In this document: piece after piece, positions 1 through 64,000 of the stretch
Layout: each line of letters starts with the position of its first letter
Numbering within the stretch: the stretch's first letter is position 1
Source of the DNA: Inhella gelatinilytica
Lineage (GTDB): Bacteria; Pseudomonadota; Gammaproteobacteria; Burkholderiales; Burkholderiaceae_C
NCBI RefSeq assembly: GCF_016093295.1
Contig: NZ_JAEDAL010000001.1
Span: forward strand, 930,001-994,000
Reading direction: 5' to 3'
DNA length: 64,000 bases
Translations under genes and position numbers: made by a program
The notes under the pieces: generated by a model
Database searches by the model: none
The model's input: only the letters and a program-made list of their open reading frames with translations
What the model was told of the DNA's origin: nothing

Positions 1-1266
1 GAGGGGCTGCTGGCGGCCCTGCTTGCTTTGTGGGCGTTTGTGCGCGCCGACGAGGCCCGGTCGCTGGGCGCGCGTTCGGCCGTGATCTGGTCCTGGCAGG
101 TCGTCTCGTGGGTGGCTTACGTCGTGGCCCTCACTGCCAAAGAGGTCTATGCGCCGCTGCCGCTGTTGCTCCTGGTGTGGCCCATGCGTACTGACCGACG
201 GGGGCTTCGGGTTCTGCCGTTTTGGGTGATCCTGGGTCTCTATTTGGGTTGGCGCAGGTTGATGCTGGGGGTGGTTTCAGGGGGCTATGCCGCGTCCGAG
301 ACTTGGTTGGTGGAGTCTGCCTTGGTGGCGTTCGGCCACACGTTGCAGCGCCTGCCCGCTTTGATGTGGGGCGAGTGGTGGGGTGTGCCCCTGGGGTTGA
401 CATTCCTCGCCAGCCTCTGGGTGCTTGGGTGCCGCCTCCGCCGTGCGGTACCCGCAATGGTGTTGGGCCTGATTGCGGTGGCACCGCTCTTGCCTTTGTC
501 GATTTATCCCGGGGTCACGGCGCCGGACCGTTACCTGTTCTTGCCCGTCTTTCTGCTCAACGTAGGGGTGCTGAGCCTCGTCGGGCAGGCCTGTGCTGCG
601 TTGCCAGAGCGTGCACGCTGGGCGCTGGGAGTGCTCTTTGGGCTCGCATGGGGCGTACCGACGGCTGTGCACGAGGCCCGTCAGGCGCAGGCGCGAGGGG
701 CGCTTGCGCAGGAGTACGACGTGCAGGGGCGCTACCTGTGGGCCCATGAAGACGGCGAAACCTACATTCCCTCGGAAGTCCTGCTCAATACTTACTTGTA
801 TGCGGACCAACTCTGCCGCATCAAAGCGCAAGCGGGTGTCACCTGTCCAACAGCACTGATGTTGGGTCACGACCTTCCTGCCCCGGGGGCTGCAGCTGTT
901 CGTGCCTACGAGGCCGGTCACATGCGGGTGCTGGATCCCGCACAGGTGCGCCAGCGCTTGGCCCTGGAAGGAAAGGTTGCCCTGCAAGCGCAGTGGAGCT
1001 TGCAGGCCGGCGTGCTGCGCTGGCGCCTGGAGGCTGATGTACCTGGCGCCTTTGCGGTGGTGTCCCGTGAGTTTGGGCGCTACTGGCTGCCGGCCGAGGG
1101 CAGCTTGCGCACAGGTCTCAAGGGACTGGAGTTTCGGCTGCTGCATGTCGATGTGGCGGGGCGCGTAGGGTCGTCGCCGCTGCTGCGGCTGACGCATGGG
1201 GAGTTCTGGTGTCTGCGCGTGCCAGCCGCCCCATCGAACGGGGACTGCCCCCTAGTCCCAAAGTAG
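1..1266 (+). CDS. Integral membrane protein, 5' end outside window (partial), function unknown
   Basis: The reading frame is already open at base 1, so the true start lies upstream; 421 residues are visible before the TAG stop at 1264-1266. Roughly the first 215 residues are hydrophobic and form several membrane segments, with a proline- and arginine-containing loop (TAPDRYLF) before the last ones. The remaining 200 residues are soluble and have two or three cysteines, possibly facing the periplasm. The topology recalls the glucosyl/mannosyltransferase-like membrane proteins (GT39/TMTC-like), but I do not recognise a catalytic motif and give no function. The last codons overlap the conserved element shared by the narK leaders (1252-1268). 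Confidence 0.75.
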   Translation, partial: EGLLAALLALWAFVRADEARSLGARSAVIWSWQVVSWVAYVVALTAKEVYAPLPLLLLVWPMRTDRRGLRVLPFWVILGLYLGWRRLMLGVVSGGYAASETWLVESALVAFGHTLQRLPALMWGEWWGVPLGLTFLASLWVLGCRLRRAVPAMVLGLIAVAPLLPLSIYPGVTAPDRYLFLPVFLLNVGVLSLVGQACAALPERARWALGVLFGLAWGVPTAVHEARQAQARGALAQEYDVQGRYLWAHEDGETYIPSEVLLNTYLYADQLCRIKAQAGVTCPTALMLGHDLPAPGAAAVRAYEAGHMRVLDPAQVRQRLALEGKVALQAQWSLQAGVLRWRLEADVPGAFAVVSREFGRYWLPAEGSLRTGLKGLEFRLLHVDVAGRVGSSPLLRLTHGEFWCLRVPAAPSNGDCPLVPK

Positions 1267-1380
1267 TACCCCGGGACCGCCCTGCCGTCCTCCTTCCGCG
1301 GCGGCGGGCCTCCCCCCACGGTTGAATGGTTGCGAAGGGGCTGGCGGCGCACAGTGACGGGTATCCCAAAAGAAGAGGAG
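1252..1380 (+). promoter_or_regulatory. narK1 leader element, shared with narK3 leader
   Basis: The 17-mer CTAGTCCCAAAGTAGTA at 1252-1268 recurs with two changes before narK3 (5464-5480). Twenty bases further on comes CCTCCTTCC (1289-1297), which is identical in the narK3 leader (5497-5505). CCTCCTTCC resembles the anti-Shine-Dalgarno end of 16S rRNA. It could pair with the narK1 ribosome binding site (GAAGAGG, 1372-1378) in a 7-bp stem with one bulged C. Either a promoter element (the right end reads TACTACT on the minus strand, near a NarL heptamer) or a leader RNA is possible. A narK RNA motif has been described in betaproteobacteria, as far as I recall; I cannot verify a match. Confidence 0.5.
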
Positions 1381-1386
1381 CCTGTC

Positions 1387-2643
1387 ATGGTTTCCGGCGC
1401 GATCCCCAACAGTCGAAAAGCGTGGTCGGTGCTGATCGTCAGCACGCTGGCCTTTACCGTGTGCTTCATGGTCTGGATGATGTTCGGCGTCATCGGCATC
1501 CCCATCAAGAAGCAGCTGGGTCTGAATGCCACCGAATTTGGCCTGCTCACCGCCACGCCGGTGCTGACCGGTTCGTTGGTGCGCGTGCCGCTGGGCATCT
1601 GGACGGACAAGTACGGCGGCCGCATTGTGATGGCGCTCTTGATGGCGGCCACGGTGCCGGCCATCTGGTTGATGGCCTACGCCACCGAGTACTGGCATTT
1701 CCTGGTCATCGGCCTCTTCGTTGGCCTGGCGGGCGGTTCGTTCTCCGTGGGCACGCCCTACGTGGCCCGCTGGTTCCCAGCCAACCGCAAGGGCATGGCC
1801 ATGGGGGTGTATGGCGCCGGCAACTCGGGCGCCGCGGTGAACAAGTTCATCGCTCCGGTGCTGGTGGTGGCCTTTGGCTGGACGATGGTGCCGCAGGTGT
1901 ACGCGGCCATCATGGCCGGAACGGTGCTGCTGTTCTGGTTCTTCAGTCACCACGACCCGGCGCACACGGTGCAGAGCAATGCCAGCTTCATGGAGCAGCT
2001 CAAGGCGCTGAAAGACCCCAAGGTGCTGAAGTACTGCCAGTACTACAGCATCGTGTTCGGCGGCTACGTGGCCCTGGCCCTGTGGATGGTGCAGTACTAC
2101 GTGGGTGAGTACGGTCTGGACATCCGCGTCGCCGCCCTGTTGGCGGCCTGCTTCTCGTTGCCCGGCGGCGTGCTGCGCGCCATCGGCGGGGTGCTGTCGG
2201 ACAAGTACGGCGCGCACAAGGTCACCTGGTGGGTGATGTGGGTGAGCTGGATCTGCTTGTTCTTGCTCAGCTACCCCCAAACCGACTTCACCGTCATCAC
2301 GGTGAATGGTCCGCAGACCTTCCACATTGGTTTGAACGTCTATGCCTTCACCGCGCTGATGGGCATCTTGGGCGTGGCCTGGGCCTTCGGCAAGGCCAGC
2401 GTCTTCAAGTACATCGGCGACGAGTACCCGCACAACATCGGCACCATCTCCGGCATCGTCGGTCTGGCTGGCGGCCTGGGCGGCTTCGTCCTGCCCATCA
2501 TGTTTGGCGCCTTGCTGGACTTCACGGGTATTCGATCCAGCGCCTTCATGCTGATGTACGGCGTGGTCTGGGTTTCGCTGATCTGGATGTACTGGACCGA
2601 GGTGCGCGGCACCGAGGTGATGAACAAGACCGTCACCGCTTGA
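1387..2643 (+). CDS. narK1: NarK1-type nitrate/proton MFS transporter
   Basis: 418 residues, twelve expected membrane segments, major facilitator superfamily, nitrate/nitrite porter branch. The start is the ATG at 1387, placed seven bases after AGAGGAG; an upstream in-frame GTG/ATG would add 19 residues that look non-coding. The N-half carries the MFS loop R-x-P-L-G-x-x-x-D-K-Y-G-G (about residues 53-66) and the C-half repeats it as R-A-I-G-G-V-L-S-D-K-Y-G; the two arginines correspond to the substrate-binding pair of NarK proteins. Between TM4 and TM5 it has GGSFSVG in place of the NarK2 nitrate signature, typical of NarK1 symporters. It is followed after 71 bases by narK2. Role (nitrate entry that starts respiration) is inferred from the family and from paired narK1-narK2 genes in other denitrifiers. 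Confidence 0.9.
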   Translation: MVSGAIPNSRKAWSVLIVSTLAFTVCFMVWMMFGVIGIPIKKQLGLNATEFGLLTATPVLTGSLVRVPLGIWTDKYGGRIVMALLMAATVPAIWLMAYATEYWHFLVIGLFVGLAGGSFSVGTPYVARWFPANRKGMAMGVYGAGNSGAAVNKFIAPVLVVAFGWTMVPQVYAAIMAGTVLLFWFFSHHDPAHTVQSNASFMEQLKALKDPKVLKYCQYYSIVFGGYVALALWMVQYYVGEYGLDIRVAALLAACFSLPGGVLRAIGGVLSDKYGAHKVTWWVMWVSWICLFLLSYPQTDFTVITVNGPQTFHIGLNVYAFTALMGILGVAWAFGKASVFKYIGDEYPHNIGTISGIVGLAGGLGGFVLPIMFGALLDFTGIRSSAFMLMYGVVWVSLIWMYWTEVRGTEVMNKTVTA

Positions 2644-2650
2644 ACCTTTC

Positions 2651-2683
2651 GCAGCGGGCCCGATTGTTCGTGAGGCTCGCTGC
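2651..2683 (+). other. Intercistronic hairpin between narK1 and narK2
   Basis: GCAGCGGGCC (2651-2660) pairs with GGCTCGCTGC (2674-2683) over ten base pairs, one of them G-U, with a 13-base loop. The downstream tract is CCCCCTTTCTC, so it is a weak terminator at best. It may be an mRNA-stabilising or attenuating stem within a narK1-narK2 transcript. Confidence 0.35.
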
Positions 2684-2714
2684 CCCCTTTCTCTAGCCCA
2701 CAAGGCAGCCCATC

Positions 2715-4427
2715 ATGGCAAAAATTCAAAACTGGAAGCCGGAGGATCCCACCTTCTGGCAAGAGCAGGGCAGTGCGCTGGCCTGGCGCACCTGCGCCAT
2801 CACCACGTTCTCGCTGATCTTCTCGTTCGCGACTTGGTTCGTGATGAGCGCGGTGGTCGTGCGCATGCCGGCCATTGGCTTCAAATTCACCACCACCGAG
2901 CTGTTCTGGCTGGCGGCCATGCCGGGCCTGGCTTCGGGCATCCTGCGCTTGATCCACTCGAACTTCATCCCGGTGCTCGGGACGCGGCCGGTGATCAGCA
3001 TCTCCACCATCATCAAAGTCATCCCCATGGTGTGGCTGGGCTATGCGATTCAAGACCTGAATACGCCCTACATGACCTTCCTGATGATTGCCTTCCTGTG
3101 CGGCATGGGCGGGGGCGACTTCTCGTCCTTCATGCCCAGCACCAGCATCTTCTTCCCGAAGCGGCTGCAGGGCACGGCCATGGGCATCCAGGCCGGCATC
3201 GGCAACTTCGGGGTCTCGGTGGTGCAGTTTGTGGCGCCGTGGATCATTGGCTTTGCGGCACTCGGGGCCAGCGTGGGCGGCCCCCAAGTCTTCACCAAAG
3301 GCGACGCCATCAAGGGGGCGCTGACCGTGACCAAGGCCGAGGGCAAGGTCACCGATGTGGGGGTCAAACCCGAGTACGCGGCAGCGGTTGAAGTCGTGCG
3401 CGGCGAAGACGGCCAAATCAAGGATGTGGTGTTCAAAGAGACCGACACCGTGAAGGCCATCAAGGCGGATGTGGAAAAGGATGCGAACGGCGTCATCACC
3501 CAGGTCAACACCACCAAGGGTGTGGCGCTGGAAGTGAAGCGCAATCCGGACGGGGCGATTACGGATGTCAGCCTGAAGAACGTGGTGAAGAAGGGCATGT
3601 GGTTGCAGAACGCCGCCTTCATCTGGGTACCTTTCCTGGTGCTGGCCTTCATCTTGTCCGCCCTGTTCCTCAAGAGCCTGCAGTTGCCCACGCGGGGGTT
3701 CATGGGTCAGTTCGAGATCCTTTCGAGCCGCAACCGGGCCCGCACGCACACTTGGAACTGCACGATCACCTACATCTGCTCGTTCGGTTCGTTCTCGGGC
3801 TTCTCGGCCGCCTTCCCCATGCTGATCAAGACGCTGTACGGCGGCTTTGATGGCGCGCCGGACCCGCTGGCCTACGCCTACCTGGGCCCGCTGATTGGGG
3901 GCTTGGTGCGCATGCTCACCGGGGGCTTCTTCGACAAGATCGGTGGCTCCAAGGGCATGCAGTGGACGACGCTGGGCCAGATCCTGGGGGTGGTGTATTT
4001 GGTCATGAGCGGCAGCCTGACACCCACGAGCGTGGCGCAGTTTGACGGCTTCCTCTGGGGCATGCTGTGGATCTTCCTGATGAGCGGCATCAACAACGCG
4101 GCCACCTTCCGCCAGTACCCCATCGTGTTCGCCTACTCGCCGGCCAAGGGCGCGCAAATGCTCGGTTGGACGGGCGCCTGGGCGGCCTTTGGGCCCTTCG
4201 TCTGGAACGCGCTGATTGGCACCTCACTGGACAAGACGGGCACCGTGACGGCCTTCTTCGTCGGTGCGGCGGTGTTCTACGCCTACTCGCTGGTGGTGAA
4301 CTGGTGGTACTACACCCGCAAGGGCGCTGAACGGTTCGATTACGGCAACGCCGGTGGTACGTGGTGGGATGCACTGAGTGAACCCGAGAAAGACAAGATG
4401 CGCCGCATCGACCTCAAGCAAGCCTGA
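2715..4427 (+). CDS. narK2: NarK2-type nitrate/nitrite transporter with a large repeat insert
   Basis: 570 residues, about 100 longer than NarK3 encoded at 5564. Membrane segments are at about 30-50, 62-82, 92-112, 120-140, 158-187, 296-320 and six more. The nitrate-signature position reads GGGDFSSFM where NarK3 has GGGNFASSM, so an Asn is replaced by Asp. Both substrate arginines are kept (R78 in ILRLIH; R in GGLVRMLTGG). Residues 190-294 form a soluble insert between TM5 and TM6 made of four related units, each with a (D/N/E)G-x-(I/V)-(T/K)-x-V core. With the usual N-in topology this insert is periplasmic. The gene starts at ATG 2715, follows narK1, and is closed by a terminator at 4445-4479. 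Nitrate/nitrite exchange is inferred from the family. Confidence 0.9.
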   Translation: MAKIQNWKPEDPTFWQEQGSALAWRTCAITTFSLIFSFATWFVMSAVVVRMPAIGFKFTTTELFWLAAMPGLASGILRLIHSNFIPVLGTRPVISISTIIKVIPMVWLGYAIQDLNTPYMTFLMIAFLCGMGGGDFSSFMPSTSIFFPKRLQGTAMGIQAGIGNFGVSVVQFVAPWIIGFAALGASVGGPQVFTKGDAIKGALTVTKAEGKVTDVGVKPEYAAAVEVVRGEDGQIKDVVFKETDTVKAIKADVEKDANGVITQVNTTKGVALEVKRNPDGAITDVSLKNVVKKGMWLQNAAFIWVPFLVLAFILSALFLKSLQLPTRGFMGQFEILSSRNRARTHTWNCTITYICSFGSFSGFSAAFPMLIKTLYGGFDGAPDPLAYAYLGPLIGGLVRMLTGGFFDKIGGSKGMQWTTLGQILGVVYLVMSGSLTPTSVAQFDGFLWGMLWIFLMSGINNAATFRQYPIVFAYSPAKGAQMLGWTGAWAAFGPFVWNALIGTSLDKTGTVTAFFVGAAVFYAYSLVVNWWYYTRKGAERFDYGNAGGTWWDALSEPEKDKMRRIDLKQA

Positions 4428-4444
4428 TTGATTGCCGCACACTC

Positions 4445-4479
4445 AAACGGCCGAACGCCGCCTGGCTTCGGCCGTTTTT
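4445..4479 (+). terminator. Rho-independent terminator after narK2
   Basis: AAACGGCCGAA (4445-4455) pairs perfectly with TTCGGCCGTTT (4467-4477); the stem is followed by TTTT and lies 18 bases after the narK2 stop. It should end the narK1-narK2 transcript. Confidence 0.9.
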
Positions 4480-4502
4480 CCATGGACTCTCCCGGATCTC
4501 GA

Positions 4503-4700
4503 ATGACTTCTCTGGTTCACATCGGTGCCGTCGTTTACGGCCTGCTCCTGGTGGCGGCCGTCTTTGTGCGCACGCCCTTGACCGAGGCCCTGCGGATCGA
4601 CTCGCTCTTCATTCCGGATGCCGGCGAAAAGTCCCGTCCGCTGAATCTCATCCTGGGCCTGCTGATTGCCGGCTACGGGGCGTGGTCCTTGCTGCAGTGA
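4503..4700 (+). CDS. Small two-helix membrane protein, unknown
   Basis: 65 residues from the ATG at 4503; an in-frame ATG at 4482 would add seven residues. Upstream of these the frame runs through the narK2 terminator, so longer versions are unlikely. Two hydrophobic stretches (about residues 7-24 and 47-64) flank a polar loop with several charged residues. I do not recognise the family. It sits directly after the narK2 terminator and before a structured intergenic region, so it probably has its own promoter or depends on read-through. Coding status rests on codon periodicity and hydrophobic pattern only. Confidence 0.5.
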   Translation: MTSLVHIGAVVYGLLLVAAVFVRTPLTEALRIDSLFIPDAGEKSRPLNLILGLLIAGYGAWSLLQ

Positions 4701-4719
4701 CTGGCGCCACCCAAAAGAA

Positions 4720-4891
4720 CTAGGCGCGGCGGCCGGCTCCTCCTGCCAAGGAGCGTTGGCCGCTGCCCAACGGCAGGATGGCGCCGCGGGTCGGCGTTGG
4801 GCACAGTCCTGATCAAGGTGAAGACAGGCGGTCGCCTGTTGCCGCGGTCTTGACCTTGTTTGCGCCTGGGGCCCTGGCGGGTCCCTTTTTT
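4720..4891 (+). ncRNA. Candidate structured RNA: three consecutive stem-loops
   Basis: Three nested or perfect inverted repeats follow each other. First, GCGGCC (4729-4734) and GGCCGC (4758-4763) enclose GCTCC/GGAGC. Second, TGCCCAACG (4764-4772) pairs with CGTTGGGCA (4795-4803). Third, CAAGGTGAAGAC (4814-4825) pairs with GTCTTGACCTTG (4847-4858) with one mismatch and encloses AGGCG-GT-CGCCT. A terminator follows at 4892-4916. This could be the 3' UTR of the small gene at 4503 or an independent small RNA; high GC makes chance pairing easier, so confidence is limited. Confidence 0.4.
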
Positions 4892-4916
4892 GGGCTCCCT
4901 TGCGGGAGCCCTTTTT
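4892..4916 (+). terminator. Rho-independent terminator
   Basis: GGGCTCCC (4892-4899), loop TTGC, GGGAGCCC (4904-4911), then TTTTT. The T tract is on the plus-strand side only, so it serves plus-strand transcription from the small gene or the candidate RNA upstream, not dps. Confidence 0.9.
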
Positions 4917-4928
4917 CTTTCGTTGGGA

Positions 4929-5372
4929 TTAATCCTCCAACAGGGCGCGCAGCATCCAGGCGGTTTTCTGGTGGGCATCCAAACGCTGCGTGAGCAAGTC
5001 CGCGGTGGCGGCGTCCGGCGTGTGCTCGGCCAATGCGAGCAGTTCACCCAGCGACTGGATCAGCAACTGGTGCCCCGCCAGCAGGTGGCGCACCATGTCG
5101 AGCGCTTTGAGCGGCTCGCTTGGCGCTTCTGCAATGACCGTGAGTTGCTGGAATTGGCGGTACGACCCCGGGGCCCGGGCGCCCAACGCCCGGATGCGCT
5201 CGGCGATGGGGTCGGTGGCGTTCCACAGCTCCGTGTACTGCGTCATGAAGAGCGCGTGCAGCGAGGGAAACAGCGGACCCGTGACGTTCCAGTGAAAGTT
5301 GTGCGTATTCAGGTACAGCGTGTGGGTGTCGGCCAGCAGCTGGCTGAGGCCTTGGGTCAAGGGATGGGTCAT
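4929..5372 (-). CDS. dps: Dps family DNA-binding ferritin-like protein
   Basis: 147 residues, the normal Dps length. The ferroxidase signature is intact: H-N-F-H-W-N-V-T-G-P near residue 24, followed by the H-x-x-F-M-x-Q-Y-x-E and D-x-I-A-E-R-I-R-x-L-G stretches that supply the inter-subunit iron ligands. Dps dodecamers oxidise and store iron using peroxide and protect DNA. I chose the ATG at 5372 because GGAG lies seven bases upstream on the minus strand; the open frame continues further upstream by 19 codons without a ribosome site. It is divergent from narK3. The AT-rich gap contains ATCGAT-N12-ATCGAT (5429-5452), a possible operator. Confidence 0.95.
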   Translation of the reverse strand: MTHPLTQGLSQLLADTHTLYLNTHNFHWNVTGPLFPSLHALFMTQYTELWNATDPIAERIRALGARAPGSYRQFQQLTVIAEAPSEPLKALDMVRHLLAGHQLLIQSLGELLALAEHTPDAATADLLTQRLDAHQKTAWMLRALLED

Positions 5373-5428
5373 GACGGGACTCCGAGTGGCAATGGCGATA
5401 GGGTCGTTCTTGCTGCCGAATAAATCCA

Positions 5429-5452
5429 ATCGATTGAATCAAATGCATCGAT
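5429..5452. promoter_or_regulatory. AT-rich inverted repeat between dps and narK3
   Basis: ATCGAT at 5429-5434 and 5447-5452 lie 12 bases apart in the most AT-rich part of the divergent region. The position, about 57-80 bases before the dps start, suits a dps operator. I cannot assign a regulator; it is not a clean OxyR or FNR site. Confidence 0.3.
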
Positions 5453-5463
5453 AGATATCGTCA

Positions 5464-5550
5464 CTAGTACCAAAGGAGTAGACGCCTGGGTTCGTCCCTC
5501 CTTCCACCGATGCCGGCCGCTCGCCTGCCGGCAGGATGGTGAGGGAGACC
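5464..5550 (+). promoter_or_regulatory. narK3 leader element, shared with narK1 leader
   Basis: CTAGTACCAAAGGAGTA (5464-5480) matches the narK1 element at 15 of 17 positions, and CCTCCTTCC (5497-5505) is identical. The segment can fold: GGT (5489-5491) with ACC (5548-5550), TCCCT (5495-5499) with AGGGA (5542-5546), CACC (5505-5508) with GGTG (5538-5541), and an apical GCCGGC/GCCGGC. It ends 14 bases before the GTG start of narK3, so it is well placed to act as a leader RNA, though it could equally be a protein-binding promoter element. Confidence 0.5.
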
Positions 5551-5563
5551 AAGAGCGGCAACA

Positions 5564-6967
5564 GTGCAAGGTGTCAACTTGCCCCTGCTTGCCGTGAGCG
5601 CCACCGCTTTGATTCAGCACTGGAACCCCGAGGACGCCGCCTTCTGGCGCGGCCAGGGCCGGGCCGTGGCGCGCCGCAACCTGTGGCTGTCCATCCCGGC
5701 GTTGGCCCTCTCTTTTGCGGTGTGGATGGTGTGGTCCGTGGTGGTGGTCAACCTGCCAGCCGCGGGCTTTCGGTATTCAACCAACCAGCTCTTCTGGTTG
5801 GCGGCCCTGCCCGCCCTGTGCGGGGCCACGCTGCGCATCTTCTACAGCTTTGCGGTACCGGTTTTCGGCGGGCGGCGCTGGACGGCCCTGTCCACAGCCA
5901 GCCTGTTGCTGCCGGCCCTGGGCATCGGCTTTGCCGTGCAAGACCCGGCCACGCCCTACGAAGTGATGGTGCTGCTGGCGCTGCTCTGCGGCCTGGGCGG
6001 CGGCAACTTCGCCAGCTCCATGAGCAACATCAGCTTCTTCTTCCCGAAGGCGGAAAAGGGGACGGCCCTGGGCCTGAACGCGGGCTTGGGCAACCTGGGC
6101 GTGAGCATGGTTCAAGTGGTGGTGCCCCTGGTGGTGGCTGCCGGCGTTTTTGGCACCGTGGGGGGCGCACCGGCCCCGACGGACAAAGGCCCGTTGTGGT
6201 TGCAAAACGCTGGGTTTGTGTGGGTGCCTTTCATTGTGGCCAGCAGCCTGGCGGCGTGGCTGGGCATGAACGATTTGGCCGACGCCCGCGCCAGTTTTGG
6301 CGAACAAGCGGTGATCTTCACGCGCCGGCACAACTGGCTGATGTGCTGGCTCTACATCGGTACCTTTGGCAGCTTCATTGGCTATTCGGCGGGTTTTCCG
6401 CTGCTCATTCAGAGCCAGTTCCCCGGCGTGAATGCCCTGCAAGTGGCGTGGCTGGGTCCGCTCGTCGGGGCCCTGAGTCGACCGCTGGGTGGCTGGCTGA
6501 GTGACCGCGTGGGTGGTGCCCGGGTCACCTTCTGGACCTTTGCGGTCATGGCCTTGGGCGTGCTGGCGGTACTGATGACGCTGCCTGGCGCGGGTCGCGC
6601 CGGTTCCTTTGCCGGTTTTTTGAGCGCCTTCTTGCTGCTTTTTGCCGCCTCCGGGGTGGGCAATGGCAGCACCTTCCGCATGATCCCCGTGATCTTTCTG
6701 ACCCTGCACCAGCGGGCCGCGGGCCCGCACGTGGCCGCCCAGGACCAAGCGGTGCGGGACGCCAACAAGGAGGCGGCGGCGGTGCTGGGGTTCAGCTCCG
6801 CTGTGGGTGCCTACGGCGGTTTTTTTATTCCGAAGAGCTACGGCACCTCGATTGCCCTCACGGGCAGCGCCGAGGCCGCGCTCATCTGTTTCATTGCGTT
6901 CTACGTCAGCTGCTTGGCCATCACCTGGTGGTTCTACAGCCGGCGCCACGCGCCCATGCCCTGTTAA
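5564..6967 (+). CDS. narK3: NarK-type nitrate/nitrite transporter heading the nar operon
   Basis: 467 residues if the GTG at 5564 is used; a second in-frame GTG at 5594 gives a 457-residue protein whose N-terminus (I-Q-H-W-N-P-E-D) aligns with the start of NarK2 and may be the real one. It has twelve predicted membrane segments, the canonical nitrate signature GGGNFASSM-x-N-I-S and both substrate arginines (L-R-I-F-Y; A-L-S-R-P-L-G-G). The TM5-TM6 loop is only about ten residues, unlike NarK2. narG begins 21 bases downstream, so it is the first gene of narK3-narGHJI. The family exchanges nitrate for nitrite or nitrate for protons. Confidence 0.9.
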   Translation: MQGVNLPLLAVSATALIQHWNPEDAAFWRGQGRAVARRNLWLSIPALALSFAVWMVWSVVVVNLPAAGFRYSTNQLFWLAALPALCGATLRIFYSFAVPVFGGRRWTALSTASLLLPALGIGFAVQDPATPYEVMVLLALLCGLGGGNFASSMSNISFFFPKAEKGTALGLNAGLGNLGVSMVQVVVPLVVAAGVFGTVGGAPAPTDKGPLWLQNAGFVWVPFIVASSLAAWLGMNDLADARASFGEQAVIFTRRHNWLMCWLYIGTFGSFIGYSAGFPLLIQSQFPGVNALQVAWLGPLVGALSRPLGGWLSDRVGGARVTFWTFAVMALGVLAVLMTLPGAGRAGSFAGFLSAFLLLFAASGVGNGSTFRMIPVIFLTLHQRAAGPHVAAQDQAVRDANKEAAAVLGFSSAVGAYGGFFIPKSYGTSIALTGSAEAALICFIAFYVSCLAITWWFYSRRHAPMPC

Positions 6968-6988
6968 GGGTTCAACAGGAGAGACTCC

Positions 6989-9900
6989 ATGTCGCATTTC
7001 CTTGACCGCCTCACGGCCTTTGCGCTGCCCAAAGAAGGCTTCGCCAATGGCCATGGCGTCACCACCGGTGAGGACCGGACTTGGGAAGACGCTTACCGCA
7101 ACCGTTGGGCGCACGACAAGATCGTGCGTTCGACCCACGGTGTGAACTGCACGGGCTCCTGCTCGTGGAAGATCTACGTCAAGGGCGGCATCGTCACCTG
7201 GGAAACCCAGCAGACCGACTACCCGCGCACGCGCCCGGACCTGCCCAACCACGAACCGCGCGGCTGCCAGCGCGGGGCCAGCTACAGCTGGTACCTGTAC
7301 AGCGCCAACCGCGTGAAGTACCCGATGGTGCGCGGCCGCCTGCTCAAGCGCTGGCGCGAAGCCCTGGCCGTGGCCAAGAGCCCGGTCGATGCCTGGTCCC
7401 TGATCCAAGACGACCCCGCCGCACGCCGCGACTACCAGCAGGTGCGCGGCATGGGTGGCTTTGTGCGCTCGACCTGGGACGAAGTGAACCAGCTGATCGC
7501 TGCGGCCAACGTCTACACGATCAAGAAGCACGGCCCGGACCGCGTGATTGGCTTCTCGCCGATCCCTGCCATGTCCATGGTGTCCTACGCCGCCGGCAGC
7601 CGCTACCTGAGTCTGATCGGTGGCGTCTGCATGAGCTTCTACGACTGGTACTGCGACTTGCCCCCGAGCAGCCCGCAGATCTGGGGTGAGCAGACCGACG
7701 TGCCGGAATCGGCCGATTGGTACAACTCCAACTACATCATTGCCTGGGGCTCCAACGTGCCCCAAACCCGCACGCCGGATGCCCACTTCTTCACCGAGGT
7801 GCGCTACAAGGGCGCCAAGACCGTGGCGGTCACGCCTGATTACTCCGAAGTCGCCAAGCTGGCCGACCTCTGGCTGCACCCCAAGCAAGGCACGGACGCC
7901 GCCTTGGCGATGGCCATGGGTCACGTGGCGCTGAACGAGTTCTACTTCAAGCAGCGTTCGGCCTACTTTGACGACTACGCGCGCCGTTACACCGACATGC
8001 CGCTGCTGGTGATGCTCGAAGAGCAGACCCTGGCCGACGGCCGCAAGGTGCTGGCACCCCAGCGCTATGTGCGCGCCAGCGATTTCGACAACAAGCTGGA
8101 CCAGGCCAACAACCCCGAGTGGAAGACGGTCGCCTTTGACACCAGCGGCCGCGTGGTGCTGCCCAATGGCTCGATCGGCTTCCGCTGGGGCGCCGACGGC
8201 CGCGACGACAAGGGCAAGTGGAACCTGGAGTCCAAGGAAGCCCAGGGCGACGGCGACGTCAAGCTCAAGCTGTCGATCATCGAGGACGGCGCGCAGGCCC
8301 ATGAGGTCGTGGACGTGGCCTTCCCCTACTTCGCCGGTACCGAGCACCCGCACTTCAAGTCCAACCAGCAAAACGGCGACGCCAACGTGCAGCGCGTGCC
8401 GGCCAGCCGCATGCACCTGGGCGGCAAGGACGTGCTCGTCGCCACCGTGTTCGACCTGCAGGTCGCGCAGTACGGCATCAACCGCGGCCTGGGTTCGGGC
8501 GCCAAGAGCTACGACGACGACGCGGCCTACACCCCGGCCTGGCAAGAAAAGATCACCGGCGTGCCGCGTGATCAAGTCATCACCGTGGCGCGTCAGTTCG
8601 CCGACAACGCGGACAAGACCCAGGGCCGCTCGATGATCATCATCGGCGCCGCCATGAACCACTGGTACCACTGCGACATGAACTACCGCGGTGTGATCAA
8701 CCTCTTGATGATGTGCGGCTGTATCGGCCAGAGCGGTGGCGGCTGGGCCCACTATGTGGGCCAGGAAAAGCTGCGTCCGCAGACCGGCTGGACGGCACTC
8801 GCCTTCGCGCTCGACTGGAGCCGCCCGCCGCGCCAGCAAAACAGCACCAGCTTCTTCTACGCCCACACCGACCAGTGGCGCTACGAAAAGCTGGGCGTGG
8901 ACGAGGTGCTGTCGCCCTTGGCGACCCAGGCCCAACGCCAGGAATTCAGCGGCAGCATGATCGATCAGAACGTGCGCGCCGAGCGCATGGGCTGGTTGCC
9001 CAGCGCCCCGCAGCTCAAGACCAATCCGCTGCAAATCGTCAAGGACGCCGCCAAGGCCGGCATGGATCCCAAGGACTATGTCGTCAAGGGCCTGAAGGAC
9101 GGCAGCCTGACCATGAGCTGCGAGGACCCGGACCATCCGGACAACTGGCCGCGCAACATGTTCGTCTGGCGCTCCAACCTGCTGGGCTCCAGCGGCAAGG
9201 GTCACGAATACTTCTGCAAGCACTTGCTGGGCACCAGCAACGGCGTGCAGGGCAAGGACTTGGGGACTGACGACGCCAAGCCGCTGGAAGTGCAGTGGCA
9301 CGACAAAGCGCCCGAAGGCAAGCTGGATCTTTTGGTGACGCTGGACTTCCGCATGAGCACCACGGCGCTCTACTCGGACATCGTGTTGCCCACCGCCAGC
9401 TGGTACGAGAAGAACGACCTCAACACCAGTGACATGCACCCCTTCATCCACCCGCTGTCGGCGGCCGTGGACCCGGTGTTCCAGTCGCGCTCCGACTGGG
9501 AGATCTACAAGGGTCTGGCCAAGGCCTTCAGCGAGGTCTGCGTCGGCCACCTGGGCGTGGAAAAGGAAATCGTGCTGAACCCGCTGATGCACGACACCCC
9601 GGCCGAGTTGGCCCAGCCTTTCGGTGTGCAGGAATGGAAGAAGGGTCAGATCGACCTCATCCCGGGCAAAACCGCCCCGACCATGACCGTGGTCGAGCGC
9701 CATTACCCCGACACCTACAAGCGCTTCACCTCGCTCGGCCCCCTGATGGACAAGCTGGGCAACGGCGGCAAGGGCATCGGCTGGGACACCAAGACCGAAG
9801 TCGCGCAGCTGGGTGAGTTGAACGGTGTGGACGGCGAAGGCCGCCCGCGCATCGTGAGCGACATCGACGCCTGCGAAGTGATCCTGCAACTGGCGCCGGA

Positions 9901-10777
9901 AACCAACGGCCACGTGGCCGTCAAGGCCTGGGACGCGCTGAGCAAGTACACCGGTCGCGACCACGAGCACCTGGCCCTGCACCGCGAGGACGAGAAGATC
10001 CGTTACCGCGACGTGCAGGCCCAGCCGCGCAAGATCATCAGCTCGCCGACCTGGTCGGGCCTCGAGAGCGAGAAGGTCTCCTACAACGCCGGCTACACCA
10101 ACGTGCACGAGCTGATCCCATGGCGTACCTTGACCGGCCGCCAGCAGTTCTACCAGGATCACCCCTGGATGGTGGCCTTCGGCGAGGGCTTCAGCAGCTA
10201 TCGCCCGCCGGTGGACTTGAAGGCCACCAGCGAAATGCTGGGCGTCAAGCCCAACGGCAACAAGGAAATCCAGCTCAACTTCATCACGCCGCACCAGAAG
10301 TGGGGCATCCACAGCACGTACAGCGACAACCTGATGATGTTGACGCTGAACCGCGGTGGCCCCGTGATCTGGCTGAGCGAGGACGACGCCAAGTCGGCCG
10401 GCATCGAGGACAACGACTGGGTCGAGCTGTTCAACGTCAACGGCGCCATTGCGGCCCGTGCGGTGGTGAGCCAGCGCGTGAACCCGGGCATGACCCTGAT
10501 GTACCACGCGCAGGAAAAGATCATCAATGCCCCGGGCAGCGAGATCACCGGCATCCGCGGTGGCATCCACAACTCGGTCACGCGCGTGGTGCTCAAACCC
10601 ACCCACATGATCGGCGGCTACGCCCAGTACAGCTACGGCTTCAATTACTACGGCACGATCGGTACCAACCGCGACGAATTCGTCATCGTGCGCAAGATGA
10701 AGAACGTGGACTGGCTGGACACACCCACGGACGACCACCTCGCGCCTGCCTACCAAGCGCAAGGCGAGAACCCCTGA
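6989..10777 (+). CDS. narG: Respiratory nitrate reductase alpha subunit
   Basis: 1262 residues, full length for membrane-bound NarG. It binds the Mo-bisMGD cofactor and FS0 and reduces nitrate to nitrite in the cytoplasm. FS0 ligands are visible as H50-x3-C54-x3-C58 and C93. The aspartate molybdenum ligand sits in P-E-S-A-D-W (D243), followed by Y-N-S-N-Y-I-I-A-W-G-S-N-V. No twin-arginine signal is expected and none is seen beyond the usual vestigial start. The start ATG at 6989 has AGGAGAG nine bases upstream. It lies between narK3 (21 bases) and narH (21 bases). The opposite strand has an open frame of 1661 codons across this gene, which is a codon-bias shadow. Confidence 0.99.
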   Translation: MSHFLDRLTAFALPKEGFANGHGVTTGEDRTWEDAYRNRWAHDKIVRSTHGVNCTGSCSWKIYVKGGIVTWETQQTDYPRTRPDLPNHEPRGCQRGASYSWYLYSANRVKYPMVRGRLLKRWREALAVAKSPVDAWSLIQDDPAARRDYQQVRGMGGFVRSTWDEVNQLIAAANVYTIKKHGPDRVIGFSPIPAMSMVSYAAGSRYLSLIGGVCMSFYDWYCDLPPSSPQIWGEQTDVPESADWYNSNYIIAWGSNVPQTRTPDAHFFTEVRYKGAKTVAVTPDYSEVAKLADLWLHPKQGTDAALAMAMGHVALNEFYFKQRSAYFDDYARRYTDMPLLVMLEEQTLADGRKVLAPQRYVRASDFDNKLDQANNPEWKTVAFDTSGRVVLPNGSIGFRWGADGRDDKGKWNLESKEAQGDGDVKLKLSIIEDGAQAHEVVDVAFPYFAGTEHPHFKSNQQNGDANVQRVPASRMHLGGKDVLVATVFDLQVAQYGINRGLGSGAKSYDDDAAYTPAWQEKITGVPRDQVITVARQFADNADKTQGRSMIIIGAAMNHWYHCDMNYRGVINLLMMCGCIGQSGGGWAHYVGQEKLRPQTGWTALAFALDWSRPPRQQNSTSFFYAHTDQWRYEKLGVDEVLSPLATQAQRQEFSGSMIDQNVRAERMGWLPSAPQLKTNPLQIVKDAAKAGMDPKDYVVKGLKDGSLTMSCEDPDHPDNWPRNMFVWRSNLLGSSGKGHEYFCKHLLGTSNGVQGKDLGTDDAKPLEVQWHDKAPEGKLDLLVTLDFRMSTTALYSDIVLPTASWYEKNDLNTSDMHPFIHPLSAAVDPVFQSRSDWEIYKGLAKAFSEVCVGHLGVEKEIVLNPLMHDTPAELAQPFGVQEWKKGQIDLIPGKTAPTMTVVERHYPDTYKRFTSLGPLMDKLGNGGKGIGWDTKTEVAQLGELNGVDGEGRPRIVSDIDACEVILQLAPETNGHVAVKAWDALSKYTGRDHEHLALHREDEKIRYRDVQAQPRKIISSPTWSGLESEKVSYNAGYTNVHELIPWRTLTGRQQFYQDHPWMVAFGEGFSSYRPPVDLKATSEMLGVKPNGNKEIQLNFITPHQKWGIHSTYSDNLMMLTLNRGGPVIWLSEDDAKSAGIEDNDWVELFNVNGAIAARAVVSQRVNPGMTLMYHAQEKIINAPGSEITGIRGGIHNSVTRVVLKPTHMIGGYAQYSYGFNYYGTIGTNRDEFVIVRKMKNVDWLDTPTDDHLAPAYQAQGENP

Positions 10778-10798
10778 TCACGACGCGAGGAGAAACAC

Positions 10799-12322
10799 AT
10801 GAAAGTTCGCGCCCAAATCGGCATGGTGCTGAACCTGGACAAGTGCATCGGCTGCCACACCTGTTCGGTCACCTGCAAAAACGTCTGGACCAGCCGTCCC
10901 GGCGTGGAGTACGCCTGGTTCAACAACGTCGAAACCAAGCCCGGCATTGGCTATCCCAAGGAGTGGGAGAACCAAGACAAGTGGAACGGCGGTTGGATTC
11001 GCAAGAGCGATGGTTCCATCGAGCCCCGTCAAGGCGGCAAGTGGAAGCTGCTGATGCGCATCTTCGCCAACCCGAACTTGCCGGAGATCGACGACTACTA
11101 CGAGCCGTTCACCTTCGACTACGACCACCTGCACTCGGCCCCCGAGATGAAGGCCTCGCCCACGGCGCGTCCTCGCTCGCTGATCACCGGCCAGCGCATG
11201 GAGAAGATCGAGTGGGGTCCGAACTGGGAAGAAATTCTCGGCGGCGAGTTCCACAAGCGCAGCAAGGACAAGAACTTCGACCACATCCAGAAGCAGATGT
11301 ACGGCGAGTTCGAAAACACCTTCATGATGTACCTGCCGCGCCTGTGCGAGCACTGCCTGAACCCGGCGTGCGTGGCCTCGTGCCCCTCGGGCTCGATCTA
11401 CAAGCGCGAGGAAGACGGCATCGTCCTGATCGACCAGGACAAGTGCCGCGGCTGGCGCATGTGCGTCTCGGGCTGCCCGTACAAGAAGATTTATTACAAC
11501 TGGAAGAGCGGCAAGGCTGAGAAGTGCATCTTCTGCTACCCCCGCATCGAAGCCGGTCAGCCCACGGTCTGCTCGGAAACCTGCGTGGGCCGTATCCGCT
11601 ACCTGGGTGTGTTGCTGTATGACGCGGACCGCATCCAAGAAGCGGCCAGCGTCGCCAATGACAAGGATCTGTACCGCGCCCAGTTGGACATCTTCCTGGA
11701 CCCGAACGACCCGAAGGTGATCGAGCAGGCCCGCAAGGACGGCATCCCCGACAACTGGCTCGAGTCGGCCAAGAACAGCCCCGTCTACAAGATGGCCGTG
11801 GACTGGAAGGTCGCGCTGCCGCTGCACCCCGAGTACCGCACGCTGCCCATGGTCTGGTACATCCCGCCGCTCTCGCCCATCACCTCGGCCGCCAACGCCG
11901 GGCACCTGGGTCAGAACGGTGAGATCCCCGACGTGAACCAGCTGCGCATCCCGGTGCAATACCTGGCCAACCTGCTGACCGCCGGCGACACCGCCCCGGT
12001 GACGCGCGCCCTGGAACGCATGCTCGCCATGCGCGCCTACCAGCGCGGCGTGCACGTGGACGGTCAGCGCAACGCGGCGGTGCTGACGCAAGTCGGCATC
12101 ACCGAGGCGCAGGTGCAGGACATGTACAAGATCATGGCCATCGCCAACTACGAGGACCGCTTCGTCATCCCCACCACGCACCGTGAGTACGCTGAGAACG
12201 CGTTCAACGTGCGCGGCGGCTGCGGCTTCAGCTTCGGCAACGGCTGCTCCGAGGGTGTGACCGAGACCAGCCTGTTTGGCTCGGAGAAGAAGCGCACCAT
12301 CCCCATCAAGGTGGGGGTCTGA
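10799..12322 (+). CDS. narH: Respiratory nitrate reductase beta (iron-sulfur) subunit
   Basis: 507 residues, full length. It carries the electron-transfer chain FS1-FS4. The first cluster set is C16, C19, C22 and C26. Around residues 180-265 are the further cysteine groups C-E-H-C, C-V-A-S-C-P, C-R-G-W-R-M-C, C-V-S-G-C-P, C-I-F-C and C-S-E-T-C. The tryptophan in CRGWRMC replaces a cysteine, the hallmark of the [3Fe-4S] centre FS4. GCGAGGAGAAACAC precedes the ATG. It is three bases from narJ. Confidence 0.99.
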   Translation: MKVRAQIGMVLNLDKCIGCHTCSVTCKNVWTSRPGVEYAWFNNVETKPGIGYPKEWENQDKWNGGWIRKSDGSIEPRQGGKWKLLMRIFANPNLPEIDDYYEPFTFDYDHLHSAPEMKASPTARPRSLITGQRMEKIEWGPNWEEILGGEFHKRSKDKNFDHIQKQMYGEFENTFMMYLPRLCEHCLNPACVASCPSGSIYKREEDGIVLIDQDKCRGWRMCVSGCPYKKIYYNWKSGKAEKCIFCYPRIEAGQPTVCSETCVGRIRYLGVLLYDADRIQEAASVANDKDLYRAQLDIFLDPNDPKVIEQARKDGIPDNWLESAKNSPVYKMAVDWKVALPLHPEYRTLPMVWYIPPLSPITSAANAGHLGQNGEIPDVNQLRIPVQYLANLLTAGDTAPVTRALERMLAMRAYQRGVHVDGQRNAAVLTQVGITEAQVQDMYKIMAIANYEDRFVIPTTHREYAENAFNVRGGCGFSFGNGCSEGVTETSLFGSEKKRTIPIKVGV

Positions 12323-12324
12323 TC

Positions 12325-12999
12325 ATGGCGCTGCCTTCCAAAATGGTGCACAGCCTGCGCGTCCTCGCGCGGCTGGTGCGCTACCCCGATCAGGCGGTGC
12401 GTGACCTGTTGCCCGAGCTCCAAGCGGCCCTGCGCGCCGAAGCGGCGCTGGGCGCGGCGCGCCTGCGGGAGATTGATGCCCTCATCGATCACCTGCTGAG
12501 CGCCGACCCGCTCAAGGTGGAGGCCGAGTTCGTCGAGCAGTTCGACCGCGGGCGCCGCACGGCGCTCTACCTGTTCGAGCACGTGCACGGCGATTCGCGC
12601 GACCGCGGTCAGGCCATGGTGGACCTCATCAAGACCTACGAAGAAGCCGGGCTCATGATGGACCCGGGCGAACTGCCCGACCACCTGCCCGTGGTGCTGG
12701 AGTACGCCAGCACCCAGCCGCCCGAAGCAGCCCGCGCCTTCCTCGGTGAGCTCTCGCACATCCTCAAGGCCATTCACACGGCCCTGGTGGAGCGTCGAAG
12801 CCCCTACGCCAGCGTGCTGGCCGCGGTGCTGGACCTTGCCGGGGAAGCCACGGAAGCGGTGGCCCTCGCGCCCGAGCCGGCCATGGACGAGGCCTGGCAG
12901 GAGCCCGAGCCCTTTGGTGGCTGCAACAGCAAGGGCCAGACTGGCCCGCAACCCATTCAAATCCACCGCCGCAAGGCGGGCGAAGGAGCACGAGCATGA
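12325..12999 (+). CDS. narJ: Nitrate reductase maturation chaperone
   Basis: 224 residues, TorD/NarJ family, all-helical. NarJ binds the NarG N-terminus and assists molybdenum cofactor and FS0 insertion before membrane docking; it is not part of the final enzyme. The conserved stretch L-A-R-L-V-R-Y-P near residue 14, the F-V-E-Q-F-D motif and E-H-V-H-G-D-S-R-D-R-G-Q-A-M are typical. The C-terminal 40 residues are proline- and glycine-rich and variable in the family. The stop overlaps the narI start by four bases (ATGA), so the two are translationally coupled. Confidence 0.97.
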   Translation: MALPSKMVHSLRVLARLVRYPDQAVRDLLPELQAALRAEAALGAARLREIDALIDHLLSADPLKVEAEFVEQFDRGRRTALYLFEHVHGDSRDRGQAMVDLIKTYEEAGLMMDPGELPDHLPVVLEYASTQPPEAARAFLGELSHILKAIHTALVERRSPYASVLAAVLDLAGEATEAVALAPEPAMDEAWQEPEPFGGCNSKGQTGPQPIQIHRRKAGEGARA

Positions 13000-13691
13000 G
13001 CCTTCATAACTTTCTCTTCGTCGTCTATCCCTACATCTGCCTCTCGGTCTTCCTGATGGGCAGCTTGGCGCGCTTTGACCGCGACCAGTACACCTGGAAG
13101 AGCGACTCCTCCCAGATGTTGCGCAAAGGGAGCCTGGGCTGGGCCAGCAACATGTTCCATGCGGGCATCTTGTTCTTGTTCATGGGTCACACCGTGGGCA
13201 TGCTGACCCCGCACGCGCTGTATGAGCACTTCATCAGCCCGGCCAACAAGCAAATGCTGGCGATGGTGGCCGGCGGCATTGCCGGCGTGATCTGCTTCAT
13301 CGGCTTGACCGGTTTGATCGTGCGTCGCATGAGCGACCCGCGCATCCGCCTGACCAGCCACCGCACGGATCTGGCGATTCTGCTGATCCTGTGGGTGCAG
13401 TTGAGCCTGGGTCTCTTGACCCTGCCGGCGTCGATGTCCCACGCCGATGGCTCCGTCATGTTGCAACTGTCCGACTGGGCGCAGCGCATCGTCACCTTCA
13501 ACCCGGATGCGGCCGGGCTGGTGAACCTGCACTGGACCTACAAGGTGCACATGGTGCTGGGCATGACCATCTTCTTCTTGTTCCCCTTCAGCCGTTTGGT
13601 GCACGTGTGGAGCGGTCTGGCTTCCATTGGCTACGTGCTGCGCCCCTACCAAGTGGTGCGTTCGCGTCGCATGAACTTGCCCCAGCGATAA
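12996..13691 (+). CDS. narI: Respiratory nitrate reductase gamma subunit (cytochrome b)
   Basis: 231 residues with five membrane helices. It oxidises quinol on the periplasmic side and passes electrons through two b haems to NarH. The four haem ligands are in place: H55 and H65 in helix II, H185 and H203 in helix V (the E. coli numbers are 56, 66, 187 and 205). The ATG overlaps the narJ stop. It is the last gene of the reductase operon proper, and a palindromic intergenic element follows. Confidence 0.98.
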   Translation: MSLHNFLFVVYPYICLSVFLMGSLARFDRDQYTWKSDSSQMLRKGSLGWASNMFHAGILFLFMGHTVGMLTPHALYEHFISPANKQMLAMVAGGIAGVICFIGLTGLIVRRMSDPRIRLTSHRTDLAILLILWVQLSLGLLTLPASMSHADGSVMLQLSDWAQRIVTFNPDAAGLVNLHWTYKVHMVLGMTIFFLFPFSRLVHVWSGLASIGYVLRPYQVVRSRRMNLPQR

Positions 13692-13782
13692 GCCCCCCCC
13701 CGAAGCGGCTGCGCCGCCTCCCCCCAGGGGGCGACACCAGCGGCCCGGCCAAGCCGGTTCCGCGGTGTCCGCTTGGGGGAAT
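13692..13782. repeat. GC-rich palindromic intergenic element (Burkholderiales type)
   Basis: The spacer begins with eight or nine C, contains GAAGCGGC-TGC-GCCGCCTCC, a C-run facing a G-run (CCCCCAGGGGG), and GCGGCCCGGCCAAGCCGG, and ends in CGCTTGGGGG, which pairs with the opening C-run. I associate this kind of element (C-tract, GCGGC-x-GCCGC stem, CAGCGGCC block, TTGGGGG end) with intergenic repeats of Comamonadaceae and relatives, but only one clear copy is in this window. It may also terminate the narGHJI transcript. Confidence 0.55.
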
Positions 13783-13825
13783 AGGCGGCTGTGACGATTC
13801 GTAACGAGAGCCCTAGGATTGATCG

Positions 13826-14584
13826 ATGAATGCCCCGACCGTCAACGGCGTTGCCATCGCCACCCCCGATGAACAGCTGGACGCCGACACCCTGCGTCAG
13901 CGCGCCCACACCGAACTGCTGCGCCAAGCCGCGCAACGCGATGGGCTTTTGGGGGCCGAAGACCAGCCCACGCCGGACGGGGTGCTCAGCGAAGCGGCCA
14001 GCCAGGCCATTGAAACCTGGCTGGACCGCCACCTCGCCCTGCCCGAACCGGACGACGCTGCCTGCCGCCGCTACCACGCGGCCAACGCGGCCCAATTCGG
14101 CGAGGGCGAGCAGGTCAGCCTGCGTCACATCCTCTTTGCCGTTACCGAGGGAGTGGACGTGAGCCTGTTGCGCCAGCATGCCGAGCGCATGCTGCTGCAA
14201 CTGCGGGCGGCCGACCGGCCTGAAGCCTTTGCCGAGGCTGCCGGCCAGTGGTCCAACTGCCCCAGCGGGCAGCATGGCGGCCAGCTCGGTGAGCTGCGCG
14301 CTGAGGACTGTGCTCCTGAATTTGCCAAGGAAATTTTTGGCCATCCCGAGGTGGGCGTGTTGCCCCGCCTGGTGCACAGCCGCTTTGGCCTGCATGTCGT
14401 TGAAGTGCTGGCCCGAAAGCCCGGCACGCAGCCGCTGTTCGAGCAGGTGCGTTCCGCGGTGCAGCAGCGTTTGCGCCAGCAAACCTTCACGACCGCCCTG
14501 CGCCACACGCTGATGCGTTTGGCGTCCGAAGCCGACCTCGTGGGCGTTCCGCTGGACACGGCCGAAACGCCCCTGGTGCAGTAA
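13826..14584 (+). CDS. Parvulin-type peptidyl-prolyl isomerase of the nar operon
   Basis: 252 residues, PpiC/SurA/NifM-like. The N-terminal 120 residues are helical and act as a chaperone-like arm in this class. The parvulin domain runs from about 95 to 200, with S-L-R-H-I-L-F at its start, N-C-P-S-G-Q-H-G-G-Q-L-G-E-L in the middle and F-G-L-H-V-V-E-V at its end. There is no signal peptide, so it is probably cytoplasmic. Genes of this type follow narI in many beta- and gammaproteobacterial nar operons and are thought to help NarGHI fold; that role is inference here. It is 134 bases from narI, with the palindromic element in between. Confidence 0.88.
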   Translation: MNAPTVNGVAIATPDEQLDADTLRQRAHTELLRQAAQRDGLLGAEDQPTPDGVLSEAASQAIETWLDRHLALPEPDDAACRRYHAANAAQFGEGEQVSLRHILFAVTEGVDVSLLRQHAERMLLQLRAADRPEAFAEAAGQWSNCPSGQHGGQLGELRAEDCAPEFAKEIFGHPEVGVLPRLVHSRFGLHVVEVLARKPGTQPLFEQVRSAVQQRLRQQTFTTALRHTLMRLASEADLVGVPLDTAETPLVQ

Positions 14585-14613
14585 GGTTCAGGGCTCTGTC
14601 ACCCGAGACTGCC

Positions 14614-15303
14614 ATGCCGGACGAACTGCTGGAGCGCTTGCGCCGATTCCAAGACCAGGCCTTCCCGGCCCAGCGTTCGCTGTTTCGACACTTGGTGGAG
14701 GACGGCCAGCATCCGCTGACGTTGTTCATCGGCTGCTCCGACTCGCGTCTGGTTCCCTATCTGTTGACGGGGGCCGGACCGGGCGAGCTCTTTTTGGTGC
14801 GCAATGTCGGGGCCTTTGTGCCGCCGTCCGATCAAAGCCAAGGCTTTCACGGCACGGCGGCGGCGATCGAGTTTGCGGTGCTGAACCTGCAGGTCAAACG
14901 CATCATCGTGTGCGGGCACACGCACTGCGGGGCCATTCGGGCTCTCTATGGTGGCGCGCCGGACGAAGCCCAAAACCTCAAGGCGTGGTTGGAGCTCGGT
15001 CGTGAAGCGGCGTTGCCCGTGGCCGAGCCCGGCCCGGACGTGCTGCGCCGCACCGAGCAGCGGGCCATCGTGCTGCAACTTGAACGCCTGATGGACTACC
15101 CCATGGTGCGCCGCCGCGTGGAGGCCGGGCAGATGACGCTGCACGGCTGGCACTACGTCATCGAGGACGGGGAGGTCCATGTCTTTGATGTGGAGACTGG
15201 CGGCTTTGTGCCCGCCTCCAAGGCCGTGAACGCCGGTACGGGGCCGTACCGCTTTGATTTGCCCGACGACGCCTTCGACGCCAGCGGCGTGCCCAGCCTG
15301 TAA
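14614..15303 (+). CDS. can: Beta-class carbonic anhydrase
   Basis: 229 residues. Zinc ligands are visible as C41 (in C-S-D-S-R), H102 and C105 (C-G-H-T-H-C-G-A), and the catalytic D43-R45 dyad is present. The enzyme interconverts CO2 and bicarbonate in the cytoplasm. The gene starts 29 bases after the isomerase and may be cotranscribed with it. Carbonic anhydrases often lie near nitrate or cyanate genes, but the link here is only proximity. Convergent with aer, 20 bases apart. Confidence 0.95.
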   Translation: MPDELLERLRRFQDQAFPAQRSLFRHLVEDGQHPLTLFIGCSDSRLVPYLLTGAGPGELFLVRNVGAFVPPSDQSQGFHGTAAAIEFAVLNLQVKRIIVCGHTHCGAIRALYGGAPDEAQNLKAWLELGREAALPVAEPGPDVLRRTEQRAIVLQLERLMDYPMVRRRVEAGQMTLHGWHYVIEDGEVHVFDVETGGFVPASKAVNAGTGPYRFDLPDDAFDASGVPSL

Positions 15304-15323
15304 CCGTGCGCCGCGATGGGCCG

Positions 15324-16919
15324 CTAGTTTGAGCGCGTTGTTCGCCGCAAACTCACGGCATCCAGCTGACTGAGGGTTTGCTCCCCAGGGCGCAGGCGGA
15401 ACAAACGGGTGGCGATGCTGACCTGTTCCACGCGCTCCAGCATGGCCTGGGTGGCGGCGCTCAGCTGCTCCACCAGCGCCACGTTCTGTTGGGTGACCCC
15501 ATCCAGCTCGGTGACCGATTCGTTGACCTGACGGATGCCCGCGCCTTGCTCTTGAGCGGAGGCGGCAATGGATTGCAGCGCCTCGTCCATGGCGCGAACG
15601 GCAGTCAGGGCGTCGTCCATGCGCTGTTGGGCTTCGCGCCCATGCTGGCTGCCCTGATCGACCAGGGCGCGCGAGGCTTGAATGACGTCGCGCACCTGCT
15701 TGGCGGCATCGGCGGCCCGGCCGGCCAGTGTGCGGACTTCGGCGGCGACCACGGCAAAGCCCCGGCCGGACTCGCCGGCGCGCGCGGCTTCGACCGCAGC
15801 ATTCAGGGCCAGCAGATTGGTCTGGAAGGCGACGCCTTCCACGACTTGAATGATGTGGGCGATGCGTTCGGTGGCCGCTTGAATGTCGCTCATGCCCTGG
15901 GTCAGGGCCGTTACCGCGCGGTGGCTGTGCTGGGCCACGGTGGCGGTGTCCCGCGCACGCGCGCTGCCGTCCCGGGCGGAGTCGGCACTCTGGCTCACCG
16001 TGGCGTGAATTTCCTCCATGGCCGAGGCAGTCTGCTGAAGGTGCCCGGCCTGCCGCTCGGTGCGCTCCGACAGATCGAGGCTGCCGGCGCCGATCTCTTT
16101 CATGGCTTGGCGCAGACCGTCAATGTCCTGCCGCGCGTCCCAGACGACGCTGCGCAAATTCAACCCCACCTGGCGCAGGGCCAACTGCAAATCGCGCAGA
16201 GGCCCGTGCGAGGCCAGGCCCACGTCATGGGCCAGATCGCCCGCCCCCAACCGGCGGGCATCGTGAACCAAGTCTTGCAGGCGCCGGGCCAGCAACCACT
16301 CCATGCTCAAGGCCCCCGCCAGTGCCAGGGCCCCGGCCGCCGGCAGGGCCCACGGACTGGGCAGCAGGGTGGCGGCAGAGGCACCGGACCCCACCAACGC
16401 CAGCCCCGCAATCCAGCTGTGTCGCCCGGGTCGGTGCTGCCACAAAGCTTGTAGGCGGCCCGGCCACCCGCTGCGGAAGAAGCGCCCCTCCCGCAGCACC
16501 AGGCTGGGGTTCGGCCCCTTCAGCGCGGTGAAACCGGCCTCAGCGGCCTCAATCATGTCCCGGGGCGCGGCCACCCGCACGGACAGGTAGCCGGTGATGT
16601 GGGGACCGTCGCGCATGGGGGTCGCATTGGCCAACACCCAGTAGTGGTCCCCGTTCTTGCGTCGATTTTTGACGGGGGCGGTCCAGGGGCGGCCCGCTTG
16701 CAGCGTGTCCCACAAATCTTTGAACGCTGCGGCAGGCATGTCCGGGTGTCGCACGATGTTGTGGGGCTGGCCGAGCAATTCCGCCTCGCTGTACCCGCTG
16801 ACTTCGATGAACGCGCGATTGGCGTAGGTGATCCGCCCCTTGAGGTCGGTCACGCTGACCAAGGTCAGGCCGTCGGGCAGTCGGTGCTCGCGGCCGGTGG
16901 CGGGTTGAAGGCGGCTCAT
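15324..16919 (-). CDS. aer: Aer-like PAS energy-taxis chemoreceptor
   Basis: 531 residues from the ATG at 16919. The N-terminal PAS domain (about 15-120) closely follows E. coli Aer, with V-T-D-L-K-G-x-I-T-Y-A-N, [13 protein letters not shown] and [12 protein letters not shown]. These are the FAD-binding PAS hallmarks. A hydrophobic segment (about 168-206) anchors it, then a HAMP-like part and the signalling coiled coil with the conserved hairpin [18 protein letters not shown]. It probably senses redox state of the respiratory chain. A perfect TTGAC-GCAC-GTCAA box at 16975-16988 lies centred 62 bases before the start, which places it in the FNR/Dnr group. Confidence 0.93.
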
Positions 16920-16974
16920 GTGCGGGCCAATTGGCGAGGGGAAACGATTCTTTCTAATCAGGGCGGGGCTGGCC

Positions 16975-16988
16975 TTGACGCACGTCAA
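16975..16988 (-). promoter_or_regulatory. FNR/Dnr box upstream of aer
   Basis: TTGACGCACGTCAA, perfectly symmetrical, centre 16981.5, about 62 bases before the aer ATG. The spacing equals that of the box before DUF2249/tehA, consistent with activation from -41.5 and a leader near 20 bases. Confidence 0.8.
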
Positions 16989-17014
16989 GGACCGAAGTCC
17001 AGATCCCGTTGCCC

Positions 17015-19265
17015 CTAAGTTCGCGCGGCAGCGTTCTCGAAAGCTGCGATCCACCCGGGAATCTGCTCAGCAGGAATGGGCTTAGAAAAAGCATAGCCCT
17101 GGCCCAGTTCGCAACCCAGTTCAACTAGCAGTTGCGCCAAGTGCGCGTTCTCCACGCCCTCGGCAATCACTCTTCGATCGAAGACTTTGGCAAGGCTAAT
17201 GACCGCCTCAACGATTGCCCGGTCGCCCGCGCTGTGCGCCATGCCGCGGACAAAGGACTGGTCGATTTTGAGCGTACCAATCGGAAGATGCTTCAGGTAA
17301 GCCAAGGACGAATAGCCGGTCCCAAAGTCGTCAAGCGCGAAATCCACGCCAAGCGTTCGAACCTGTCGGTGGGCATGGGCCGTGGCTTGGCTCAACCTGT
17401 CGGATAGCAAAGCCCGGTTGGGCAACCCGGTGAGGGCGTCAAAGTGAGCGACTTGCTCCAGCCGTTGCTGGTGACGCTTGAGTTCGGTGATGTCAGTAAA
17501 AACCGCAACGAAATGGTGCAGCTCTTCGTGCTCGTCTCGGACAGCACTGATGCTCAGAATTTCCGGGTAAATCTCGCCGGACTTGCGTCGATTCCAAATT
17601 TCGCCGCTCCACTGTCCATCGGAGAGCAGGGTGTTCCACAGGTTTTGAAAGAACTCAGCGGACTGCCGCCCCGACTGAAGAACGCGTGGGTTTCGGCCCA
17701 GCACTTCACTGCGTTCGTATCCCGTAATGCTTGTAAATGCAGGGTTGACATCCAAGATGTTTCCCTTGGGGTCGGTAATCGTGATCCCCTCGCGTGCATG
17801 GGTGAACACACTCGTCATCAAGCGAGTTCGCAGCAGTTGCGTGAGCTCGGGTCTGAGGTCGCGAACAAAGGCCAGCGCCGCCGTTTGCGGTCCCTTGGCA
17901 TTGGGCTGAACCAGCTTCAGGACCACTTCCACCGGGAACGCCTGTCCTTGGGCGTCCAGTGCCTGGGATTCGCATCGCTGTTCAGTCCCGGCCGTTTGCT
18001 CCTCCAGGGTGCGCCGAAGTAGTTTGAGAAGGGTGGGGTGGGTGTTGTCCGGAAATGCCTCTTGAATGAAGCGCGCCCCCCGGCGCATGCGTAGCCCGAA
18101 AAGCCTGTCGGCGGTTCGCCCCCACAGTTTGATGGCCCCCCGGCTATCCAAGCTGATGACGGCGTCGCGCGAAGCATTGGCCAGCATGCCGAGCCGTTGA
18201 AAACTGCGGCGCAGACGCCGGTGCTCCCATGCCAGTACGGCGCCTGCGGTCATTAGCAGTACCAGTGCGGATATCCCGCCGATGACACCCGCCTGGTGGG
18301 TCCGCCAAATTTCAGCCAGGAGGGCTTGGCCTTTGTTTTCGAACGGCGGTGCGTTGTTGGCCTTCAATACGGTGGCAACGCTTCGGTAGTCGGCTGGGAT
18401 GGTGAACCCCGTTACCGCCGCATCGCCGTCATGGGTAAAGGTCAACAGCGCAGTCGCGATCTGGCGCCCGCGCTCGGCTGAAACGCTGGGGTGTAGCAAG
18501 ACCGGTCACTCCGGATATAGCGTCGTGGAAACATGCAAATGAAAGCCTCGCCATGTCTTGGCGTTGAGTATGCGGATCTTCTGGAGATCGACCAGCTTCA
18601 GCGCCGCCATTTCCTCAAGCAATCCGGTGCGAACAAATCCCACGGCAGCCCGTCCGTCGAGTACGGCATACACCACATCACGCTGATTCCCTCCGACACG
18701 CAGAACGCCACGGCCATCGGGGGGCTGTAGCCCCTGAACGAGCATCTCGTAGGCCTGCATTTGGTAGGCCCCCAGCCACTGGGTGTCCGGGGTGGCGACG
18801 ACGTACTTGCTCAGGTCGGCAAGCGAGGTTGGTGCATGGGGTCCTTCAAGAGAAAAGACCACACCACCGAACGTGCTCATGGCATTGGAGTCGCTGTTTC
18901 CCCCCCCATCGCGTGAGGCGCGTTGCGATCGGGCCGATTGCCTCCCGGCTTTCGAGCAATTCAATGCCATGCCCCGGGTGGGAAATGAGCACATCAATCT
19001 CCCCCTCAGCCAGCTTCTCATTGAGCCCTTGATGGGTTGATGCAGTTAATTCAACGGGGGCGGCGAGAGACTTGGCGAGGTGCGTGAGCAAGGGTTGCCA
19101 CTTGGCCCCTTCTTCCGTCGGACTCCCTACTGCGAGCACCCCCACGCGGAGTGCGGGCTCGGCCAGCGCGCCGGCGCATGCGCCGATGAGCAGCGACAGA
19201 ACCTGGACGCCGCGAATCCCTATTCGCAGCGCCCATTCGAAACGAGCCGGTTTGCTTCCGCTCAC
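17015..19265 (-). pseudogene. Decayed PhnD-like sensor / PAS-PAS-GGDEF-EAL protein
   Basis: Three pieces of one reading frame remain. Piece one (GTG 19265 to about 18905) is an exported phosphonate-type binding domain (PhnD family). It leaves frame in a run of eight G (minus strand; 18900-18907); seven G would restore the frame. Piece two continues the binding domain to a TGA at 18506-18508, where TGG would be expected. Piece three, in the same frame, follows with a membrane helix, two PAS domains and the start of GGDEF (H-F-D-A-L-T-G-L-P-N-R). Near 17365 it jumps straight to the last 110 residues of EAL (D-D-F-G-T-G-Y-S-S), having lost both catalytic motifs. The start overlaps the hemerythrin stop (GTGA), so it was cotranscribed with it. 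Loss of function is likely. Confidence 0.85.
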
Positions 19266-19684
19266 CGTGGGTCACCCGAGCGGTTTCGGATCGCTTGAAT
19301 GTGTTGGGCCAAATCCCGATCCGAGCGGCGAATGTGCAAGGACAGCCAATCGCGACACGCCAGTGAGAGCATTGAGGACACGGCCAGTGAGTGGGAGGCG
19401 TGCAGGTGATGCAATTCCTGCATGCGATCGGCGAACCGTTCGTGCTGGTGGTGGTGCTCGGCCGTCAAGGGGTAATCCACGGTGGCCATCACCGCCTCCT
19501 CACGCTGGAAATGCTCTTGGGTGTACCGAATCAGTTTCTCCAGAACTTGGCCCACCACCACATGCCCCCGGCCTGCCACCGTGTGTTCGTGCAGCTGATT
19601 GATCAACGCAATGAGTTGACGATGATCGTCATCGATTGCGCCGCCATCAATTTCCATGTCGGGTGTCCATTCAAAGAAAGACAT
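19262..19684 (-). CDS. Bacteriohemerythrin
   Basis: 140 residues, single-domain hemerythrin. Diiron ligand motifs are complete: D-D-D-H-R near residue 21, H-x3-E in E-H-F-Q-R-E-E, the H-H-H-Q-H-E group and H-I-R-R-S-D near the C-terminus. Such proteins bind O2 reversibly, and some bind NO. AAGGAG stands eight bases before the ATG. The stop overlaps the GTG of the decayed sensor gene, suggesting that the hemerythrin once worked with a c-di-GMP signalling protein. It is 130 bases downstream of the NIT-type chemoreceptor and on the same strand. Confidence 0.93.
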   Translation of the reverse strand: MSFFEWTPDMEIDGGAIDDDHRQLIALINQLHEHTVAGRGHVVVGQVLEKLIRYTQEHFQREEAVMATVDYPLTAEHHHQHERFADRMQELHHLHASHSLAVSSMLSLACRDWLSLHIRRSDRDLAQHIQAIRNRSGDPR

Positions 19685-19814
19685 CGGGAGCTCCTTGCCT
19701 CACGGGTGCACCAGCAAGCGAAGGCGCACGGAGGTGGCGTGCGCCGGCAGGCTCGTTTGCGAAGTATGGATCCATCGGTCCATCCGTGCCGCTGCTGCGT
19801 CGACAGGTGATTGA

Positions 19815-21773
19815 CTACGCTACTTCACCGGCGGAGCAGTCAGTGCGTACCTGAAAGACCGAAACCGCGGAAGCCATTTGCTGGGCTTGCTGTTGAAGAC
19901 TCTCGGCAGCGGCAGCGGACTCTTCAACCAGGGCTGCGTTTTGCTGCGTGGTGCGATCCAGCTCGGACACCGCTTGCCCAACCTGCTGGACGCCACTGCT
20001 TTGTTCCTGAGTGGCCGTGCTGATTTGCCCCATCAAGTCGGACAACTGAACGATGGACTGCACCACTTGGTCCACCGTGGCGCCGGCTCGGGACACGAGT
20101 TCCGCACCCTGCTCCACGCGAGCGCCGCTGCTTCCGATCAAGCTTTTGATCTCTTTGGCCGCTTCGGCACTGCGTTGTGCAAGTGACCGGACTTCGCTGG
20201 CCACCACGGCGAATCCCCGCCCCTGCTCGCCGGCACGGGCGGCTTCGACCGCTGCGTTCAGTGCCAGGATATTGGTTTGAAACGCAATGCCATCGATGAC
20301 GCTGATGATGTCCGCGATGCGGCGCGAACTTTCGTTGATGCCTTGCATGGTTTGAACGACCTCCACCATCACGGCGCCGCTTCGCGCGGCAATCTCGGTG
20401 GCATTGCGCGCCAAAGTGTTCGCACTCTTGGCGTGGTCTGCGTTCTGGCGCACGGTTGCGCCCAGTTGCTCCATCGAGGCAGCTGTTTGCTCCAGGGCAC
20501 TGGCTTGCTGCTCTGTCCGGTTAGACAGGTCCTGATTGCCCTGTGCAATCTGAACTGCCGCGGTAGCCACGCTGTCGGCGTTCTGGCGCACCCCGGAGAC
20601 CAAGGTACCCAGCTGTTCGCTCATCTGGTTGAGCGCCAACAGCAGCTGACCGACTTCATCTTGCGATTGAACAGATACCCGCTGACTGAGGTCTCCTGCG
20701 GCAACGCCCTGGGCGAATTGCACTGCCGAGCCCAGCGCCTGGCTCGTTCGGCGGGAAACTTCCCACATGATCCAACTTGCCAGTGCGCCCAGAACCAACA
20801 GACCCGTCAAAAACGCCAGAAAACGCTGCTGAGCCTGCTGGGCTTGTGTGTGGAGCTGTTCGCTGAGGCTCTTGAGCGTGACGTCGATGAGCTGGTACTG
20901 CGGATCGATGTGGCGCGTGATTTGGTCAAAGAAAGCAGGCCCAGATAGGGGCTCTGCAGCGCTAGCGACGAGTTGCTCTTGACCGAGTTGGAGGGCCGAT
21001 CCGGCGGCTGCGCTCGACTTTTCAAGCGGACCTCCCAGGTCCTTGAGTGCATTTCCACCCAACCGGCGGGCTTGCTCCACGGACCGGACGGCACGCTCTT
21101 TAACCTCCCTTAACAGTGTTAACTGCAGCTCAAAACGCCCCTTCTCCTCGGGGGTGACGGCGCCGCGGCTCAACGCCGCCGTGCCCTGAGCCCGAAGCTG
21201 CCCCAGAGTTTCAGCCACTCGCGGCAGCTCATCGAGTGCCGCTGACTGCAACCCTTGAACCACGGGACGGGGGTCGGTCGCGACGCCGCTGTAACGAGCG
21301 ACCTGTGCCAACAGATCCAACTGCCCTTTCACCAAGGCGCTGTGCCGAGCAAAGCTCTGCTTGCTGTCGATTTGTTGGCTGGCCACCGCTTTGGCTAGAT
21401 CTTTCCAATCCGTCTGCAAGGCGCGTGTTGCTTTGCCCAGGTCGGTGGCGTCCAGTGTCTCAGCCAATCGAAGCACTTTTTCGGCCGCAGCCGTCGTGGC
21501 GGCTTCACGGCTGCCTCGAGCTTCTGCTGCACTGCTTTGGCCTTGCAAAAAGGCGGACGACAGGCCGCGATGCTGCTGGGTGAGGCGAATCCACTCCAGC
21601 AAACTGCTGGAGGGGGCAATCGAATCATCGGCTCTTTGAGCGCTCTGATACTGAGCCCAGTCCTGTTGCAGGATCCGGCCTGTCGGAATCAGCGCCAGCG
21701 GCGCAGAAATAAGAGCAATGACGGCAAACTTTGCTCGCAGGGAAAGCCGACTCAACCACGCAGAAAAACCCAT
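19815..21773 (-). CDS. Methyl-accepting chemotaxis protein with NIT-like sensor domain
   Basis: 652 residues from the ATG at 21773. The layout is TM1 (about 14-34), a long helical periplasmic region (35-330), TM2 (near 335-355), HAMP, and a signalling domain with the [19 protein letters not shown] hairpin tip. The periplasmic part has [13 protein letters not shown], which resembles the R-G-L-S motif of NIT (nitrate/nitrite-sensing) domains, and its size fits. I infer nitrate or nitrite taxis, but helical sensor domains are hard to tell apart by eye. A perfect TTGAC-TTGA-GTCAA box (21832-21845) lies centred 65 bases upstream of the start. Confidence 0.85.
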
Positions 21774-21831
21774 CGCAGCCACCCACTTGCGCGAAAAAGG
21801 AGAAGTGAGTCTGAGGGGGGGGGTAAAAAAA

Positions 21832-21845
21832 TTGACTTGAGTCAA
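21832..21845 (-). promoter_or_regulatory. FNR/Dnr box upstream of the NIT-type chemoreceptor
   Basis: TTGACTTGAGTCAA, perfectly symmetrical, centre 21838.5, 65 bases from the chemoreceptor start on the minus strand and about 197 from the plus-strand gene at 22036. It best serves the chemoreceptor. Confidence 0.75.
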
Positions 21846-21968
21846 GAGGCGGCGGTTTGAAGGGTGTGGCCCCCATTCGGAAGGAGGCACGTGTGGAGTT
21901 TTTGTCTCTTTTTGGGATCCCAGCGACGATGGGCTCTGAGGTGGCCCGAATCTTGCGCGCGCCTTGTC

Positions 21969-21982
21969 TTGCATTGCGTCAA
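21969..21982 (+). promoter_or_regulatory. FNR/Dnr-like box upstream of the nitronate monooxygenase gene
   Basis: TTGCATTGCGTCAA, with a good right arm (GTCAA) and a weaker left arm. The centre is 60 bases before ATG 22036, which matches the spacing of the other boxes here. Confidence 0.55.
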
Positions 21983-22035
21983 GGACAGCGCGGGCGTTGC
22001 CCCCTACGCTCGCCGCTCGCACAACCGAGATGCCC

Positions 22036-23247
22036 ATGAACCCACTTGATTCCCTGGAATTTGCCCGTGCCCGCGCCGGCTTGCGTACTCTGACGCTGGC
22101 GGGGCGGCAGTTGTTGCCCATTGTTCAGGGGGGCATGGGGGTGGGCGTGTCGGCGCACCGCTTGGCCGGCACGGTGGCGGCCCACGGCGGCGTGGGCACT
22201 TTGTCGTCGGTGGACCTGCGCCGCCACCACCCCGACCTGATGGCGCGCAGCGAAGGCTTGCCCGACACGCAAGAGAAGAAAGACGCGATCCAAGCCGCCA
22301 ACCAAGAGGCCTTGGCGCGGGAGATTCAAGCGGCCCGCCGGCTGGCCGACGGCATGGGCTTGCTGGCTGTCAACATCATGCGGGCCGTGACCGACTACGC
22401 GGCCTCGGTCAAGACGGCGTTGGAACAGGGCATTGACGCCGTGGTGGTGGGCGCCGGCCTGCCGCTGGACCTGCCCACGCTGGCCAAAGACCACCCCCAG
22501 ACGGCGCTGATCCCCATCCTGAGCGACGCCCGGGGCGTGTCCCTGGTGATGAAGAAATGGGAGCGTCAGCAACGCCTGCCCGATGCCATCGTCATCGAGC
22601 ATCCGCGCCACGCCGCCGGCCACTTGGGGGCGGCCAAGATCGCCGACCTGGACGACCCGCGCTTTGAGTTCGAGACCGTGCTGCCGGCGGTGCGCCAGCT
22701 CTTGCGGGAGGCCGGTGTGGAGGGGCAAGTGCCCTTGATCGCCGCGGGCGGCATTCGCCGCTGCGAAGACATCCAGCGTGTGCAAGCCCTGGGCGCCGAT
22801 GCGGCGCAGTTGGGTACGGCCTTTGTCGCCACCGACGAGTGCGACGCGCACCCCGAATTCAAACGGGTGCTGGCCGGTGCGCGTGAAGAAGATCTGGTGG
22901 AGATCACCTCGGTGGCGGGCTTGCCGGCGCGCGCGGTCTTGACGCCGTGGTTGGCCAAGTACTTGAAGGCTGAACCCCGCTTGCAAGCCGTCGCCCAGCT
23001 CAAGAGCCGCTGCACCCTGGCGTTCGATTGCTTGCAGCAGTGCGGGCTGCGCGATGGGCTCAAGGGATGGGGTCAGTTCTGCATCGACCAGCGCTTGGCG
23101 GCTGCCCTGCGCGGGGACGCGGACAAGGGGCTCTTTTTCCGCGGGCGGGGCGGCATGCCTTTTGGCGAGCACATTGCCAGCGTGCGCCAGTTGATGGAGC
23201 GGCTCCTGACCCCGGGGGTTGCGCTCGGTACGGCGCCGGCCGCCTGA
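22036..23247 (+). CDS. Nitronate monooxygenase / FMN-dependent TIM-barrel oxidoreductase
   Basis: 403 residues from ATG 22036; ATG 22030 is equally open. The fold is the NMO/FabK FMN TIM barrel: [12 protein letters not shown] at the N-terminus, V-V-V-G-A-G-L-P in the middle, I-A-A-G-G-I-R and [14 protein letters not shown] for the phosphate-binding end, and an active-site H in [10 protein letters not shown]. Nitronate monooxygenases detoxify nitronates and 2-nitropropane-like products. Placement behind a Dnr-like box and just before nnrS suggests a nitrosative-stress role. The substrate is not established by sequence. Confidence 0.85.
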
Positions 23248-23263
23248 TTGACGCGAGGACTCC

Positions 23264-24556
23264 ATGGCCACGATTCCGCTGCGCCCCGCTGCCCCGCCCC
23301 CCGACCCTTCTTCGGGCGCGTGGCGCCTCTCGCGCTTGCTCAGCGCGCCGCACCGGCTGGGGTTTTTCAGCGCCGCGCTGTGGTTGGCGCTCAGCGCCCT
23401 GTGGTGGCTCGGGGTGCTGGTGGCGCGTGAAGCGGGGCAAGCCCTGCCTTGGGCGGTGCAGCCGGGTTTGGCGCACGGGCTGCTGCTGTCCCTGAGCTTC
23501 ATGCCGCTCTTCATCGTTGGTTTTTTGTTCACCGCAGGGCCCCGCTGGCTGGGCTTGGGGGAGGTGGACGCGCGCAGCCTGCTGCGTCCGGTCGTGATGC
23601 TCGAGGGCGGCTGGGCCTTGGCGCTGCTGGGGTTCCATGCCCACGCGGCCCTGGCGGCCCTGGGCGTGGCCGTGGTGGGCCTCGGCTGGGCGTGGATCAC
23701 GCGGGACTTCTTGCGTCTGGTCCGCATGAGCCGCGTACCCGATCGCCTGCATGCCCAGTGCGTCGGGGGCGCCTCGGTCTATGGGGTGCTGGCGCTGGCG
23801 TTGGCGGCCTTCGGTCTGCTGCAGGACAACAGCGCCCTGGTGCGGGCGGCCATTCATCTGGCCTTGTGGGGGTTTCTGGCGCCGGTGTTTGCCATCGTCT
23901 CGCACCGCATGATTCCGTTCTTCACTTCCGCGGTGCTGAACCACTTGGAGGCCTGGCGTCCCAACTGGCTGCTCGGTCTGATGGTGGGAGCCCTGGCGGT
24001 AACGGGTTTGGGCGAAGTGGCGGAAGCCCTGTGGGGGCCCCTGCCGGCGGTCCTGCAGGGGGCGCAGGCCTTGGTGCAACTGCCTGCCGGTGGGATGTTG
24101 CTGTGGCTGGCCGTGCGCTGGGGCTTGGTGGACAGCCTGCGGGGCCCCAGCTTGCGCTTGCTGGCCATGCTGCACGGCGGGTTTGTGTGGTTTGGCGCGG
24201 CCCTGTTGTTGATGGGCGTCAGTCACCTGCTGCGACTCAGCGGCTGGGACGGCCTGGGCCTCGCGCCCCTGCATGCCTTGACCATGGGCTATTTGGGCTG
24301 CACGCTCATTGCCATGATCACGCGCGTGGCCAGCGGCCACAGCGGTCGGCCGCTGGCGGTGGATGCCCTGGCCTGGAGCCTCTATGTGCTGCTGCAAGCC
24401 GCGGTGCTGGCCCGCGTGATGGCCGTGCTGTGGCCGGCGGCGGCCAGCCCCTTGCTGCTGCTGGCGGTGACCGGCTGGGCGCTGGCGTGCGGCGCGTGGG
24501 CGCTGCGCTACGGCAACTGGCTTGGGCGACCCCGGGCCGACGGACGGCCCGGCTAA
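23264..24556 (+). CDS. nnrS: NnrS family haem-copper membrane protein
   Basis: 430 residues with twelve probable membrane helices and scattered conserved histidines, for example in A-P-H-R-L-G-F-F near residue 28, A-H-G-L-L-L-S-L-S-F-M-P, A-I-V-S-H-R-M-I-P-F-F and the C-terminal L-H-A-L-T-M-G-Y-L-G. These match NnrS, a haem- and copper-containing protein whose expression in Rhodobacter follows NnrR and which relieves NO stress. It starts 16 bases after the NMO-type gene and is probably cotranscribed with it. Convergent with the SLAC1 gene, 22 bases apart. Confidence 0.92.
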   Translation: MATIPLRPAAPPPDPSSGAWRLSRLLSAPHRLGFFSAALWLALSALWWLGVLVAREAGQALPWAVQPGLAHGLLLSLSFMPLFIVGFLFTAGPRWLGLGEVDARSLLRPVVMLEGGWALALLGFHAHAALAALGVAVVGLGWAWITRDFLRLVRMSRVPDRLHAQCVGGASVYGVLALALAAFGLLQDNSALVRAAIHLALWGFLAPVFAIVSHRMIPFFTSAVLNHLEAWRPNWLLGLMVGALAVTGLGEVAEALWGPLPAVLQGAQALVQLPAGGMLLWLAVRWGLVDSLRGPSLRLLAMLHGGFVWFGAALLLMGVSHLLRLSGWDGLGLAPLHALTMGYLGCTLIAMITRVASGHSGRPLAVDALAWSLYVLLQAAVLARVMAVLWPAAASPLLLLAVTGWALACGAWALRYGNWLGRPRADGRPG

Positions 24557-24578
24557 GCCCGGCTGAACGCGGGTTCGA

Positions 24579-25607
24579 TCAACCCAGCAGGGCGCGGCGC
24601 ATGCGGTTCAACAGGCCGACCCCCGCCCCGCACCAGGCCAGGAAGGCGACCCAAATCACGCCCTGGGCGATCCAATGCAGCGGCGGGAAGTCGGCGGCCA
24701 GACCCAAGCGGGCGCTGGCCACGGCGTACATGCCCAGCGGGAAGACCGCACTCCACAGCACCGGTTCGTAGCGCAGTGGCAGCTTGCGCACGCCGTGCTT
24801 CCACAGGCTGAAGATGGCGAGCATGGGGATCCACCAGGTGGCCCAGGTCCAGATCATCAGCGTCACCCCTTCGATGAAGGGGCGCTGGGCGGTCAGGAAG
24901 GCGATGCCGGTGTCGTCGGTGATCAGCGAGGTGCCGGCATTGGCGGCAATGGCGGCTGCCCCCATCACCACCCACAGCAGCGGCGAGATGTCTTCGGGCC
25001 GCAGGGTGAGGAAGAAGATGCGGTAGCAAAAGAGGGTCACAAAAATGCCGTACAGCGCCAGGCCCAGGCCCCACAGCATGTGCACCTCCACCCGCATGGC
25101 ACCGGCCAAGGGACCGAGTTCCGGCGCAATGCGCGAACCCAACAGCACCAGGGACTGCGTGCCCACGATGGCGATCAGCCAGCCGCCGTGGACGATGTTG
25201 ACGTTGTGCTCGTGCGTGAGGATGGTCAGCACACTGAAGGCCAAATAGAGCAGCGAGGCCCAGGCCAAAAACGCCACGACCCAACAAGCGATTGCGGCCT
25301 GCATTTGGCCTTGGCTGTGCAGCAACAAGCCCACGATGTTGGTGGCCGCCACCAGGGTGAAGTAGCTGAACACCATGCGCGGGTTGAGCAGGTCAATCTT
25401 GACCGCGGCGGCGTGGCGAGCCAGCCGCAAGGCGCTGAGACCCAGCAGCACGGCCCAAGCGGCGACCGCAATGACGCCCAGGGCCGCGCCCAAGCGGCCA
25501 AATCCCAGGCCGTTGAACCCCAAGGCCAAGATACCGGAGGCCATGACAAAGGCGAAGTTGCCGGGGTGCAAGGCGCGCAGGCTGGGGCGTTCGGTCGCGG
25601 TGTTCAT
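24579..25607 (-). CDS. SLAC1/TehA family anion channel-like protein
   Basis: 342 residues with ten hydrophobic helices in the TehA/SLAC1 arrangement (N-terminal H-P-G-N-F-A-F-V-M-A-S-G-I; repeated glycine-rich odd helices). Family members are anion channels; plant SLAC1 passes nitrate and chloride, while E. coli TehA is named for tellurite resistance. In this setting nitrate, nitrite or an organic acid is a reasonable guess but not shown. The gene is divergent from the DUF2249-ubi operon and shares a single symmetrical Dnr-type box with it, at exactly the same distance. Confidence 0.85.
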   Translation of the reverse strand: MNTATERPSLRALHPGNFAFVMASGILALGFNGLGFGRLGAALGVIAVAAWAVLLGLSALRLARHAAAVKIDLLNPRMVFSYFTLVAATNIVGLLLHSQGQMQAAIACWVVAFLAWASLLYLAFSVLTILTHEHNVNIVHGGWLIAIVGTQSLVLLGSRIAPELGPLAGAMRVEVHMLWGLGLALYGIFVTLFCYRIFFLTLRPEDISPLLWVVMGAAAIAANAGTSLITDDTGIAFLTAQRPFIEGVTLMIWTWATWWIPMLAIFSLWKHGVRKLPLRYEPVLWSAVFPLGMYAVASARLGLAADFPPLHWIAQGVIWVAFLAWCGAGVGLLNRMRRALLG

Positions 25608-25661
25608 GGCGCCGCAGTATCCCGGGCCTGCGGGGGTGGGCGGGGCAGGGCTTGCCCAGAC

Positions 25662-25675
25662 TTGAACCCGTTCAA
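25662..25675. promoter_or_regulatory. Shared FNR/Dnr box between tehA-like gene and the ubi operon
   Basis: TTGAACCCGTTCAA, perfectly symmetrical, centre 25668.5. The distance is 61.5 bases to the ATG at 25730 and 61.5 bases to the ATG at 25607, so one dimer could activate both promoters from -41.5. Confidence 0.75.
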
Positions 25676-25729
25676 GGACAGGTGAGGCGGTGTTGCCTAC
25701 GCTTCGCGAACCCTTGGAGATTTTTTGCC

Positions 25730-26014
25730 ATGAGCGCCATCGACGTTCGCACCATTCCCCCGGTTCATCGCCATCCTTTGATCTTCTCGGCCTTCGACGC
25801 GCTGCCCGAGGGCGGTCACGTGGACTTGGTGAACGATCACGAGCCCAAGCCCTTGCTGGGACAGTTCCTGCAAAAACGGCCCGGCCAGTTCGATTGGCAG
25901 GTGGTGGAGGCCGGCCCGGAGCGCTGGCAGATCCGCATCACCCGCGTGAAGCTGGGCCCGGGTGAGACCAACACCGAGGGGTGCTGCGGGGTCTGCACTT
26001 GCCGCGGTGGGTGA
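25730..26014 (+). CDS. DUF2249 protein with cysteine-rich tail (first copy)
   Basis: 94 residues from ATG 25730. The family core has H-R-H-P-L-I-F-S-A-F-D-A-L-P-E-G, V-D-L-V-N-D-H-E-P-K-P-L and W-Q-V-V-E-A-G-P-E-R-W-Q-I-R-I, the usual DUF2249 (sirA/hemerythrin-associated) pattern. The C-terminus ends in C-C-G-V-C-T-C, which could bind metal. DUF2249 proteins cluster with hemerythrins and NO-response genes in denitrifiers; no enzymatic role is proven. First gene of the operon; its last eight bases overlap the likely GTG start of ubiU. Confidence 0.88.
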   Translation: MSAIDVRTIPPVHRHPLIFSAFDALPEGGHVDLVNDHEPKPLLGQFLQKRPGQFDWQVVEAGPERWQIRITRVKLGPGETNTEGCCGVCTCRGG

Positions 26015-27038
26015 CGCCGAGCGCCGCAAGCCGCATCTGGTCTGTCCGGCGGGGTCCCTTCGGGCCCTGCAACAGGCCATTGATGCTGGGGCCGATGCGG
26101 TTTATCTGGGCCTCAAGGACGCCACCAACGCGCGCAACTTCGCGGGCTTGAACTTCGACGACGCCCAGGTGGCGGAGGGCGTTCGCTACGCCCATGCCAG
26201 GGGGCGTCAGGTGCTGATGGCGCTCAACACCTACGCCAACGCGGCGGACGTGAGCCCGTGGAAGCGCGCGGTCGACCGGGCGGCGCGGCTGGGGGCGGAT
26301 GCGCTGATCGTGGCGGATAGCGCGGTGCTGGCTTACGCGCGCGACCACCACCCGGGCCTGCGCCTGCACCTGTCCGTGCAGGCCTCGGCCACGACCTACG
26401 AGGCCATCGAGTACTACCGCGAGCGCTACGGCATTCAGCGTGCGGTGTTGCCCCGGGTGCTGACCCTGCAGCAGGTGCAGCATGTGATTCGGAACACCTC
26501 GGTGCCGATCGAGGTGTTCGGCTTTGGCAGCCTGTGCGTGATGGTCGAGGGACGCTGCGCGCTCTCCAGCTACGCCACCGGCCAGTCGCCCAACACGGCG
26601 GGTGTGTGCTCGCCGCCCTCGGCCGTTCGCTGGGAGGAACGCCCCACGGGCGTGGAGGCGCGCCTGAACGGCGTGCTGATCGACCGCTACGCGCCGGATG
26701 AGCCGCGCGCCTACCCCACGCTGTGCAAAGGGCGGTTTGACCTGGACGGCACGCCGCGCGACTACGCGCTAGAAGAGCCCACCAGCTTGAACACGCTGGC
26801 GCTGGTGCCGCAGCTCATGGAGCTGGGCATCGACGCCATCAAGATCGAAGGGCGACAACGAAGCCCCGCCTATGTCGCCGAAGTGACCAAAGTGTGGCGT
26901 GCCGCCATCGACAGCGCCTGGGCCGCTGATCAAGGCCAGGGGCGCTACAGCGTGCAGCCCGCCTGGGGCCAGGAGCTGGCGCGCTGGGCCGAAGGCCAGC
27001 AGCACACGCTGGGCGCGTACGACCGCCCCTGGAGATGA
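26007..27038 (+). CDS. ubiU: UbiU, O2-independent ubiquinone hydroxylation (U32 family)
   Basis: 343 residues if the GTG at 26007 is the start; this overlaps the DUF2249 stop and puts the first conserved block (P-H-L-V-C-P-A-G-S) at residue 8. The [4Fe-4S] ligands are C177, C184, C201 and C240, with spacings of 7, 17 and 39, identical to E. coli UbiU (169, 176, 193, 232). UbiU works with UbiV to hydroxylate ubiquinone precursors without oxygen, probably using prephenate as oxygen donor. The gene overlaps ubiV by four bases. Its presence behind a Dnr box fits ubiquinone supply during denitrification. Confidence 0.97.
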   Translation: MGDAERRKPHLVCPAGSLRALQQAIDAGADAVYLGLKDATNARNFAGLNFDDAQVAEGVRYAHARGRQVLMALNTYANAADVSPWKRAVDRAARLGADALIVADSAVLAYARDHHPGLRLHLSVQASATTYEAIEYYRERYGIQRAVLPRVLTLQQVQHVIRNTSVPIEVFGFGSLCVMVEGRCALSSYATGQSPNTAGVCSPPSAVRWEERPTGVEARLNGVLIDRYAPDEPRAYPTLCKGRFDLDGTPRDYALEEPTSLNTLALVPQLMELGIDAIKIEGRQRSPAYVAEVTKVWRAAIDSAWAADQGQGRYSVQPAWGQELARWAEGQQHTLGAYDRPWR

Positions 27039-27973
27039 CGATGAATCTCACCATTGGCCCCCTGCTGTATTGGTGGCCGCGTGCGGCCTTGATGGACTTC
27101 TACGCCCAGGTGGCCGAGGGCCCGGCCCACACCGTGGTGCTCGGGGAGGCCGTGTGCTCGCGCCGCAACGAGTTCAAGTACGAAGACTGGATGGCCCTGG
27201 CGCGCGACCTGCAGGCTGCGGGCAAGCGCGTGGTGCTGGCGACCCAAGCCTTGGTCATGAGCGAGGCGGAACTGCGCAGCGTGCGTCGCTTGTGCGAACA
27301 AGACGAATTCGCCGTCGAAGCCGGCGATGCGTCGGCCTTGCGCTTGCTGGCCCAGGCGGCTGCGGCGGCGCCCAGTCGCCCTGCCTTTGTTTTGGGCCCG
27401 CACATCAACATCTACAACCGCCTGGCGCTCCAAGAGCATGCGGCGCTGGGGGCTGGCGAGTGGGTGGCCCCCGTGGAGCTGTCGGTGGAGGCGGTGGCCA
27501 CCATCAACCCGCCGGCCGATCCGGTGCTGGGCATTGACGGGCCGATCCGCACCGAGGTCTTTGCTTTCGGTCGATTGCCGCTGGCGTTTTCTGCCCGCTG
27601 CTTCACTGCGCGCCACCACCGGCTGAACAAGGATGAGTGCGAATTCCGCTGCCTGCAAGACCCGGATGGCTTGCTGCTCAAGACCAGCGAGGGTCAGCCG
27701 TTTTTGGCGCTCAATGGCATTCAAACCCAAAGCGCGAGCCTGCAATGTTTGGTGACGCACGGTCCCCTGTTGCACCGCGCCGGTGTGCAATCGCTGCGGC
27801 TCTCGCCCTGCTCGGCGCACTTTGACACCGTGGTGCGTCACTTTGACGCGGTGTTCAACCAGGGGGCGGCGCCGGGGCCGGTGCTGCAGGCCTTGCATGG
27901 GCTGTCCTTGCCTGGAGCCTTGGTGGATGGATTTGCCCGGCACGAAGCCGGCTTGATGGAGGTGGTCGCATGA
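27035..27973 (+). CDS. ubiV: UbiV, O2-independent ubiquinone hydroxylation (U32 family)
   Basis: 312 residues, start ATG 27035 inside the ubiU stop. Iron-sulfur ligands are C41, C189, C202 and C206; the last three have the 13- and 4-residue spacing of E. coli UbiV (180, 193, 197). It forms a heterodimer with UbiU. It overlaps ubiT by four bases, so ubiU-ubiV-ubiT are fully coupled. Confidence 0.97.
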   Translation: MTMNLTIGPLLYWWPRAALMDFYAQVAEGPAHTVVLGEAVCSRRNEFKYEDWMALARDLQAAGKRVVLATQALVMSEAELRSVRRLCEQDEFAVEAGDASALRLLAQAAAAAPSRPAFVLGPHINIYNRLALQEHAALGAGEWVAPVELSVEAVATINPPADPVLGIDGPIRTEVFAFGRLPLAFSARCFTARHHRLNKDECEFRCLQDPDGLLLKTSEGQPFLALNGIQTQSASLQCLVTHGPLLHRAGVQSLRLSPCSAHFDTVVRHFDAVFNQGAAPGPVLQALHGLSLPGALVDGFARHEAGLMEVVA

Positions 27974-28422
27974 ACCCTCGCGGGCCTTTGAACCTGCCGG
28001 CCCTGCCCGACGTGTGGCGCGCCCGGGTGCGCCGCCTGCCCCCGCAGCCCCCGTCCTGGCTGGCCGCCCGGGCGCTGGACCGCTGGCTGCTGCCGCGACT
28101 GGACAGCGGGCAGCGTCGAGAACTGGCCGACCGGGTGGTGGAAGTGGAGGTCCTGGAGCTGGGCCTGCGCGTGCGCTTGCGCCTCGGGGCGCGGGGTTTC
28201 CACCCGGTGGGCGACGGGGAGTCGCCCACGCTGCGCTTGCGGGCGCGGGCCGACGCCCTGTGGCGTTTGCTGCGTGGCGAGGACGACGCCGACCGCCTGT
28301 TTTTCGAGCGGGCGCTGGTGATGGAAGGCGATACCGAGTACGGCTTGATCCTCAAGAACACCTTGGACGCCATCGGCCCCCTGTGGCCCCACCTGCGGGG
28401 GCCCGTCACGCCGCCTGTTTGA
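27970..28422 (+). CDS. ubiT: UbiT, SCP2-domain lipid-binding ubiquinone factor
   Basis: 150 residues. The SCP2 fold is recognisable from the alternating hydrophobic strands (V-E-V-E-V-L-E-L-G-L-R-V-R-L-R-L) and the final D-T-E-Y-G-L-I-L-K-N-T-L-D-A-I motif shared with E. coli YhbT/UbiT. UbiT replaces UbiJ as the lipid-binding scaffold when oxygen is absent. It ends the coupled ubi block, and a hairpin follows at 28445-28469. Confidence 0.93.
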   Translation: MNPRGPLNLPALPDVWRARVRRLPPQPPSWLAARALDRWLLPRLDSGQRRELADRVVEVEVLELGLRVRLRLGARGFHPVGDGESPTLRLRARADALWRLLRGEDDADRLFFERALVMEGDTEYGLILKNTLDAIGPLWPHLRGPVTPPV

Positions 28423-28444
28423 CTTCGTGCAAAGCGGACCGCAG

Positions 28445-28469
28445 AAAACGCGCGTAGCCTGCGCGTTTT
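28445..28469 (+). terminator. Hairpin after ubiT, weak terminator or attenuator
   Basis: AAAACGCGC (28445-28453) pairs perfectly with GCGCGTTTT (28461-28469) around a seven-base loop. The T tract is only four bases and part of the stem, so it probably lowers rather than stops transcription into the following genes. Confidence 0.5.
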
Positions 28470-28492
28470 GTTCCGCCGTGCCCGGAGGACCC

Positions 28493-28783
28493 ATGAAAGC
28501 CGACTTGATGGACCTGCGCGAAGCCCCGCTGGCGCACCGCCACCGGCCCCTATTTGCCGCCTTTGACGGCATGCCGCTGGGCCGCGCCCTGGAGTTGACG
28601 GACAGCCGCGAACTCGAATCGCTGCGGGAACTGTTTGACGCCACCCGCCCCACCTGCTTCGCTTGGAAAGAGCTCGAAAGCGGCCCGGGGCTCTGGCGGG
28701 CTCGCATCGTCAAGACCCCGGGTGAGGCCGGGTGCGCGGGCTGCACGTGCCAGTGCCAGGGGGCGCGGCTTGCCGCCCTCTGA
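28493..28783 (+). CDS. DUF2249 protein with cysteine-rich tail (second copy)
   Basis: 96 residues from ATG 28493, which follows CCGGAGGACCC, a strong ribosome site. It shares with the first copy the H-R-H-x-P-L-F-A-A-F-D-G-M-P block and the W-x-x-x-E-x-G-P-x-x-W-x-x-R-I block, and it again ends in a cysteine cluster (G-C-A-G-C-T-C-Q-C). The two copies are clearly paralogous but well diverged. It overlaps the DUF59 gene downstream. Confidence 0.85.
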   Translation: MKADLMDLREAPLAHRHRPLFAAFDGMPLGRALELTDSRELESLRELFDATRPTCFAWKELESGPGLWRARIVKTPGEAGCAGCTCQCQGARLAAL

Positions 28784-29117
28784 GCGTTCTGCTGAGACTG
28801 GCGACCCGCGCGACGCGCGGGCGCTGAGTGCCTTGCGTCAGGTCGTGGACCCCGAGGTGGGGGTCAACATCGTGGATTTGGGCCTGGTGGTGGGTCTGGA
28901 CTGGCGGCCCGAGGGCCTGCTGCTGCGGCTCACGCTCACCAGCGCGGCGTGCCCCATGGGGGAGTTGATTGCTGACCAAGCCCTGGCGGCCCTGGATGCG
29001 GCGCTGCCGGAGGAACCCCCGGCGGAAGTGGCCTTGGTCTGGGAACCCGCGTGGTCGCCCGAGCGCATGAGTGTCTTGGCCCGGGTGCAACTGGGCTGGC
29101 CCGCCGCCCAGCCATGA
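28770..29117 (+). CDS. MIP18/PaaD-like (DUF59) metal-sulfur cluster protein
   Basis: 115 residues if the TTG at 28770 is used; this overlaps the DUF2249 gene by 14 bases and places the family core ten to fifteen residues in, as usual. The core A-L-R-Q-V-V-D-P-E-V-G-V-N-I-V-D-L-G-L-V and the cysteine in T-S-A-A-C-P-M-G are the DUF59 hallmarks (SufT, PaaD, Cia2 relatives). Such proteins help assemble Fe-S clusters. In this operon the likely clients are UbiU and UbiV, an inference from position. Its stop overlaps the next ATG. Confidence 0.85.
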   Translation: MPPSERSAETGDPRDARALSALRQVVDPEVGVNIVDLGLVVGLDWRPEGLLLRLTLTSAACPMGELIADQALAALDAALPEEPPAEVALVWEPAWSPERMSVLARVQLGWPAAQP

Positions 29118-30241
29118 GCGGTCGGCCGGCGGTCGGGGCGGCCCGCGCCCGGATGGCGCCCGGCCTGGCGTGGCGCCGGCTGCCCGTTCTGGCCCTGGGA
29201 CTTCTCAGTTTGCTGCTGGGGGTCTTGAGCGGGTGGGCGCGATTGGGCTTGCCGGCCCCGGTCCCCGTGGCGCAGGGGGCCGGACAGCATGCGCTGTGGA
29301 TGATTCTGGCGTTCTTCGGCACGGTGATCGCGCTGGAGCGTGCGGTCGCCCTGGGCTCGCGGTGGGCCTATGTCGCGCCGCTCTTGGCGGGGTTGGGTGG
29401 GGTGCTGCTGCTCCGCGGCGGCCCGGCGCTGCTGTGTTTTGCGCTGTCCAGCACGATCCTGCTGGCGGCCACGCTGCAGTTGTGGCGGCGCCAACCCGAA
29501 CCCCACGCCGGGGTGCTGGTGCTGGCCGCGGCCGGCCATGCCGTGGGCTGCGGATTGTTTTGGGCCGGCGCCGCTTTGAATGCCGTGCTGCCGCTGTGGC
29601 TGGGCTTTCTGGTGTTGACCATCGCGGGCGAGCGCTTGGAGCTGTCGCGCCTGCGCCCCCGGGCTCCTGGTGCGCTCCTGAGTTTTGCCCTGTGGGTGGG
29701 GCTGCACGCTGGCGCCGCCCTGGGGGCGGCGTGGGGTCTGCCGGGGTCAGACCGTTTCTTGGGCGGGGCTTGGCTGGGCCTGGCCCTGTGGTTGATGCGA
29801 CACGATGTGGCGCGCCACACGGTGCGCCAGCGGGGCCTGACGGGCTATATCGCGGTCTGTCTGCTCAGCGGCTACGGGTGGCTGCTGCTGGCCGGGGCCT
29901 GGGGGGTGACGCACGGTCTCCCCCTGGGGACCCCAGGCACCGATGCCGCGCTACACGCCCTGTTGCTGGGCTTTGTGTTCGCGATGGTCATGGGCCACGC
30001 GCCCATCATCGGCCCCGCCCTGCTGCGCATTCAACTGCCGTTTCACCCCGCGCAATACCTGCCCGTGATCGTCCTGCATGTGAGCGTGGCGGGGCGGGTT
30101 GCGGCCGACTTGCTATCGATTCCCTGGGGCCGATCCGTGGCGGCTTGGGGCCATGCGCTGGCCCTGGTGCTGTTCATCGGTTTGCTCGTTTGGCGCGCCC
30201 GCGCCGCTTCTTCCTCCTCTTCTTTGCCTCGCCATGTCTGA
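29114..30241 (+). CDS. NnrS-related multi-helix membrane protein
   Basis: 375 residues from ATG 29114, which overlaps the DUF59 stop. About eleven hydrophobic helices are seen. Conserved histidines lie in A-G-Q-H-A-L-W-M, A-A-G-H-A-V-G-C-G, L-H-A-L-L-L-G-F-V-F-A-M-V-M-G-H-A-P-I-I and L-H-V-S-V-A-G-R. The penultimate block resembles the NnrS C-terminal half, so I regard it as a distant NnrS relative, possibly haem- or copper-binding. It is not a duplicate of the nnrS at 23264. Coupled by an eight-base overlap to the TPP enzyme. Confidence 0.65.
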   Translation: MSGRPAVGAARARMAPGLAWRRLPVLALGLLSLLLGVLSGWARLGLPAPVPVAQGAGQHALWMILAFFGTVIALERAVALGSRWAYVAPLLAGLGGVLLLRGGPALLCFALSSTILLAATLQLWRRQPEPHAGVLVLAAAGHAVGCGLFWAGAALNAVLPLWLGFLVLTIAGERLELSRLRPRAPGALLSFALWVGLHAGAALGAAWGLPGSDRFLGGAWLGLALWLMRHDVARHTVRQRGLTGYIAVCLLSGYGWLLLAGAWGVTHGLPLGTPGTDAALHALLLGFVFAMVMGHAPIIGPALLRIQLPFHPAQYLPVIVLHVSVAGRVAADLLSIPWGRSVAAWGHALALVLFIGLLVWRARAASSSSSLPRHV

Positions 30242-31889
30242 CGCCTTGAACCCCACGCTCACCACCCAATTGCTGGCCGCCCTGCGGGCGCGCGGCGCCG
30301 CCGAAGTCTTTGGCATTCCCGGCGACTTTGCCCTGCCCTTCTTCCGCGAGATGGAACGCAGCGGGGGCCTGCCGCTGATCACCCTGTCCCACGAACCGGC
30401 GGTGGGTTTTGCGGCCGATGCCGCCGCCCGCGCGCGGGGCGGCCTGGGGGTGGCGGCGGTGACCTATGGCGCAGGGGCCATCAACCTGCTGAACCCGGTG
30501 GCCTGTGCCTTCGCCGAGCGCATCCCGCTCGTGGTGCTCTCCGGCGCCCCGGCGGCACACGAGGCCCGCAGCGGCTTGATGCTGCACCACCAGGTCAAGA
30601 CCCTGGACACGCAGTGGCGCTTGTTTGAAGAGGTGACGGTGGCCCAGGCGCGGCTGGATGACCCGACCCGCGCACCGCAAGAGATGGCCCGCGTGCTGGA
30701 CGCCGCGCTGCACCATCAGCGTCCGGTCTATTTGGAGATCCCCCGCGACATGCCGGCGCGTCCCTGTGGCCCGGTGCCGGCCTTCCAGCCCCAGACCTGG
30801 GATGCGGACCGCGCGGCCGCCTGCGCAGACGAACTGTTGGCCCGTCTGCGCGCTGCACGCGACCCCCTTTTGGTGCCGGGCGTCGAGGTGCGGCGCTATG
30901 GGCTGGAGGCAAAAGTGGCCGAGCTGGCGCGGCGCTTGGCCCTGCCGGTCGTCACCACCTTCATGAGCCGCGGTCTGCTGGTCGAAGAAGACGTGCCGCT
31001 GGCGGGGACCTACTTGGGCTTGGCCGGCGACCCCGCGCTGTCGGCGCGGGTGGAAGACTCCGATGCCCTCTTACTGTTGGGTGCCATCGTCAGCGACACC
31101 AACTTTGCGGTGTCGGGGCAGCGCATTGACTTCCGGCGTGCCATTCATGCCTACGACGGCGCCGTTCACATGGGCCATGCCGTCTATCCGGAGCTGCCTT
31201 TGGCGGCCTTGGTGGAGGCGTTGCTGGACCGCCTGCCGCGTCAGGCCGAGCGCCGGGTCAACCCGCCGCCGGCACCGCCCGCCGTGCCCGAGACGCTGGG
31301 CGCGCCCCAGGACCCGGTGAAGCCGCACGACATCGCTGCGGCGTTGAACCAATTGATGCGCCTGCACGGCGCGATTCCGTTGGCGTCGGACATGGGCGAC
31401 TGCTTGTTCACCGCCATGGATGTGGAGCGCACGCCGCTGCTGGCGCCGGGCTACTACGCCACCATGGGCTACGGCGTACCGGCCGGACTGGGCCTGCAAG
31501 CCGCGACGGGACAGCGCCCCATCGTGCTCGTGGGCGACGGGGCGTTTCAGATGACCGGGTGGGAGCTGGGCAATGCGCGCCGCTTCGGCCTGGACCCCAT
31601 CGTGCTGGTGTTCAACAACGCCAGCTGGGAGATGCTGCGCACCTTCATGCCCGAGGGCAAGTTCAACGACCTGGGCGAGTGGGACTACGCCGGCATGGCC
31701 GCCGGCATGGGCGGCGACGGCCACGTGGTGCGCACCTGCGGCGAACTGCAGGCGGCACTGGCGCTGGCGCACGCCACCCGCGGCCGCTTCCAGCTCTTGG
31801 ACATCCGTTTGGCGCCCGGCGTGCTCTCGCCCACGTTGCAGCGTTTTGTGTCCGCCGTGAAGCGGCTGTCCATGCCCAGCGGCAGTTGA
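30234..31889 (+). CDS. Thiamine-diphosphate alpha-keto acid decarboxylase (IpdC/PpdC/PDC-like)
   Basis: 551 residues, complete three-domain TPP enzyme. The N-terminal PYR domain has V-F-G-I-P-G-D-F and the catalytic glutamate in S-H-E-P-A-V-G-F-A-A-D. The C-terminal PP domain has the Mg-TPP motif G-D-G-A-F-Q-M-T-G-W-E-L-G-N through N-N-A-S-W-E-M-L-R-T-F. This last block is the pattern of indolepyruvate/phenylpyruvate decarboxylases rather than acetolactate synthases or benzoylformate decarboxylase. The product would be an aldehyde plus CO2 from an aromatic or aliphatic keto acid. It is translationally coupled to the anaerobic operon, which is odd for such an enzyme. Specificity cannot be settled from sequence. 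Confidence 0.85.
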   Translation: MSDALNPTLTTQLLAALRARGAAEVFGIPGDFALPFFREMERSGGLPLITLSHEPAVGFAADAAARARGGLGVAAVTYGAGAINLLNPVACAFAERIPLVVLSGAPAAHEARSGLMLHHQVKTLDTQWRLFEEVTVAQARLDDPTRAPQEMARVLDAALHHQRPVYLEIPRDMPARPCGPVPAFQPQTWDADRAAACADELLARLRAARDPLLVPGVEVRRYGLEAKVAELARRLALPVVTTFMSRGLLVEEDVPLAGTYLGLAGDPALSARVEDSDALLLLGAIVSDTNFAVSGQRIDFRRAIHAYDGAVHMGHAVYPELPLAALVEALLDRLPRQAERRVNPPPAPPAVPETLGAPQDPVKPHDIAAALNQLMRLHGAIPLASDMGDCLFTAMDVERTPLLAPGYYATMGYGVPAGLGLQAATGQRPIVLVGDGAFQMTGWELGNARRFGLDPIVLVFNNASWEMLRTFMPEGKFNDLGEWDYAGMAAGMGGDGHVVRTCGELQAALALAHATRGRFQLLDIRLAPGVLSPTLQRFVSAVKRLSMPSGS

Positions 31890-31904
31890 GGGGGCGAAGG
31901 CCGC

Positions 31905-32885
31905 TCAGGGCGCAACGGAGACCGTTGCCGAACCGGGGTGCAGGGGCCGTGTCTGAAAGGGTTCCGGCCCAAACTGCACGGCGTACGCGGTGTTGCGCCC
32001 CCCTTGCTTGGCGGCATAGAGCGCGCGGTCGGCGGCTTCCAGCAGCAAGGCGCCGCTGGGTGCATCGCGGACCGGTCCCCCGGGCGACCACGCGGCCAGG
32101 CCGAGGCTGACGCTCAAGCATTGGCCCTCCGGCAAGCCGGGGTGGGGTAGGGCCATGCGCCGGACCTCTTCCAATGCGCGGTCTGCCACGGTGCTGGCGT
32201 CACCCAGTCCGGTTTGTGGCAGCAAAAACGCGAACTCTTCGCCGCCGAGTCGGCAGATCAAGTCGCCCGGGCGGCGGGCCGCGCGCGACAGTGCTTGGGC
32301 CACTTCCCGAAGGGCGTGGTCCCCGGCCGCGTGCCCGGCGCTGTCGTTGAAGCGTTTGAAGTGGTCGATGTCCACCATCATCACGGCGATGGGCAAGCCG
32401 CTGCGCGCCGCCAGCGCGACCTCGCGCACCAACTGCGGCTCAAAGCAGCGCCGGCTGGCCAGCCCCGTGAGGGGGTCTTCCAGGGCAAGTCGGCGCAGCT
32501 CGTCCGTCAGTTCTTTCAGGCGCAACTGCGTGCGCACCCGGGCCCGCACCACCACCGGGTGGATGGGCTTGGTGATGTAGTCCACCGCGCCGATCTCAAA
32601 GCTCTTGGCTTCCTGCTCGGCGCTGTCTTCGGCGGTGACAAACAGAATGGGGCAGGCGGCCAGCAGGGGGTCGGCCTTGAAGGCCTGGCAGGTCTCGAAG
32701 CCGCTGAGCCCCGGCATGTTGGCATCCAGCAGCACCACGGAGGGCGGGTGGCGGCGCGCCATGGCGAGCGCCTGTGTGCCGGACGTGGCGACATGGAGCG
32801 TCCCCAGGCCTTCGAGGCAATGGGCGAGCACGTGCAGCGCATCGGGCTCGTCATCCACCAAGAGCAAGGAGGGGCGGTGGGTCAT
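31905..32885 (-). CDS. Response regulator with diguanylate cyclase (REC-GGDEF)
   Basis: 326 residues from ATG 32885; a TTG five codons earlier is possible. The receiver domain has the acidic pair D-D-E, the phospho-acceptor aspartate in V-V-L-L-D-A-N-M-P-G and K in Y-I-T-K-P-I. The GGDEF domain carries an active G-G-E-E-F and an inhibitory I-site R-P-G-D eight residues before it. The protein should make c-di-GMP when phosphorylated. No histidine kinase is adjacent. Its start is 85 bases from the FNR-like box that also faces nrdJ. Confidence 0.93.
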   Translation of the reverse strand: MTHRPSLLLVDDEPDALHVLAHCLEGLGTLHVATSGTQALAMARRHPPSVVLLDANMPGLSGFETCQAFKADPLLAACPILFVTAEDSAEQEAKSFEIGAVDYITKPIHPVVVRARVRTQLRLKELTDELRRLALEDPLTGLASRRCFEPQLVREVALAARSGLPIAVMMVDIDHFKRFNDSAGHAAGDHALREVAQALSRAARRPGDLICRLGGEEFAFLLPQTGLGDASTVADRALEEVRRMALPHPGLPEGQCLSVSLGLAAWSPGGPVRDAPSGALLLEAADRALYAAKQGGRNTAYAVQFGPEPFQTRPLHPGSATVSVAP

Positions 32886-32969
32886 GGACTTTGTCGCCAA
32901 AACACGGGTCGAACGGAATTGTTGGCTGAAAGGGGGAGGTTACCCCCAGGGCAGCCGCTTGAACAGCGC

Positions 32970-32983
32970 TTGATTTTGCTCAA
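32970..32983. promoter_or_regulatory. FNR/Dnr-like box between REC-GGDEF gene and nrdJ
   Basis: TTGATTTTGCTCAA: perfect left arm, right arm CTCAA with one mismatch. The centre is 91.5 bases before the nrdJ ATG and about the same distance from the divergent gene. nrdJ, an anaerobically useful enzyme, is the more plausible target. Confidence 0.55.
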
Positions 32984-33050
32984 TGCAAGCACGACCCCTG
33001 CATTGTCGGGGCTAGAAATCCACACATCTAGTGGTTACGCTGCTGGCTTC

Positions 33051-33066
33051 ACACTAGATATAGCGT
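33051..33066 (+). promoter_or_regulatory. NrdR box abutting the nrdJ start codon
   Basis: ACACTAGATATAGCGT agrees with the NrdR consensus acaCwAtATaTwGtgt at 14 of 16 positions and ends one base before ATG 33068. A partial, weaker copy (ACACATCTAGTGG) begins 29 bases upstream at 33022, near the spacing of tandem NrdR boxes. Confidence 0.7.
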
Positions 33067-33067
33067 C

Positions 33068-35950
33068 ATGACCCCGCAAGCCATCCAGCCCACCGCCGCC
33101 ACCCTGGCCCCGCAACCCATCAGCCGCGAGGTGCTGATCGAGAAATACGCCAAGGGCGATGAGGATTCCATCGAGGCCGTGCAGCGCCGCGTGGCGCTGG
33201 CCTTGGCCCAGGCCGAAGCGCCAGAGGCCCGCGCCCGCTGGGCCGAGGCCTTTGAGCAAGCCCAGCGTGACGGTTTCATCCCCGCTGGGCGCGTGCAGTC
33301 CGCCGCGGGGTCGGGCCTGCAGGCCACGCTGGTGAACTGCTTTGTGCAGCCCATTGGCGACAGCATCAGCACGCCCGAAGAGGGTTTCCCCGGCATTTAC
33401 CAAGCCCTGGCCGAAGCCGCTGAGACCATGCGCCGAGGTGGCGGCGTGGGCTACGACTTCTCGCGCATCCGCCCGGCCGGTGCCTGGGTGGGCTCGACGC
33501 AGAGCTCGGCCAGCGGTCCGGTCAGCTACCTCAAGGTCTTCGACCGCAGCTGTGAGACGGTGGAAAGCGCCGGTGCCCGCCGGGGCGCGCAAATGGGCGT
33601 GCTGCGCTGCGACCACCCGGACATCGAGACCTTCGTCCACGCCAAAGACGGCGGTGAGCTGCGCAACTTCAACCTCTCGGTCGGCGTGACCGACGCCTTC
33701 ATGGAGGCCGTGCAGGCGGACCAGGAAGTGGAACTGGTCCACAAGGCTGAGCCCGGCGCCGCGATCAAGGCGGAGGGGGCTTACCGCCGCGAGGACGGTC
33801 AGTGGGTCTACCGCCGCGTGCGCGCCCGCGACTTGTGGGACCAGATCATCCACTGCACTTACGACCACGCCGAGCCCGGCGTGCTGTTCCTGGACAGCAT
33901 CAACAAGGACAACAACCTCGGCTATTGCGAGACCATCACCGCCACCAACCCCTGCGCCGAAGAGCCCCTGCCGCCTTATGGCTGCTGCTGCCTGGGCTCC
34001 ATCGACCTGACGCGGTTTGTGGTGGACCCCTTCAGCGCCAACGCAGCGTTTGATGAGAACCGCTTTGCGGCCCTGGTGGCGACTTCGGTGCGCATGCTGG
34101 ACAACGTGCTGGACCTGACGCTGTGGCCGCTGCCGCAACAGGCGGCCGAGGCCCAGGCCAAGCGCCGGGTGGGGCTCGGGTTCACGGGCCTGGGGGATGC
34201 GCTGGTGATGCTGGGCCTGCGCTACGACAGCCCGGCCGCGCGCACCCAGGCCGCGCGCATCGCGGAGGTGATGCGTGACGCCAGCTACCGCGCCAGCGCC
34301 AACCTGGCGGCAGAGCGCGGGGCCTTCCCGCTCTTCAACGCGGACCTGCTGCTGGCCAATGGCCGCTTCGCCTCGCGCCTGCCGGCCGAGCTGAAGAAGC
34401 GCATCCGCGAGGTGGGCTTGCGCAACTCGCACTTGCTGGCCATTGCCCCCACGGGCACCATCAGCCTGGCTTTCTGCGACAACGCCAGCAACGGCATCGA
34501 GCCGGCCTTCAGCTGGACCTACCAGCGCAAGAAGCGCCAGGCCGACGGCTCGCACAAGGAGTACGCGGTCGAGGACCATGCCTACCGCCTGTTCCGCCAC
34601 CTGCACGGGAGCGCAGCGCCGCTGCCCCCCGCCTTTGTCAGCGCGCTGGAAATCTCTGCCCTGGATCACGCGGCCATGGTCGGCGCGGTTGCCCCCTTCA
34701 TCGACACGGCCATCAGCAAGACGGTGAACGTGCCGGCGGACTACCCGTTTGAGGACTTCCGCGAGCTCTACACCCAGGCCTGGAAGCTCGGTCTCAAGGG
34801 ACTGGCCACCTACCGGCCCAATGCCGTGCTCGGTTCGGTGTTGTCGGTCACCCCAGCGGCGCCGGCCACGCCGAGCCTGCAGCTCGACCCCAACCAGCGC
34901 CTGGCGCTCAAGGCCACGGCCACGCCGGTGCTCGCCTCCTTGCGCTGGCCGGGCCGCCCGGAGCTGGCGGGCGGCAACCCGGCCTGGACCTTCATGGTGC
35001 GCCATCCGCACGGAGACTTTGCCCTCTTCATTGGCGAGCTGAATGAGCCCGGTGGCGCCCGACCCTTCGAGGTCTGGGTCAACGGTGCCGAACAGCCGCG
35101 CGGCTTGGGGGCACTGGCCAAGACCTTGTCGATGGATTTGCGCGCCAACGACCTGGGCTGGCTGCAGCTCAAGCTGGACACGCTGGCCACCGTGGCCGAA
35201 GAGCATGCCTTTGACATGCCCTTCCCGCCGCTAGGCCAGCCGCGTCGCTTCCCCGGCGTGGTGGCGGCCCTGGCGGCGTTGCTGCGCTGGCGCTGCGAGC
35301 AACTCGGCACCCTGCCGGGCCCCGACAAAGCGCCGACACCGGTGCTCGATGCCCTCTTCAGCCGCAGCGAACCCCAGACCGGGGCCGATGGCACGCTGGC
35401 CTGGGCCGTGGACGTGGTCAACCCCGCCACGCACGAAGATTTCACGCTGACGCTCAAAGAGGTCACGGTGCCCAGCGCGGATGGGCAAGTACACACCCGG
35501 CCCTGCGCCATGGCGCTCTCGGGCCGCTACCCGCGGGCGCTGGACGGGCTGGCGCGCCTCTTGAGTCTGGACATGCGGGTGGTGGACCCGGCCTGGATCG
35601 GCATGAAGTTGCGCAAGCTGCTGAACTACGCCGAGCCGCTCGGGGACTTCATGGCCTTCGAGCCCAGCCTGCAGCCCGGCACCCGCAAGCAGCGCACCTG
35701 GCCCAGCACCGTGGCCTACCTGGCGCGCCTGGTCCTCCACCGCTACGCGATGCTGGGCATCCTGGACGAACAGGGCTACCCCGTGCGTGACATGGGCGTC
35801 ATGCAGGCCCCCGCCCCGCAGGCCGGCACGCCGACCGGACTGCAAATCCAAGCCGGCCGCCCTTGCCCGGAGTGCGGCAACGCCGCGCTTATTGACAAAG
35901 ACGGCTGCGACTTCTGCACCGCCTGCGGCCACGTCGGGGCGTGTGGCTGA
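33068..35950 (+). CDS. nrdJ: Adenosylcobalamin-dependent (class II) ribonucleotide reductase
   Basis: 960 residues, single-chain NrdJ, which reduces ribonucleotides without needing oxygen. Active-site features are L-V-N-C-F-V near residue 92 and N-P-C-A-E-E-P-L-P-P-Y-G-C-C-C-L-G-S near 295; the N-x-C-x-E set carries the thiyl radical and its partners. Residues 620-905 make a C-terminal part that in pseudomonads is a separate NrdJb chain. The protein ends in a zinc-ribbon-like tail with C-P-E-C and C-D-F-C-T-A-C-G-H-V-G-A-C, the redox-active cysteines. No Shine-Dalgarno sequence precedes ATG 33068; the NrdR box occupies that place. The 723-codon opposite-strand frame is a shadow. Confidence 0.97.
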   Translation: MTPQAIQPTAATLAPQPISREVLIEKYAKGDEDSIEAVQRRVALALAQAEAPEARARWAEAFEQAQRDGFIPAGRVQSAAGSGLQATLVNCFVQPIGDSISTPEEGFPGIYQALAEAAETMRRGGGVGYDFSRIRPAGAWVGSTQSSASGPVSYLKVFDRSCETVESAGARRGAQMGVLRCDHPDIETFVHAKDGGELRNFNLSVGVTDAFMEAVQADQEVELVHKAEPGAAIKAEGAYRREDGQWVYRRVRARDLWDQIIHCTYDHAEPGVLFLDSINKDNNLGYCETITATNPCAEEPLPPYGCCCLGSIDLTRFVVDPFSANAAFDENRFAALVATSVRMLDNVLDLTLWPLPQQAAEAQAKRRVGLGFTGLGDALVMLGLRYDSPAARTQAARIAEVMRDASYRASANLAAERGAFPLFNADLLLANGRFASRLPAELKKRIREVGLRNSHLLAIAPTGTISLAFCDNASNGIEPAFSWTYQRKKRQADGSHKEYAVEDHAYRLFRHLHGSAAPLPPAFVSALEISALDHAAMVGAVAPFIDTAISKTVNVPADYPFEDFRELYTQAWKLGLKGLATYRPNAVLGSVLSVTPAAPATPSLQLDPNQRLALKATATPVLASLRWPGRPELAGGNPAWTFMVRHPHGDFALFIGELNEPGGARPFEVWVNGAEQPRGLGALAKTLSMDLRANDLGWLQLKLDTLATVAEEHAFDMPFPPLGQPRRFPGVVAALAALLRWRCEQLGTLPGPDKAPTPVLDALFSRSEPQTGADGTLAWAVDVVNPATHEDFTLTLKEVTVPSADGQVHTRPCAMALSGRYPRALDGLARLLSLDMRVVDPAWIGMKLRKLLNYAEPLGDFMAFEPSLQPGTRKQRTWPSTVAYLARLVLHRYAMLGILDEQGYPVRDMGVMQAPAPQAGTPTGLQIQAGRPCPECGNAALIDKDGCDFCTACGHVGACG

Positions 35951-36035
35951 GCCCACCACCCCTCCATTGGAGGAGGGCGAGCCCCGAGCGCAGCCCCCAA
36001 AATCCGCCGCTTCATTCAATCGGGTGGATCAAGAC

Positions 36036-36899
36036 ATGAAGCAATCGATGGGGGTTCGCGCGGGTTTGGGCCTGGCGGCGCTGGCGCTGCTCAGCGGCTG
36101 CGCGCTCAAAACCATTCACGTCACCGAAGAGCAGTTCCTGCCGCAGCGCAAGACGGACTGGCTGAGCGACCGCATCACGCGCACCAACCTGGAGTTGCCC
36201 CTGCCCGACCTGCCGGGCCAGAGCCTGAAGGGCTGGCGCCTGAACCACCCGTCGCCCAAGGCGGCTCTGGTGTTTTTCTATGGTGGGGGCAACACGCTGT
36301 GGGAGAACCTGCGCCTGCTGCACGAGCTCTCGCACCGGCTGGAGGTGGACGTGGTCGCCTATGACGTGCGCGGCACGGGTGCCAGCGGCGGCAAGACCCG
36401 TTTCGAGACCCTGCGCGCCGATGCGCTGCGCATTTACGACCAACAGGCCAAGGCCGGTCTGCCGACCCTGGTGATGGGCTATTCGCTGGGCAGCATTCCG
36501 GCGGTGCACCTGGCCGCGAACCGCCCGGTTCAAGGCCTGTTCGTCGCGGCGGGCATCTCCAGTTTTGACGAGGCCAAGGGCCATTTCGACAAGCTGGTGC
36601 CCTGGTACGCCAAGCCCTTTGTGGGTTTGGAGTTCGCCCCGGTGTTCCAGCAGCGGCCCCAGCCGGTGGACCAAATTGCCACCGTGAAGGCACCCACCCT
36701 GGTGATGCACGGTGACGCCGACGAAACCTTGCCCGTGCAGTGTGGCGACTCCCTGGCGCAGCACAGCGCGGCGTCCTGGAAACGCTATGCGCGCTTGACG
36801 GGTCGCGGGCACGGCAACTTGCCCTTGTCCAGCGGCGAGGGCTTGACCGCCATCAAGGAATGGGTGGCACAGGCCAGCACGGCGGCCCAACCGTCCTGA
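36036..36899 (+). CDS. Alpha/beta-hydrolase lipoprotein
   Basis: 287 residues from ATG 36036. A lipoprotein signal ends in L-L-S-G-C with the acylated cysteine near residue 22. The hydrolase has the nucleophile elbow G-Y-S-L-G-S, an oxyanion-side stretch F-F-Y-G-G-G-N-T, the acid in M-H-G-D-A-D-E-T and the base in G-R-G-H-G-N. It resembles the YfhR/BEM46-type serine hydrolases; the substrate is unknown. The 85-base gap after nrdJ holds a short CCTCC/GGAGG hairpin without a T tract. Confidence 0.88.
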   Translation: MKQSMGVRAGLGLAALALLSGCALKTIHVTEEQFLPQRKTDWLSDRITRTNLELPLPDLPGQSLKGWRLNHPSPKAALVFFYGGGNTLWENLRLLHELSHRLEVDVVAYDVRGTGASGGKTRFETLRADALRIYDQQAKAGLPTLVMGYSLGSIPAVHLAANRPVQGLFVAAGISSFDEAKGHFDKLVPWYAKPFVGLEFAPVFQQRPQPVDQIATVKAPTLVMHGDADETLPVQCGDSLAQHSAASWKRYARLTGRGHGNLPLSSGEGLTAIKEWVAQASTAAQPS

Positions 36900-37049
36900 G
36901 GCGGCACGCCAAGCTGTTGCGCCAAACCCACTGCGCGCATGATGGGACCCGCGCGGCGGGCGGGGGCTGCGGAGAATGGCCTTTTCGACGGGATGGAGCC
37001 CCCGTGACCTGTTGCAGGAGTGGGGCTCTGCCAATCGCTGAGGTCAACC

Positions 37050-38621
37050 ATGTTCAATGACGTTCGGATATCCAAGCGCTTCATGTCGGTGATGGCGCTG
37101 TTTTGGGTGGCTTTCATGCTGATGGCGGCCCTGGCGCTGTGGGGCTTGTTCAAGACCTCGGATGGACTGAGCGATGTGGCCGAGCGACGCATGGTGACGG
37201 TGAACCGCATCAATGAACTGATCAAGGCCAACCAAGGCAACCGCGTCGAAGTGTTGCTGATGTTTCAGCACGCCCCGGACAGCCCCTTGCTGAGCATTCA
37301 CGGCCACGAGCTGTCGATGCACCTGGACAATTTCAACCAGCGGCGCACCAAGAACCAAGAAGCCTGGCCATTGATCCAAAAGGCGGTCAGCGATGAGCCC
37401 AAGGGGCGCGACCTGGCCCAGGCGGTGGACGCCAAACGCAAGGAGTGGATTGCCCAGGTGGACGCCACGGTGAACGCCATTCGCGGTGGCGATTTTTCAC
37501 CGCCCACGATGGCCGCATTTTTGGCCGCTGGGCGCCGCGAAGGTCAGGCCCTGTTCGATGCACTCGAAGGTCTGCGTCAGCACGAGGAGGGGCTGGCGCA
37601 GTCGGCGGCTACCGACGCCAAGGCCCTGAGTCAACGCCTGCTCTGGATCTTCCTGGCTGTGGGGGTGCTGGTGGGCGTGCCGGCCACCTGGATGTTCCTG
37701 AGCCTGCTGGCGCGCATCCGTTCGGGCTTTGCCAAGGCCGACGAGCTGGCCAGTGCCATTGCCGCGGGGGACTTGCGCCTGGACATTCAGGCCGATGGCC
37801 GTGACGAGATCGGCCACCTGCTGAGCCAGATGCAGGACATGCGCAACCGCCTGCTGGCCCTGATCAGCGAGGTGCGTCAGGCCGCCGATGGCGTGCAGGT
37901 GGCGGCCAGCGAAGTGGCGGACGGCAACATGGACTTGTCGTCCCGTACCGAGCAGACGGCGGCCAACCTGCAGCAGACCGCCAGCACCACGGATGAATTG
38001 AGCACCACCGTGCGTCAGAACGCCGACAACGCGGCGCAGGCCAATTCGCTGGCGCAGGGCGCGTCGGAAGTGGCCGAGCGGGGCGGGCAAGTGGTGGGCG
38101 ACGTGGTGGCCACGATGAAGGGCATCAACGACAGCTCTCGCAAGATTGCCGACATCATTGGCGTGATTGACGGCATTGCCTTCCAAACCAACATCCTGGC
38201 GCTGAACGCCGCGGTGGAAGCGGCCCGAGCGGGTGAGGCCGGGCGCGGCTTTGCTGTGGTGGCGGCCGAGGTGCGCAGCTTGGCGCAACGCAGCGCCGAG
38301 GCAGCGCGGGAGATCAAGAGCCTCATCAGCGCCAGTGTGGAGCACGTCGAGCAGGGCTCGCAGCTGGTGGACCGTGCCGGGGCCACCATGACCGAGGTGG
38401 TCACGGCGATTCAACGCGTCACCCACATCGTGGGCGAAATCAGCAATGCCAGCGCGGAACAAAGCAGCGGTGTGGCCCTGGTTGGGCAGTCGCTCAGCCA
38501 GATGGACCAAGCCACGCAGCAAAACGCGGCCCTGGTGGAGGAAAGTGCCGCCGCGGCCGCCAGCCTGCGCGACCAAGCCAATCAACTGGTCAGTGCGGTG
38601 GCGGGGTTCCGCTTGCCCTGA
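37050..38621 (+). CDS. Methyl-accepting chemotaxis protein (Tar-type four-helix sensor)
   Basis: 523 residues from ATG 37050, classic transmembrane chemoreceptor. TM1 is at about 11-35, a four-helix-bundle periplasmic domain of some 150 residues follows, TM2 lies near 197-217, then HAMP and the signalling coiled coil with [22 protein letters not shown]. Methylation-site stretches are typical. No FNR-type box precedes it, unlike the other two receptors of this window. The ligand is unknown. Confidence 0.93.
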
Positions 38622-38642
38622 CGCGCGAAGGCGGGCTGCCGG

Positions 38643-39479
38643 TCAGGGGTTCTTGCGCTCCTGCACCTTCCACAGTTGAACGGCTTTGTCGATGAACCCC
38701 TGCATCAGCCGCCCCTGGTGCAATTTGTACAGGGCACGGTTGATGGCCCCGCGCAGCTCCGGCGTGTTGCAGGGCGAGCGGTGCGCAATGGCCAGATACA
38801 GCTGCTCTTGGGCAATGGGCGGCATGACCATCTTCAGGCCTGCCAGACCCATTCGCGCCATGTAAGCCTCGGCCGGGCTTTCTTCGTACAGCACGTAGTC
38901 GCCACGGCCCAGTTGCAGCATTTGCAGGGCTTGCTCCAGGCTGCTGACCTTGGTGAGCTTGAGAGACTCGTTGGCGTACCGGTCAAACGCTTGCCCAAAG
39001 CTGTTGTTGATCACCGTCAGCCCCGAGCGCTCGCGCAAATCCGCCCAGCGCTGATAGGGGAACGGGGTGGACTTGCGCTGAATGACCACCGAGCGGGTTT
39101 CACGGAAGGGCAGAAAGCTGTAGTCCAGGTACTCGGTTCGCGGCAACGTAAAGAACGCCCCGGCGATGACGTCCAACCGCCCCAAGCGCGCTTCTTCTTG
39201 CACCCTGGCCCAGTTGCCCACGTAGCGCAAGTCGATGGGCACGCCGATCTCCTGGGCGATCCACTCCATCAGCTCGGCATTGGCCCCCACAAGACGGGAT
39301 TCGTCAGCCGGGTCACGCCAGAGGTAGGGCGGGTATTGTGGGTTGCCGGAGGCCTGCAGCGCCTTGCAGGCCGCGGGGACGTTCGGTGGTGTCAGCGCGT
39401 TGGGGTTGGGCTGCGCCCAGGCGGTGCCAAGGGCGCAACTCAGGGCCAGACAAAGCCGGGCGAAACGTAGACGATTCAT
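38643..39479 (-). CDS. Periplasmic solute-binding protein, family 3
   Basis: 278 residues from ATG 39479. The signal peptide ends in G-T-A-W-A-Q-P. The body follows the amino-acid-type binding protein fold: N-P-Q-Y-P-P-Y-L-W, G-A-N-A-E-L-M-E-W-I-A, G-R-L-D-V-I-A-G-A-F-F-T and the hinge strand D-Y-V-L-Y-E-E-S-P-A. No permease or ATPase gene is next to it, so it may be an orphan sensor-type or general binding protein. Convergent with the chemoreceptor, 21 bases apart, but on the other strand, so coupling is not implied. Confidence 0.85.
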   Translation of the reverse strand: MNRLRFARLCLALSCALGTAWAQPNPNALTPPNVPAACKALQASGNPQYPPYLWRDPADESRLVGANAELMEWIAQEIGVPIDLRYVGNWARVQEEARLGRLDVIAGAFFTLPRTEYLDYSFLPFRETRSVVIQRKSTPFPYQRWADLRERSGLTVINNSFGQAFDRYANESLKLTKVSSLEQALQMLQLGRGDYVLYEESPAEAYMARMGLAGLKMVMPPIAQEQLYLAIAHRSPCNTPELRGAINRALYKLHQGRLMQGFIDKAVQLWKVQERKNP

Positions 39480-39589
39480 GGCCGCAACCAAGTGCGCAAA
39501 GAGAAGGCGCGTTTTAGCAGGAATCTCCTCCTTTGGGAGGAAATCCGAGCCGGTTGCGTGTTTGTCCTAGGCTGTGTGGGTACGGCCCC

Positions 39590-42001
39590 TTAGGTGTTGG
39601 CGCGCACTTCGCTCAGCGGCGTCAGGCCCTGCAGTACCTTAAGCACCCCGTCTTGGCGCAGGGTGTGCAATCCTTCGGAGAGCGCATGCCGCAGCAATTC
39701 GTCCGCCCGGGCCCCGGTTTGCACGAGGTGGCGAATTTGCGGGCTGACGATCATCAGTTCGTGCACGCCCATGCGGCCCATCAATCCGGTCTGGGCGCAG
39801 CGCGGGCAACCGGTGGACTCATAGTGCTGCAAGGGGCCGCCGCGGCCAAACTGCTCGGTCCACTGCGCGAGCAGTTCGTGCCGGTTGGGGCGCTGGCGCG
39901 TGGGCAGCGGGCGCAAGTATTCGTCCAACAGCGCCTCTTGCTCGTCTTCGGTGAGCGGGCGCTGGGTGCGGCAGTGTGGGCACAGGCTGCGCACCAGACG
40001 CTGGGCCAGGATGCCGAGCAGGGAATCGGCAAAGCCAAACGGGTCGCAGCCCATGTCCAAGAGCCGGGTGACGGTTTCCGCCGCACTGTTGGTGTGCAAT
40101 GTGCTGAACACCAAATGGCCGGTGAGGGAGGCCTCAATGGCAATTTCGGCGGTTTCTTGGTCCCGGACTTCGCCCACCATGATGACATCCGGGTCGGCGC
40201 GCAGAAAGGCCCGCAGGGCCTTGGCGAAGGTCCAGTCGATGCGGGGATTGACCTGCACCTGGCGCAGGCCCCGCTGGGTGATTTCCACCGGGTCTTCGGC
40301 GGTCCAGATTTTTCGCTCGGGCGTGTTGATGCGGGCCAGCACCGAGTGCAGCGTCGTGGTCTTGCCCGAACCCGTCGGCCCCACGCACAGCACCATGCCA
40401 TAGGGCCGATGAATGATTTGGTCCAGTGCCTGGTGGTTGGCGGGGCTCAGGCCCAGGTGATCCATCTCCAAGGGCTTGGACGAGGCCAACAGGCGCAGCA
40501 CCACATCCTCCAGCCCATGCGTGGTGGGGATGGTGGCGACCCGCAATTCCAACCGGTGCTGGGGCGAGAAGCGCGCGAAATTGATCTTGCCGTCTTGCGG
40601 TTTGCGCTTCTCAGAGATGTCCAGATCACACATCACCTTGATGCGCGCCACCACGGCATGCCGGTACGTGGGAGGCAGCTCCAGGTAGGGGGACATGACG
40701 CCATCGCGCCGGAAACGAACCTGCACCTTTTCGAGTCCGGGCTGGCATTCGATGTGAATGTCCGAAACACCCCGGGCGTGGGCTTCGAGGATCATGCTGT
40801 TGATCAAGCGAACCAGGGAGTTGTCGCTTTGCTCGATGACATGGTCATCGAGCTCGTCGTACCCATGGCTTTCGCGCTCCAGCGTCTCAACCAAGCGCTC
40901 GGCGGCCACGGTCTCCACATCCGGTGCGGCGGAGACATCACCAATGCGGGTGTAGGCCTCGCGCTGCCCAAACGCCAGCGTGCCCACGGGCGCGACCACG
41001 GGCACGACCTTGCACTGGGCCGAGAACTCGAGCTCATCCAGCGCATCGCGGGCCGTGGGGTCTTCCATGGCGACGATGAGGCGGCCGTTGCGAATCAGTA
41101 GGGGCAGCACCCGCAAGCGACGCGCCATGGCGTAAGGCACTTTTTGCAGCGCCAGCACCTCGGCAGCGAAGCGGGTGACGTCCACGGCGGGGTAGCCCAT
41201 CTTGCGCACCAGGGCCGATTGCAGCTGGGGGGGCGTCACCCGCCCGCTGTCGATCAGCAGCTGGCCCAGGGGCATGGTGTGATCGCCGGCCTGCTCGGCC
41301 AGTGCATCGCTCAGCTCCTCTTGCGTCAACAGTTTGAGCTCGACCAGGGCTTCGCCAATGCGCAGGATGGGCATGCGCGACTGCGCGGCCAAAGCGGCCA
41401 TGAGCTGGTCCGCGCTGTCGATGGGCCGGTCCAGCAAGGGGTCGCGCTCCCGCCGGCTGCGGGGCGGCTTGGCGGGTGGGGGCGGGGCGGTGGTGCCCGA
41501 CTGCAGATCCCAGCGGTCAATTTGTTCGGCGGGCACGAACAAGCGTGTGACGGTGGATCCCCCCTTGTCATCCGGGGGATAGAGGAAGAGCCCGTCGGGG
41601 TTGTGCAGGTGCCCCAGGGTGCGCCCCTCCACGGTTCGGCCCATCTTCAGCACGGCCTGGAAGGGCCGCGCTTCGGGCCGCCCGCCCTGGGGGGCCAGGC
41701 GAACCGGTCGCATCAGTCGCAGGGACGCCAGCTCCGACCAGGCGACCTGCAAGGGCATTGGCGAGCTGGGCCGGCGCAGCACCACGTAGCGGGCGCCCGG
41801 GTTCCACTCCAGCAGCTGGCCGACCGACCGCTTGCCGCCCGCAGCATGCACCTCCACGGGTTCGGGAAAGCTCAAGCATTCCCCCCCGTCGGTCATCAAG
41901 CCGCTGGGGAGCGGCCAAAACGCTTCGGGCTCGGAAATCTGCGTGGGCGGATCGTCGAGTGCGGCGGGTTGGGTGACTTGGTAGGGCTTTTCGTCGGGCA
42001 T
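39590..42001 (-). CDS. GspE/PilB-type secretion or pilus assembly ATPase
   Basis: 803 residues from ATG 42001. The N-terminal 180 residues are a variable regulatory part (V-L-R-R-P-S, PilZ-like strands). A GspE-N/MshEN-like region follows with G-E-A-L-V-E-L-K-L-L-T-Q-E-E-L and A-V-D-V-T-R-F. The ATPase core has Walker A G-P-T-G-S-G-K-T-T-T, the Asp box (A-E-D-P-V-E), Walker B (I-M-V-G-E-V-R-D) and the His box (F-S-T-L-H-T-N). A zinc tetracysteine C-P-H-C...C-P-R-C sits near residue 660-730. No other type II or pilus gene is adjacent, so it is an orphan motor, and its partner system must be elsewhere. Confidence 0.93.
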   Translation of the reverse strand: MPDEKPYQVTQPAALDDPPTQISEPEAFWPLPSGLMTDGGECLSFPEPVEVHAAGGKRSVGQLLEWNPGARYVVLRRPSSPMPLQVAWSELASLRLMRPVRLAPQGGRPEARPFQAVLKMGRTVEGRTLGHLHNPDGLFLYPPDDKGGSTVTRLFVPAEQIDRWDLQSGTTAPPPPAKPPRSRRERDPLLDRPIDSADQLMAALAAQSRMPILRIGEALVELKLLTQEELSDALAEQAGDHTMPLGQLLIDSGRVTPPQLQSALVRKMGYPAVDVTRFAAEVLALQKVPYAMARRLRVLPLLIRNGRLIVAMEDPTARDALDELEFSAQCKVVPVVAPVGTLAFGQREAYTRIGDVSAAPDVETVAAERLVETLERESHGYDELDDHVIEQSDNSLVRLINSMILEAHARGVSDIHIECQPGLEKVQVRFRRDGVMSPYLELPPTYRHAVVARIKVMCDLDISEKRKPQDGKINFARFSPQHRLELRVATIPTTHGLEDVVLRLLASSKPLEMDHLGLSPANHQALDQIIHRPYGMVLCVGPTGSGKTTTLHSVLARINTPERKIWTAEDPVEITQRGLRQVQVNPRIDWTFAKALRAFLRADPDVIMVGEVRDQETAEIAIEASLTGHLVFSTLHTNSAAETVTRLLDMGCDPFGFADSLLGILAQRLVRSLCPHCRTQRPLTEDEQEALLDEYLRPLPTRQRPNRHELLAQWTEQFGRGGPLQHYESTGCPRCAQTGLMGRMGVHELMIVSPQIRHLVQTGARADELLRHALSEGLHTLRQDGVLKVLQGLTPLSEVRANT

Positions 42002-42107
42002 GGGCAAACCTCAGTCCCCCGAGCCTAGCGCAGGCGCGCGTGCGTTGCCTCCCGCGTTTTGTGGGGGGCGGACGCCAACGGGTAAACCCGGACCAAAAGG
42101 GCAACGC

Positions 42108-42121
42108 TTGACAAACTTCAA
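42108..42121 (+). promoter_or_regulatory. FNR/Dnr box upstream of nirS
   Basis: TTGACAAACTTCAA, both arms one mismatch from consensus. Centre 42114.5, 134.5 bases before the nirS ATG, implying a leader of about 90 bases if it acts from -41.5. Confidence 0.65.
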
Positions 42122-42248
42122 GGAAAAGCAAGGCCAAGCAGGACAGCATGGCGGCACGCTAGGCCCACCCCTTCAAGGGTGAGCTTGAGACGGAAACACG
42201 CTGAATGGACTGCCAGCCCTCCGCGGTCCGACAACAGGAGTCAAAAAA

Positions 42249-43922
42249 ATGAAGTCTCCCAAGCTGTCCATGCTGGCCCTGGGTGCTGTGCTGGCCACTG
42301 GCGCTTTCGCCCAAACGGGCGCCCCCGAGATGACCCCGCAGGAAGTCGAGATCGGCAAGAAGATCTACTTTGAGCGCTGTGCCGGTTGCCACGGCGTGCT
42401 GCGCAAGGGCGCGACGGGCAAGAACCTTGAACCGCACTGGAAGAAAACGGCCAAAGACGGCACGGTCCAGGAAGGCGGCACGCTCAAACTTGGAACCCAG
42501 CGACTGGAGAAGATCATCGCCATGGGCACCGAGGGCGGGATGGTCAATTACGACGACATCCTGACCAAGGACGAGATCAACATCATGTCGCGCTACATCC
42601 AGCGCACGCCCGATGTGCCGCCCGAGTTCAGCCTGAAGGACATGGAAGCGTCCTGGAAGCTGCTGGTGCCGGTGGACCAGCGCCCCAAGAAGCAGATGAA
42701 CAAGATCAACCTGGCCAACGTCTTTGCCATCACCTTGCGTGATACCGGCAAGCTGGCCTTGGTGGATGGTGACACCAAGAACATCTGGCAGGTGCTGGAC
42801 ACGGGCTATGCCGTGCACATCTCGCGCTTGTCGGCCTCGGGTCGCTACGTGTACACCGTGGGCCGTGACGGCTTGGTGACCTTGATCGACCTCTGGTACG
42901 AAACGCCCACCACGGTGGCCACGGTCAAGCTGGGTGCCGATGCCCGCTCGGTCGACACCTCGAAGTTCAAGGGCTACGAAGACAAGTACCTGATCGGTGG
43001 CACCTACTGGCCGCCCCAGTACTCCATCATGGACGGCGAAACGCTCAAGCCCATGAAGATCGTCTCGACCCGCGGCAACACCGTGGATGGCGAGTACCAC
43101 CCCGAGCCGCGGGTGGCCTCGATCGTGTCCTCGATGATCAAGCCCGAGTGGGTGGTGAACGTCAAGGAAACCGGCCAGATCATGCTGGTGGACTACAGCG
43201 ACATCAAGAACCTGAAGACCACCACGATCGAATCGGCCAAGTTCCTGCACGACGGCGGCTGGGACATGAGCAAGCGCTACTTCCTGGTGGCGGCCAATGC
43301 CTCGCACAAGATCGCCGCGGTGGACACCAAGACCGGCAAACTCGCTGCCCTGGTGGACACCAAGAAGATCCCGCACCCGGGCCGCGGTGCCAACTTCATC
43401 CACCCGCAGTACGGGCCGGTGTGGGCGACGGGCCACCTGGGCGACGCGGTGATCACCTTGATCTCCACGCCGTCCGAGAAGAAGGAGCACGCCAAGTTCA
43501 AGCAGCACAACTGGAAGGTGGTGCAAGAGCTGAAGACCGGCGGCGCGGGCAACCTGTTCGTGAAGACGCACCCGAAGTCCAGCAACCTCTGGGCCGACAT
43601 GCCGATGAACCCCGAGCGGGAGAACGCCGAGGCCGTGTACGTCTACGACTTGAAGGACCTGAGCAAGGCGCCCAAGAAGCTGGACGTGGCCAAGGACAGC
43701 GGCTTGCCGGAAACCAAGGCCCTGCGCCGTGCCACCCACCCGGAATACAACCAGGCGGGCGACGAGGTGTGGATCTCGCTGTGGGGTGGCAAGACCGACC
43801 AGAGCGCCATCGTCATCTATGACGACAAGACGCTGAAGCTCAAGAAGGTGATCACCGATCCGCGCATCGTGACCCCGACGGGCAAGTTCAACGTCTACAA
43901 CACGCAGCACGACATCTATTGA
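42249..43922 (+). CDS. nirS: Cytochrome cd1 nitrite reductase (NO-forming)
   Basis: 557 residues, full length. The signal peptide ends in G-A-F-A. Haem c is bound by C44-A-G-C47-H48. The eight-bladed propeller carries the haem d1 ligand H190 (in Y-A-V-H-I-S-R-L) and the catalytic pair H334 (K-F-L-H-D-G-G-W-D) and H376 (I-P-H-P-G-R-G), 42 residues apart as in Pseudomonas (327, 369). The end reads F-N-V-Y-N-T-Q-H-D-I-Y, typical of NirS and not of the NirF or NirN paralogues. It reduces nitrite to NO in the periplasm. GACAACAGGAGTC precedes the ATG; a terminator and a new Dnr box directly follow the stop. Confidence 0.99.
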   Translation: MKSPKLSMLALGAVLATGAFAQTGAPEMTPQEVEIGKKIYFERCAGCHGVLRKGATGKNLEPHWKKTAKDGTVQEGGTLKLGTQRLEKIIAMGTEGGMVNYDDILTKDEINIMSRYIQRTPDVPPEFSLKDMEASWKLLVPVDQRPKKQMNKINLANVFAITLRDTGKLALVDGDTKNIWQVLDTGYAVHISRLSASGRYVYTVGRDGLVTLIDLWYETPTTVATVKLGADARSVDTSKFKGYEDKYLIGGTYWPPQYSIMDGETLKPMKIVSTRGNTVDGEYHPEPRVASIVSSMIKPEWVVNVKETGQIMLVDYSDIKNLKTTTIESAKFLHDGGWDMSKRYFLVAANASHKIAAVDTKTGKLAALVDTKKIPHPGRGANFIHPQYGPVWATGHLGDAVITLISTPSEKKEHAKFKQHNWKVVQELKTGGAGNLFVKTHPKSSNLWADMPMNPERENAEAVYVYDLKDLSKAPKKLDVAKDSGLPETKALRRATHPEYNQAGDEVWISLWGGKTDQSAIVIYDDKTLKLKKVITDPRIVTPTGKFNVYNTQHDIY

Positions 43923-43932
43923 TGTGCATCAA
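43919..43932 (+). promoter_or_regulatory. Perfect FNR/Dnr box overlapping the nirS stop codon, upstream of nirT
   Basis: TTGATGTGCATCAA, an exact consensus match. The TGA stop of nirS (43920-43922) is inside the left arm. The centre is 116.5 bases before the nirT GTG start, giving nirT and its followers their own anaerobic promoter. Confidence 0.8.
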
Positions 43933-43958
43933 CCCGGCCACCCCGGTGGCCGGGTTTT
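43931..43958 (+). terminator. Rho-independent terminator after nirS
   Basis: AACCCGGCCACC (43931-43942) pairs perfectly with GGTGGCCGGGTT (43945-43956), then TT. The stem starts inside the right arm of the Dnr box. It should strongly uncouple nirS from nirT transcription. Confidence 0.9.
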
Positions 43959-44041
43959 CCCTCTGCGGAGGCGTCTCAAAACCTTTGAACCATTCAAGCT
44001 TTTGACGCGCCCCCAAAAAACAACCAGAACAGGAGTTCCCC

Positions 44042-44641
44042 GTGGCCGATTCACCCACCCCCGGCTTTTTTGCCCGCTGTTGGCGCACCATCAAGTCGCC
44101 CAGCCGGTTGTCGTTGGGCACGTTGCTGTTGGGGGGCATCGTGACCGGGGTCATCCTGTGGGGCGGCTTCAACACCGTGGTCGAAATGACCAACAAAGAG
44201 TCCTTTTGCATCTCGTGCCACGAGATGAAAGACAACGTCTACAAAGAGTATTCCGAGAACACCATCCACTACACCAACCGCACCGGCGTGCGCGCGACCT
44301 GCCCGGACTGCCATGTGCCCAAAGAGTGGGGCCCCAAGATGCTGCGCAAGATTCAGGCTTCGCGCGAGCTCTATGGCAAGGTGATGGGCACGGTGGATAC
44401 GCGCGAGAAGTTTGAAGAACACCGGCTGACCATGGCCCAGCGCGAGTGGGCGCGGATGAAGGCCAATGATTCGCTGGAGTGCCGCAACTGCCACACGCTG
44501 GGCAGCATGGACAAAGAAAAGCAAAAGCCCCGCGCCAAGAAGAGCCATGAGCTCGCGGCCAAGAACAACGAAACCTGCATTGACTGCCACAAGGGCATTG
44601 CGCACCACAAGCCCAAGAACATGCCGGAAGACGAGGAATAA
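44042..44641 (+). CDS. nirT: NapC/NirT family tetrahaem cytochrome c
   Basis: 199 residues from GTG 44042, with AACAGGAGTTCCCC upstream. One N-terminal anchor helix (about 24-45) is followed by a periplasmic domain with four haem motifs: C-I-S-C-H, C-P-D-C-H, C-R-N-C-H and C-I-D-C-H. It takes electrons from the quinol pool and passes them to periplasmic acceptors such as NirS. It is followed after 12 bases by the cytochrome gene at 44654. Confidence 0.95.
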   Translation: MADSPTPGFFARCWRTIKSPSRLSLGTLLLGGIVTGVILWGGFNTVVEMTNKESFCISCHEMKDNVYKEYSENTIHYTNRTGVRATCPDCHVPKEWGPKMLRKIQASRELYGKVMGTVDTREKFEEHRLTMAQREWARMKANDSLECRNCHTLGSMDKEKQKPRAKKSHELAAKNNETCIDCHKGIAHHKPKNMPEDEE

Positions 44642-44653
44642 GGAGAACTCCCC

Positions 44654-45520
44654 ATGAAACGCACCCACATCACCACTGCCCTCACGACCGCCTTGTTGAC
44701 CCTGAGCGCCGGATCGTTTGCCGCCGCGCCGGATTGGAGCAAGGTCCCGGCCGCCAAGCTCACCGTGTTTTATCCCGGGGCTTCGCCGATCGAGTGGATC
44801 ACCAAGGGCAGCGAGCACGGCGGTGCACGCGGCCTCAAAAAGGGCGAAAGCTGCACCAGTTGTCATGCCGAAGAAGTGGCCGACATGGGCAAGAAGATCG
44901 TCACCGGGCAGAAGAACGAACCCCACGTGATCAAGGGCAAAGCCGGCGCCATTCCGGTCAGCGTGCAAGCCTCGCACGATGGCGCCAATTTGTACCTTCG
45001 CTTCACGTGGAAGCAGCCCGCGGGCGGTGCTGACAAGATGGACAAGGACAACGCGGTCAAGCTGGCCGTGATGTTCGAGGACAACAAGATCACCCGCGCC
45101 AACCTCAGCGGCTGCTGGGAGACCTGCCATGCCGATGCCCGCACGATGCCCGAGGGCAAGGATGACAAGAAAACCAAGTACGTGACTGATGGCAGCCTGG
45201 CCTCGGGCAAGTTTTACGACTTGATCCAATGGACCAGCAAGGGCGGCAAGTTTGACGGCTACGTGGCGGACAAGCGCGTCATGGAAGGTGGCAAGGCCCT
45301 GGTCGATGCCAAGGGCGAAAAGAAGGGCGACGAGTGGAGCGTGGTCTTCACCCGCAAGCTCACCGGGGGGGACGGGGACGTGGCACTCGCTGCCGGCAAG
45401 ACCGTCAACTTTGGTTTTGCCATTCATGACGACCACACGGCCGGGCGCTACCACCAGGTGTCGCTGGGCTACACGCTGGGTCTGGACGCCAAGGCGGACG
45501 TGACGGCGGCCAAACAGTAA
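44654..45520 (+). CDS. Dihaem-type periplasmic cytochrome c with ethylbenzene-dehydrogenase-like haem domain
   Basis: 288 residues. The signal peptide ends in S-F-A-A-A. The first haem motif is C67-T-S-C70-H71. The second is C154-W-E-T-C158-H159, a CX3CH spacing in place of CX2CH. The rest is a beta-sandwich-like region similar to the EB_dh/DMSO-reductase haem-binding domain (L-Y-L-R-F-T-W; F-Y-D-L-I-Q-W; F-G-F-A-I-H-D-D). It occupies the place that the c552 gene nirB has in Pseudomonas stutzeri nirSTB but is not obviously the same family. It probably relays electrons between NirT and NirS. Coupled upstream to nirT and immediately followed by the cupredoxin. Confidence 0.75.
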   Translation: MKRTHITTALTTALLTLSAGSFAAAPDWSKVPAAKLTVFYPGASPIEWITKGSEHGGARGLKKGESCTSCHAEEVADMGKKIVTGQKNEPHVIKGKAGAIPVSVQASHDGANLYLRFTWKQPAGGADKMDKDNAVKLAVMFEDNKITRANLSGCWETCHADARTMPEGKDDKKTKYVTDGSLASGKFYDLIQWTSKGGKFDGYVADKRVMEGGKALVDAKGEKKGDEWSVVFTRKLTGGDGDVALAAGKTVNFGFAIHDDHTAGRYHQVSLGYTLGLDAKADVTAAKQ

Positions 45521-45883
45521 GTGAACGTTCCCGCCGTGCAGCGGTCGCGCCGCGCTGGGTTTGCCCGTTTGATCGGGTGGGTCGGCGCGGCGTTTGGTTT
45601 TGCCGCCGCGCGGGCGCAGCCCGCGACGGTGGAGGTCCACATTCGCGACATGCGCTTCGAACCGGCGGAGCTTCGGGTGCCCGTGGGCACCACCGTGCGC
45701 TGGATCAACCGCGAAAAGCGCACCAGCCACTCCGTGCTGTTTGCGGACCTTCCGGAATCGCCCCGTTTCTTTCCTGACGAGCACTGGGAGCGTCGCTTCG
45801 ACCAAGTCGGCGCTTACCCCTATGTCTGCGGGCCCCACCCCGAGATGCGGGGCCGCGTGGTGGTGGAGTCGTCTCCAGGTTAA
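45521..45883 (+). CDS. Exported type I copper protein (cupredoxin)
   Basis: 120 residues from the GTG directly after the preceding stop. An N-terminal basic-hydrophobic stretch (residues 8-33) is a signal sequence. Copper ligands are H70 (R-T-S-H-S-V), C103, H106 and M109 (V-C-G-P-H-P-E-M), the plastocyanin/pseudoazurin-like arrangement. It is a likely electron carrier to NirS or NorCB or a copper-handling protein. The last gene of nirT-cyt-cupredoxin; it ends 105 bases before norC. Confidence 0.85.
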   Translation: MNVPAVQRSRRAGFARLIGWVGAAFGFAAARAQPATVEVHIRDMRFEPAELRVPVGTTVRWINREKRTSHSVLFADLPESPRFFPDEHWERRFDQVGAYPYVCGPHPEMRGRVVVESSPG

Positions 45884-45909
45884 TCCCAGCCCATGACTTT
45901 CGTCGAACC

Positions 45910-45923
45910 TTAAGCCGCATCAA
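45910..45923 (+). promoter_or_regulatory. FNR/Dnr-like box upstream of norCB
   Basis: TTAAGCCGCATCAA: perfect right arm (ATCAA), left arm TTAAG. Centre 45916.5, 72.5 bases before the norC ATG. Confidence 0.6.
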
Positions 45924-45988
45924 GGAATCGAGTCGGTGCAAGGCCTAGGCTGCAACCCTATTCTTTAAACCTGCGCGAAAGGCGCCCT

Positions 45989-46414
45989 ATGAGCCGAGGA
46001 CTTACCAGTCAGACCGCTCGCAACATCTTCTACGGCGGGACGGTCTTCTTTGCACTGCTGTTCGCAGTGATTGTGTTTCACACCGAGCAGCGCATACCCC
46101 AGCGATCGAATGCCGGCGAGATCACCCCAGCGGTGGTGCGCGGCAAACACATCTGGGAAACGCGCAACTGCATCGGCTGCCACACCTTGTTGGGTGAGGG
46201 GGCGTACTTCGCACCCGAGTTGGGCAACGTCTACACCCGTCGCGGGCCGGACTTCATCAAGGCCTGGATGAAGGCGCAGCCCACGGGGGCCCCGGGCCGC
46301 CGCCAGATGCCGAATTTCCACCTCAATGACCAGCAGCTCGACGATCTGACGGAGTTCCTCAAGTGGACCAGCAAGATCAACACCGAGCAGTGGCCGCCGA
46401 ACATTGAAGGGTGA
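45989..46414 (+). CDS. norC: Nitric oxide reductase cytochrome c subunit
   Basis: 141 residues. One uncleaved N-terminal helix (about 13-32) anchors a periplasmic cytochrome domain with C-I-G-C-H near residue 61 and a methionine ligand in R-R-Q-M-P-N-F. It passes electrons to the NorB haem. AAAGGCGCC precedes the ATG. It is six bases from norB. Confidence 0.97.
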   Translation: MSRGLTSQTARNIFYGGTVFFALLFAVIVFHTEQRIPQRSNAGEITPAVVRGKHIWETRNCIGCHTLLGEGAYFAPELGNVYTRRGPDFIKAWMKAQPTGAPGRRQMPNFHLNDQQLDDLTEFLKWTSKINTEQWPPNIEG

Positions 46415-47833
<1,419 letters not shown>

Positions 47834-47865
47834 TTGCTGACGACACTGTCGTTCTGACAACCTCC

Positions 47866-47893
47866 CAACGCCCGGCTTGCCGGGCGTTGTTCT
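47866..47893 (+). terminator. Rho-independent terminator after norB
   Basis: CAACGCCCGGC (47866-47876) pairs with GCCGGGCGTTG (47879-47889), followed by TTCTT. It lies 33 bases after the norB stop. The rest of the 235-base gap to the convergent GGDEF-EAL gene shows nothing I can assign. Confidence 0.85.
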
Positions 47894-48068
47894 TGGTGGG
47901 TGCCAGTCGCACTGTGGCGTTACCTTGCGACAACGGCTCGGCGTGCCGCAGGGCGCACCGCGTCGTCGTCGTGGGGGCCGAGCGTGTGGGTCCGGAGCGG
48001 GGCTTGAACGCTTGGGTGCAAGGCCTGGACGGGGCAACCCCCGGGGCCCAGACGGCTCGGGGCGATGC

Positions 48069-49913
48069 TCAGCGCGGTGGAATCTGCGCGCGCGCGCCTT
48101 CGGCCTGGGCTTGCAGCAGGGTTGCCAGCGCGCTGGGCTCCAAGGGTCGGGACAGCCCAAAGCCTTGGTAGAGATCGCAGTGCAGGGCATTCAGGCAATC
48201 CCAATCAGCCCGGGCTTCTACCCCTTCGGCCACCACCTGCATCTCCAGCGCATGGGCCACCCGAACAATGGCCTCCACGAGCACGCGGGCGTCGGGGCTG
48301 CGGGCCAGGCCGTGAATAAAGACCCGGTCGATCTTGAGCTTGCGGCAACGCAGGCGGCGCAGGTAAGACAAGGAGCTGTAGCCCGTTCCGAAGTCGTCGA
48401 TGGACAGGGTGTAGCCGTGCTGCTGCAGCAAGGTCACCATGGAGTCTGGTGCTTCCAGGTCCTCAAACAACGTGCCCTCGGTGAGTTCGAACTCCAGCAC
48501 CTCGGGCTGCAACCCCAAGCGGGTGAGGGTGTCCAGCAGGCGCTGACGCTGGCGAGGCTGGCGGCACTGTCGGGACGACAGGTTGAAGGCCACCGGAACC
48601 GGCGCGAGGCCGAGTTGACGCCACTGCTCCAGGTCCCGGGCCAGCAACTCCAGGGTGTGCAAGCCCAGCTCCACGATCAGCCCCGAGGCCTCGGCCAGGG
48701 GAATGAACTCGGCGGGTGAAACGGCACCCCGCTGCGGGTGGGCCCAGCGCGCCAGGGCTTCGACCGACACCATGCGCCCGCTGGCATCGAACAGCGGTTG
48801 GTAGACCAAGCGCAGATGCTGATCGGAAAGCGCCGCGCGCAGGTCTTGCTCCAAGCGTGCCCGCGCTTCTTGGGCCGCACCGAGGCCGGGGGAGTACACC
48901 TGAAAGCCGTCTTTGCCCGTTTGCTTGGCCAGCGCCAGGGCCACATCGGCGCAGCGCAGGGCGGCACTGGCGTTGTCGGCGTGCGCGGGCAACAGCGCAA
49001 TGCCCACGGAGACGTGGGTGGGCAGCCATTCCCCCACGGGCACGGGCAACAGGGCCACCACCTGGGCGGCGACGTTGCGCACGTGGCCTTCGTCGGCCGG
49101 TGCGCGCAGCAGAATGGCAAATTCGTCGCCGGCCAAACGGGCGCACAAGTCGGTGCTGCGAACCAGGGCGCTCAGGCGCTGCGCCACCTCGCACAGCAAT
49201 TGATCGCCAATCTCGTGGCTGTGCGTTTCATTGATTTGTTTGAAGTTGTCGATGTTGATGACCAGCACCGCCGCTTCTTGCCCTGACGCCGCCGCCTCCT
49301 CCAACGACTGGCGAAACGATTCCCGGTTGGGCAATTGGGTCAGGCTGTCGAAATGCGCCAGGAATGCCGTGCGCTTGGCGGCCGCCCGGACCTCGGCCCG
49401 CAAGCGTCGCGTGGCCAGCAGGGCCAGCAGCAAGCCGGCCGCCACCATGCCCGACGCCGTGAGGACGAAGCGCAGCAAGTCCATCCACACGCCAGACCGG
49501 CTGGCCTGCACCCGCAGCAGGCCCACGGACTCGCGCTGGGCCCGCACCGGCACCTCCAAGGTCTGCTGCCCGGCCCAGTCGTCCAGTGCGCCCATGGGGC
49601 CCTCACCCCGCTGATAGTTCGCCAGCACCTGGCCATTGGGTTTGAGCAATTGCGCCTGCTCAATGGCGGGGGCGCTGCGCAGGGCCTTGAGGATTTCCAG
49701 GGCCTCGCTGCGGTTCTCAAAGACCACGGTGGCCGAGGCGTTGTCCGCCACGATTTGCGCCTGGACTTTGAGGTCCTCTTCAAAGCGCCGCTGCAACTCC
49801 ACAAACTGCACAAAGGCCAACAGCGGCAGGATGGGCAGCAGCATGGCGATGCCCAGCACCAAGCTCCTGCGCACCGAGGGCAGGCGGCGGGGGAATGGGG
49901 CTGAGGCGCTCAC
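48069..49913 (-). CDS. Membrane GGDEF-EAL protein, YfiN-like arrangement
   Basis: 614 residues from GTG 49913, which overlaps the yfiR stop. Two membrane helices flank a short periplasmic domain (about 40-150, CHASE8-like). The GGDEF site reads A-G-D-E-F, a one-residue change that may weaken or keep activity. The EAL domain keeps E-A-L, N-L-S-S-R-Q, E-L-T-E, D-D-F-G-T-G-Y-S-S, K in L-K-I-D, E in A-E-G-V-E and Q in Y-Q-G-F-G, so phosphodiesterase activity is likely. YfiR-like proteins hold such enzymes in check from the periplasm. Confidence 0.92.
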   Translation of the reverse strand: MSASAPFPRRLPSVRRSLVLGIAMLLPILPLLAFVQFVELQRRFEEDLKVQAQIVADNASATVVFENRSEALEILKALRSAPAIEQAQLLKPNGQVLANYQRGEGPMGALDDWAGQQTLEVPVRAQRESVGLLRVQASRSGVWMDLLRFVLTASGMVAAGLLLALLATRRLRAEVRAAAKRTAFLAHFDSLTQLPNRESFRQSLEEAAASGQEAAVLVINIDNFKQINETHSHEIGDQLLCEVAQRLSALVRSTDLCARLAGDEFAILLRAPADEGHVRNVAAQVVALLPVPVGEWLPTHVSVGIALLPAHADNASAALRCADVALALAKQTGKDGFQVYSPGLGAAQEARARLEQDLRAALSDQHLRLVYQPLFDASGRMVSVEALARWAHPQRGAVSPAEFIPLAEASGLIVELGLHTLELLARDLEQWRQLGLAPVPVAFNLSSRQCRQPRQRQRLLDTLTRLGLQPEVLEFELTEGTLFEDLEAPDSMVTLLQQHGYTLSIDDFGTGYSSLSYLRRLRCRKLKIDRVFIHGLARSPDARVLVEAIVRVAHALEMQVVAEGVEARADWDCLNALHCDLYQGFGLSRPLEPSALATLLQAQAEGARAQIPPR

Positions 49914-50419
49914 CCGCTTTTCTTGACAAACCGAGTCAGGCGCAGGAGCCGGGCGCTGACGTCCAGGCCCGCCCGTCGCGTGGCATCCAACTCGATGTCA
50001 AAAACCACCCGGCCCTCCTCGGTGTGCAGGTTCAACATGGCACCATGATCCATCAGGCCTGGGGTGTCTGTCACCACCAACGCGCCGCTGGGTGCGCTCC
50101 ACCCAGGTTCCCCACTGACCAGCACCACATGGCAGCCCAGGAGTTGGTGGCGCGTCGCGCTGCGGATCTTGAGGGCGTGTTGGTTGAGGGTTTGGCCGGC
50201 AAACGGGCTGACGTGCTGCGCGAGCGCGGAGTCATCCGTCAAGCAAATTTGCAGGGCTTGCAAGTCCCCAAGGGCGGCTGGTGGCCACTCCACAAACTTC
50301 AGGATCTTGAGCAGCACCTGAGCCTTGAGCTGGGGAGCGGCCGTGGCCTGAGCTTGGGCATGCGCGAGTGCCCAAGGCCCCGTCCAGAGCGCCAGCAGCA
50401 GGGGGATCAGGCGCCGCAT
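49910..50419 (-). CDS. yfiR: YfiR family periplasmic regulator (DUF4154)
   Basis: 169 residues with a signal peptide ending A-L-A-H-A. The family pattern L-K-A-Q-V-L-L-K-I-L-K-F-V-E-W-P near residue 32 and the two cysteines at I-C-L-T and L-G-C-H are typical of YfiR. It binds the periplasmic part of its diguanylate-cyclase partner and represses it. It overlaps the GGDEF-EAL gene by four bases and is three bases from the TonB receptor gene. Confidence 0.85.
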   Translation of the reverse strand: MRRLIPLLLALWTGPWALAHAQAQATAAPQLKAQVLLKILKFVEWPPAALGDLQALQICLTDDSALAQHVSPFAGQTLNQHALKIRSATRHQLLGCHVVLVSGEPGWSAPSGALVVTDTPGLMDHGAMLNLHTEEGRVVFDIELDATRRAGLDVSARLLRLTRFVKKSG

Positions 50420-50422
50420 GCC

Positions 50423-52357
50423 CTACCAGCTCAGTTGCCAATCCAGACGCAGGGTGCGCCGGGGGTGGGGGACACGCAGCAAGGCCTCGTTCTCGGGGCC
50501 CGCCGGATCAAAGCTGCGGGCATCGGTCAAGTTTTGAACCCGCAGCATCCAGTGCTGCCCGGTCCAGCCGGTGTAGCGCAGGGCGGCGTGGGCGAGCCAC
50601 TGGGCGGGCGCGTCGACGCGCCCGGTGCGGGCGCCCTGCCCCTGCGCCTCCAGCGCCACACCCCAGTGCGGAGCGAGCGAGGCCATCCAATGCCCCTTGA
50701 GCACCCAGCGGGGGGCATTGCTCAGCCGCTCCCCGCCCTTATGGGCCTGCATCAAGGTCAGGTCCAGCCGCCACTGGTGATCGGCGCGTACGCGCTGTTG
50801 CCAACTCAGCTGCAAGCCCTGGCTGTGCACGTGGTCGTGGTTCAAATAGCGAATCACACCGGGCGTGTCGGTGGGGGCCGGTTCGATCAAGTCGCGCAGT
50901 CGGGTCTGGTAGACGCTCAGCCCCAAGGCGCTGTGCGCATCCAGTTCGCGCTCCCAGGCCAACTCTGCGCTGCGCAGCCGTTCGGGCCCCAGGTTGGGGT
51001 TGGCTTGTTGCGAGACGCCCCCGTCGTCGTAGAAACGCTCGGCCAGGTTGGGGGTGCGAAAGGCTTGGCCGAGCATCAGCTTGTAGGCCTCGCCCGGCTG
51101 GGCGCGAAACACCAGGGCCAGGCGCGGTGACGCGTGGGCCGCGAAGCCGCGGATGTGATCCACCCGGGCTCCCGTGGTGAGTTGCAACCGGGGCGAGAGT
51201 CGCCACTGATCCTGCAGGTACAAGCCCGCGCTGTGGCTGCGCTCCTGGCTGTCCAGGTAGGTGGTGGCGGGGCTCAGGTCAAAGTTGCGCTGCAAACCCC
51301 GGGGCACGGAGCGAACCTCCACCCCCAGCAGCCACTCGTGATTGAGCCACCCCCGCCACTGCACCCGGCCGTCCACATTGATCCACCGACTGCGGGCCAA
51401 GTCGCGGTTGATCAACGCGTCCGGGTAAACGTAGTGCCCGTCAAACCCCGTGCCCCCCACGCCCACACGCAGGCTGCGCCGCAGGGCGTCGGTCCAGTCC
51501 TCTTCGTAGGCCAACTCGGCGTGCCAGGAGCGGTCCACATAGCGGGTGCCGGCCGCGCCGGGCACGGTGCCGTAGGGGGCCGTGGCCAGGGCTTTGTCGC
51601 GCTCCAGCGCAGAAAGGCTCAGTCGCCAAGCTCCGGCGCGCAACTTGGCAAAGAGCGACCGTTGATCCAGGGCATCCAGGCCGCGCAACGCACCGCTGGG
51701 CAGCCCCAATTCGGGCAGCTCCAGTGTTTCCCCGCGGCTGCGCTGAAACTGGGCCCCGATGAAGACGTCCACCGCTCCGCCCTGACCGTACTGCAGCAGC
51801 GCGCGGCGGCCTCCAAACTGGCCCACCGAGCCCTTCACCCGGACCCCCGGGGCATCAGCCCCGTCAAGGGTCACCAAATTGACGGCCCCCAGCAGGGCGT
51901 TGCTGCCGTAGATGGAGGAGCTGGGCCCGTAAATCAGCTCCAGGCGTTTGACCCATTCGGCGGCCAGCGGGAACTCCGTGTCGGGTAGGGCTTGGTCGTA
52001 CAAGGCGTCATTGCTGCGAAAACCATCGATGGCCATCAGCAGCCGGGCGTTGTAATCCCCTGGCCGGTTGAAGCCCCGCAGGCCCACGCCCACGTATTGG
52101 CGCGAATGGCTCAAATGGATACCGGGTAAGCGGGCCAGCATTTCGGACACCTGACGCAGCCCCAGCAGCTCCACCTCTTGGCGGCCGATCACGGCCACTG
52201 GCGCCGGCGCATCCAACAGGCTCTGCGCGTAGCGCGAGGGTCCTTCGACTTCGCGCTGTAGCAGGGCTTCCAGTTCGTCCGTCTCGGCCTCGGCGGCCGA
52301 TCCGGTCGGGGCCCAGGCAGCGAGGCAAGCAAGGATCAAGGGCTTGAAAAGGGCCAT
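50423..52357 (-). CDS. TonB-dependent outer-membrane receptor (YfiR-linked)
   Basis: 644 residues from ATG 52357, signal peptide ending G-S-A-A-E. The plug domain has P-A-P-V-A-V-I-G-R-Q-E and L-R-G-F-N-R-P-G-D-Y-N-A-R-L-L; the barrel is rich in alternating aromatic strands and ends in L-R-L-D-W-Q-L-S-W with a terminal aromatic. First gene of the TonB-yfiR-GGDEF/EAL operon, an arrangement common in Proteobacteria and thought to couple an outer-membrane signal to c-di-GMP. Substrate unknown. Divergent from norQ across a shared Dnr-type box. Confidence 0.9.
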   Translation of the reverse strand: MALFKPLILACLAAWAPTGSAAEAETDELEALLQREVEGPSRYAQSLLDAPAPVAVIGRQEVELLGLRQVSEMLARLPGIHLSHSRQYVGVGLRGFNRPGDYNARLLMAIDGFRSNDALYDQALPDTEFPLAAEWVKRLELIYGPSSSIYGSNALLGAVNLVTLDGADAPGVRVKGSVGQFGGRRALLQYGQGGAVDVFIGAQFQRSRGETLELPELGLPSGALRGLDALDQRSLFAKLRAGAWRLSLSALERDKALATAPYGTVPGAAGTRYVDRSWHAELAYEEDWTDALRRSLRVGVGGTGFDGHYVYPDALINRDLARSRWINVDGRVQWRGWLNHEWLLGVEVRSVPRGLQRNFDLSPATTYLDSQERSHSAGLYLQDQWRLSPRLQLTTGARVDHIRGFAAHASPRLALVFRAQPGEAYKLMLGQAFRTPNLAERFYDDGGVSQQANPNLGPERLRSAELAWERELDAHSALGLSVYQTRLRDLIEPAPTDTPGVIRYLNHDHVHSQGLQLSWQQRVRADHQWRLDLTLMQAHKGGERLSNAPRWVLKGHWMASLAPHWGVALEAQGQGARTGRVDAPAQWLAHAALRYTGWTGQHWMLRVQNLTDARSFDPAGPENEALLRVPHPRRTLRLDWQLSW

Positions 52358-52440
52358 GACAAAGGCTTCCAGCCTGCCACAGGCTGCTCGATGGAGGGGA
52401 TGCCCCATTCTGCGGTGGATTGCCGGGGTCTGAATCCGGA

Positions 52441-52454
52441 TTGATCCTGCTTAA
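52441..52454. promoter_or_regulatory. FNR/Dnr-like box between the TonB-yfiR operon and norQ
   Basis: TTGATCCTGCTTAA: perfect left arm, right arm CTTAA. Centre is 80.5 bases before the norQ ATG and 90.5 bases from the divergent TonB receptor ATG. norQ is the expected target. Confidence 0.55.
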
Positions 52455-52527
52455 GGCACGCCGGCCCGTGTCCCCGTACGCTATGGCCCATCACCCATGA
52501 AACGGGGCCGCGCCCCCTGGATGCCCC

Positions 52528-53337
52528 ATGTTGTCCCCCAAGACTGTCGCCCCTGCGGTTGAAGCCCCCCACTACTTGGCGCAAGGGCTGGAGTGCGAGC
52601 TGTTCGAACAGGCCTTCCAAGCCCGCCTGCCGCTGCTCCTCAAGGGGCCGACCGGATGCGGCAAGACGCGCCTGGTGGAGCACATGGCGGCGCGCCTGGG
52701 GCGGCCGCTGATCACGGTCAGCGGGCACGATGATCTGGGCGCCGCCGACCTCACGGGCCGCTACCTCATTGAAGGCGGCGACACCCGCTGGGTCGACGGG
52801 CCCTTGACCCGCGCCGTGCGCGAAGGCGCCATCTTTTATTTGGACGAGGTGGTCGAGGCGCGCAAGGACATCACCGTGGTGCTGCACCCGCTGGCGGATG
52901 ACCGCCGGGTGCTCCCCGTGGACCGCACCAACGAGCTGCTGCACGCTGCGCCGGGCTTCATGCTGGTGCTCTCCTACAACCCGGGCTATCAGCATCTGCT
53001 CAAGGGCCTCAAGCCCAGCACGCGCCAGCGCTTTGTGGCGCTCTCGATGGACTACCCCGTGCCGGCGCTGGAAGCGCGTATCGTGCAGCAGGAGTCAGGC
53101 TGCAGCGAGGCCGTGGCCCAGCAGCTCGTGCAGCTGGCGCAAGCCTTGCGGCGCCTGACCGATCACGACCTGGAAGAAACCGCCAGCACGCGCCTTTTGG
53201 TGATGGCCGCGCGCCTGCAACAGGGGGGCATGCCGCTGGCGCTGGCCGTGCGGGCGGCCGTGATCGAGGCGCTGAGCGACGACACGGCCACGGTGGCCGC
53301 GTTGGTGGAGGTGCAGCGTGCCGTGCTCGGTGACTGA
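52528..53337 (+). CDS. norQ: NorQ/CbbQ MoxR-type AAA+ ATPase
   Basis: 269 residues. Walker A G-P-T-G-C-G-K-T-R near residue 40, Walker B I-F-Y-L-D-E-V-V near 110, and the sensor N-P-G-Y-Q, with the CbbQ C-terminal domain. NorQ works with NorD to activate the nitric oxide reductase, probably by inserting the FeB iron. It overlaps the following 4Fe-4S gene by 8 to 20 bases, depending on that gene's start. Confidence 0.96.
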   Translation: MLSPKTVAPAVEAPHYLAQGLECELFEQAFQARLPLLLKGPTGCGKTRLVEHMAARLGRPLITVSGHDDLGAADLTGRYLIEGGDTRWVDGPLTRAVREGAIFYLDEVVEARKDITVVLHPLADDRRVLPVDRTNELLHAAPGFMLVLSYNPGYQHLLKGLKPSTRQRFVALSMDYPVPALEARIVQQESGCSEAVAQQLVQLAQALRRLTDHDLEETASTRLLVMAARLQQGGMPLALAVRAAVIEALSDDTATVAALVEVQRAVLGD

Positions 53338-54280
53338 AACCCCGCCGGCGGCCGAGGCCTCGCGCCTTGCCCGCCTGCAGCGCACGCGACGGGTGCTGCA
53401 AATCGGGTTCTTTGCCCTGTTCCTGCTGGCCCCGGCGCTGGATCTGCTGCGCTTTGATTTGCACGAAGCGCAGTTGTGGTTTCTTGGTCAGCGGTGGAGC
53501 CTGGGCATTGACGCCTTCCGGGCCGGTGAGATCAGCGCCAACCAGGTGGCGATGAATATCTTATTGCGCGCCATCGTGCCGGGCGTGCTCTTCGTGGCGG
53601 CGTTTCTCACCGTGGCCTACCGCTGGGGACGGCTCTACTGCGGTTGGTTGTGCCCACATTTCAGCCTGGTGGAGTTGCTGAACCGCCTGCTAGCCCGCGC
53701 CAGCGGCAAGCTCAGCCTGTGGGACCGTGAGCGCGTGCCAGGCCCCCCTGCCCGTTCGGTGTACTGGGCGCTATACGGTGGCACGGCGCTGCTCTTCGGC
53801 TTTGTGTGGTCCATCACCTTGCTGACTTACCTGCTGCCCCCGGCCGAAATTTGGGGCCGGCTCTTGAGCGCCAGCCTGACGCCCAACCAGGCGCGGTTTT
53901 TGTTCATCGCCTGGGCGGTGTTTGCGCTGGAGTTGCTGTTGGCGCGGCACCTCTTCTGCCGCTTTGGCTGCGCAGTCGGGTTCTTCCAAAGTTTGGCCTG
54001 GATGGCCAACCCCAAGGCCCTGGTGGTCAGCTTTGCGCGGCCGCGGGCAACCGAATGCCGGGGCTGCGAGCCGGGCCCCGACTCGTGCGAGAACGCCTGC
54101 CCCATGCGGCTGCGCCCGCGCAACATCAAGCGGCTGATGTTCAGTTGCGTCCAGTGCGGGCAATGCCTCAGCGCCTGCGAGCACTCGCACGCCCAGCGGG
54201 GCCAGGACCCCAACCTGGTGTGGACCGTCGGCGTGGACGCCCTGCGCGAAACGCTGAAGCAGCGAAAGGCGGGGGACTGA
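53318..54280 (+). CDS. Membrane 4Fe-4S protein (NapH/CcoG/NosR-C-like) in the nor operon
   Basis: 320 residues from GTG 53318, or 316 from GTG 53330, both inside the end of norQ. Five or six helices with C-G-W-L-C-P-H after TM3 and C-R-F-G-C-A-V-G after TM5, the pattern of NapH-type electron-transfer proteins. The cytoplasmic tail has a cysteine set C-R-G-C...C-E-N-A-C-P followed by a ferredoxin-like C-V-Q-C-G-Q-C-L-S-A-C-E-H. It may supply electrons for iron insertion or maturation of NorB; the position, two bases before norD, is the only clue. Confidence 0.82.
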   Translation: MPCSVTETPPAAEASRLARLQRTRRVLQIGFFALFLLAPALDLLRFDLHEAQLWFLGQRWSLGIDAFRAGEISANQVAMNILLRAIVPGVLFVAAFLTVAYRWGRLYCGWLCPHFSLVELLNRLLARASGKLSLWDRERVPGPPARSVYWALYGGTALLFGFVWSITLLTYLLPPAEIWGRLLSASLTPNQARFLFIAWAVFALELLLARHLFCRFGCAVGFFQSLAWMANPKALVVSFARPRATECRGCEPGPDSCENACPMRLRPRNIKRLMFSCVQCGQCLSACEHSHAQRGQDPNLVWTVGVDALRETLKQRKAGD

Positions 54281-54281
54281 C

Positions 54282-56111
54282 ATGGAAGAGTGGATCGGCG
54301 CCAAGTGGGACCGCTTCGTCACCCGACAGGCCTCTACCGAGTCGGCGGCTGCGGCCGTGAGCTTGGCGTCCGTGCAGCGCAGCATTGAACTGGTGCTGCA
54401 CGCGGGCGGCGGGCATGCGCGTCTGGCTGCCGCCACCCCGGTCCGGGTCGGTGGCCAGCGCGGCTTTTGGCAGCGGGTGGCCGGCGCGGGGCAGCGGGCG
54501 CCGCTGGCCCAATTGGACCCCGAGGTGCTGGCCTTGCCCGAGCAGCTGGCCGTGCATGCCGACCCGGCGCTGAACCGCGACCTCTACCTGTGGCTGGCCG
54601 CGCTGGCGGCGCATTACGAGCTGGCGGCCGGTCTGGGTTGGCTGGCCGGCAACCAAGTCGCCACACGCGCGGCGCTGGCGGCGTTTCCAGGTTTGCGAGC
54701 GGTGTTTCGGCGCCTCGTGGCGGCGGAACTTCAGCTGCGTGCGCAGCAGCCGGTCGAAGGCGCCGAGCGGGTGGTGCAGCACGCCCTAAAAGCTGCGGCA
54801 GCAGGGGTCGACGGCACGGAAGAAGGGGAGGACGGGGCGGGAGGGACCGGCGAGGTGGACCCGCTCACTGTGGCCCCCGTGTGGGTGTGGCTGCGCCCCG
54901 CTCTGGCGGGGGCCGGTGGCGAGGCCCTGCCGGGTCATGGCGAAGGCGAAGGGCCGCGCACCAAACTGCAGCACCTGCCGCAGCGTCGGCGCGTGCAGCG
55001 ACAAGATGGTCAAGAGGCGTCACGCAACCCTTTTTTGCTCGGCGCAAAAACCGAGTGGATCAAGACCTTTGCCGACCCCTTTCAGATCGACCGCGCCCAG
55101 GATGACGAGGACGACGGCGACGCCGATGTGGCCGCCGAAGAACTGGAAACCCTGACCCTGCAGCGACCGGAAGGCCAGCGCCGAGCGGCCCAGGTGCGCT
55201 TCGACCTGGACCTGCCGGCGGCGTCGGCCGACGACGAGCTCGTGGGCGAGGGCGAGTGGCTGCCCGAGTGGGATGCCAAGCAGCAGCGCTTGCAGCCGCG
55301 CCGCGTGCTGGCCCAGTGCTACATGCCGCGCAACCCCAGCCTGTGGACACCCGACGCTGCCTTGCGCGTGCAGGCGGCCCAGGTGCGCCGGCGCATGGAG
55401 TTGCAGCAGGCGGCGCCGCGCTGGTTGCGCGCCCAGCGCGAGGGCGAGCAGATCGACCTGGATGCTTGGGTGCGGCACCGCGCTCACCCGGTGGGCACGG
55501 CGGCGGTGTACGAACGCCGGGTGCGCGCCCAGCGCGAGCTGGCCAGCCTCTTGCTGGCCGATCTGTCGCTGTCCACCGACGCCCACGCCAACAACGAGCA
55601 GCGGGTGATCGAGGTCATCCGCGACGCGCTCTACACCTTCGGCGAGGCCCTGGCGGGCAGCGGTGACGCCTTCGCCATGCTGGGCTTCAGTTCGGTGCGG
55701 CGCCAGCTGCGTCTGCACGAGCTCAAGGGCTTTGACGAGCGCTGGAGCGACCCGGTGCGGGCGCGCCTCGGGGCGCTGAAGCCCGGCTACTACACCCGCA
55801 TGGGCGCTGCGCTGCGCGCCGCCACCCGCCGCCTGGAGGCTCGGCCTGAGCGCCAGCGCTTGCTGATATTGCTCACCGACGGCAAGCCGCACGACCTGGA
55901 CGGCTACGAGGGCCGCTGGGGCCAAGACGACACCCGCCAAGCCGTGCAGGAAGCGCGGGCTGCGGGCCTGCTGCCCTTTGCCGTCTCCATCGACGAAACC
56001 GCCCCCGAGGTGCTGCCCGCCCTCTTCGGCGACAAGGCCTGGGCCTGGGTACGCCGTCCCGAAGACCTGCCGCTGCGCTTGGCGGCGCTCTATGGTCAGT
56101 TGACGCGTTGA
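54282..56111 (+). CDS. norD: NorD von Willebrand factor A-domain protein
   Basis: 609 residues. The C-terminal vWA domain (about 415-609) has the MIDAS motif D-L-S-L-S-T-D near residue 427, a threonine loop and T-D-G-K-P-H-D. An acidic stretch (D-D-E-D-D-G-D-A-D, near 270) precedes it. NorD partners NorQ in activating the norCB reductase. Coupled to the 4Fe-4S gene. The long opposite-strand frames here are shadows. Confidence 0.96.
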   Translation: MEEWIGAKWDRFVTRQASTESAAAAVSLASVQRSIELVLHAGGGHARLAAATPVRVGGQRGFWQRVAGAGQRAPLAQLDPEVLALPEQLAVHADPALNRDLYLWLAALAAHYELAAGLGWLAGNQVATRAALAAFPGLRAVFRRLVAAELQLRAQQPVEGAERVVQHALKAAAAGVDGTEEGEDGAGGTGEVDPLTVAPVWVWLRPALAGAGGEALPGHGEGEGPRTKLQHLPQRRRVQRQDGQEASRNPFLLGAKTEWIKTFADPFQIDRAQDDEDDGDADVAAEELETLTLQRPEGQRRAAQVRFDLDLPAASADDELVGEGEWLPEWDAKQQRLQPRRVLAQCYMPRNPSLWTPDAALRVQAAQVRRRMELQQAAPRWLRAQREGEQIDLDAWVRHRAHPVGTAAVYERRVRAQRELASLLLADLSLSTDAHANNEQRVIEVIRDALYTFGEALAGSGDAFAMLGFSSVRRQLRLHELKGFDERWSDPVRARLGALKPGYYTRMGAALRAATRRLEARPERQRLLILLTDGKPHDLDGYEGRWGQDDTRQAVQEARAAGLLPFAVSIDETAPEVLPALFGDKAWAWVRRPEDLPLRLAALYGQLTR

Positions 56112-56168
56112 CAGGGGCGGGGGTCGCGCCTAAGGTGTAGGTCTCTACCCGGCCTTTCGCCGCTACCA

Positions 56169-56666
56169 ATGCCCCCACCCCCCGCCACGCTGTACTTCCT
56201 CTGCGGCAAGATGGCCGCCGGCAAGTCCACCCACGCGCAGGCACTGGCGCAGCAGCATCAGGCGGTGCTTTGGGTCCAGGATGAGCTGCTGGAGACGCTG
56301 TACCCCGGCGAGATCTTGAACCTGGGGGACTTTGAGCGCTGCTCCGCGCGGTTGCGCGCCGCCCTTGGCCCTGGGGTCCAGGCTGTGTTGCACAGAGGGA
56401 TCGATGTGGTGCTGGATTTCCCAGGCAACACGGTCCGTCAGCGGCAGTGGTTTCGGGCGCTGTTCGAGGGCGCCGGTGCGGCGCACGAACTGCACTGGGT
56501 CGATGCCTCGGATGCGCGGTGCAAGCGGCAACTGCGGCAGCGCAGCGCCCATTTGCCGCCCGGATCGCCCTGGACCACAGAGGCGGAGTTCGATGCCGTC
56601 ACGGCCTTCTTCCAAGCCCCAACGGCGGACGAGGGGTTTCATGTCGTGCACTGGCCTCGGAGTTGA
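56169..56666 (+). CDS. P-loop (AAA/zeta-like) kinase family protein
   Basis: 165 residues. Walker A is C-G-K-M-A-A-G-K-S-T near residue 12, preceded by the strand L-Y-F-L. A D-E-L-L-E-T-L-Y motif and V-V-L-D-F-P-G-N-T follow; a lid region R-C-K-R-Q-L-R-Q-R-S carries arginines. It looks like a small nucleoside/zeta-toxin-like kinase (AAA_33). Substrate unknown. It lies 57 bases after norD; cotranscription is possible. Confidence 0.8.
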   Translation: MPPPPATLYFLCGKMAAGKSTHAQALAQQHQAVLWVQDELLETLYPGEILNLGDFERCSARLRAALGPGVQAVLHRGIDVVLDFPGNTVRQRQWFRALFEGAGAAHELHWVDASDARCKRQLRQRSAHLPPGSPWTTEAEFDAVTAFFQAPTADEGFHVVHWPRS

Positions 56667-56780
56667 ACCCCGCGAGGAGCCGGTCGCCAGCCGGGGCCAA
56701 ACATGGGAGCATCGACCCCGCAGGCGGTGCGCCGCCCGCTCTCGCGGCCGGAGGGGCCGCACCGTCAAGAGGAGGGCGTC

Positions 56781-57101
56781 ATGAGTGCCTTCAACGTGGT
56801 TCGGTTTCGGGTCAAGCCCGGGCAAGAGGCGGCGTTTGTGGACGCCCACCGGGACCTCGCGCCGGCTTGGCCGGGCCTGCGCCGGTTCGCCCTGGTGCAA
56901 ACAGGGGCTTCCAGTTTTTGCCTGATCGGGGAGTGGCAGGACATGGCCAGTATTGCCGCCGCGCGCCCCGCGATGGGGGCCCAGTTGGACCGCTTTCGCG
57001 CGCTGCTGGAGGACTTGGGCGGCGGGCTGGGGGTCACCGATCCGGTGTCGGGCGAGGCCGTGCTCGAGGTGCAGCAGGTGTCCGCTCCCACTGGGCCTTG
57101 A
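56781..57101 (+). CDS. Antibiotic-biosynthesis-monooxygenase-fold (ABM) small protein
   Basis: 106 residues from ATG 56781 with AAGAGGAGGG upstream. The dimeric alpha-beta barrel pattern F-N-V-V-R-F-R-V-K-P-G-Q-E-A-A-F at the start and W-P-G-L-R-R-F-A-L-V-Q-T-G matches ABM/DUF718-like proteins, which include haem-degrading and oxygen-using enzymes and many of unknown role. Its TGA stop lies inside the dnr box. No signal peptide. Confidence 0.75.
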   Translation: MSAFNVVRFRVKPGQEAAFVDAHRDLAPAWPGLRRFALVQTGASSFCLIGEWQDMASIAAARPAMGAQLDRFRALLEDLGGGLGVTDPVSGEAVLEVQQVSAPTGP

Positions 57102-57111
57102 TGCGCATCAA
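57098..57111 (+). promoter_or_regulatory. Perfect FNR/Dnr box upstream of dnr
   Basis: TTGATGCGCATCAA, an exact consensus match and a perfect palindrome. It contains the ABM stop codon (57099-57101). The centre is 42.5 bases before the dnr ATG, so class II activation would start the transcript within one base of the start codon. Confidence 0.85.
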
Positions 57112-57146
57112 GCTCTGAGGCCCAGGGGGCCCGCACACTGTGCGCC

Positions 57147-57842
57147 ATGCTTGAAAACCGCCCCTTCGATACCCCTCGATTTCTGAGTCGCCAGCCGTTG
57201 TTCAGCGATGTGGAAGAGCACGCGCTGCACCGTTTGGCCGAGGCTTGCCAATTGCGCCGCCTGGAGCGGGGTGAGATGGTGTTCCATGTGGGGGATCCCT
57301 GCGAGGCGTTTTGCATCACCGTGGTGGGGCAGGTCAAGCTCTATGTGATTGCCCCCAACGGCAACGAAAAGGTGATCGAGCTGATCGGGCCGGGCGGCAG
57401 CTTTGGCGAGGCGCTGATGTTCCTGGGCCGGCCGTACTTGGTGAACGCGCAGGCCCTGGCCGACACGACGCTGCTCTTCGTGCCGCGTCAGGCGCTGGTC
57501 AATGAGTTGGAGGCCGACCCGAAGTTCGCCATGCGCATGCTGGCCGGTTTGAGCCGCCGCCTGCACGGACTGGTGGGGGATGTGCAGGCCTATGCCTTGC
57601 AGTCGGGCGTGCAGCGGGTCATCGGCTACTTGCTGCGCGGTGCCGGGGACGAGGAGAGCGAGCTGGTGGTGTCGCTGCCGGTCAGCAAGGCCACGCTGGC
57701 CTCGCGCCTGTCGCTGACGCCCGAGTACTTTTCACGCGTGCTCCGCGAGTTGGAGTACGCCGGCTTGATTGAGGTGGACCGGCGCGACATCCACATCAAG
57801 GACGCCCACCGGCTGGCCACGTATCAAACCACCGGGGCCTGA
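57147..57842 (+). CDS. dnr: Dnr/NnrR-type Crp-Fnr family NO-responsive regulator
   Basis: 231 residues. The cyclic-nucleotide-type barrel (about 20-130) ends in V-P-R-Q-A-L-V, the dimer helix follows, and the helix-turn-helix is near 185-205 (S-K-A-T-L-A-S-R-L-S-L-T-P-E-Y-F-S-R-V-L-R-E-L). The cysteine cluster of FNR is missing at the N-terminus, so an oxygen-labile [4Fe-4S] centre is unlikely; Dnr proteins use haem to sense NO. It probably controls the boxes in this window and itself. No Shine-Dalgarno sequence lies close to the ATG. Its end overlaps the convergent NirDL-like gene by 19 bases. Confidence 0.93.
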   Translation: MLENRPFDTPRFLSRQPLFSDVEEHALHRLAEACQLRRLERGEMVFHVGDPCEAFCITVVGQVKLYVIAPNGNEKVIELIGPGGSFGEALMFLGRPYLVNAQALADTTLLFVPRQALVNELEADPKFAMRMLAGLSRRLHGLVGDVQAYALQSGVQRVIGYLLRGAGDEESELVVSLPVSKATLASRLSLTPEYFSRVLRELEYAGLIEVDRRDIHIKDAHRLATYQTTGA

Positions 57843-58762
57843 AAGAACAGCGGCTGCGCCCGCGGGGCGCTGCGCAGGCCCAGCCACCGTTGTCGCACCT
57901 GGGCTTTGAGCCCTTCGGCGGCCAGCATCTGGTCGAGCTGCGGCAGGGCCAAGTCGCGAAGCGCTGACAGGCTGACCCACAACACCGGCTGATCGGCGGT
58001 GTCCGCTACCGGCTGCACGTCGACCACCCCCGTGTGGGCGGCCAAGCGCTGGGGCAGATCCGGTGCAAACGGGCCTTGCAACAGCACGGAGGCCACCGCC
58101 TGCTGCTGGGCTCGGTGCGGCGGAGCCAGGCTCAGCCCGTGCAGGTCCCCCGCGTCTTGCCAGCGGCGCAACTGCGCCAACACCTCGCGTTCGCTGCGGC
58201 CCAGCTCGCTGGCCACGGCCTGGAACGGGTGGGCGCACAGGGGCAAACCACCTTCCAAACGTCGAGCCAATTCCGGGTCGGTGCACGGGCCCCCGTGCTC
58301 GCCGCAGGTGCAGTGCCGGCAGGCGGGTTCGGGCAGGCCGATCCACAGCAGGTCGACTTGGGCGTCCTGCTGTGCCCAGGTGCTCAGCGACGCCTGTTGC
58401 TGACGCAGCGCGCTGCTGCTGCGGGCCTGCAGCTCAAACACCACGCCTTGGATGTCACCCTCGCACCATTCCACCCATGCGGTGCCGGGCAAGGCCACCA
58501 GGCGTTGCAGCCCCGCTTGCTCGGCTTCGGGGGGGCCCTGCAAGTGGCCGCGCAGGCGCCAAGCGCTGACGCGTGCACCCCACTGCACGCGAGGGCCCTG
58601 CAAGGTGCCCTGACGCTGCAGCGTTTGGCACTGGGTCAGCAATTCGCGCAGGCTGGCGCCGGTTTGGCGGGCCAAAACCTGAAAGGGGGAGGCTTGAAGG
58701 GGGAACCCCTCTTGCCACCCGTGTTGAAGGGCCTGTCCGAGGCCTGCGCAAACGCTTCCCAT
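57824..58762 (-). CDS. Divergent two-domain NirDL-like (AsnC/Lrp-type) protein
   Basis: 312 residues from ATG 58762. Two similar halves each begin with a helix-turn-helix of the NirD/L/G/H pattern: G-F-P-L-Q-A-S-P-F-Q-V-L-A near residue 20 and G-L-P-L-C-A-H-P-F-Q-A-V-A near 175. NirD, NirL, NirG and NirH decarboxylate sirohaem on the way to haem d1. The stretch after the first HTH differs from the usual L-x-R-F-G-x-x-x block, and the catalytic histidine region is hard to place. A cysteine group C-R-H-C-T-C-G-E-H-G-G-P-C sits between the halves. It may be a haem d1 enzyme, or a relative with another job. Faces a Dnr-type box. Confidence 0.55.
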   Translation of the reverse strand: MGSVCAGLGQALQHGWQEGFPLQASPFQVLARQTGASLRELLTQCQTLQRQGTLQGPRVQWGARVSAWRLRGHLQGPPEAEQAGLQRLVALPGTAWVEWCEGDIQGVVFELQARSSSALRQQQASLSTWAQQDAQVDLLWIGLPEPACRHCTCGEHGGPCTDPELARRLEGGLPLCAHPFQAVASELGRSEREVLAQLRRWQDAGDLHGLSLAPPHRAQQQAVASVLLQGPFAPDLPQRLAAHTGVVDVQPVADTADQPVLWVSLSALRDLALPQLDQMLAAEGLKAQVRQRWLGLRSAPRAQPLFFQAPVV

Positions 58763-58801
58763 GATGGGGGGCGATGGTGCGGGTTGCCGGTGAGGCGGGC
58801 C

Positions 58802-58815
58802 TTGACCCACTTCAA
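58802..58815 (-). promoter_or_regulatory. FNR/Dnr box upstream of the NirDL-like gene
   Basis: TTGACCCACTTCAA on the plus strand, both arms near consensus. Centre 58808.5, 46.5 bases before the NirDL-like ATG, leaving almost no leader if used from -41.5. Confidence 0.65.
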
Positions 58816-58872
58816 GTGGGGCGCGTCGGGGCCTCGGGGTTTGCACTGACGCAAACTTCGCTGACCGTGAGC

Positions 58873-58886
58873 TTGAAGTGCATCAA
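58873..58886 (+). promoter_or_regulatory. FNR/Dnr box upstream of the TonB-SirB2-HHE operon
   Basis: TTGAAGTGCATCAA, perfect right arm and one mismatch in the left. Centre 58879.5, 65.5 bases before the TonB receptor ATG, the same spacing as for aer and the NIT-type chemoreceptor. Confidence 0.75.
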
Positions 58887-58944
58887 AGTGCGTTGGCCGC
58901 CGAGCCGGCACGCTTACGCCTGTTCCGACTCTTCAAAAAGAACC

Positions 58945-60864
58945 ATGCTCCGACTGACTCCTTTGGCTGGCGCGATGCTGCTGCTGGCTCCCCTGGGTGC
59001 CCAGGCCCAGGCCTTGAGTGCCACGCTGCCGGCCGTGGTGGTGAGCGCCACGCGCCACGCCTTGCCCCTCATTGACGCCCCGGCAGCGATGACGGTGGTG
59101 ACGGCCGAACAACTGGCCGAACGGGGCACCGACAACCTGCTGCAAGCGCTGCGCGCCGAGCCGGGTGTGACCAGCTTCGGCCGTCCGATTGGCGGCCGCA
59201 AGGCGCTGGCCCTGCGCGGCATGGACCCGCGCCACACGCTCATCCTCGTGGACGGCAAGCGCATCGCCGCCAGCGATGGGCTGGTGGGGGCGTCCGACTT
59301 CCAACTGGATTGGACCGGCGGTGTGGACATTGAGCGCGTCGAAGTGGTGCGCGGGCCCATGTCCGTGCTGTACGGCGCCGAGGCCCTGGGCGGCGTGATC
59401 AACGTCATCACCCGCCCCCTGCCCGACCGCTGGGGTGCCACGGTTTTCTTGGAAGGTCGTGATGGCGACGGAGGCGGCACGGGGCACCGGGCGGGCGCAT
59501 CGCTGCGCATGCCGCTGGGCGCGGGGCTGAAGGCGGCCTTGTCGCTGAGCGACAGCTACCGCGCCAGCACCCCATCGGGCAGCGACGCCCGCATCAGTGC
59601 CGTGGAGGGGCGCCACCCCACAGAAGTCGCGCTGCGGCTGGAGGCTGAGCCCGCCAAGGGCCATCGTCTGAACCTCGACGTGCGCGGCAGCGACGAGGAC
59701 CGCTGGCTCGAAGCGCGTGAGCGCAGTGGCCTGCGTCGCTATCACGAGAGCTTTCACACGCTGGAGCGCCGCCACGCCGCGCTGGCCTGGGAGGCGCAAT
59801 GGGCCAGTGGCTGGGAGAGCCAGCTGCGCACCTACGGCACGGAGTTGGCCGTGAGCAACCTCAAAACCAATGGCGTGGCTTCGCTGCGCCCCAACACGCT
59901 GAACGACCGGGTGCTGGAAGGGCAGGTGGGGGGTGATCTTGGGCGCGACCACCGCCTGACTGCGGGCTTTGAGTTGCGCAACGAGCAGCTCGACAACAGC
60001 GGCTTGCCCGGTGGTCACGCCGAGGCCGATCACCGCTCGGTGTACGGTCAGATGGAGAGCCGTCTGAGCAAGGGCTTCACGTTGACGGCCGGTCTGCGCA
60101 GCGACGACACCGACCGTTTCGGGCGTGAACTCAGCCCGCGCGTCTATGGGGTCTGGAAAGTGGCGCCGCAGTGGGTCGTCAAGGGCGGGTACGGCCACGG
60201 CTTCAAAGCCCCCAACCTGAAGCAGATCGACCCCAGCTACCGCGAGGATGAAGGCCCCAACACCTACATCGGCCGTGCGGACCTGAGCCCTGAAACCAAC
60301 GACAACGTGGAGTTGGGTGCCAGCTGGGAGGGCGGCGCCTGGGCGGCCTCCGGCATGGCCTTTCGCAACCGCATCCGCGACCTGATCCTCCCGCGTCTCA
60401 TCAGCGGCAACGCAGCGCGCGGCACCTACCAGTTCGAGAACCTGGACGCCGCCGTGATCCAAGGGGTGGAACTGGCCCTGGCCTGGCGCCAAGGCCCGTG
60501 GCATGTGCAAGCGCACACCACGCTGCTGAATGCCAAGGACGACAAGGGCTGGCCGCTGGACAAGCGCGCCCGTGAAGTCAGCGGCGTGCGCCTGGACTAC
60601 CGCGCCGACGCCTGGAGCGCCGGCCTGGCTTGGGAGCGCCAAGCGCGCCTGTACCTGGCCAGCAGCACCGCCGGCCAGCCGCCGCAGGCGGTGCCGCGTC
60701 TGAACCAGATCAACCTGTACGCGACCCTGCGTCTGAGTCCCCAGATTCGGCTGCGGGCGGGCGTGGACAACCTGGGCAACCTGCGCCTGGCTGAAAAGAG
60801 CCCGCTCTTCAGCTATGAGGAGTTGCCGCGCAGCTTCCGCCTGGGGGTTGAGGCGCGCTGGTGA
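58945..60864 (+). CDS. TonB-dependent receptor of the denitrification regulon
   Basis: 639 residues from ATG 58945, signal peptide ending A-Q-A-Q-A. The TonB box/plug begins L-P-A-V-V-V-S-A-T-R-H, with L-R-G-M-D-P-R-H-T-L-I-L-V-D-G-K-R and V-R-G-P-M-S-V-L-Y-G-A-E-A-L-G-G-V-I-N-V-I-T. The barrel ends in F-R-L-G-V-E-A-R-W with a terminal aromatic. The form is like FepA/CirA/BtuB receptors. Likely cargo is a metal complex needed for denitrification (iron, haem, copper or B12); nothing in the sequence decides. It overlaps the SirB2 gene by four bases and is preceded by a Dnr-type box. Confidence 0.92.
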   Translation: MLRLTPLAGAMLLLAPLGAQAQALSATLPAVVVSATRHALPLIDAPAAMTVVTAEQLAERGTDNLLQALRAEPGVTSFGRPIGGRKALALRGMDPRHTLILVDGKRIAASDGLVGASDFQLDWTGGVDIERVEVVRGPMSVLYGAEALGGVINVITRPLPDRWGATVFLEGRDGDGGGTGHRAGASLRMPLGAGLKAALSLSDSYRASTPSGSDARISAVEGRHPTEVALRLEAEPAKGHRLNLDVRGSDEDRWLEARERSGLRRYHESFHTLERRHAALAWEAQWASGWESQLRTYGTELAVSNLKTNGVASLRPNTLNDRVLEGQVGGDLGRDHRLTAGFELRNEQLDNSGLPGGHAEADHRSVYGQMESRLSKGFTLTAGLRSDDTDRFGRELSPRVYGVWKVAPQWVVKGGYGHGFKAPNLKQIDPSYREDEGPNTYIGRADLSPETNDNVELGASWEGGAWAASGMAFRNRIRDLILPRLISGNAARGTYQFENLDAAVIQGVELALAWRQGPWHVQAHTTLLNAKDDKGWPLDKRAREVSGVRLDYRADAWSAGLAWERQARLYLASSTAGQPPQAVPRLNQINLYATLRLSPQIRLRAGVDNLGNLRLAEKSPLFSYEELPRSFRLGVEARW

Positions 60865-61244
60865 GCCCAGAGCTCTACGTCGCGCTGCGCCACAGCCACC
60901 TGGGCCTGGTTAGTCTGAGTGTGGCCTTGTTCGCGCTGCGCGGCTTGGGGGCCTTGAGCGGGGCCGCCTGGCCCCTGCGGCCCGCGGCGCGAGGGCTGAG
61001 TGTCGCCATCGACGTCGTGCTGCTGCTCACGGGCGTCAGCCTGGCCGTCGGGCTCCAGGTCAGCCAGGCTTGGCTCCCGGTCAAACTGGGATGGCTGGTG
61101 GCTTACATTGGGCTGGGCAGTCTGGCGCTCAAGCGGGCGCCCACCCGCGCGGCCAAGGCCCTGGCCTTTGTGCTGGCCTTGGGCTGTGTGACGATGCTGG
61201 TGGGGGTGGCGCGCGCCCATCATCCGCTGGGGTGGTTTGCATGA
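60861..61244 (+). CDS. SirB2 family small membrane protein
   Basis: 127 residues with four helices. The N-terminal L-R-H-S-H-L-G-L-V-S-L-S and the terminal A-R-A-H-H-P-L-G-W contain the conserved histidines of SirB proteins. Its biochemical role is unknown in the family. It is coupled by four-base overlaps to the TonB receptor and to the HHE protein. Confidence 0.85.
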   Translation: MSPELYVALRHSHLGLVSLSVALFALRGLGALSGAAWPLRPAARGLSVAIDVVLLLTGVSLAVGLQVSQAWLPVKLGWLVAYIGLGSLALKRAPTRAAKALAFVLALGCVTMLVGVARAHHPLGWFA

Positions 61245-61741
61245 ATCTGTTCAATTCGCCGAGTGTGGGCTTTGAAGCCCCGTTTGACATGCTCCAGGCC
61301 TGCCATGAGCGGGTGGAGCGCATGCTGGCCTTGCTGGAGCGTCTCGCCGCCTATTTGGCGGACCACCTGGCCGACCCCACTGCCCAGCAGGCGGCCCACG
61401 ATGTGATGCGGTACTTCGATATGGCGGCCCCGCACCACCACGAGGATGAGGAGCGGCATGTCCTGCCGCGATTGCGGCAAACCGGCCACGCCGCGTTGGC
61501 AGACCGGCTGGCGCAGGACCACCAGCGCATGACCACCGCGTGGGCGGCGCTGCGCGTGCAGCTCGTGGACCTGCAGGCGGGCATCAAGCCGGCGACCGAC
61601 ACGTGGCCGGCCTTCGTGGCGCTGTACCGCGCCCACATTGCCCTGGAAGAAGGCGAGGCCTTTGTGCTGGGGGCCCAAGGTTTGAACGCGGCCGACCTGG
61701 CCCACATGGGTCAGGAAATGGAAAGTCGCCGGCGCGGCTAG
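61241..61741 (+). CDS. HHE hemerythrin-like protein
   Basis: 166 residues from ATG 61241, which overlaps the SirB2 stop. Ligand motifs are in A-C-H-E-R-V-E, H-H-H-E-D-E-E-R-H-V-L-P, D-H-Q-R-M and R-A-H-I-A-L-E-E-G-E. It resembles the C-terminal diiron domain of YtfE/ScdA/DnrN without their N-terminal cysteine part. Such proteins repair Fe-S centres or bind NO or O2. A terminator closes the operon. Confidence 0.88.
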   Translation: MNLFNSPSVGFEAPFDMLQACHERVERMLALLERLAAYLADHLADPTAQQAAHDVMRYFDMAAPHHHEDEERHVLPRLRQTGHAALADRLAQDHQRMTTAWAALRVQLVDLQAGIKPATDTWPAFVALYRAHIALEEGEAFVLGAQGLNAADLAHMGQEMESRRRG

Positions 61742-61785
61742 GCCCAAGGGGCGCCTGAAGCCCTGCGCGCCAGAGACAATGCGGG

Positions 61786-61813
61786 GTCGCCTCACTGGGC
61801 GACTCCTTTTTTT
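61786..61813 (+). terminator. Rho-independent terminator after the HHE gene
   Basis: GTCGCC (61786-61791), loop TCACTG, GGCGAC (61798-61803), TCC and seven T (61807-61813). It ends the TonB-SirB2-HHE operon and separates it from the NYN gene 51 bases on. Confidence 0.8.
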
Positions 61814-61864
61814 CGCCCCTTTTCCTCCCATCGGGCGCCTTTTCATCCTGTTCAAAGCCGAAAT

Positions 61865-62800
61865 ATGTCCGCTTCTGTTTGCCGTATTGCCGTTTTCTAC
61901 GACGGCACCTATTTCAACAAGGTCAGCAACTACTACCTCTATCAACACGAACGCCGCGCCCGTCTGTCGCTCAAAGGGATTCACGACTTCGTCTGCGCCG
62001 AGGTGGCCCGCCTGGAAGGCGCGCACCTGAGCCGCTGCCAGGTGGTCGACGCCAGCTATTTCCGCGCCCGCCTGACCGCCCCCATGGCCCAAGAGCGCGA
62101 CCGCCTGTATGGCGAGCGCATGTTTGAAGACATGCTGGTGCGCGCCGATGTGAACCTGTACCAGCAGCATGTCACGGTGCTGGCCGATGGCAGCTTTGAA
62201 GAACGCCGGGTCGATGTCTGGATGGCGCTCGAAGCCTACGAGGCGGCCGTGCTCAAGCGCTACGACGTGGTGGTGCTGCTCACGGGGGACGGTGATTTCG
62301 TGCCCCTTGTGCGCAAGCTCACCGGCCTGGGCACGCGGGTGATGCTGCTGGGCTGGGACTTCAGTTTCGAGCGCGAGGGCAAGTTGCACCGCACGCAGGT
62401 CAGCCACGCCCTGCTGGAGCGGGCCACCTACCCGGTCATGATGGGCGAAGTGATTGAGCAGCGCCGCGACGAGGCCTTGATCAACGGCCTGTTCTTTGCC
62501 CGCGCCCCCGAGTTCAGCCCACGACCGGCCGCGCCGCAGGCCGCCCTGACCGCTGCCCCCGCCCCCACGCCCGAAGAGTTGGACGCCGACGAGCGCCCGG
62601 GTGTGCTCGCCAACTGGTTTGCCGACAAGGGCTACGGCTTCATCCGCCCCACCCTGGGCGGCGACAACCTGTTCTTCCACGTCTCCGAATTGGTGGAAGG
62701 CGACGCCCTGGACCTGCAACCCCAGAGCGCCGTGAGCTATCACATGGTGCAGGGCGACCGCGGGCCGGTGGCCAAACAGGTGCGCTTGCTGCGCGCCTAA
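61865..62800 (+). CDS. NYN (PIN-like) nuclease domain fused to a cold-shock domain
   Basis: 311 residues. The N-terminal NYN/LabA domain (about 5-190) has the acidic positions I-A-V-F-Y-D-G-T-Y-F, V-D-V-W-M-A-L-E-A-Y and L-L-T-G-D-G-D-F-V-P-L-V, the metal-binding set of PIN-like RNases. A linker rich in Pro and Ala (210-235) leads to a cold-shock domain with RNP1-like K-G-Y-G-F-I-R-P and RNP2-like N-L-F-F-H-V-S-E-L. It should bind and perhaps cut RNA. Unrelated to denitrification as far as can be seen. Confidence 0.92.
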   Translation: MSASVCRIAVFYDGTYFNKVSNYYLYQHERRARLSLKGIHDFVCAEVARLEGAHLSRCQVVDASYFRARLTAPMAQERDRLYGERMFEDMLVRADVNLYQQHVTVLADGSFEERRVDVWMALEAYEAAVLKRYDVVVLLTGDGDFVPLVRKLTGLGTRVMLLGWDFSFEREGKLHRTQVSHALLERATYPVMMGEVIEQRRDEALINGLFFARAPEFSPRPAAPQAALTAAPAPTPEELDADERPGVLANWFADKGYGFIRPTLGGDNLFFHVSELVEGDALDLQPQSAVSYHMVQGDRGPVAKQVRLLRA

Positions 62801-62821
62801 CCGCAACGCTGCCCGCCCACC

Positions 62822-63736
62822 ATGCCCATTCAGCCCAAGGCACTGTGGCGCGCCCTCGGCGTTGTCATGGCGACAGCGGCAGCATGGTTGGTGGGCAGCA
62901 CGCTATTCGAGTCGCCGCCCATCTCGAACGGGGCCGGCGAGCCGCATCCCATCAAGGCATCGCCGATCAAGGCACAAGTTCTGGACGGCTTGCAAACCTC
63001 CGTGACGGTCGCGTCGACCGGCAGCACGCCAGCGTCTGCATCGCATCCACTGTTGGGCCCACCGCCCACCGTGTGGCTGGGGCGGCACATTGGATCGGAA
63101 GGCTATGGGCCGCACATCGCCGAAATCGCGGCAAAGGGTTCGGCCTCTGAGGCCTTGGCGGCTGTTGGCCGGGTGAGGAAGTGCGCCTTCATGGACGAGC
63201 TCGAAGCCTTCAACCGGAGCAAGCGAGAAGGCGCGCTCCCTGAAGAAGCCGCCCTCATGGATCAGGAGTGGGCGCATTTCCAGGTGGAGCGCAGCCTGTG
63301 TCAGACCGTGACCTCGTCCCACCAGGCACTGGCAATGGCTTTGGCCCGTCGCGCCGCACAGGAACGAGTGCCTGGCGGCGCTGCGGCCTTGGCTGAGGTG
63401 CTGATGGACGCCAGAGAGATGGCCGGGTGGCCAGGCGTGTTGGCGCAATTGAGAGAGGCCGCGCAGCGCATGGATGACTCTGCACTGGAGTTGCTTGCGT
63501 TTGGACAGCGGAGCGTTTCACTGGGTGACATCGAACGCATGGCCTATCGCTTGCTGTACCAGCAATTGCTTGCCGAAGGTTGGCGGGCCTTAGGGAATTG
63601 GTCGTCGCTTCACATCGAGTCCCAGGGCGAGGCCTACGCCATTGAGCTGACTCCGCAGCAAATGAGCCAAGCCAAGCAGTTGGCGGACAGGCTGTATGTG
63701 CAGTGCTGTGTCAACTGGAAGAAGAAGCCCGGCTAA
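62822..63736 (+). CDS. Membrane-anchored or exported protein of unknown function
   Basis: 304 residues. A single hydrophobic stretch (about 12-29) is a signal anchor, followed by a Pro/Ser/Ala-rich linker (30-85) and a helical domain with four cysteines (C121, C158, C295 and C296 by eye). I do not recognise a family. Codon use is a little less GC-biased than the neighbours. It starts 21 bases after the NYN gene, and no promoter stands out. Confidence 0.75.
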   Translation: MPIQPKALWRALGVVMATAAAWLVGSTLFESPPISNGAGEPHPIKASPIKAQVLDGLQTSVTVASTGSTPASASHPLLGPPPTVWLGRHIGSEGYGPHIAEIAAKGSASEALAAVGRVRKCAFMDELEAFNRSKREGALPEEAALMDQEWAHFQVERSLCQTVTSSHQALAMALARRAAQERVPGGAAALAEVLMDAREMAGWPGVLAQLREAAQRMDDSALELLAFGQRSVSLGDIERMAYRLLYQQLLAEGWRALGNWSSLHIESQGEAYAIELTPQQMSQAKQLADRLYVQCCVNWKKKPG

Positions 63737-63757
63737 GCCCTGAACTCGCCCGACCCG

Positions 63758-63808
63758 CCGTTCACACGCGCTGCCTGCCATTCACCCCATCCGGGGGGCC
63801 ATTCACCC
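63758..63808 (+). repeat. Three direct repeats CCRTTCACMC with two-turn spacing
   Basis: CCGTTCACAC at 63758, CCATTCACCC at 63778 and CCATTCACCC at 63799 lie 20 and 21 bases apart, i.e. on one face of the helix. They end 67 bases before the ATG at 63876. This looks like a multi-site operator or activator array for the gene that follows; the regulator is unknown. Confidence 0.5.
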
Positions 63809-63875
63809 GCCCAGGGGGTGCTCAGGGCATGGAAGCCACCACAATGCGCGGCGTCGCAAACAACGCCGTCCTTCC

Positions 63876-64000
63876 ATGCGCTTCACCCCCCTCTTGCTGA
63901 CCGCCTTGGCGGCGGCCGTGCCGCAGATGAGCTCTGCGGCCGAGTTGGCGCTCAAACCCTGCCGCCTGCGCGGTGTGCCCACCGAAGTCCAGTGCGGTGA
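63876..64000 (+). CDS. Start of an exported protein, 3' end outside window (partial)
   Basis: 41 codons are visible from ATG 63876. A signal peptide (hydrophobic core L-L-L-T-A-L-A-A-A-V, cleavage near S-S-A-A-E) is followed by L-K-P-C-R-L-R-G-V-P-T-E-V-Q-C-G. This short mature start recalls the secreted alpha/beta-hydrolase family (TAP-like peptidases) of Burkholderiales, in which two cysteines flank such a segment; that is a recollection of pattern and is tentative. Confidence 0.6.
   Translation, partial: MRFTPLLLTALAAAVPQMSSAAELALKPCRLRGVPTEVQCG

What the first reader, a model, noticed from the sequence alone, without database searches (positions are those of the whole stretch)
1252..5550. 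A shared leader element before narK1 and narK3, different from the Dnr boxes
CTAGT-x-CCAAAG-x-AGTA (1252-1268, 5464-5480; 15/17 identical) and the exact 9-mer CCTCCTTCC (1289-1297, 5497-5505) recur in the same order and at similar spacing before the only two transcription units for nitrate uptake and reduction. Neither unit has an FNR/Dnr box, while almost everything downstream does. CCUCCUUCC copies the 16S anti-Shine-Dalgarno sequence and can pair with the narK1 ribosome site. This suggests a nitrate- or redox-responsive leader RNA, or a NarL-like promoter motif. I recall a narK RNA motif reported for betaproteobacteria but cannot check identity.
Basis: partly seen in the sequence, partly recalled or inferred. 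Interest (0 to 1): 0.62.

Follow-up and report, generated by a model that had tools for sequence, protein, structure and literature searches.

The report
NarL-type operators before two nitrate promoters
The two nitrate gene clusters of this bacterium share a conserved stretch of promoter DNA that most likely binds the nitrate-sensing regulator NarL, so it is a DNA switch of a known kind rather than a new RNA switch.

Summary
The repeats are real: CTAGTnCCAAAGnAGTA (1252-1268, 5464-5480) and CCTCCTTCC (1289-1297, 5497-5505). The 17-mer pattern has two exact hits in the 3.52-Mb genome. A matrix built only from Burkholderiales narK1 leaders ranks the two sites first and second of 127,970 position-and-strand scores in the window. 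The core is a 16-bp dyad laid out like a NarL 7-2-7 operator; both window copies lie inverted relative to most relatives. In 64 of 76 relatives it starts 92-97 bp before a conserved -35/17-bp/-10 promoter; in the window 97 and 95. The narK3 leaders of relatives examined (9 entries, 7 distinct loci) share the layout. The dyad co-occurs with NarX (81 of 94 motif genomes, p 3e-23), its backwards control does not (p 0.24). narX-narL lie 20-23 kb upstream of narK1. The elements precede the predicted transcription starts and no Rfam family matches. The NarL-promoter reading is supported; the RNA and anti-Shine-Dalgarno readings are not. Binding by NarL itself is inferred. Neither promoter has an FNR box; an FNR-like box precedes narX, so oxygen control may act through narXL.

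The parts
1253..1268 (-). Element A of narK1: 16-bp dyad TACTACTTTGGGACTA (minus strand), NarL-type 7-2-7 site, predicted about -101 from the start of transcription; overlaps the last bases and stop codon of the upstream ORF 28-1266
   Evidence: Rank 1 of 127,970 scores with the oriented matrix of relatives; 2 exact 17-mer hits in the genome
1288..1297 (+). Element B of narK1: TCCTCCTTCC, probable single NarL heptamer or half site
   Evidence: 8/11 match at offset 35 from A; relatives mostly at 33-34
1327..1332 (+). -35 region of narK1 (TGGTTG), preceded by GAA
   Evidence: A to -35 74 bp, spacer 17
1350..1355 (+). -10 hexamer of narK1 (CACAGT); transcription predicted to start near 1362
   Evidence: A to -10 97 bp; p 0.0016 when limited to offsets 92-97, 0.031 over the whole range
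1387..2643 (+). narK1, nitrate/nitrite MFS transporter
   Evidence: TIGR00886 E 1.6e-60, below its curated cut-off
2715..4427 (+). narK2, nitrate/nitrite transporter
   Evidence: NF011608 E 9.8e-70, below its cut-off
5465..5480 (-). Element A of narK3: dyad TACTCCTTTGGTACTA (minus strand), predicted about -99.5
   Evidence: Rank 2 of 127,970 scores
5496..5505 (+). Element B of narK3: CCCTCCTTCC
   Evidence: CCTCCTTCC recurs at A+35 in the narK3 leaders of L009 and L013 (and L111, apparently the same locus as L013); the automatic B scan picked another place in this leader, with 7/11
5537..5542 (+). -35 region of narK3 (TGGTGA), preceded by GGA
5560..5565 (+). -10 hexamer of narK3 (AACAGT); transcription predicted near 5572
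   Evidence: A to -10 95 bp; 0 of 40,000 pooled shuffles reach the score at offsets 92-97
5594..6967 (+). narK3; start moved from GTG 5564 to GTG 5594 (or TTG 5609), because GTG 5564 lies in the -10
   Evidence: The 11 full-length homologues align from residue 6 to 18, 10 of them from 12 to 18; TIGR00886 above cut-off
6989..13691 (+). narG, narH, narJ, narI
   Evidence: All above NCBIfam cut-offs

Best explanation
Both elements are DNA parts of two sister sigma-70-type promoters, one for narK1-narK2 and one for narK3-narGHJI. Element A (16-bp dyad, about -100) and element B (about -70) are sites for phosphorylated NarL, the response regulator encoded with NarX 20-23 kb upstream. A weak -35 (TGGnnn) and a -10 (mACAGT) follow at fixed distance. 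On nitrate, NarX phosphorylates NarL, which binds A, B and perhaps a degenerate third site at the -35, and recruits RNA polymerase. Shown: the sites, their conservation, fixed spacing, co-occurrence with narX and absence of an FNR box. Inferred: NarL as the binder, activation rather than repression, the transcription starts, the third site, and oxygen input through an FNR-like box before narX.
For: A matrix from 46 distinct relatives' sites, window excluded, ranks the two sites 1 and 2 of 127,970 scores. A to -10 is 92-97 bp in 64 of 76 relatives against 8% of shuffles, and 97 and 95 bp in the window. The narK3 leaders of relatives examined (9 entries, 7 distinct loci) show 95-96 bp with GGA-TGG / 17 bp / GAGCAT. 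In 830 kb of relatives' loci, 71 hits of 15 bits or more lie in the narK1 leaders and 10 outside: 6 in narK3 leaders, 2 shortly before narX, 1 just before another gene, 1 unclear. The motif TASTYCTTNNGRACKA occurs in 94 of 298 genomes, 81 of them with NarX; 53 NarX genomes lack it; OR 17.8, p 3e-23; 72 of 105 hits in NarX genomes lie within 20 kb of narX, about 1 expected. The backwards control is not tied to NarX (OR 1.3, p 0.24). The window sites are inverted relative to most relatives, as a DNA dyad allows. The genome encodes NarX and a NarL-type regulator whose best solved match is the NarL chain 1a04 (E 2.5e-44). NarL of E. coli is known to bind 16-bp 7-2-7 dyads, also tandem ones at -44.5 and -77.5 (PMC7419079, passages read).
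Against: No binding or expression data. Co-occurrence with NarX also means co-occurrence with nar genes, so another nar-linked regulator is not excluded; Fisher's test ignores relatedness of the genomes. In raw counts the motif is rarer than its backwards control (120 hits against 166 in 298 genomes), so only its distribution is informative. Most relatives' half sites have G at position 3 (TAGTTCT), not the C of the recalled E. coli heptamer TACYYMT. The response regulator scores 201 bits against NCBIfam's NarL cut-off of 250, and the kinase is below the NarQ and NarX cut-offs. The exact motif is missing from 53 of 134 NarX genomes, this one included: the window sites deviate from it. narK1's own promoter match is modest (p 0.031 over the whole range).
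Confidence: 0.85

Rival explanations
1. A nitrate- or redox-responsive structured leader RNA, with CCUCCUUCC masking the ribosome site.
For: In relatives an A-B hairpin folds unusually well (z below -2) in 14 of 50 leaders with narL just upstream and 3 of 26 others. The narK3 leader of the window folds somewhat better than its shuffles (z -1.73, 9 of 200).
Against: No Rfam match; ordinary fold of the narK1 leader and of the A-B stretch in both; A occurs inverted; A and B lie upstream of a conserved promoter; CCUCCUUCC does not pair with the ribosome site in the narK1 minimum-energy fold. Several relatives' hairpins end in T runs and look like narXL terminators (the 14/50 versus 3/26 difference is only p 0.087).
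Confidence: 0.05
2. The dyad is the site of another regulator that travels with nar genes, not NarL.
For: Half sites differ from the recalled E. coli heptamer at position 3 in most relatives; co-occurrence cannot tell nar-linked regulators apart.
Against: The 16-bp length, inverted-repeat layout and fixed promoter distance fit NarL; narL precedes narK1 within 800 bp in 50 of the 76 loci with a called site. The dyad is not the FNR/Dnr box TTGATnnnnATCAA.
Confidence: 0.09
3. Chance resemblance between two GC-rich leaders, or a recent local duplication without function.
For: 24 of 1963 random window pairs reach both criteria.
Against: Conserved in relatives for narK1 and narK3, with fixed promoter spacing.
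Confidence: 0.01

Closest known systems
NarL 7-2-7 operators of E. coli, e.g. ogt (-44.5 and -77.5) and yeaR (PMC7419079 and PMC4549865, passages read)
   Same: 16-bp dyad of two inverted 7-base elements two bases apart; tandem sites; nitrate genes; NarX-NarL encoded. Both window dyads match the recalled consensus TACYYMTNNAKRRGTA at 11 of 14 positions; random 16-mers of this base composition reach that at a rate of 0.00055.
   Different: Half site mostly TAGTTCT or TCGTYCn in the relatives; A centred near -100; the second site (B) looks like a half site; no binding data.
narK1K2GHJI and narXL control in Pseudomonas aeruginosa by ANR and NarL (PMC5703892, passages read)
   Same: narK1/narK2 and narGHJI under NarL.
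   Different: There ANR and NarL act together on one operon; here two promoters, neither with an FNR/Dnr box.
nar2 operon of Methylophaga nitratireducenticrescens (PMC11526790, passages read)
   Same: No putative FNR site but several putative NarL sites before a nar operon.
   Different: Another organism; the passages seen report no conserved dyad-to-promoter distance.
narK RNA motif
   Same: Said to precede narK in betaproteobacteria.
   Different: No Rfam hit here and no paper with that phrase in the held library, so it could not be compared.

Membership tests
NarL 7-2-7 operator | Two inverted 7-base elements separated by 2 bp (16 bp) | tested here: met
   Dyads 1253-1268 and 5465-5480; 11 of 14 matches to the recalled consensus
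NarL 7-2-7 operator | Placed upstream of a promoter of a nitrate-respiration gene | tested here: met
   Predicted promoters; nar genes
NarL 7-2-7 operator | The genome encodes NarX and NarL | tested here: met
   L132 2127-4022 and 4042-4692; best PDB match of the regulator is NarL
NarL 7-2-7 operator | Regulator passes the curated NarL equivalog cut-off (a naming rule, not a property of the site) | tested here: not met
   201 bits against 250, though NarL is the best model; so called NarL-type
NarL 7-2-7 operator | Bound by phosphorylated NarL and required for nitrate control | not testable with these tools
   Needs footprint and reporter assays
Structured cis-regulatory leader RNA (Rfam) | Match to a described family | tested here: not met
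   No match at gathering score in the window or in 12 of the relative loci; nothing relevant up to E 10 in three leaders
Structured cis-regulatory leader RNA (Rfam) | Conserved fold supported by covariation | tested here: inconclusive
   A-B hairpin in some relatives, absent from the window; narK3 leader mildly stable; no covariation model or pair count was made
FNR/Dnr-controlled promoter | TTGATnnnnATCAA box with few mismatches | tested here: not met
   Best 4 and 3 mismatches in the two leaders; 44 of 76 relatives have a box with at most 2

The most novel reading that the evidence does not exclude
In this lineage the oxygen signal has moved up one level: FNR or Dnr acts on narXL (FNR-like box with 1 mismatch at L132:2088), while both structural promoters answer to NarL alone through a dyad whose half site has shifted from TAC to TAG in most relatives, so that nitrate respiration is a cascade rather than a two-input promoter.
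Probability: 0.3. Interest if true: 0.4.

Novelty: new member of a known kind. Interest (0 to 1): 0.3.

Why it matters
It supplies a sharp, searchable NarL-type operator and promoter layout for nitrate respiration in Burkholderiales, and an example in which both nar promoters lack an FNR box. It also removes a candidate riboswitch from the list.

Tried and rejected
Rfam scans of the window, 12 of the 80 relative loci and three single leaders gave nothing relevant. The A-B hairpin of relatives was considered as an RNA element and rejected for the window; the idea that it is a narXL terminator is only suggestive (14 of 50 versus 3 of 26, p 0.087). E. coli fdnG leader as a comparison: no 7-2-7 site found by my pattern, and a best matrix score of only 3.6, so that recalled example was dropped. 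An opposition between FNR boxes at narX and at narK1 across relatives was tested and not found (48 loci; p 1.0 and 0.52). Literature searches showed no described NarL box of these families among the listed titles and abstracts or the passages read: 15 of 23 papers listed, 10 of 55, 12 of 13, 10 of 25. The library lacks most subscription journals, so this is weak evidence of absence.

78 had 350 nt upstream; 76 passed my A-site threshold and 2 (L040, L077) were dropped, of which L077 has an inverted site that the oriented threshold missed. A few of the 76 (such as L036, L041, L044) probably show element B rather than A; they were kept. Sites were picked with an oriented consensus, so 'only 3 of 46 distinct sites score higher inverted' is biased low. 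The promoter consensus was read off the narK1 leaders by eye; the narK3 leaders and the window were not used for it, though I had looked at several of them. Two pairs of the nine narK3 entries have equal contig lengths and equal leaders (L113 with L004, L111 with L013), so I count 7 distinct loci; L006 is nearly identical to L004. Backwards controls of the pattern searches gave more hits than the patterns themselves; for I counted 166 against 120 and tested their tie to NarX. I did not total the controls.
Full report
OBSERVATION. Shuffles and random window pairs show that the pair alone is only moderately unlikely; the 9-mer by itself is not. The 17-mer pattern has exactly two exact hits in the 3.52-Mb genome, and the dyad core TASTNC-N4-GNASTA occurs at four places, two of them these. 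Backwards controls have more hits (15 at up to 2 mismatches; 20 per strand), so these searches show rarity, not enrichment. The units are narK1-narK2 and narK3-narGHJI.

RELATIVES. I took the best 80 narK1 loci, which are mostly named as Burkholderiales. Of 78 with enough upstream DNA, 76 pass my threshold for TAGTYCTTnnGRACKA, mostly 80-165 nt before the gene. A matrix from their 46 distinct sites, window excluded, scores the window sites first (1253) and second (5465) of 127,970 position-and-strand scores, both on the minus strand: the window copies are inverted relative to the common orientation. A near-symmetric dyad that works in either direction is expected of DNA bound by a dimer, not of an RNA.

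PROMOTER. Downstream of the dyad lies a conserved GGA-TGnnCA, 17 bp and a TAnnnT-like hexamer (mostly GACAGT or TACAGT). The distance from the dyad to the -10 is 92-97 bp in 64 of 76 relatives, against 8% of shuffles; well-scored exceptions lie at 71 (four loci), 84, 103, 105 and 106 bp, several about one helical turn away, and four poorly scored ones at 108-120. The window gives 97 and 95. narK1's own promoter match is modest over the whole range (p 0.031) and better within the expected spacing (p 0.0016); narK3's is strong. Element B sits 33-34 bp from A in 42 of the 55 leaders (of 78, window included) where it scores 8/11 or more; shuffles reach that in 4%. Both elements therefore precede the predicted starts, near 1362 and 5572.

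narK3. Of 12 full-length narK3 homologues checked, the window's own included, four have the dyad upstream: the window, L111, L112 and L113. The other eight (L103-L110) lack it; at least some of these follow narK1 closely, judged from the coordinates. Six narK3 leaders appeared as unplanned hits about 3 kb after narK1 starts.

REGULATOR. The genome encodes a NarX-type kinase (L132 2127-4022) and a NarL-type regulator (L132 4042-4692) 20-23 kb upstream of narK1; in 50 of the 76 relatives narL lies within 800 bp upstream of narK1. Among 298 genomes of the family, drawn from a larger group, TASTYCTTNNGRACKA is found in 94 and NarX (E at most 1e-60) in 134; both in 81, motif alone in 13, NarX alone in 53, neither in 151. 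The motif has 0.78 hits per NarX genome and 0.09 per other genome; the backwards control has 0.63 and 0.50 (p 0.24), although it has more hits in all, 166 against 120. An earlier search with the window's own 17-mer (up to 1 mismatch) hit 13 of 299 genomes; of the 13 hits outside this genome, 5 lie before narK1, 2 between two CRP/FNR-type genes (L093, L094), 1 beside a narX-like gene (L095) and 5 elsewhere (labels are my reading of translations). Two further hits stand shortly before narX in Malikia loci (L049, L077). No such site is found before narX in this genome.

OXYGEN. Neither window promoter has an FNR box, nor do 32 of the 76 relatives (box with at most 2 mismatches); in the other 44 it usually sits 24-25 nt upstream of A (39 of 44; two more at 14 nt). 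In this genome an FNR-like box with one mismatch lies before narX (L132:2088). In relatives 14 of 48 narX leaders have a box with at most 2 mismatches, against 3% of shuffles, but boxes at narX and at narK1 are not significantly opposed, so the cascade idea remains a suggestion.

RNA READING. No Rfam family matches. The narK1 leader folds like its shuffles (z -0.17), the narK3 leader somewhat better (z -1.73; 9 of 200 shuffles as stable or more); the A-B hairpin of some relatives is absent here, and CCUCCUUCC of narK1 pairs with 1334-1340 rather than with the ribosome site. I reject the RNA reading for the window, short of mapped 5' ends.

VERDICT. A NarL-type operator and promoter pair: a new member of a known kind, in a lineage for which I saw no description in the listings and passages.

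Noticed in passing
window 5564-5609: The longest narK3 frame starts at GTG 5564, inside the predicted -10; 10 of 11 full-length homologues align from residue 12-18, so the start is probably GTG 5594 or TTG 5609.
   Followed up: partly
window about 3300-3590: narK2 carries an insertion of roughly 95 residues that splits its match to NarK3 (932715-933302 and 933588-934328).
   Followed up: no
window 4929-5429 (-): A ferritin-like (Dps-type) gene (PF00210) stands between narK2 and narK3; in six relatives the narK3 dyad is only about 3 kb after the narK1 start, against 4.1 kb here.
   Followed up: no
window 39526-39541: Third-best place of the dyad matrix, the perfect palindrome TCCTCCTTTGGGAGGA.
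   Followed up: no
window 43919 and 57098: Two perfect TTGATnnnnATCAA boxes, plus three with one mismatch at 32970, 36843 and 58873.
   Followed up: no
L018 1095-1110: A dyad hit directly before a frame starting MHLTHWTDYSLRV, which looks like an Rrf2/NsrR-type regulator (recalled resemblance).
   Followed up: no
L155: A dyad hit lies among many short direct repeats (repeated FPGLDAPASLK in translation), which looks like a CRISPR array and is probably a chance hit.
   Followed up: no
relatives' narK1 leaders: The FNR box lies about 39.5 bp upstream of the centre of A, near -139 from the predicted start: too far for classic activation, so a second start or cooperation with NarL may exist.
   Followed up: no
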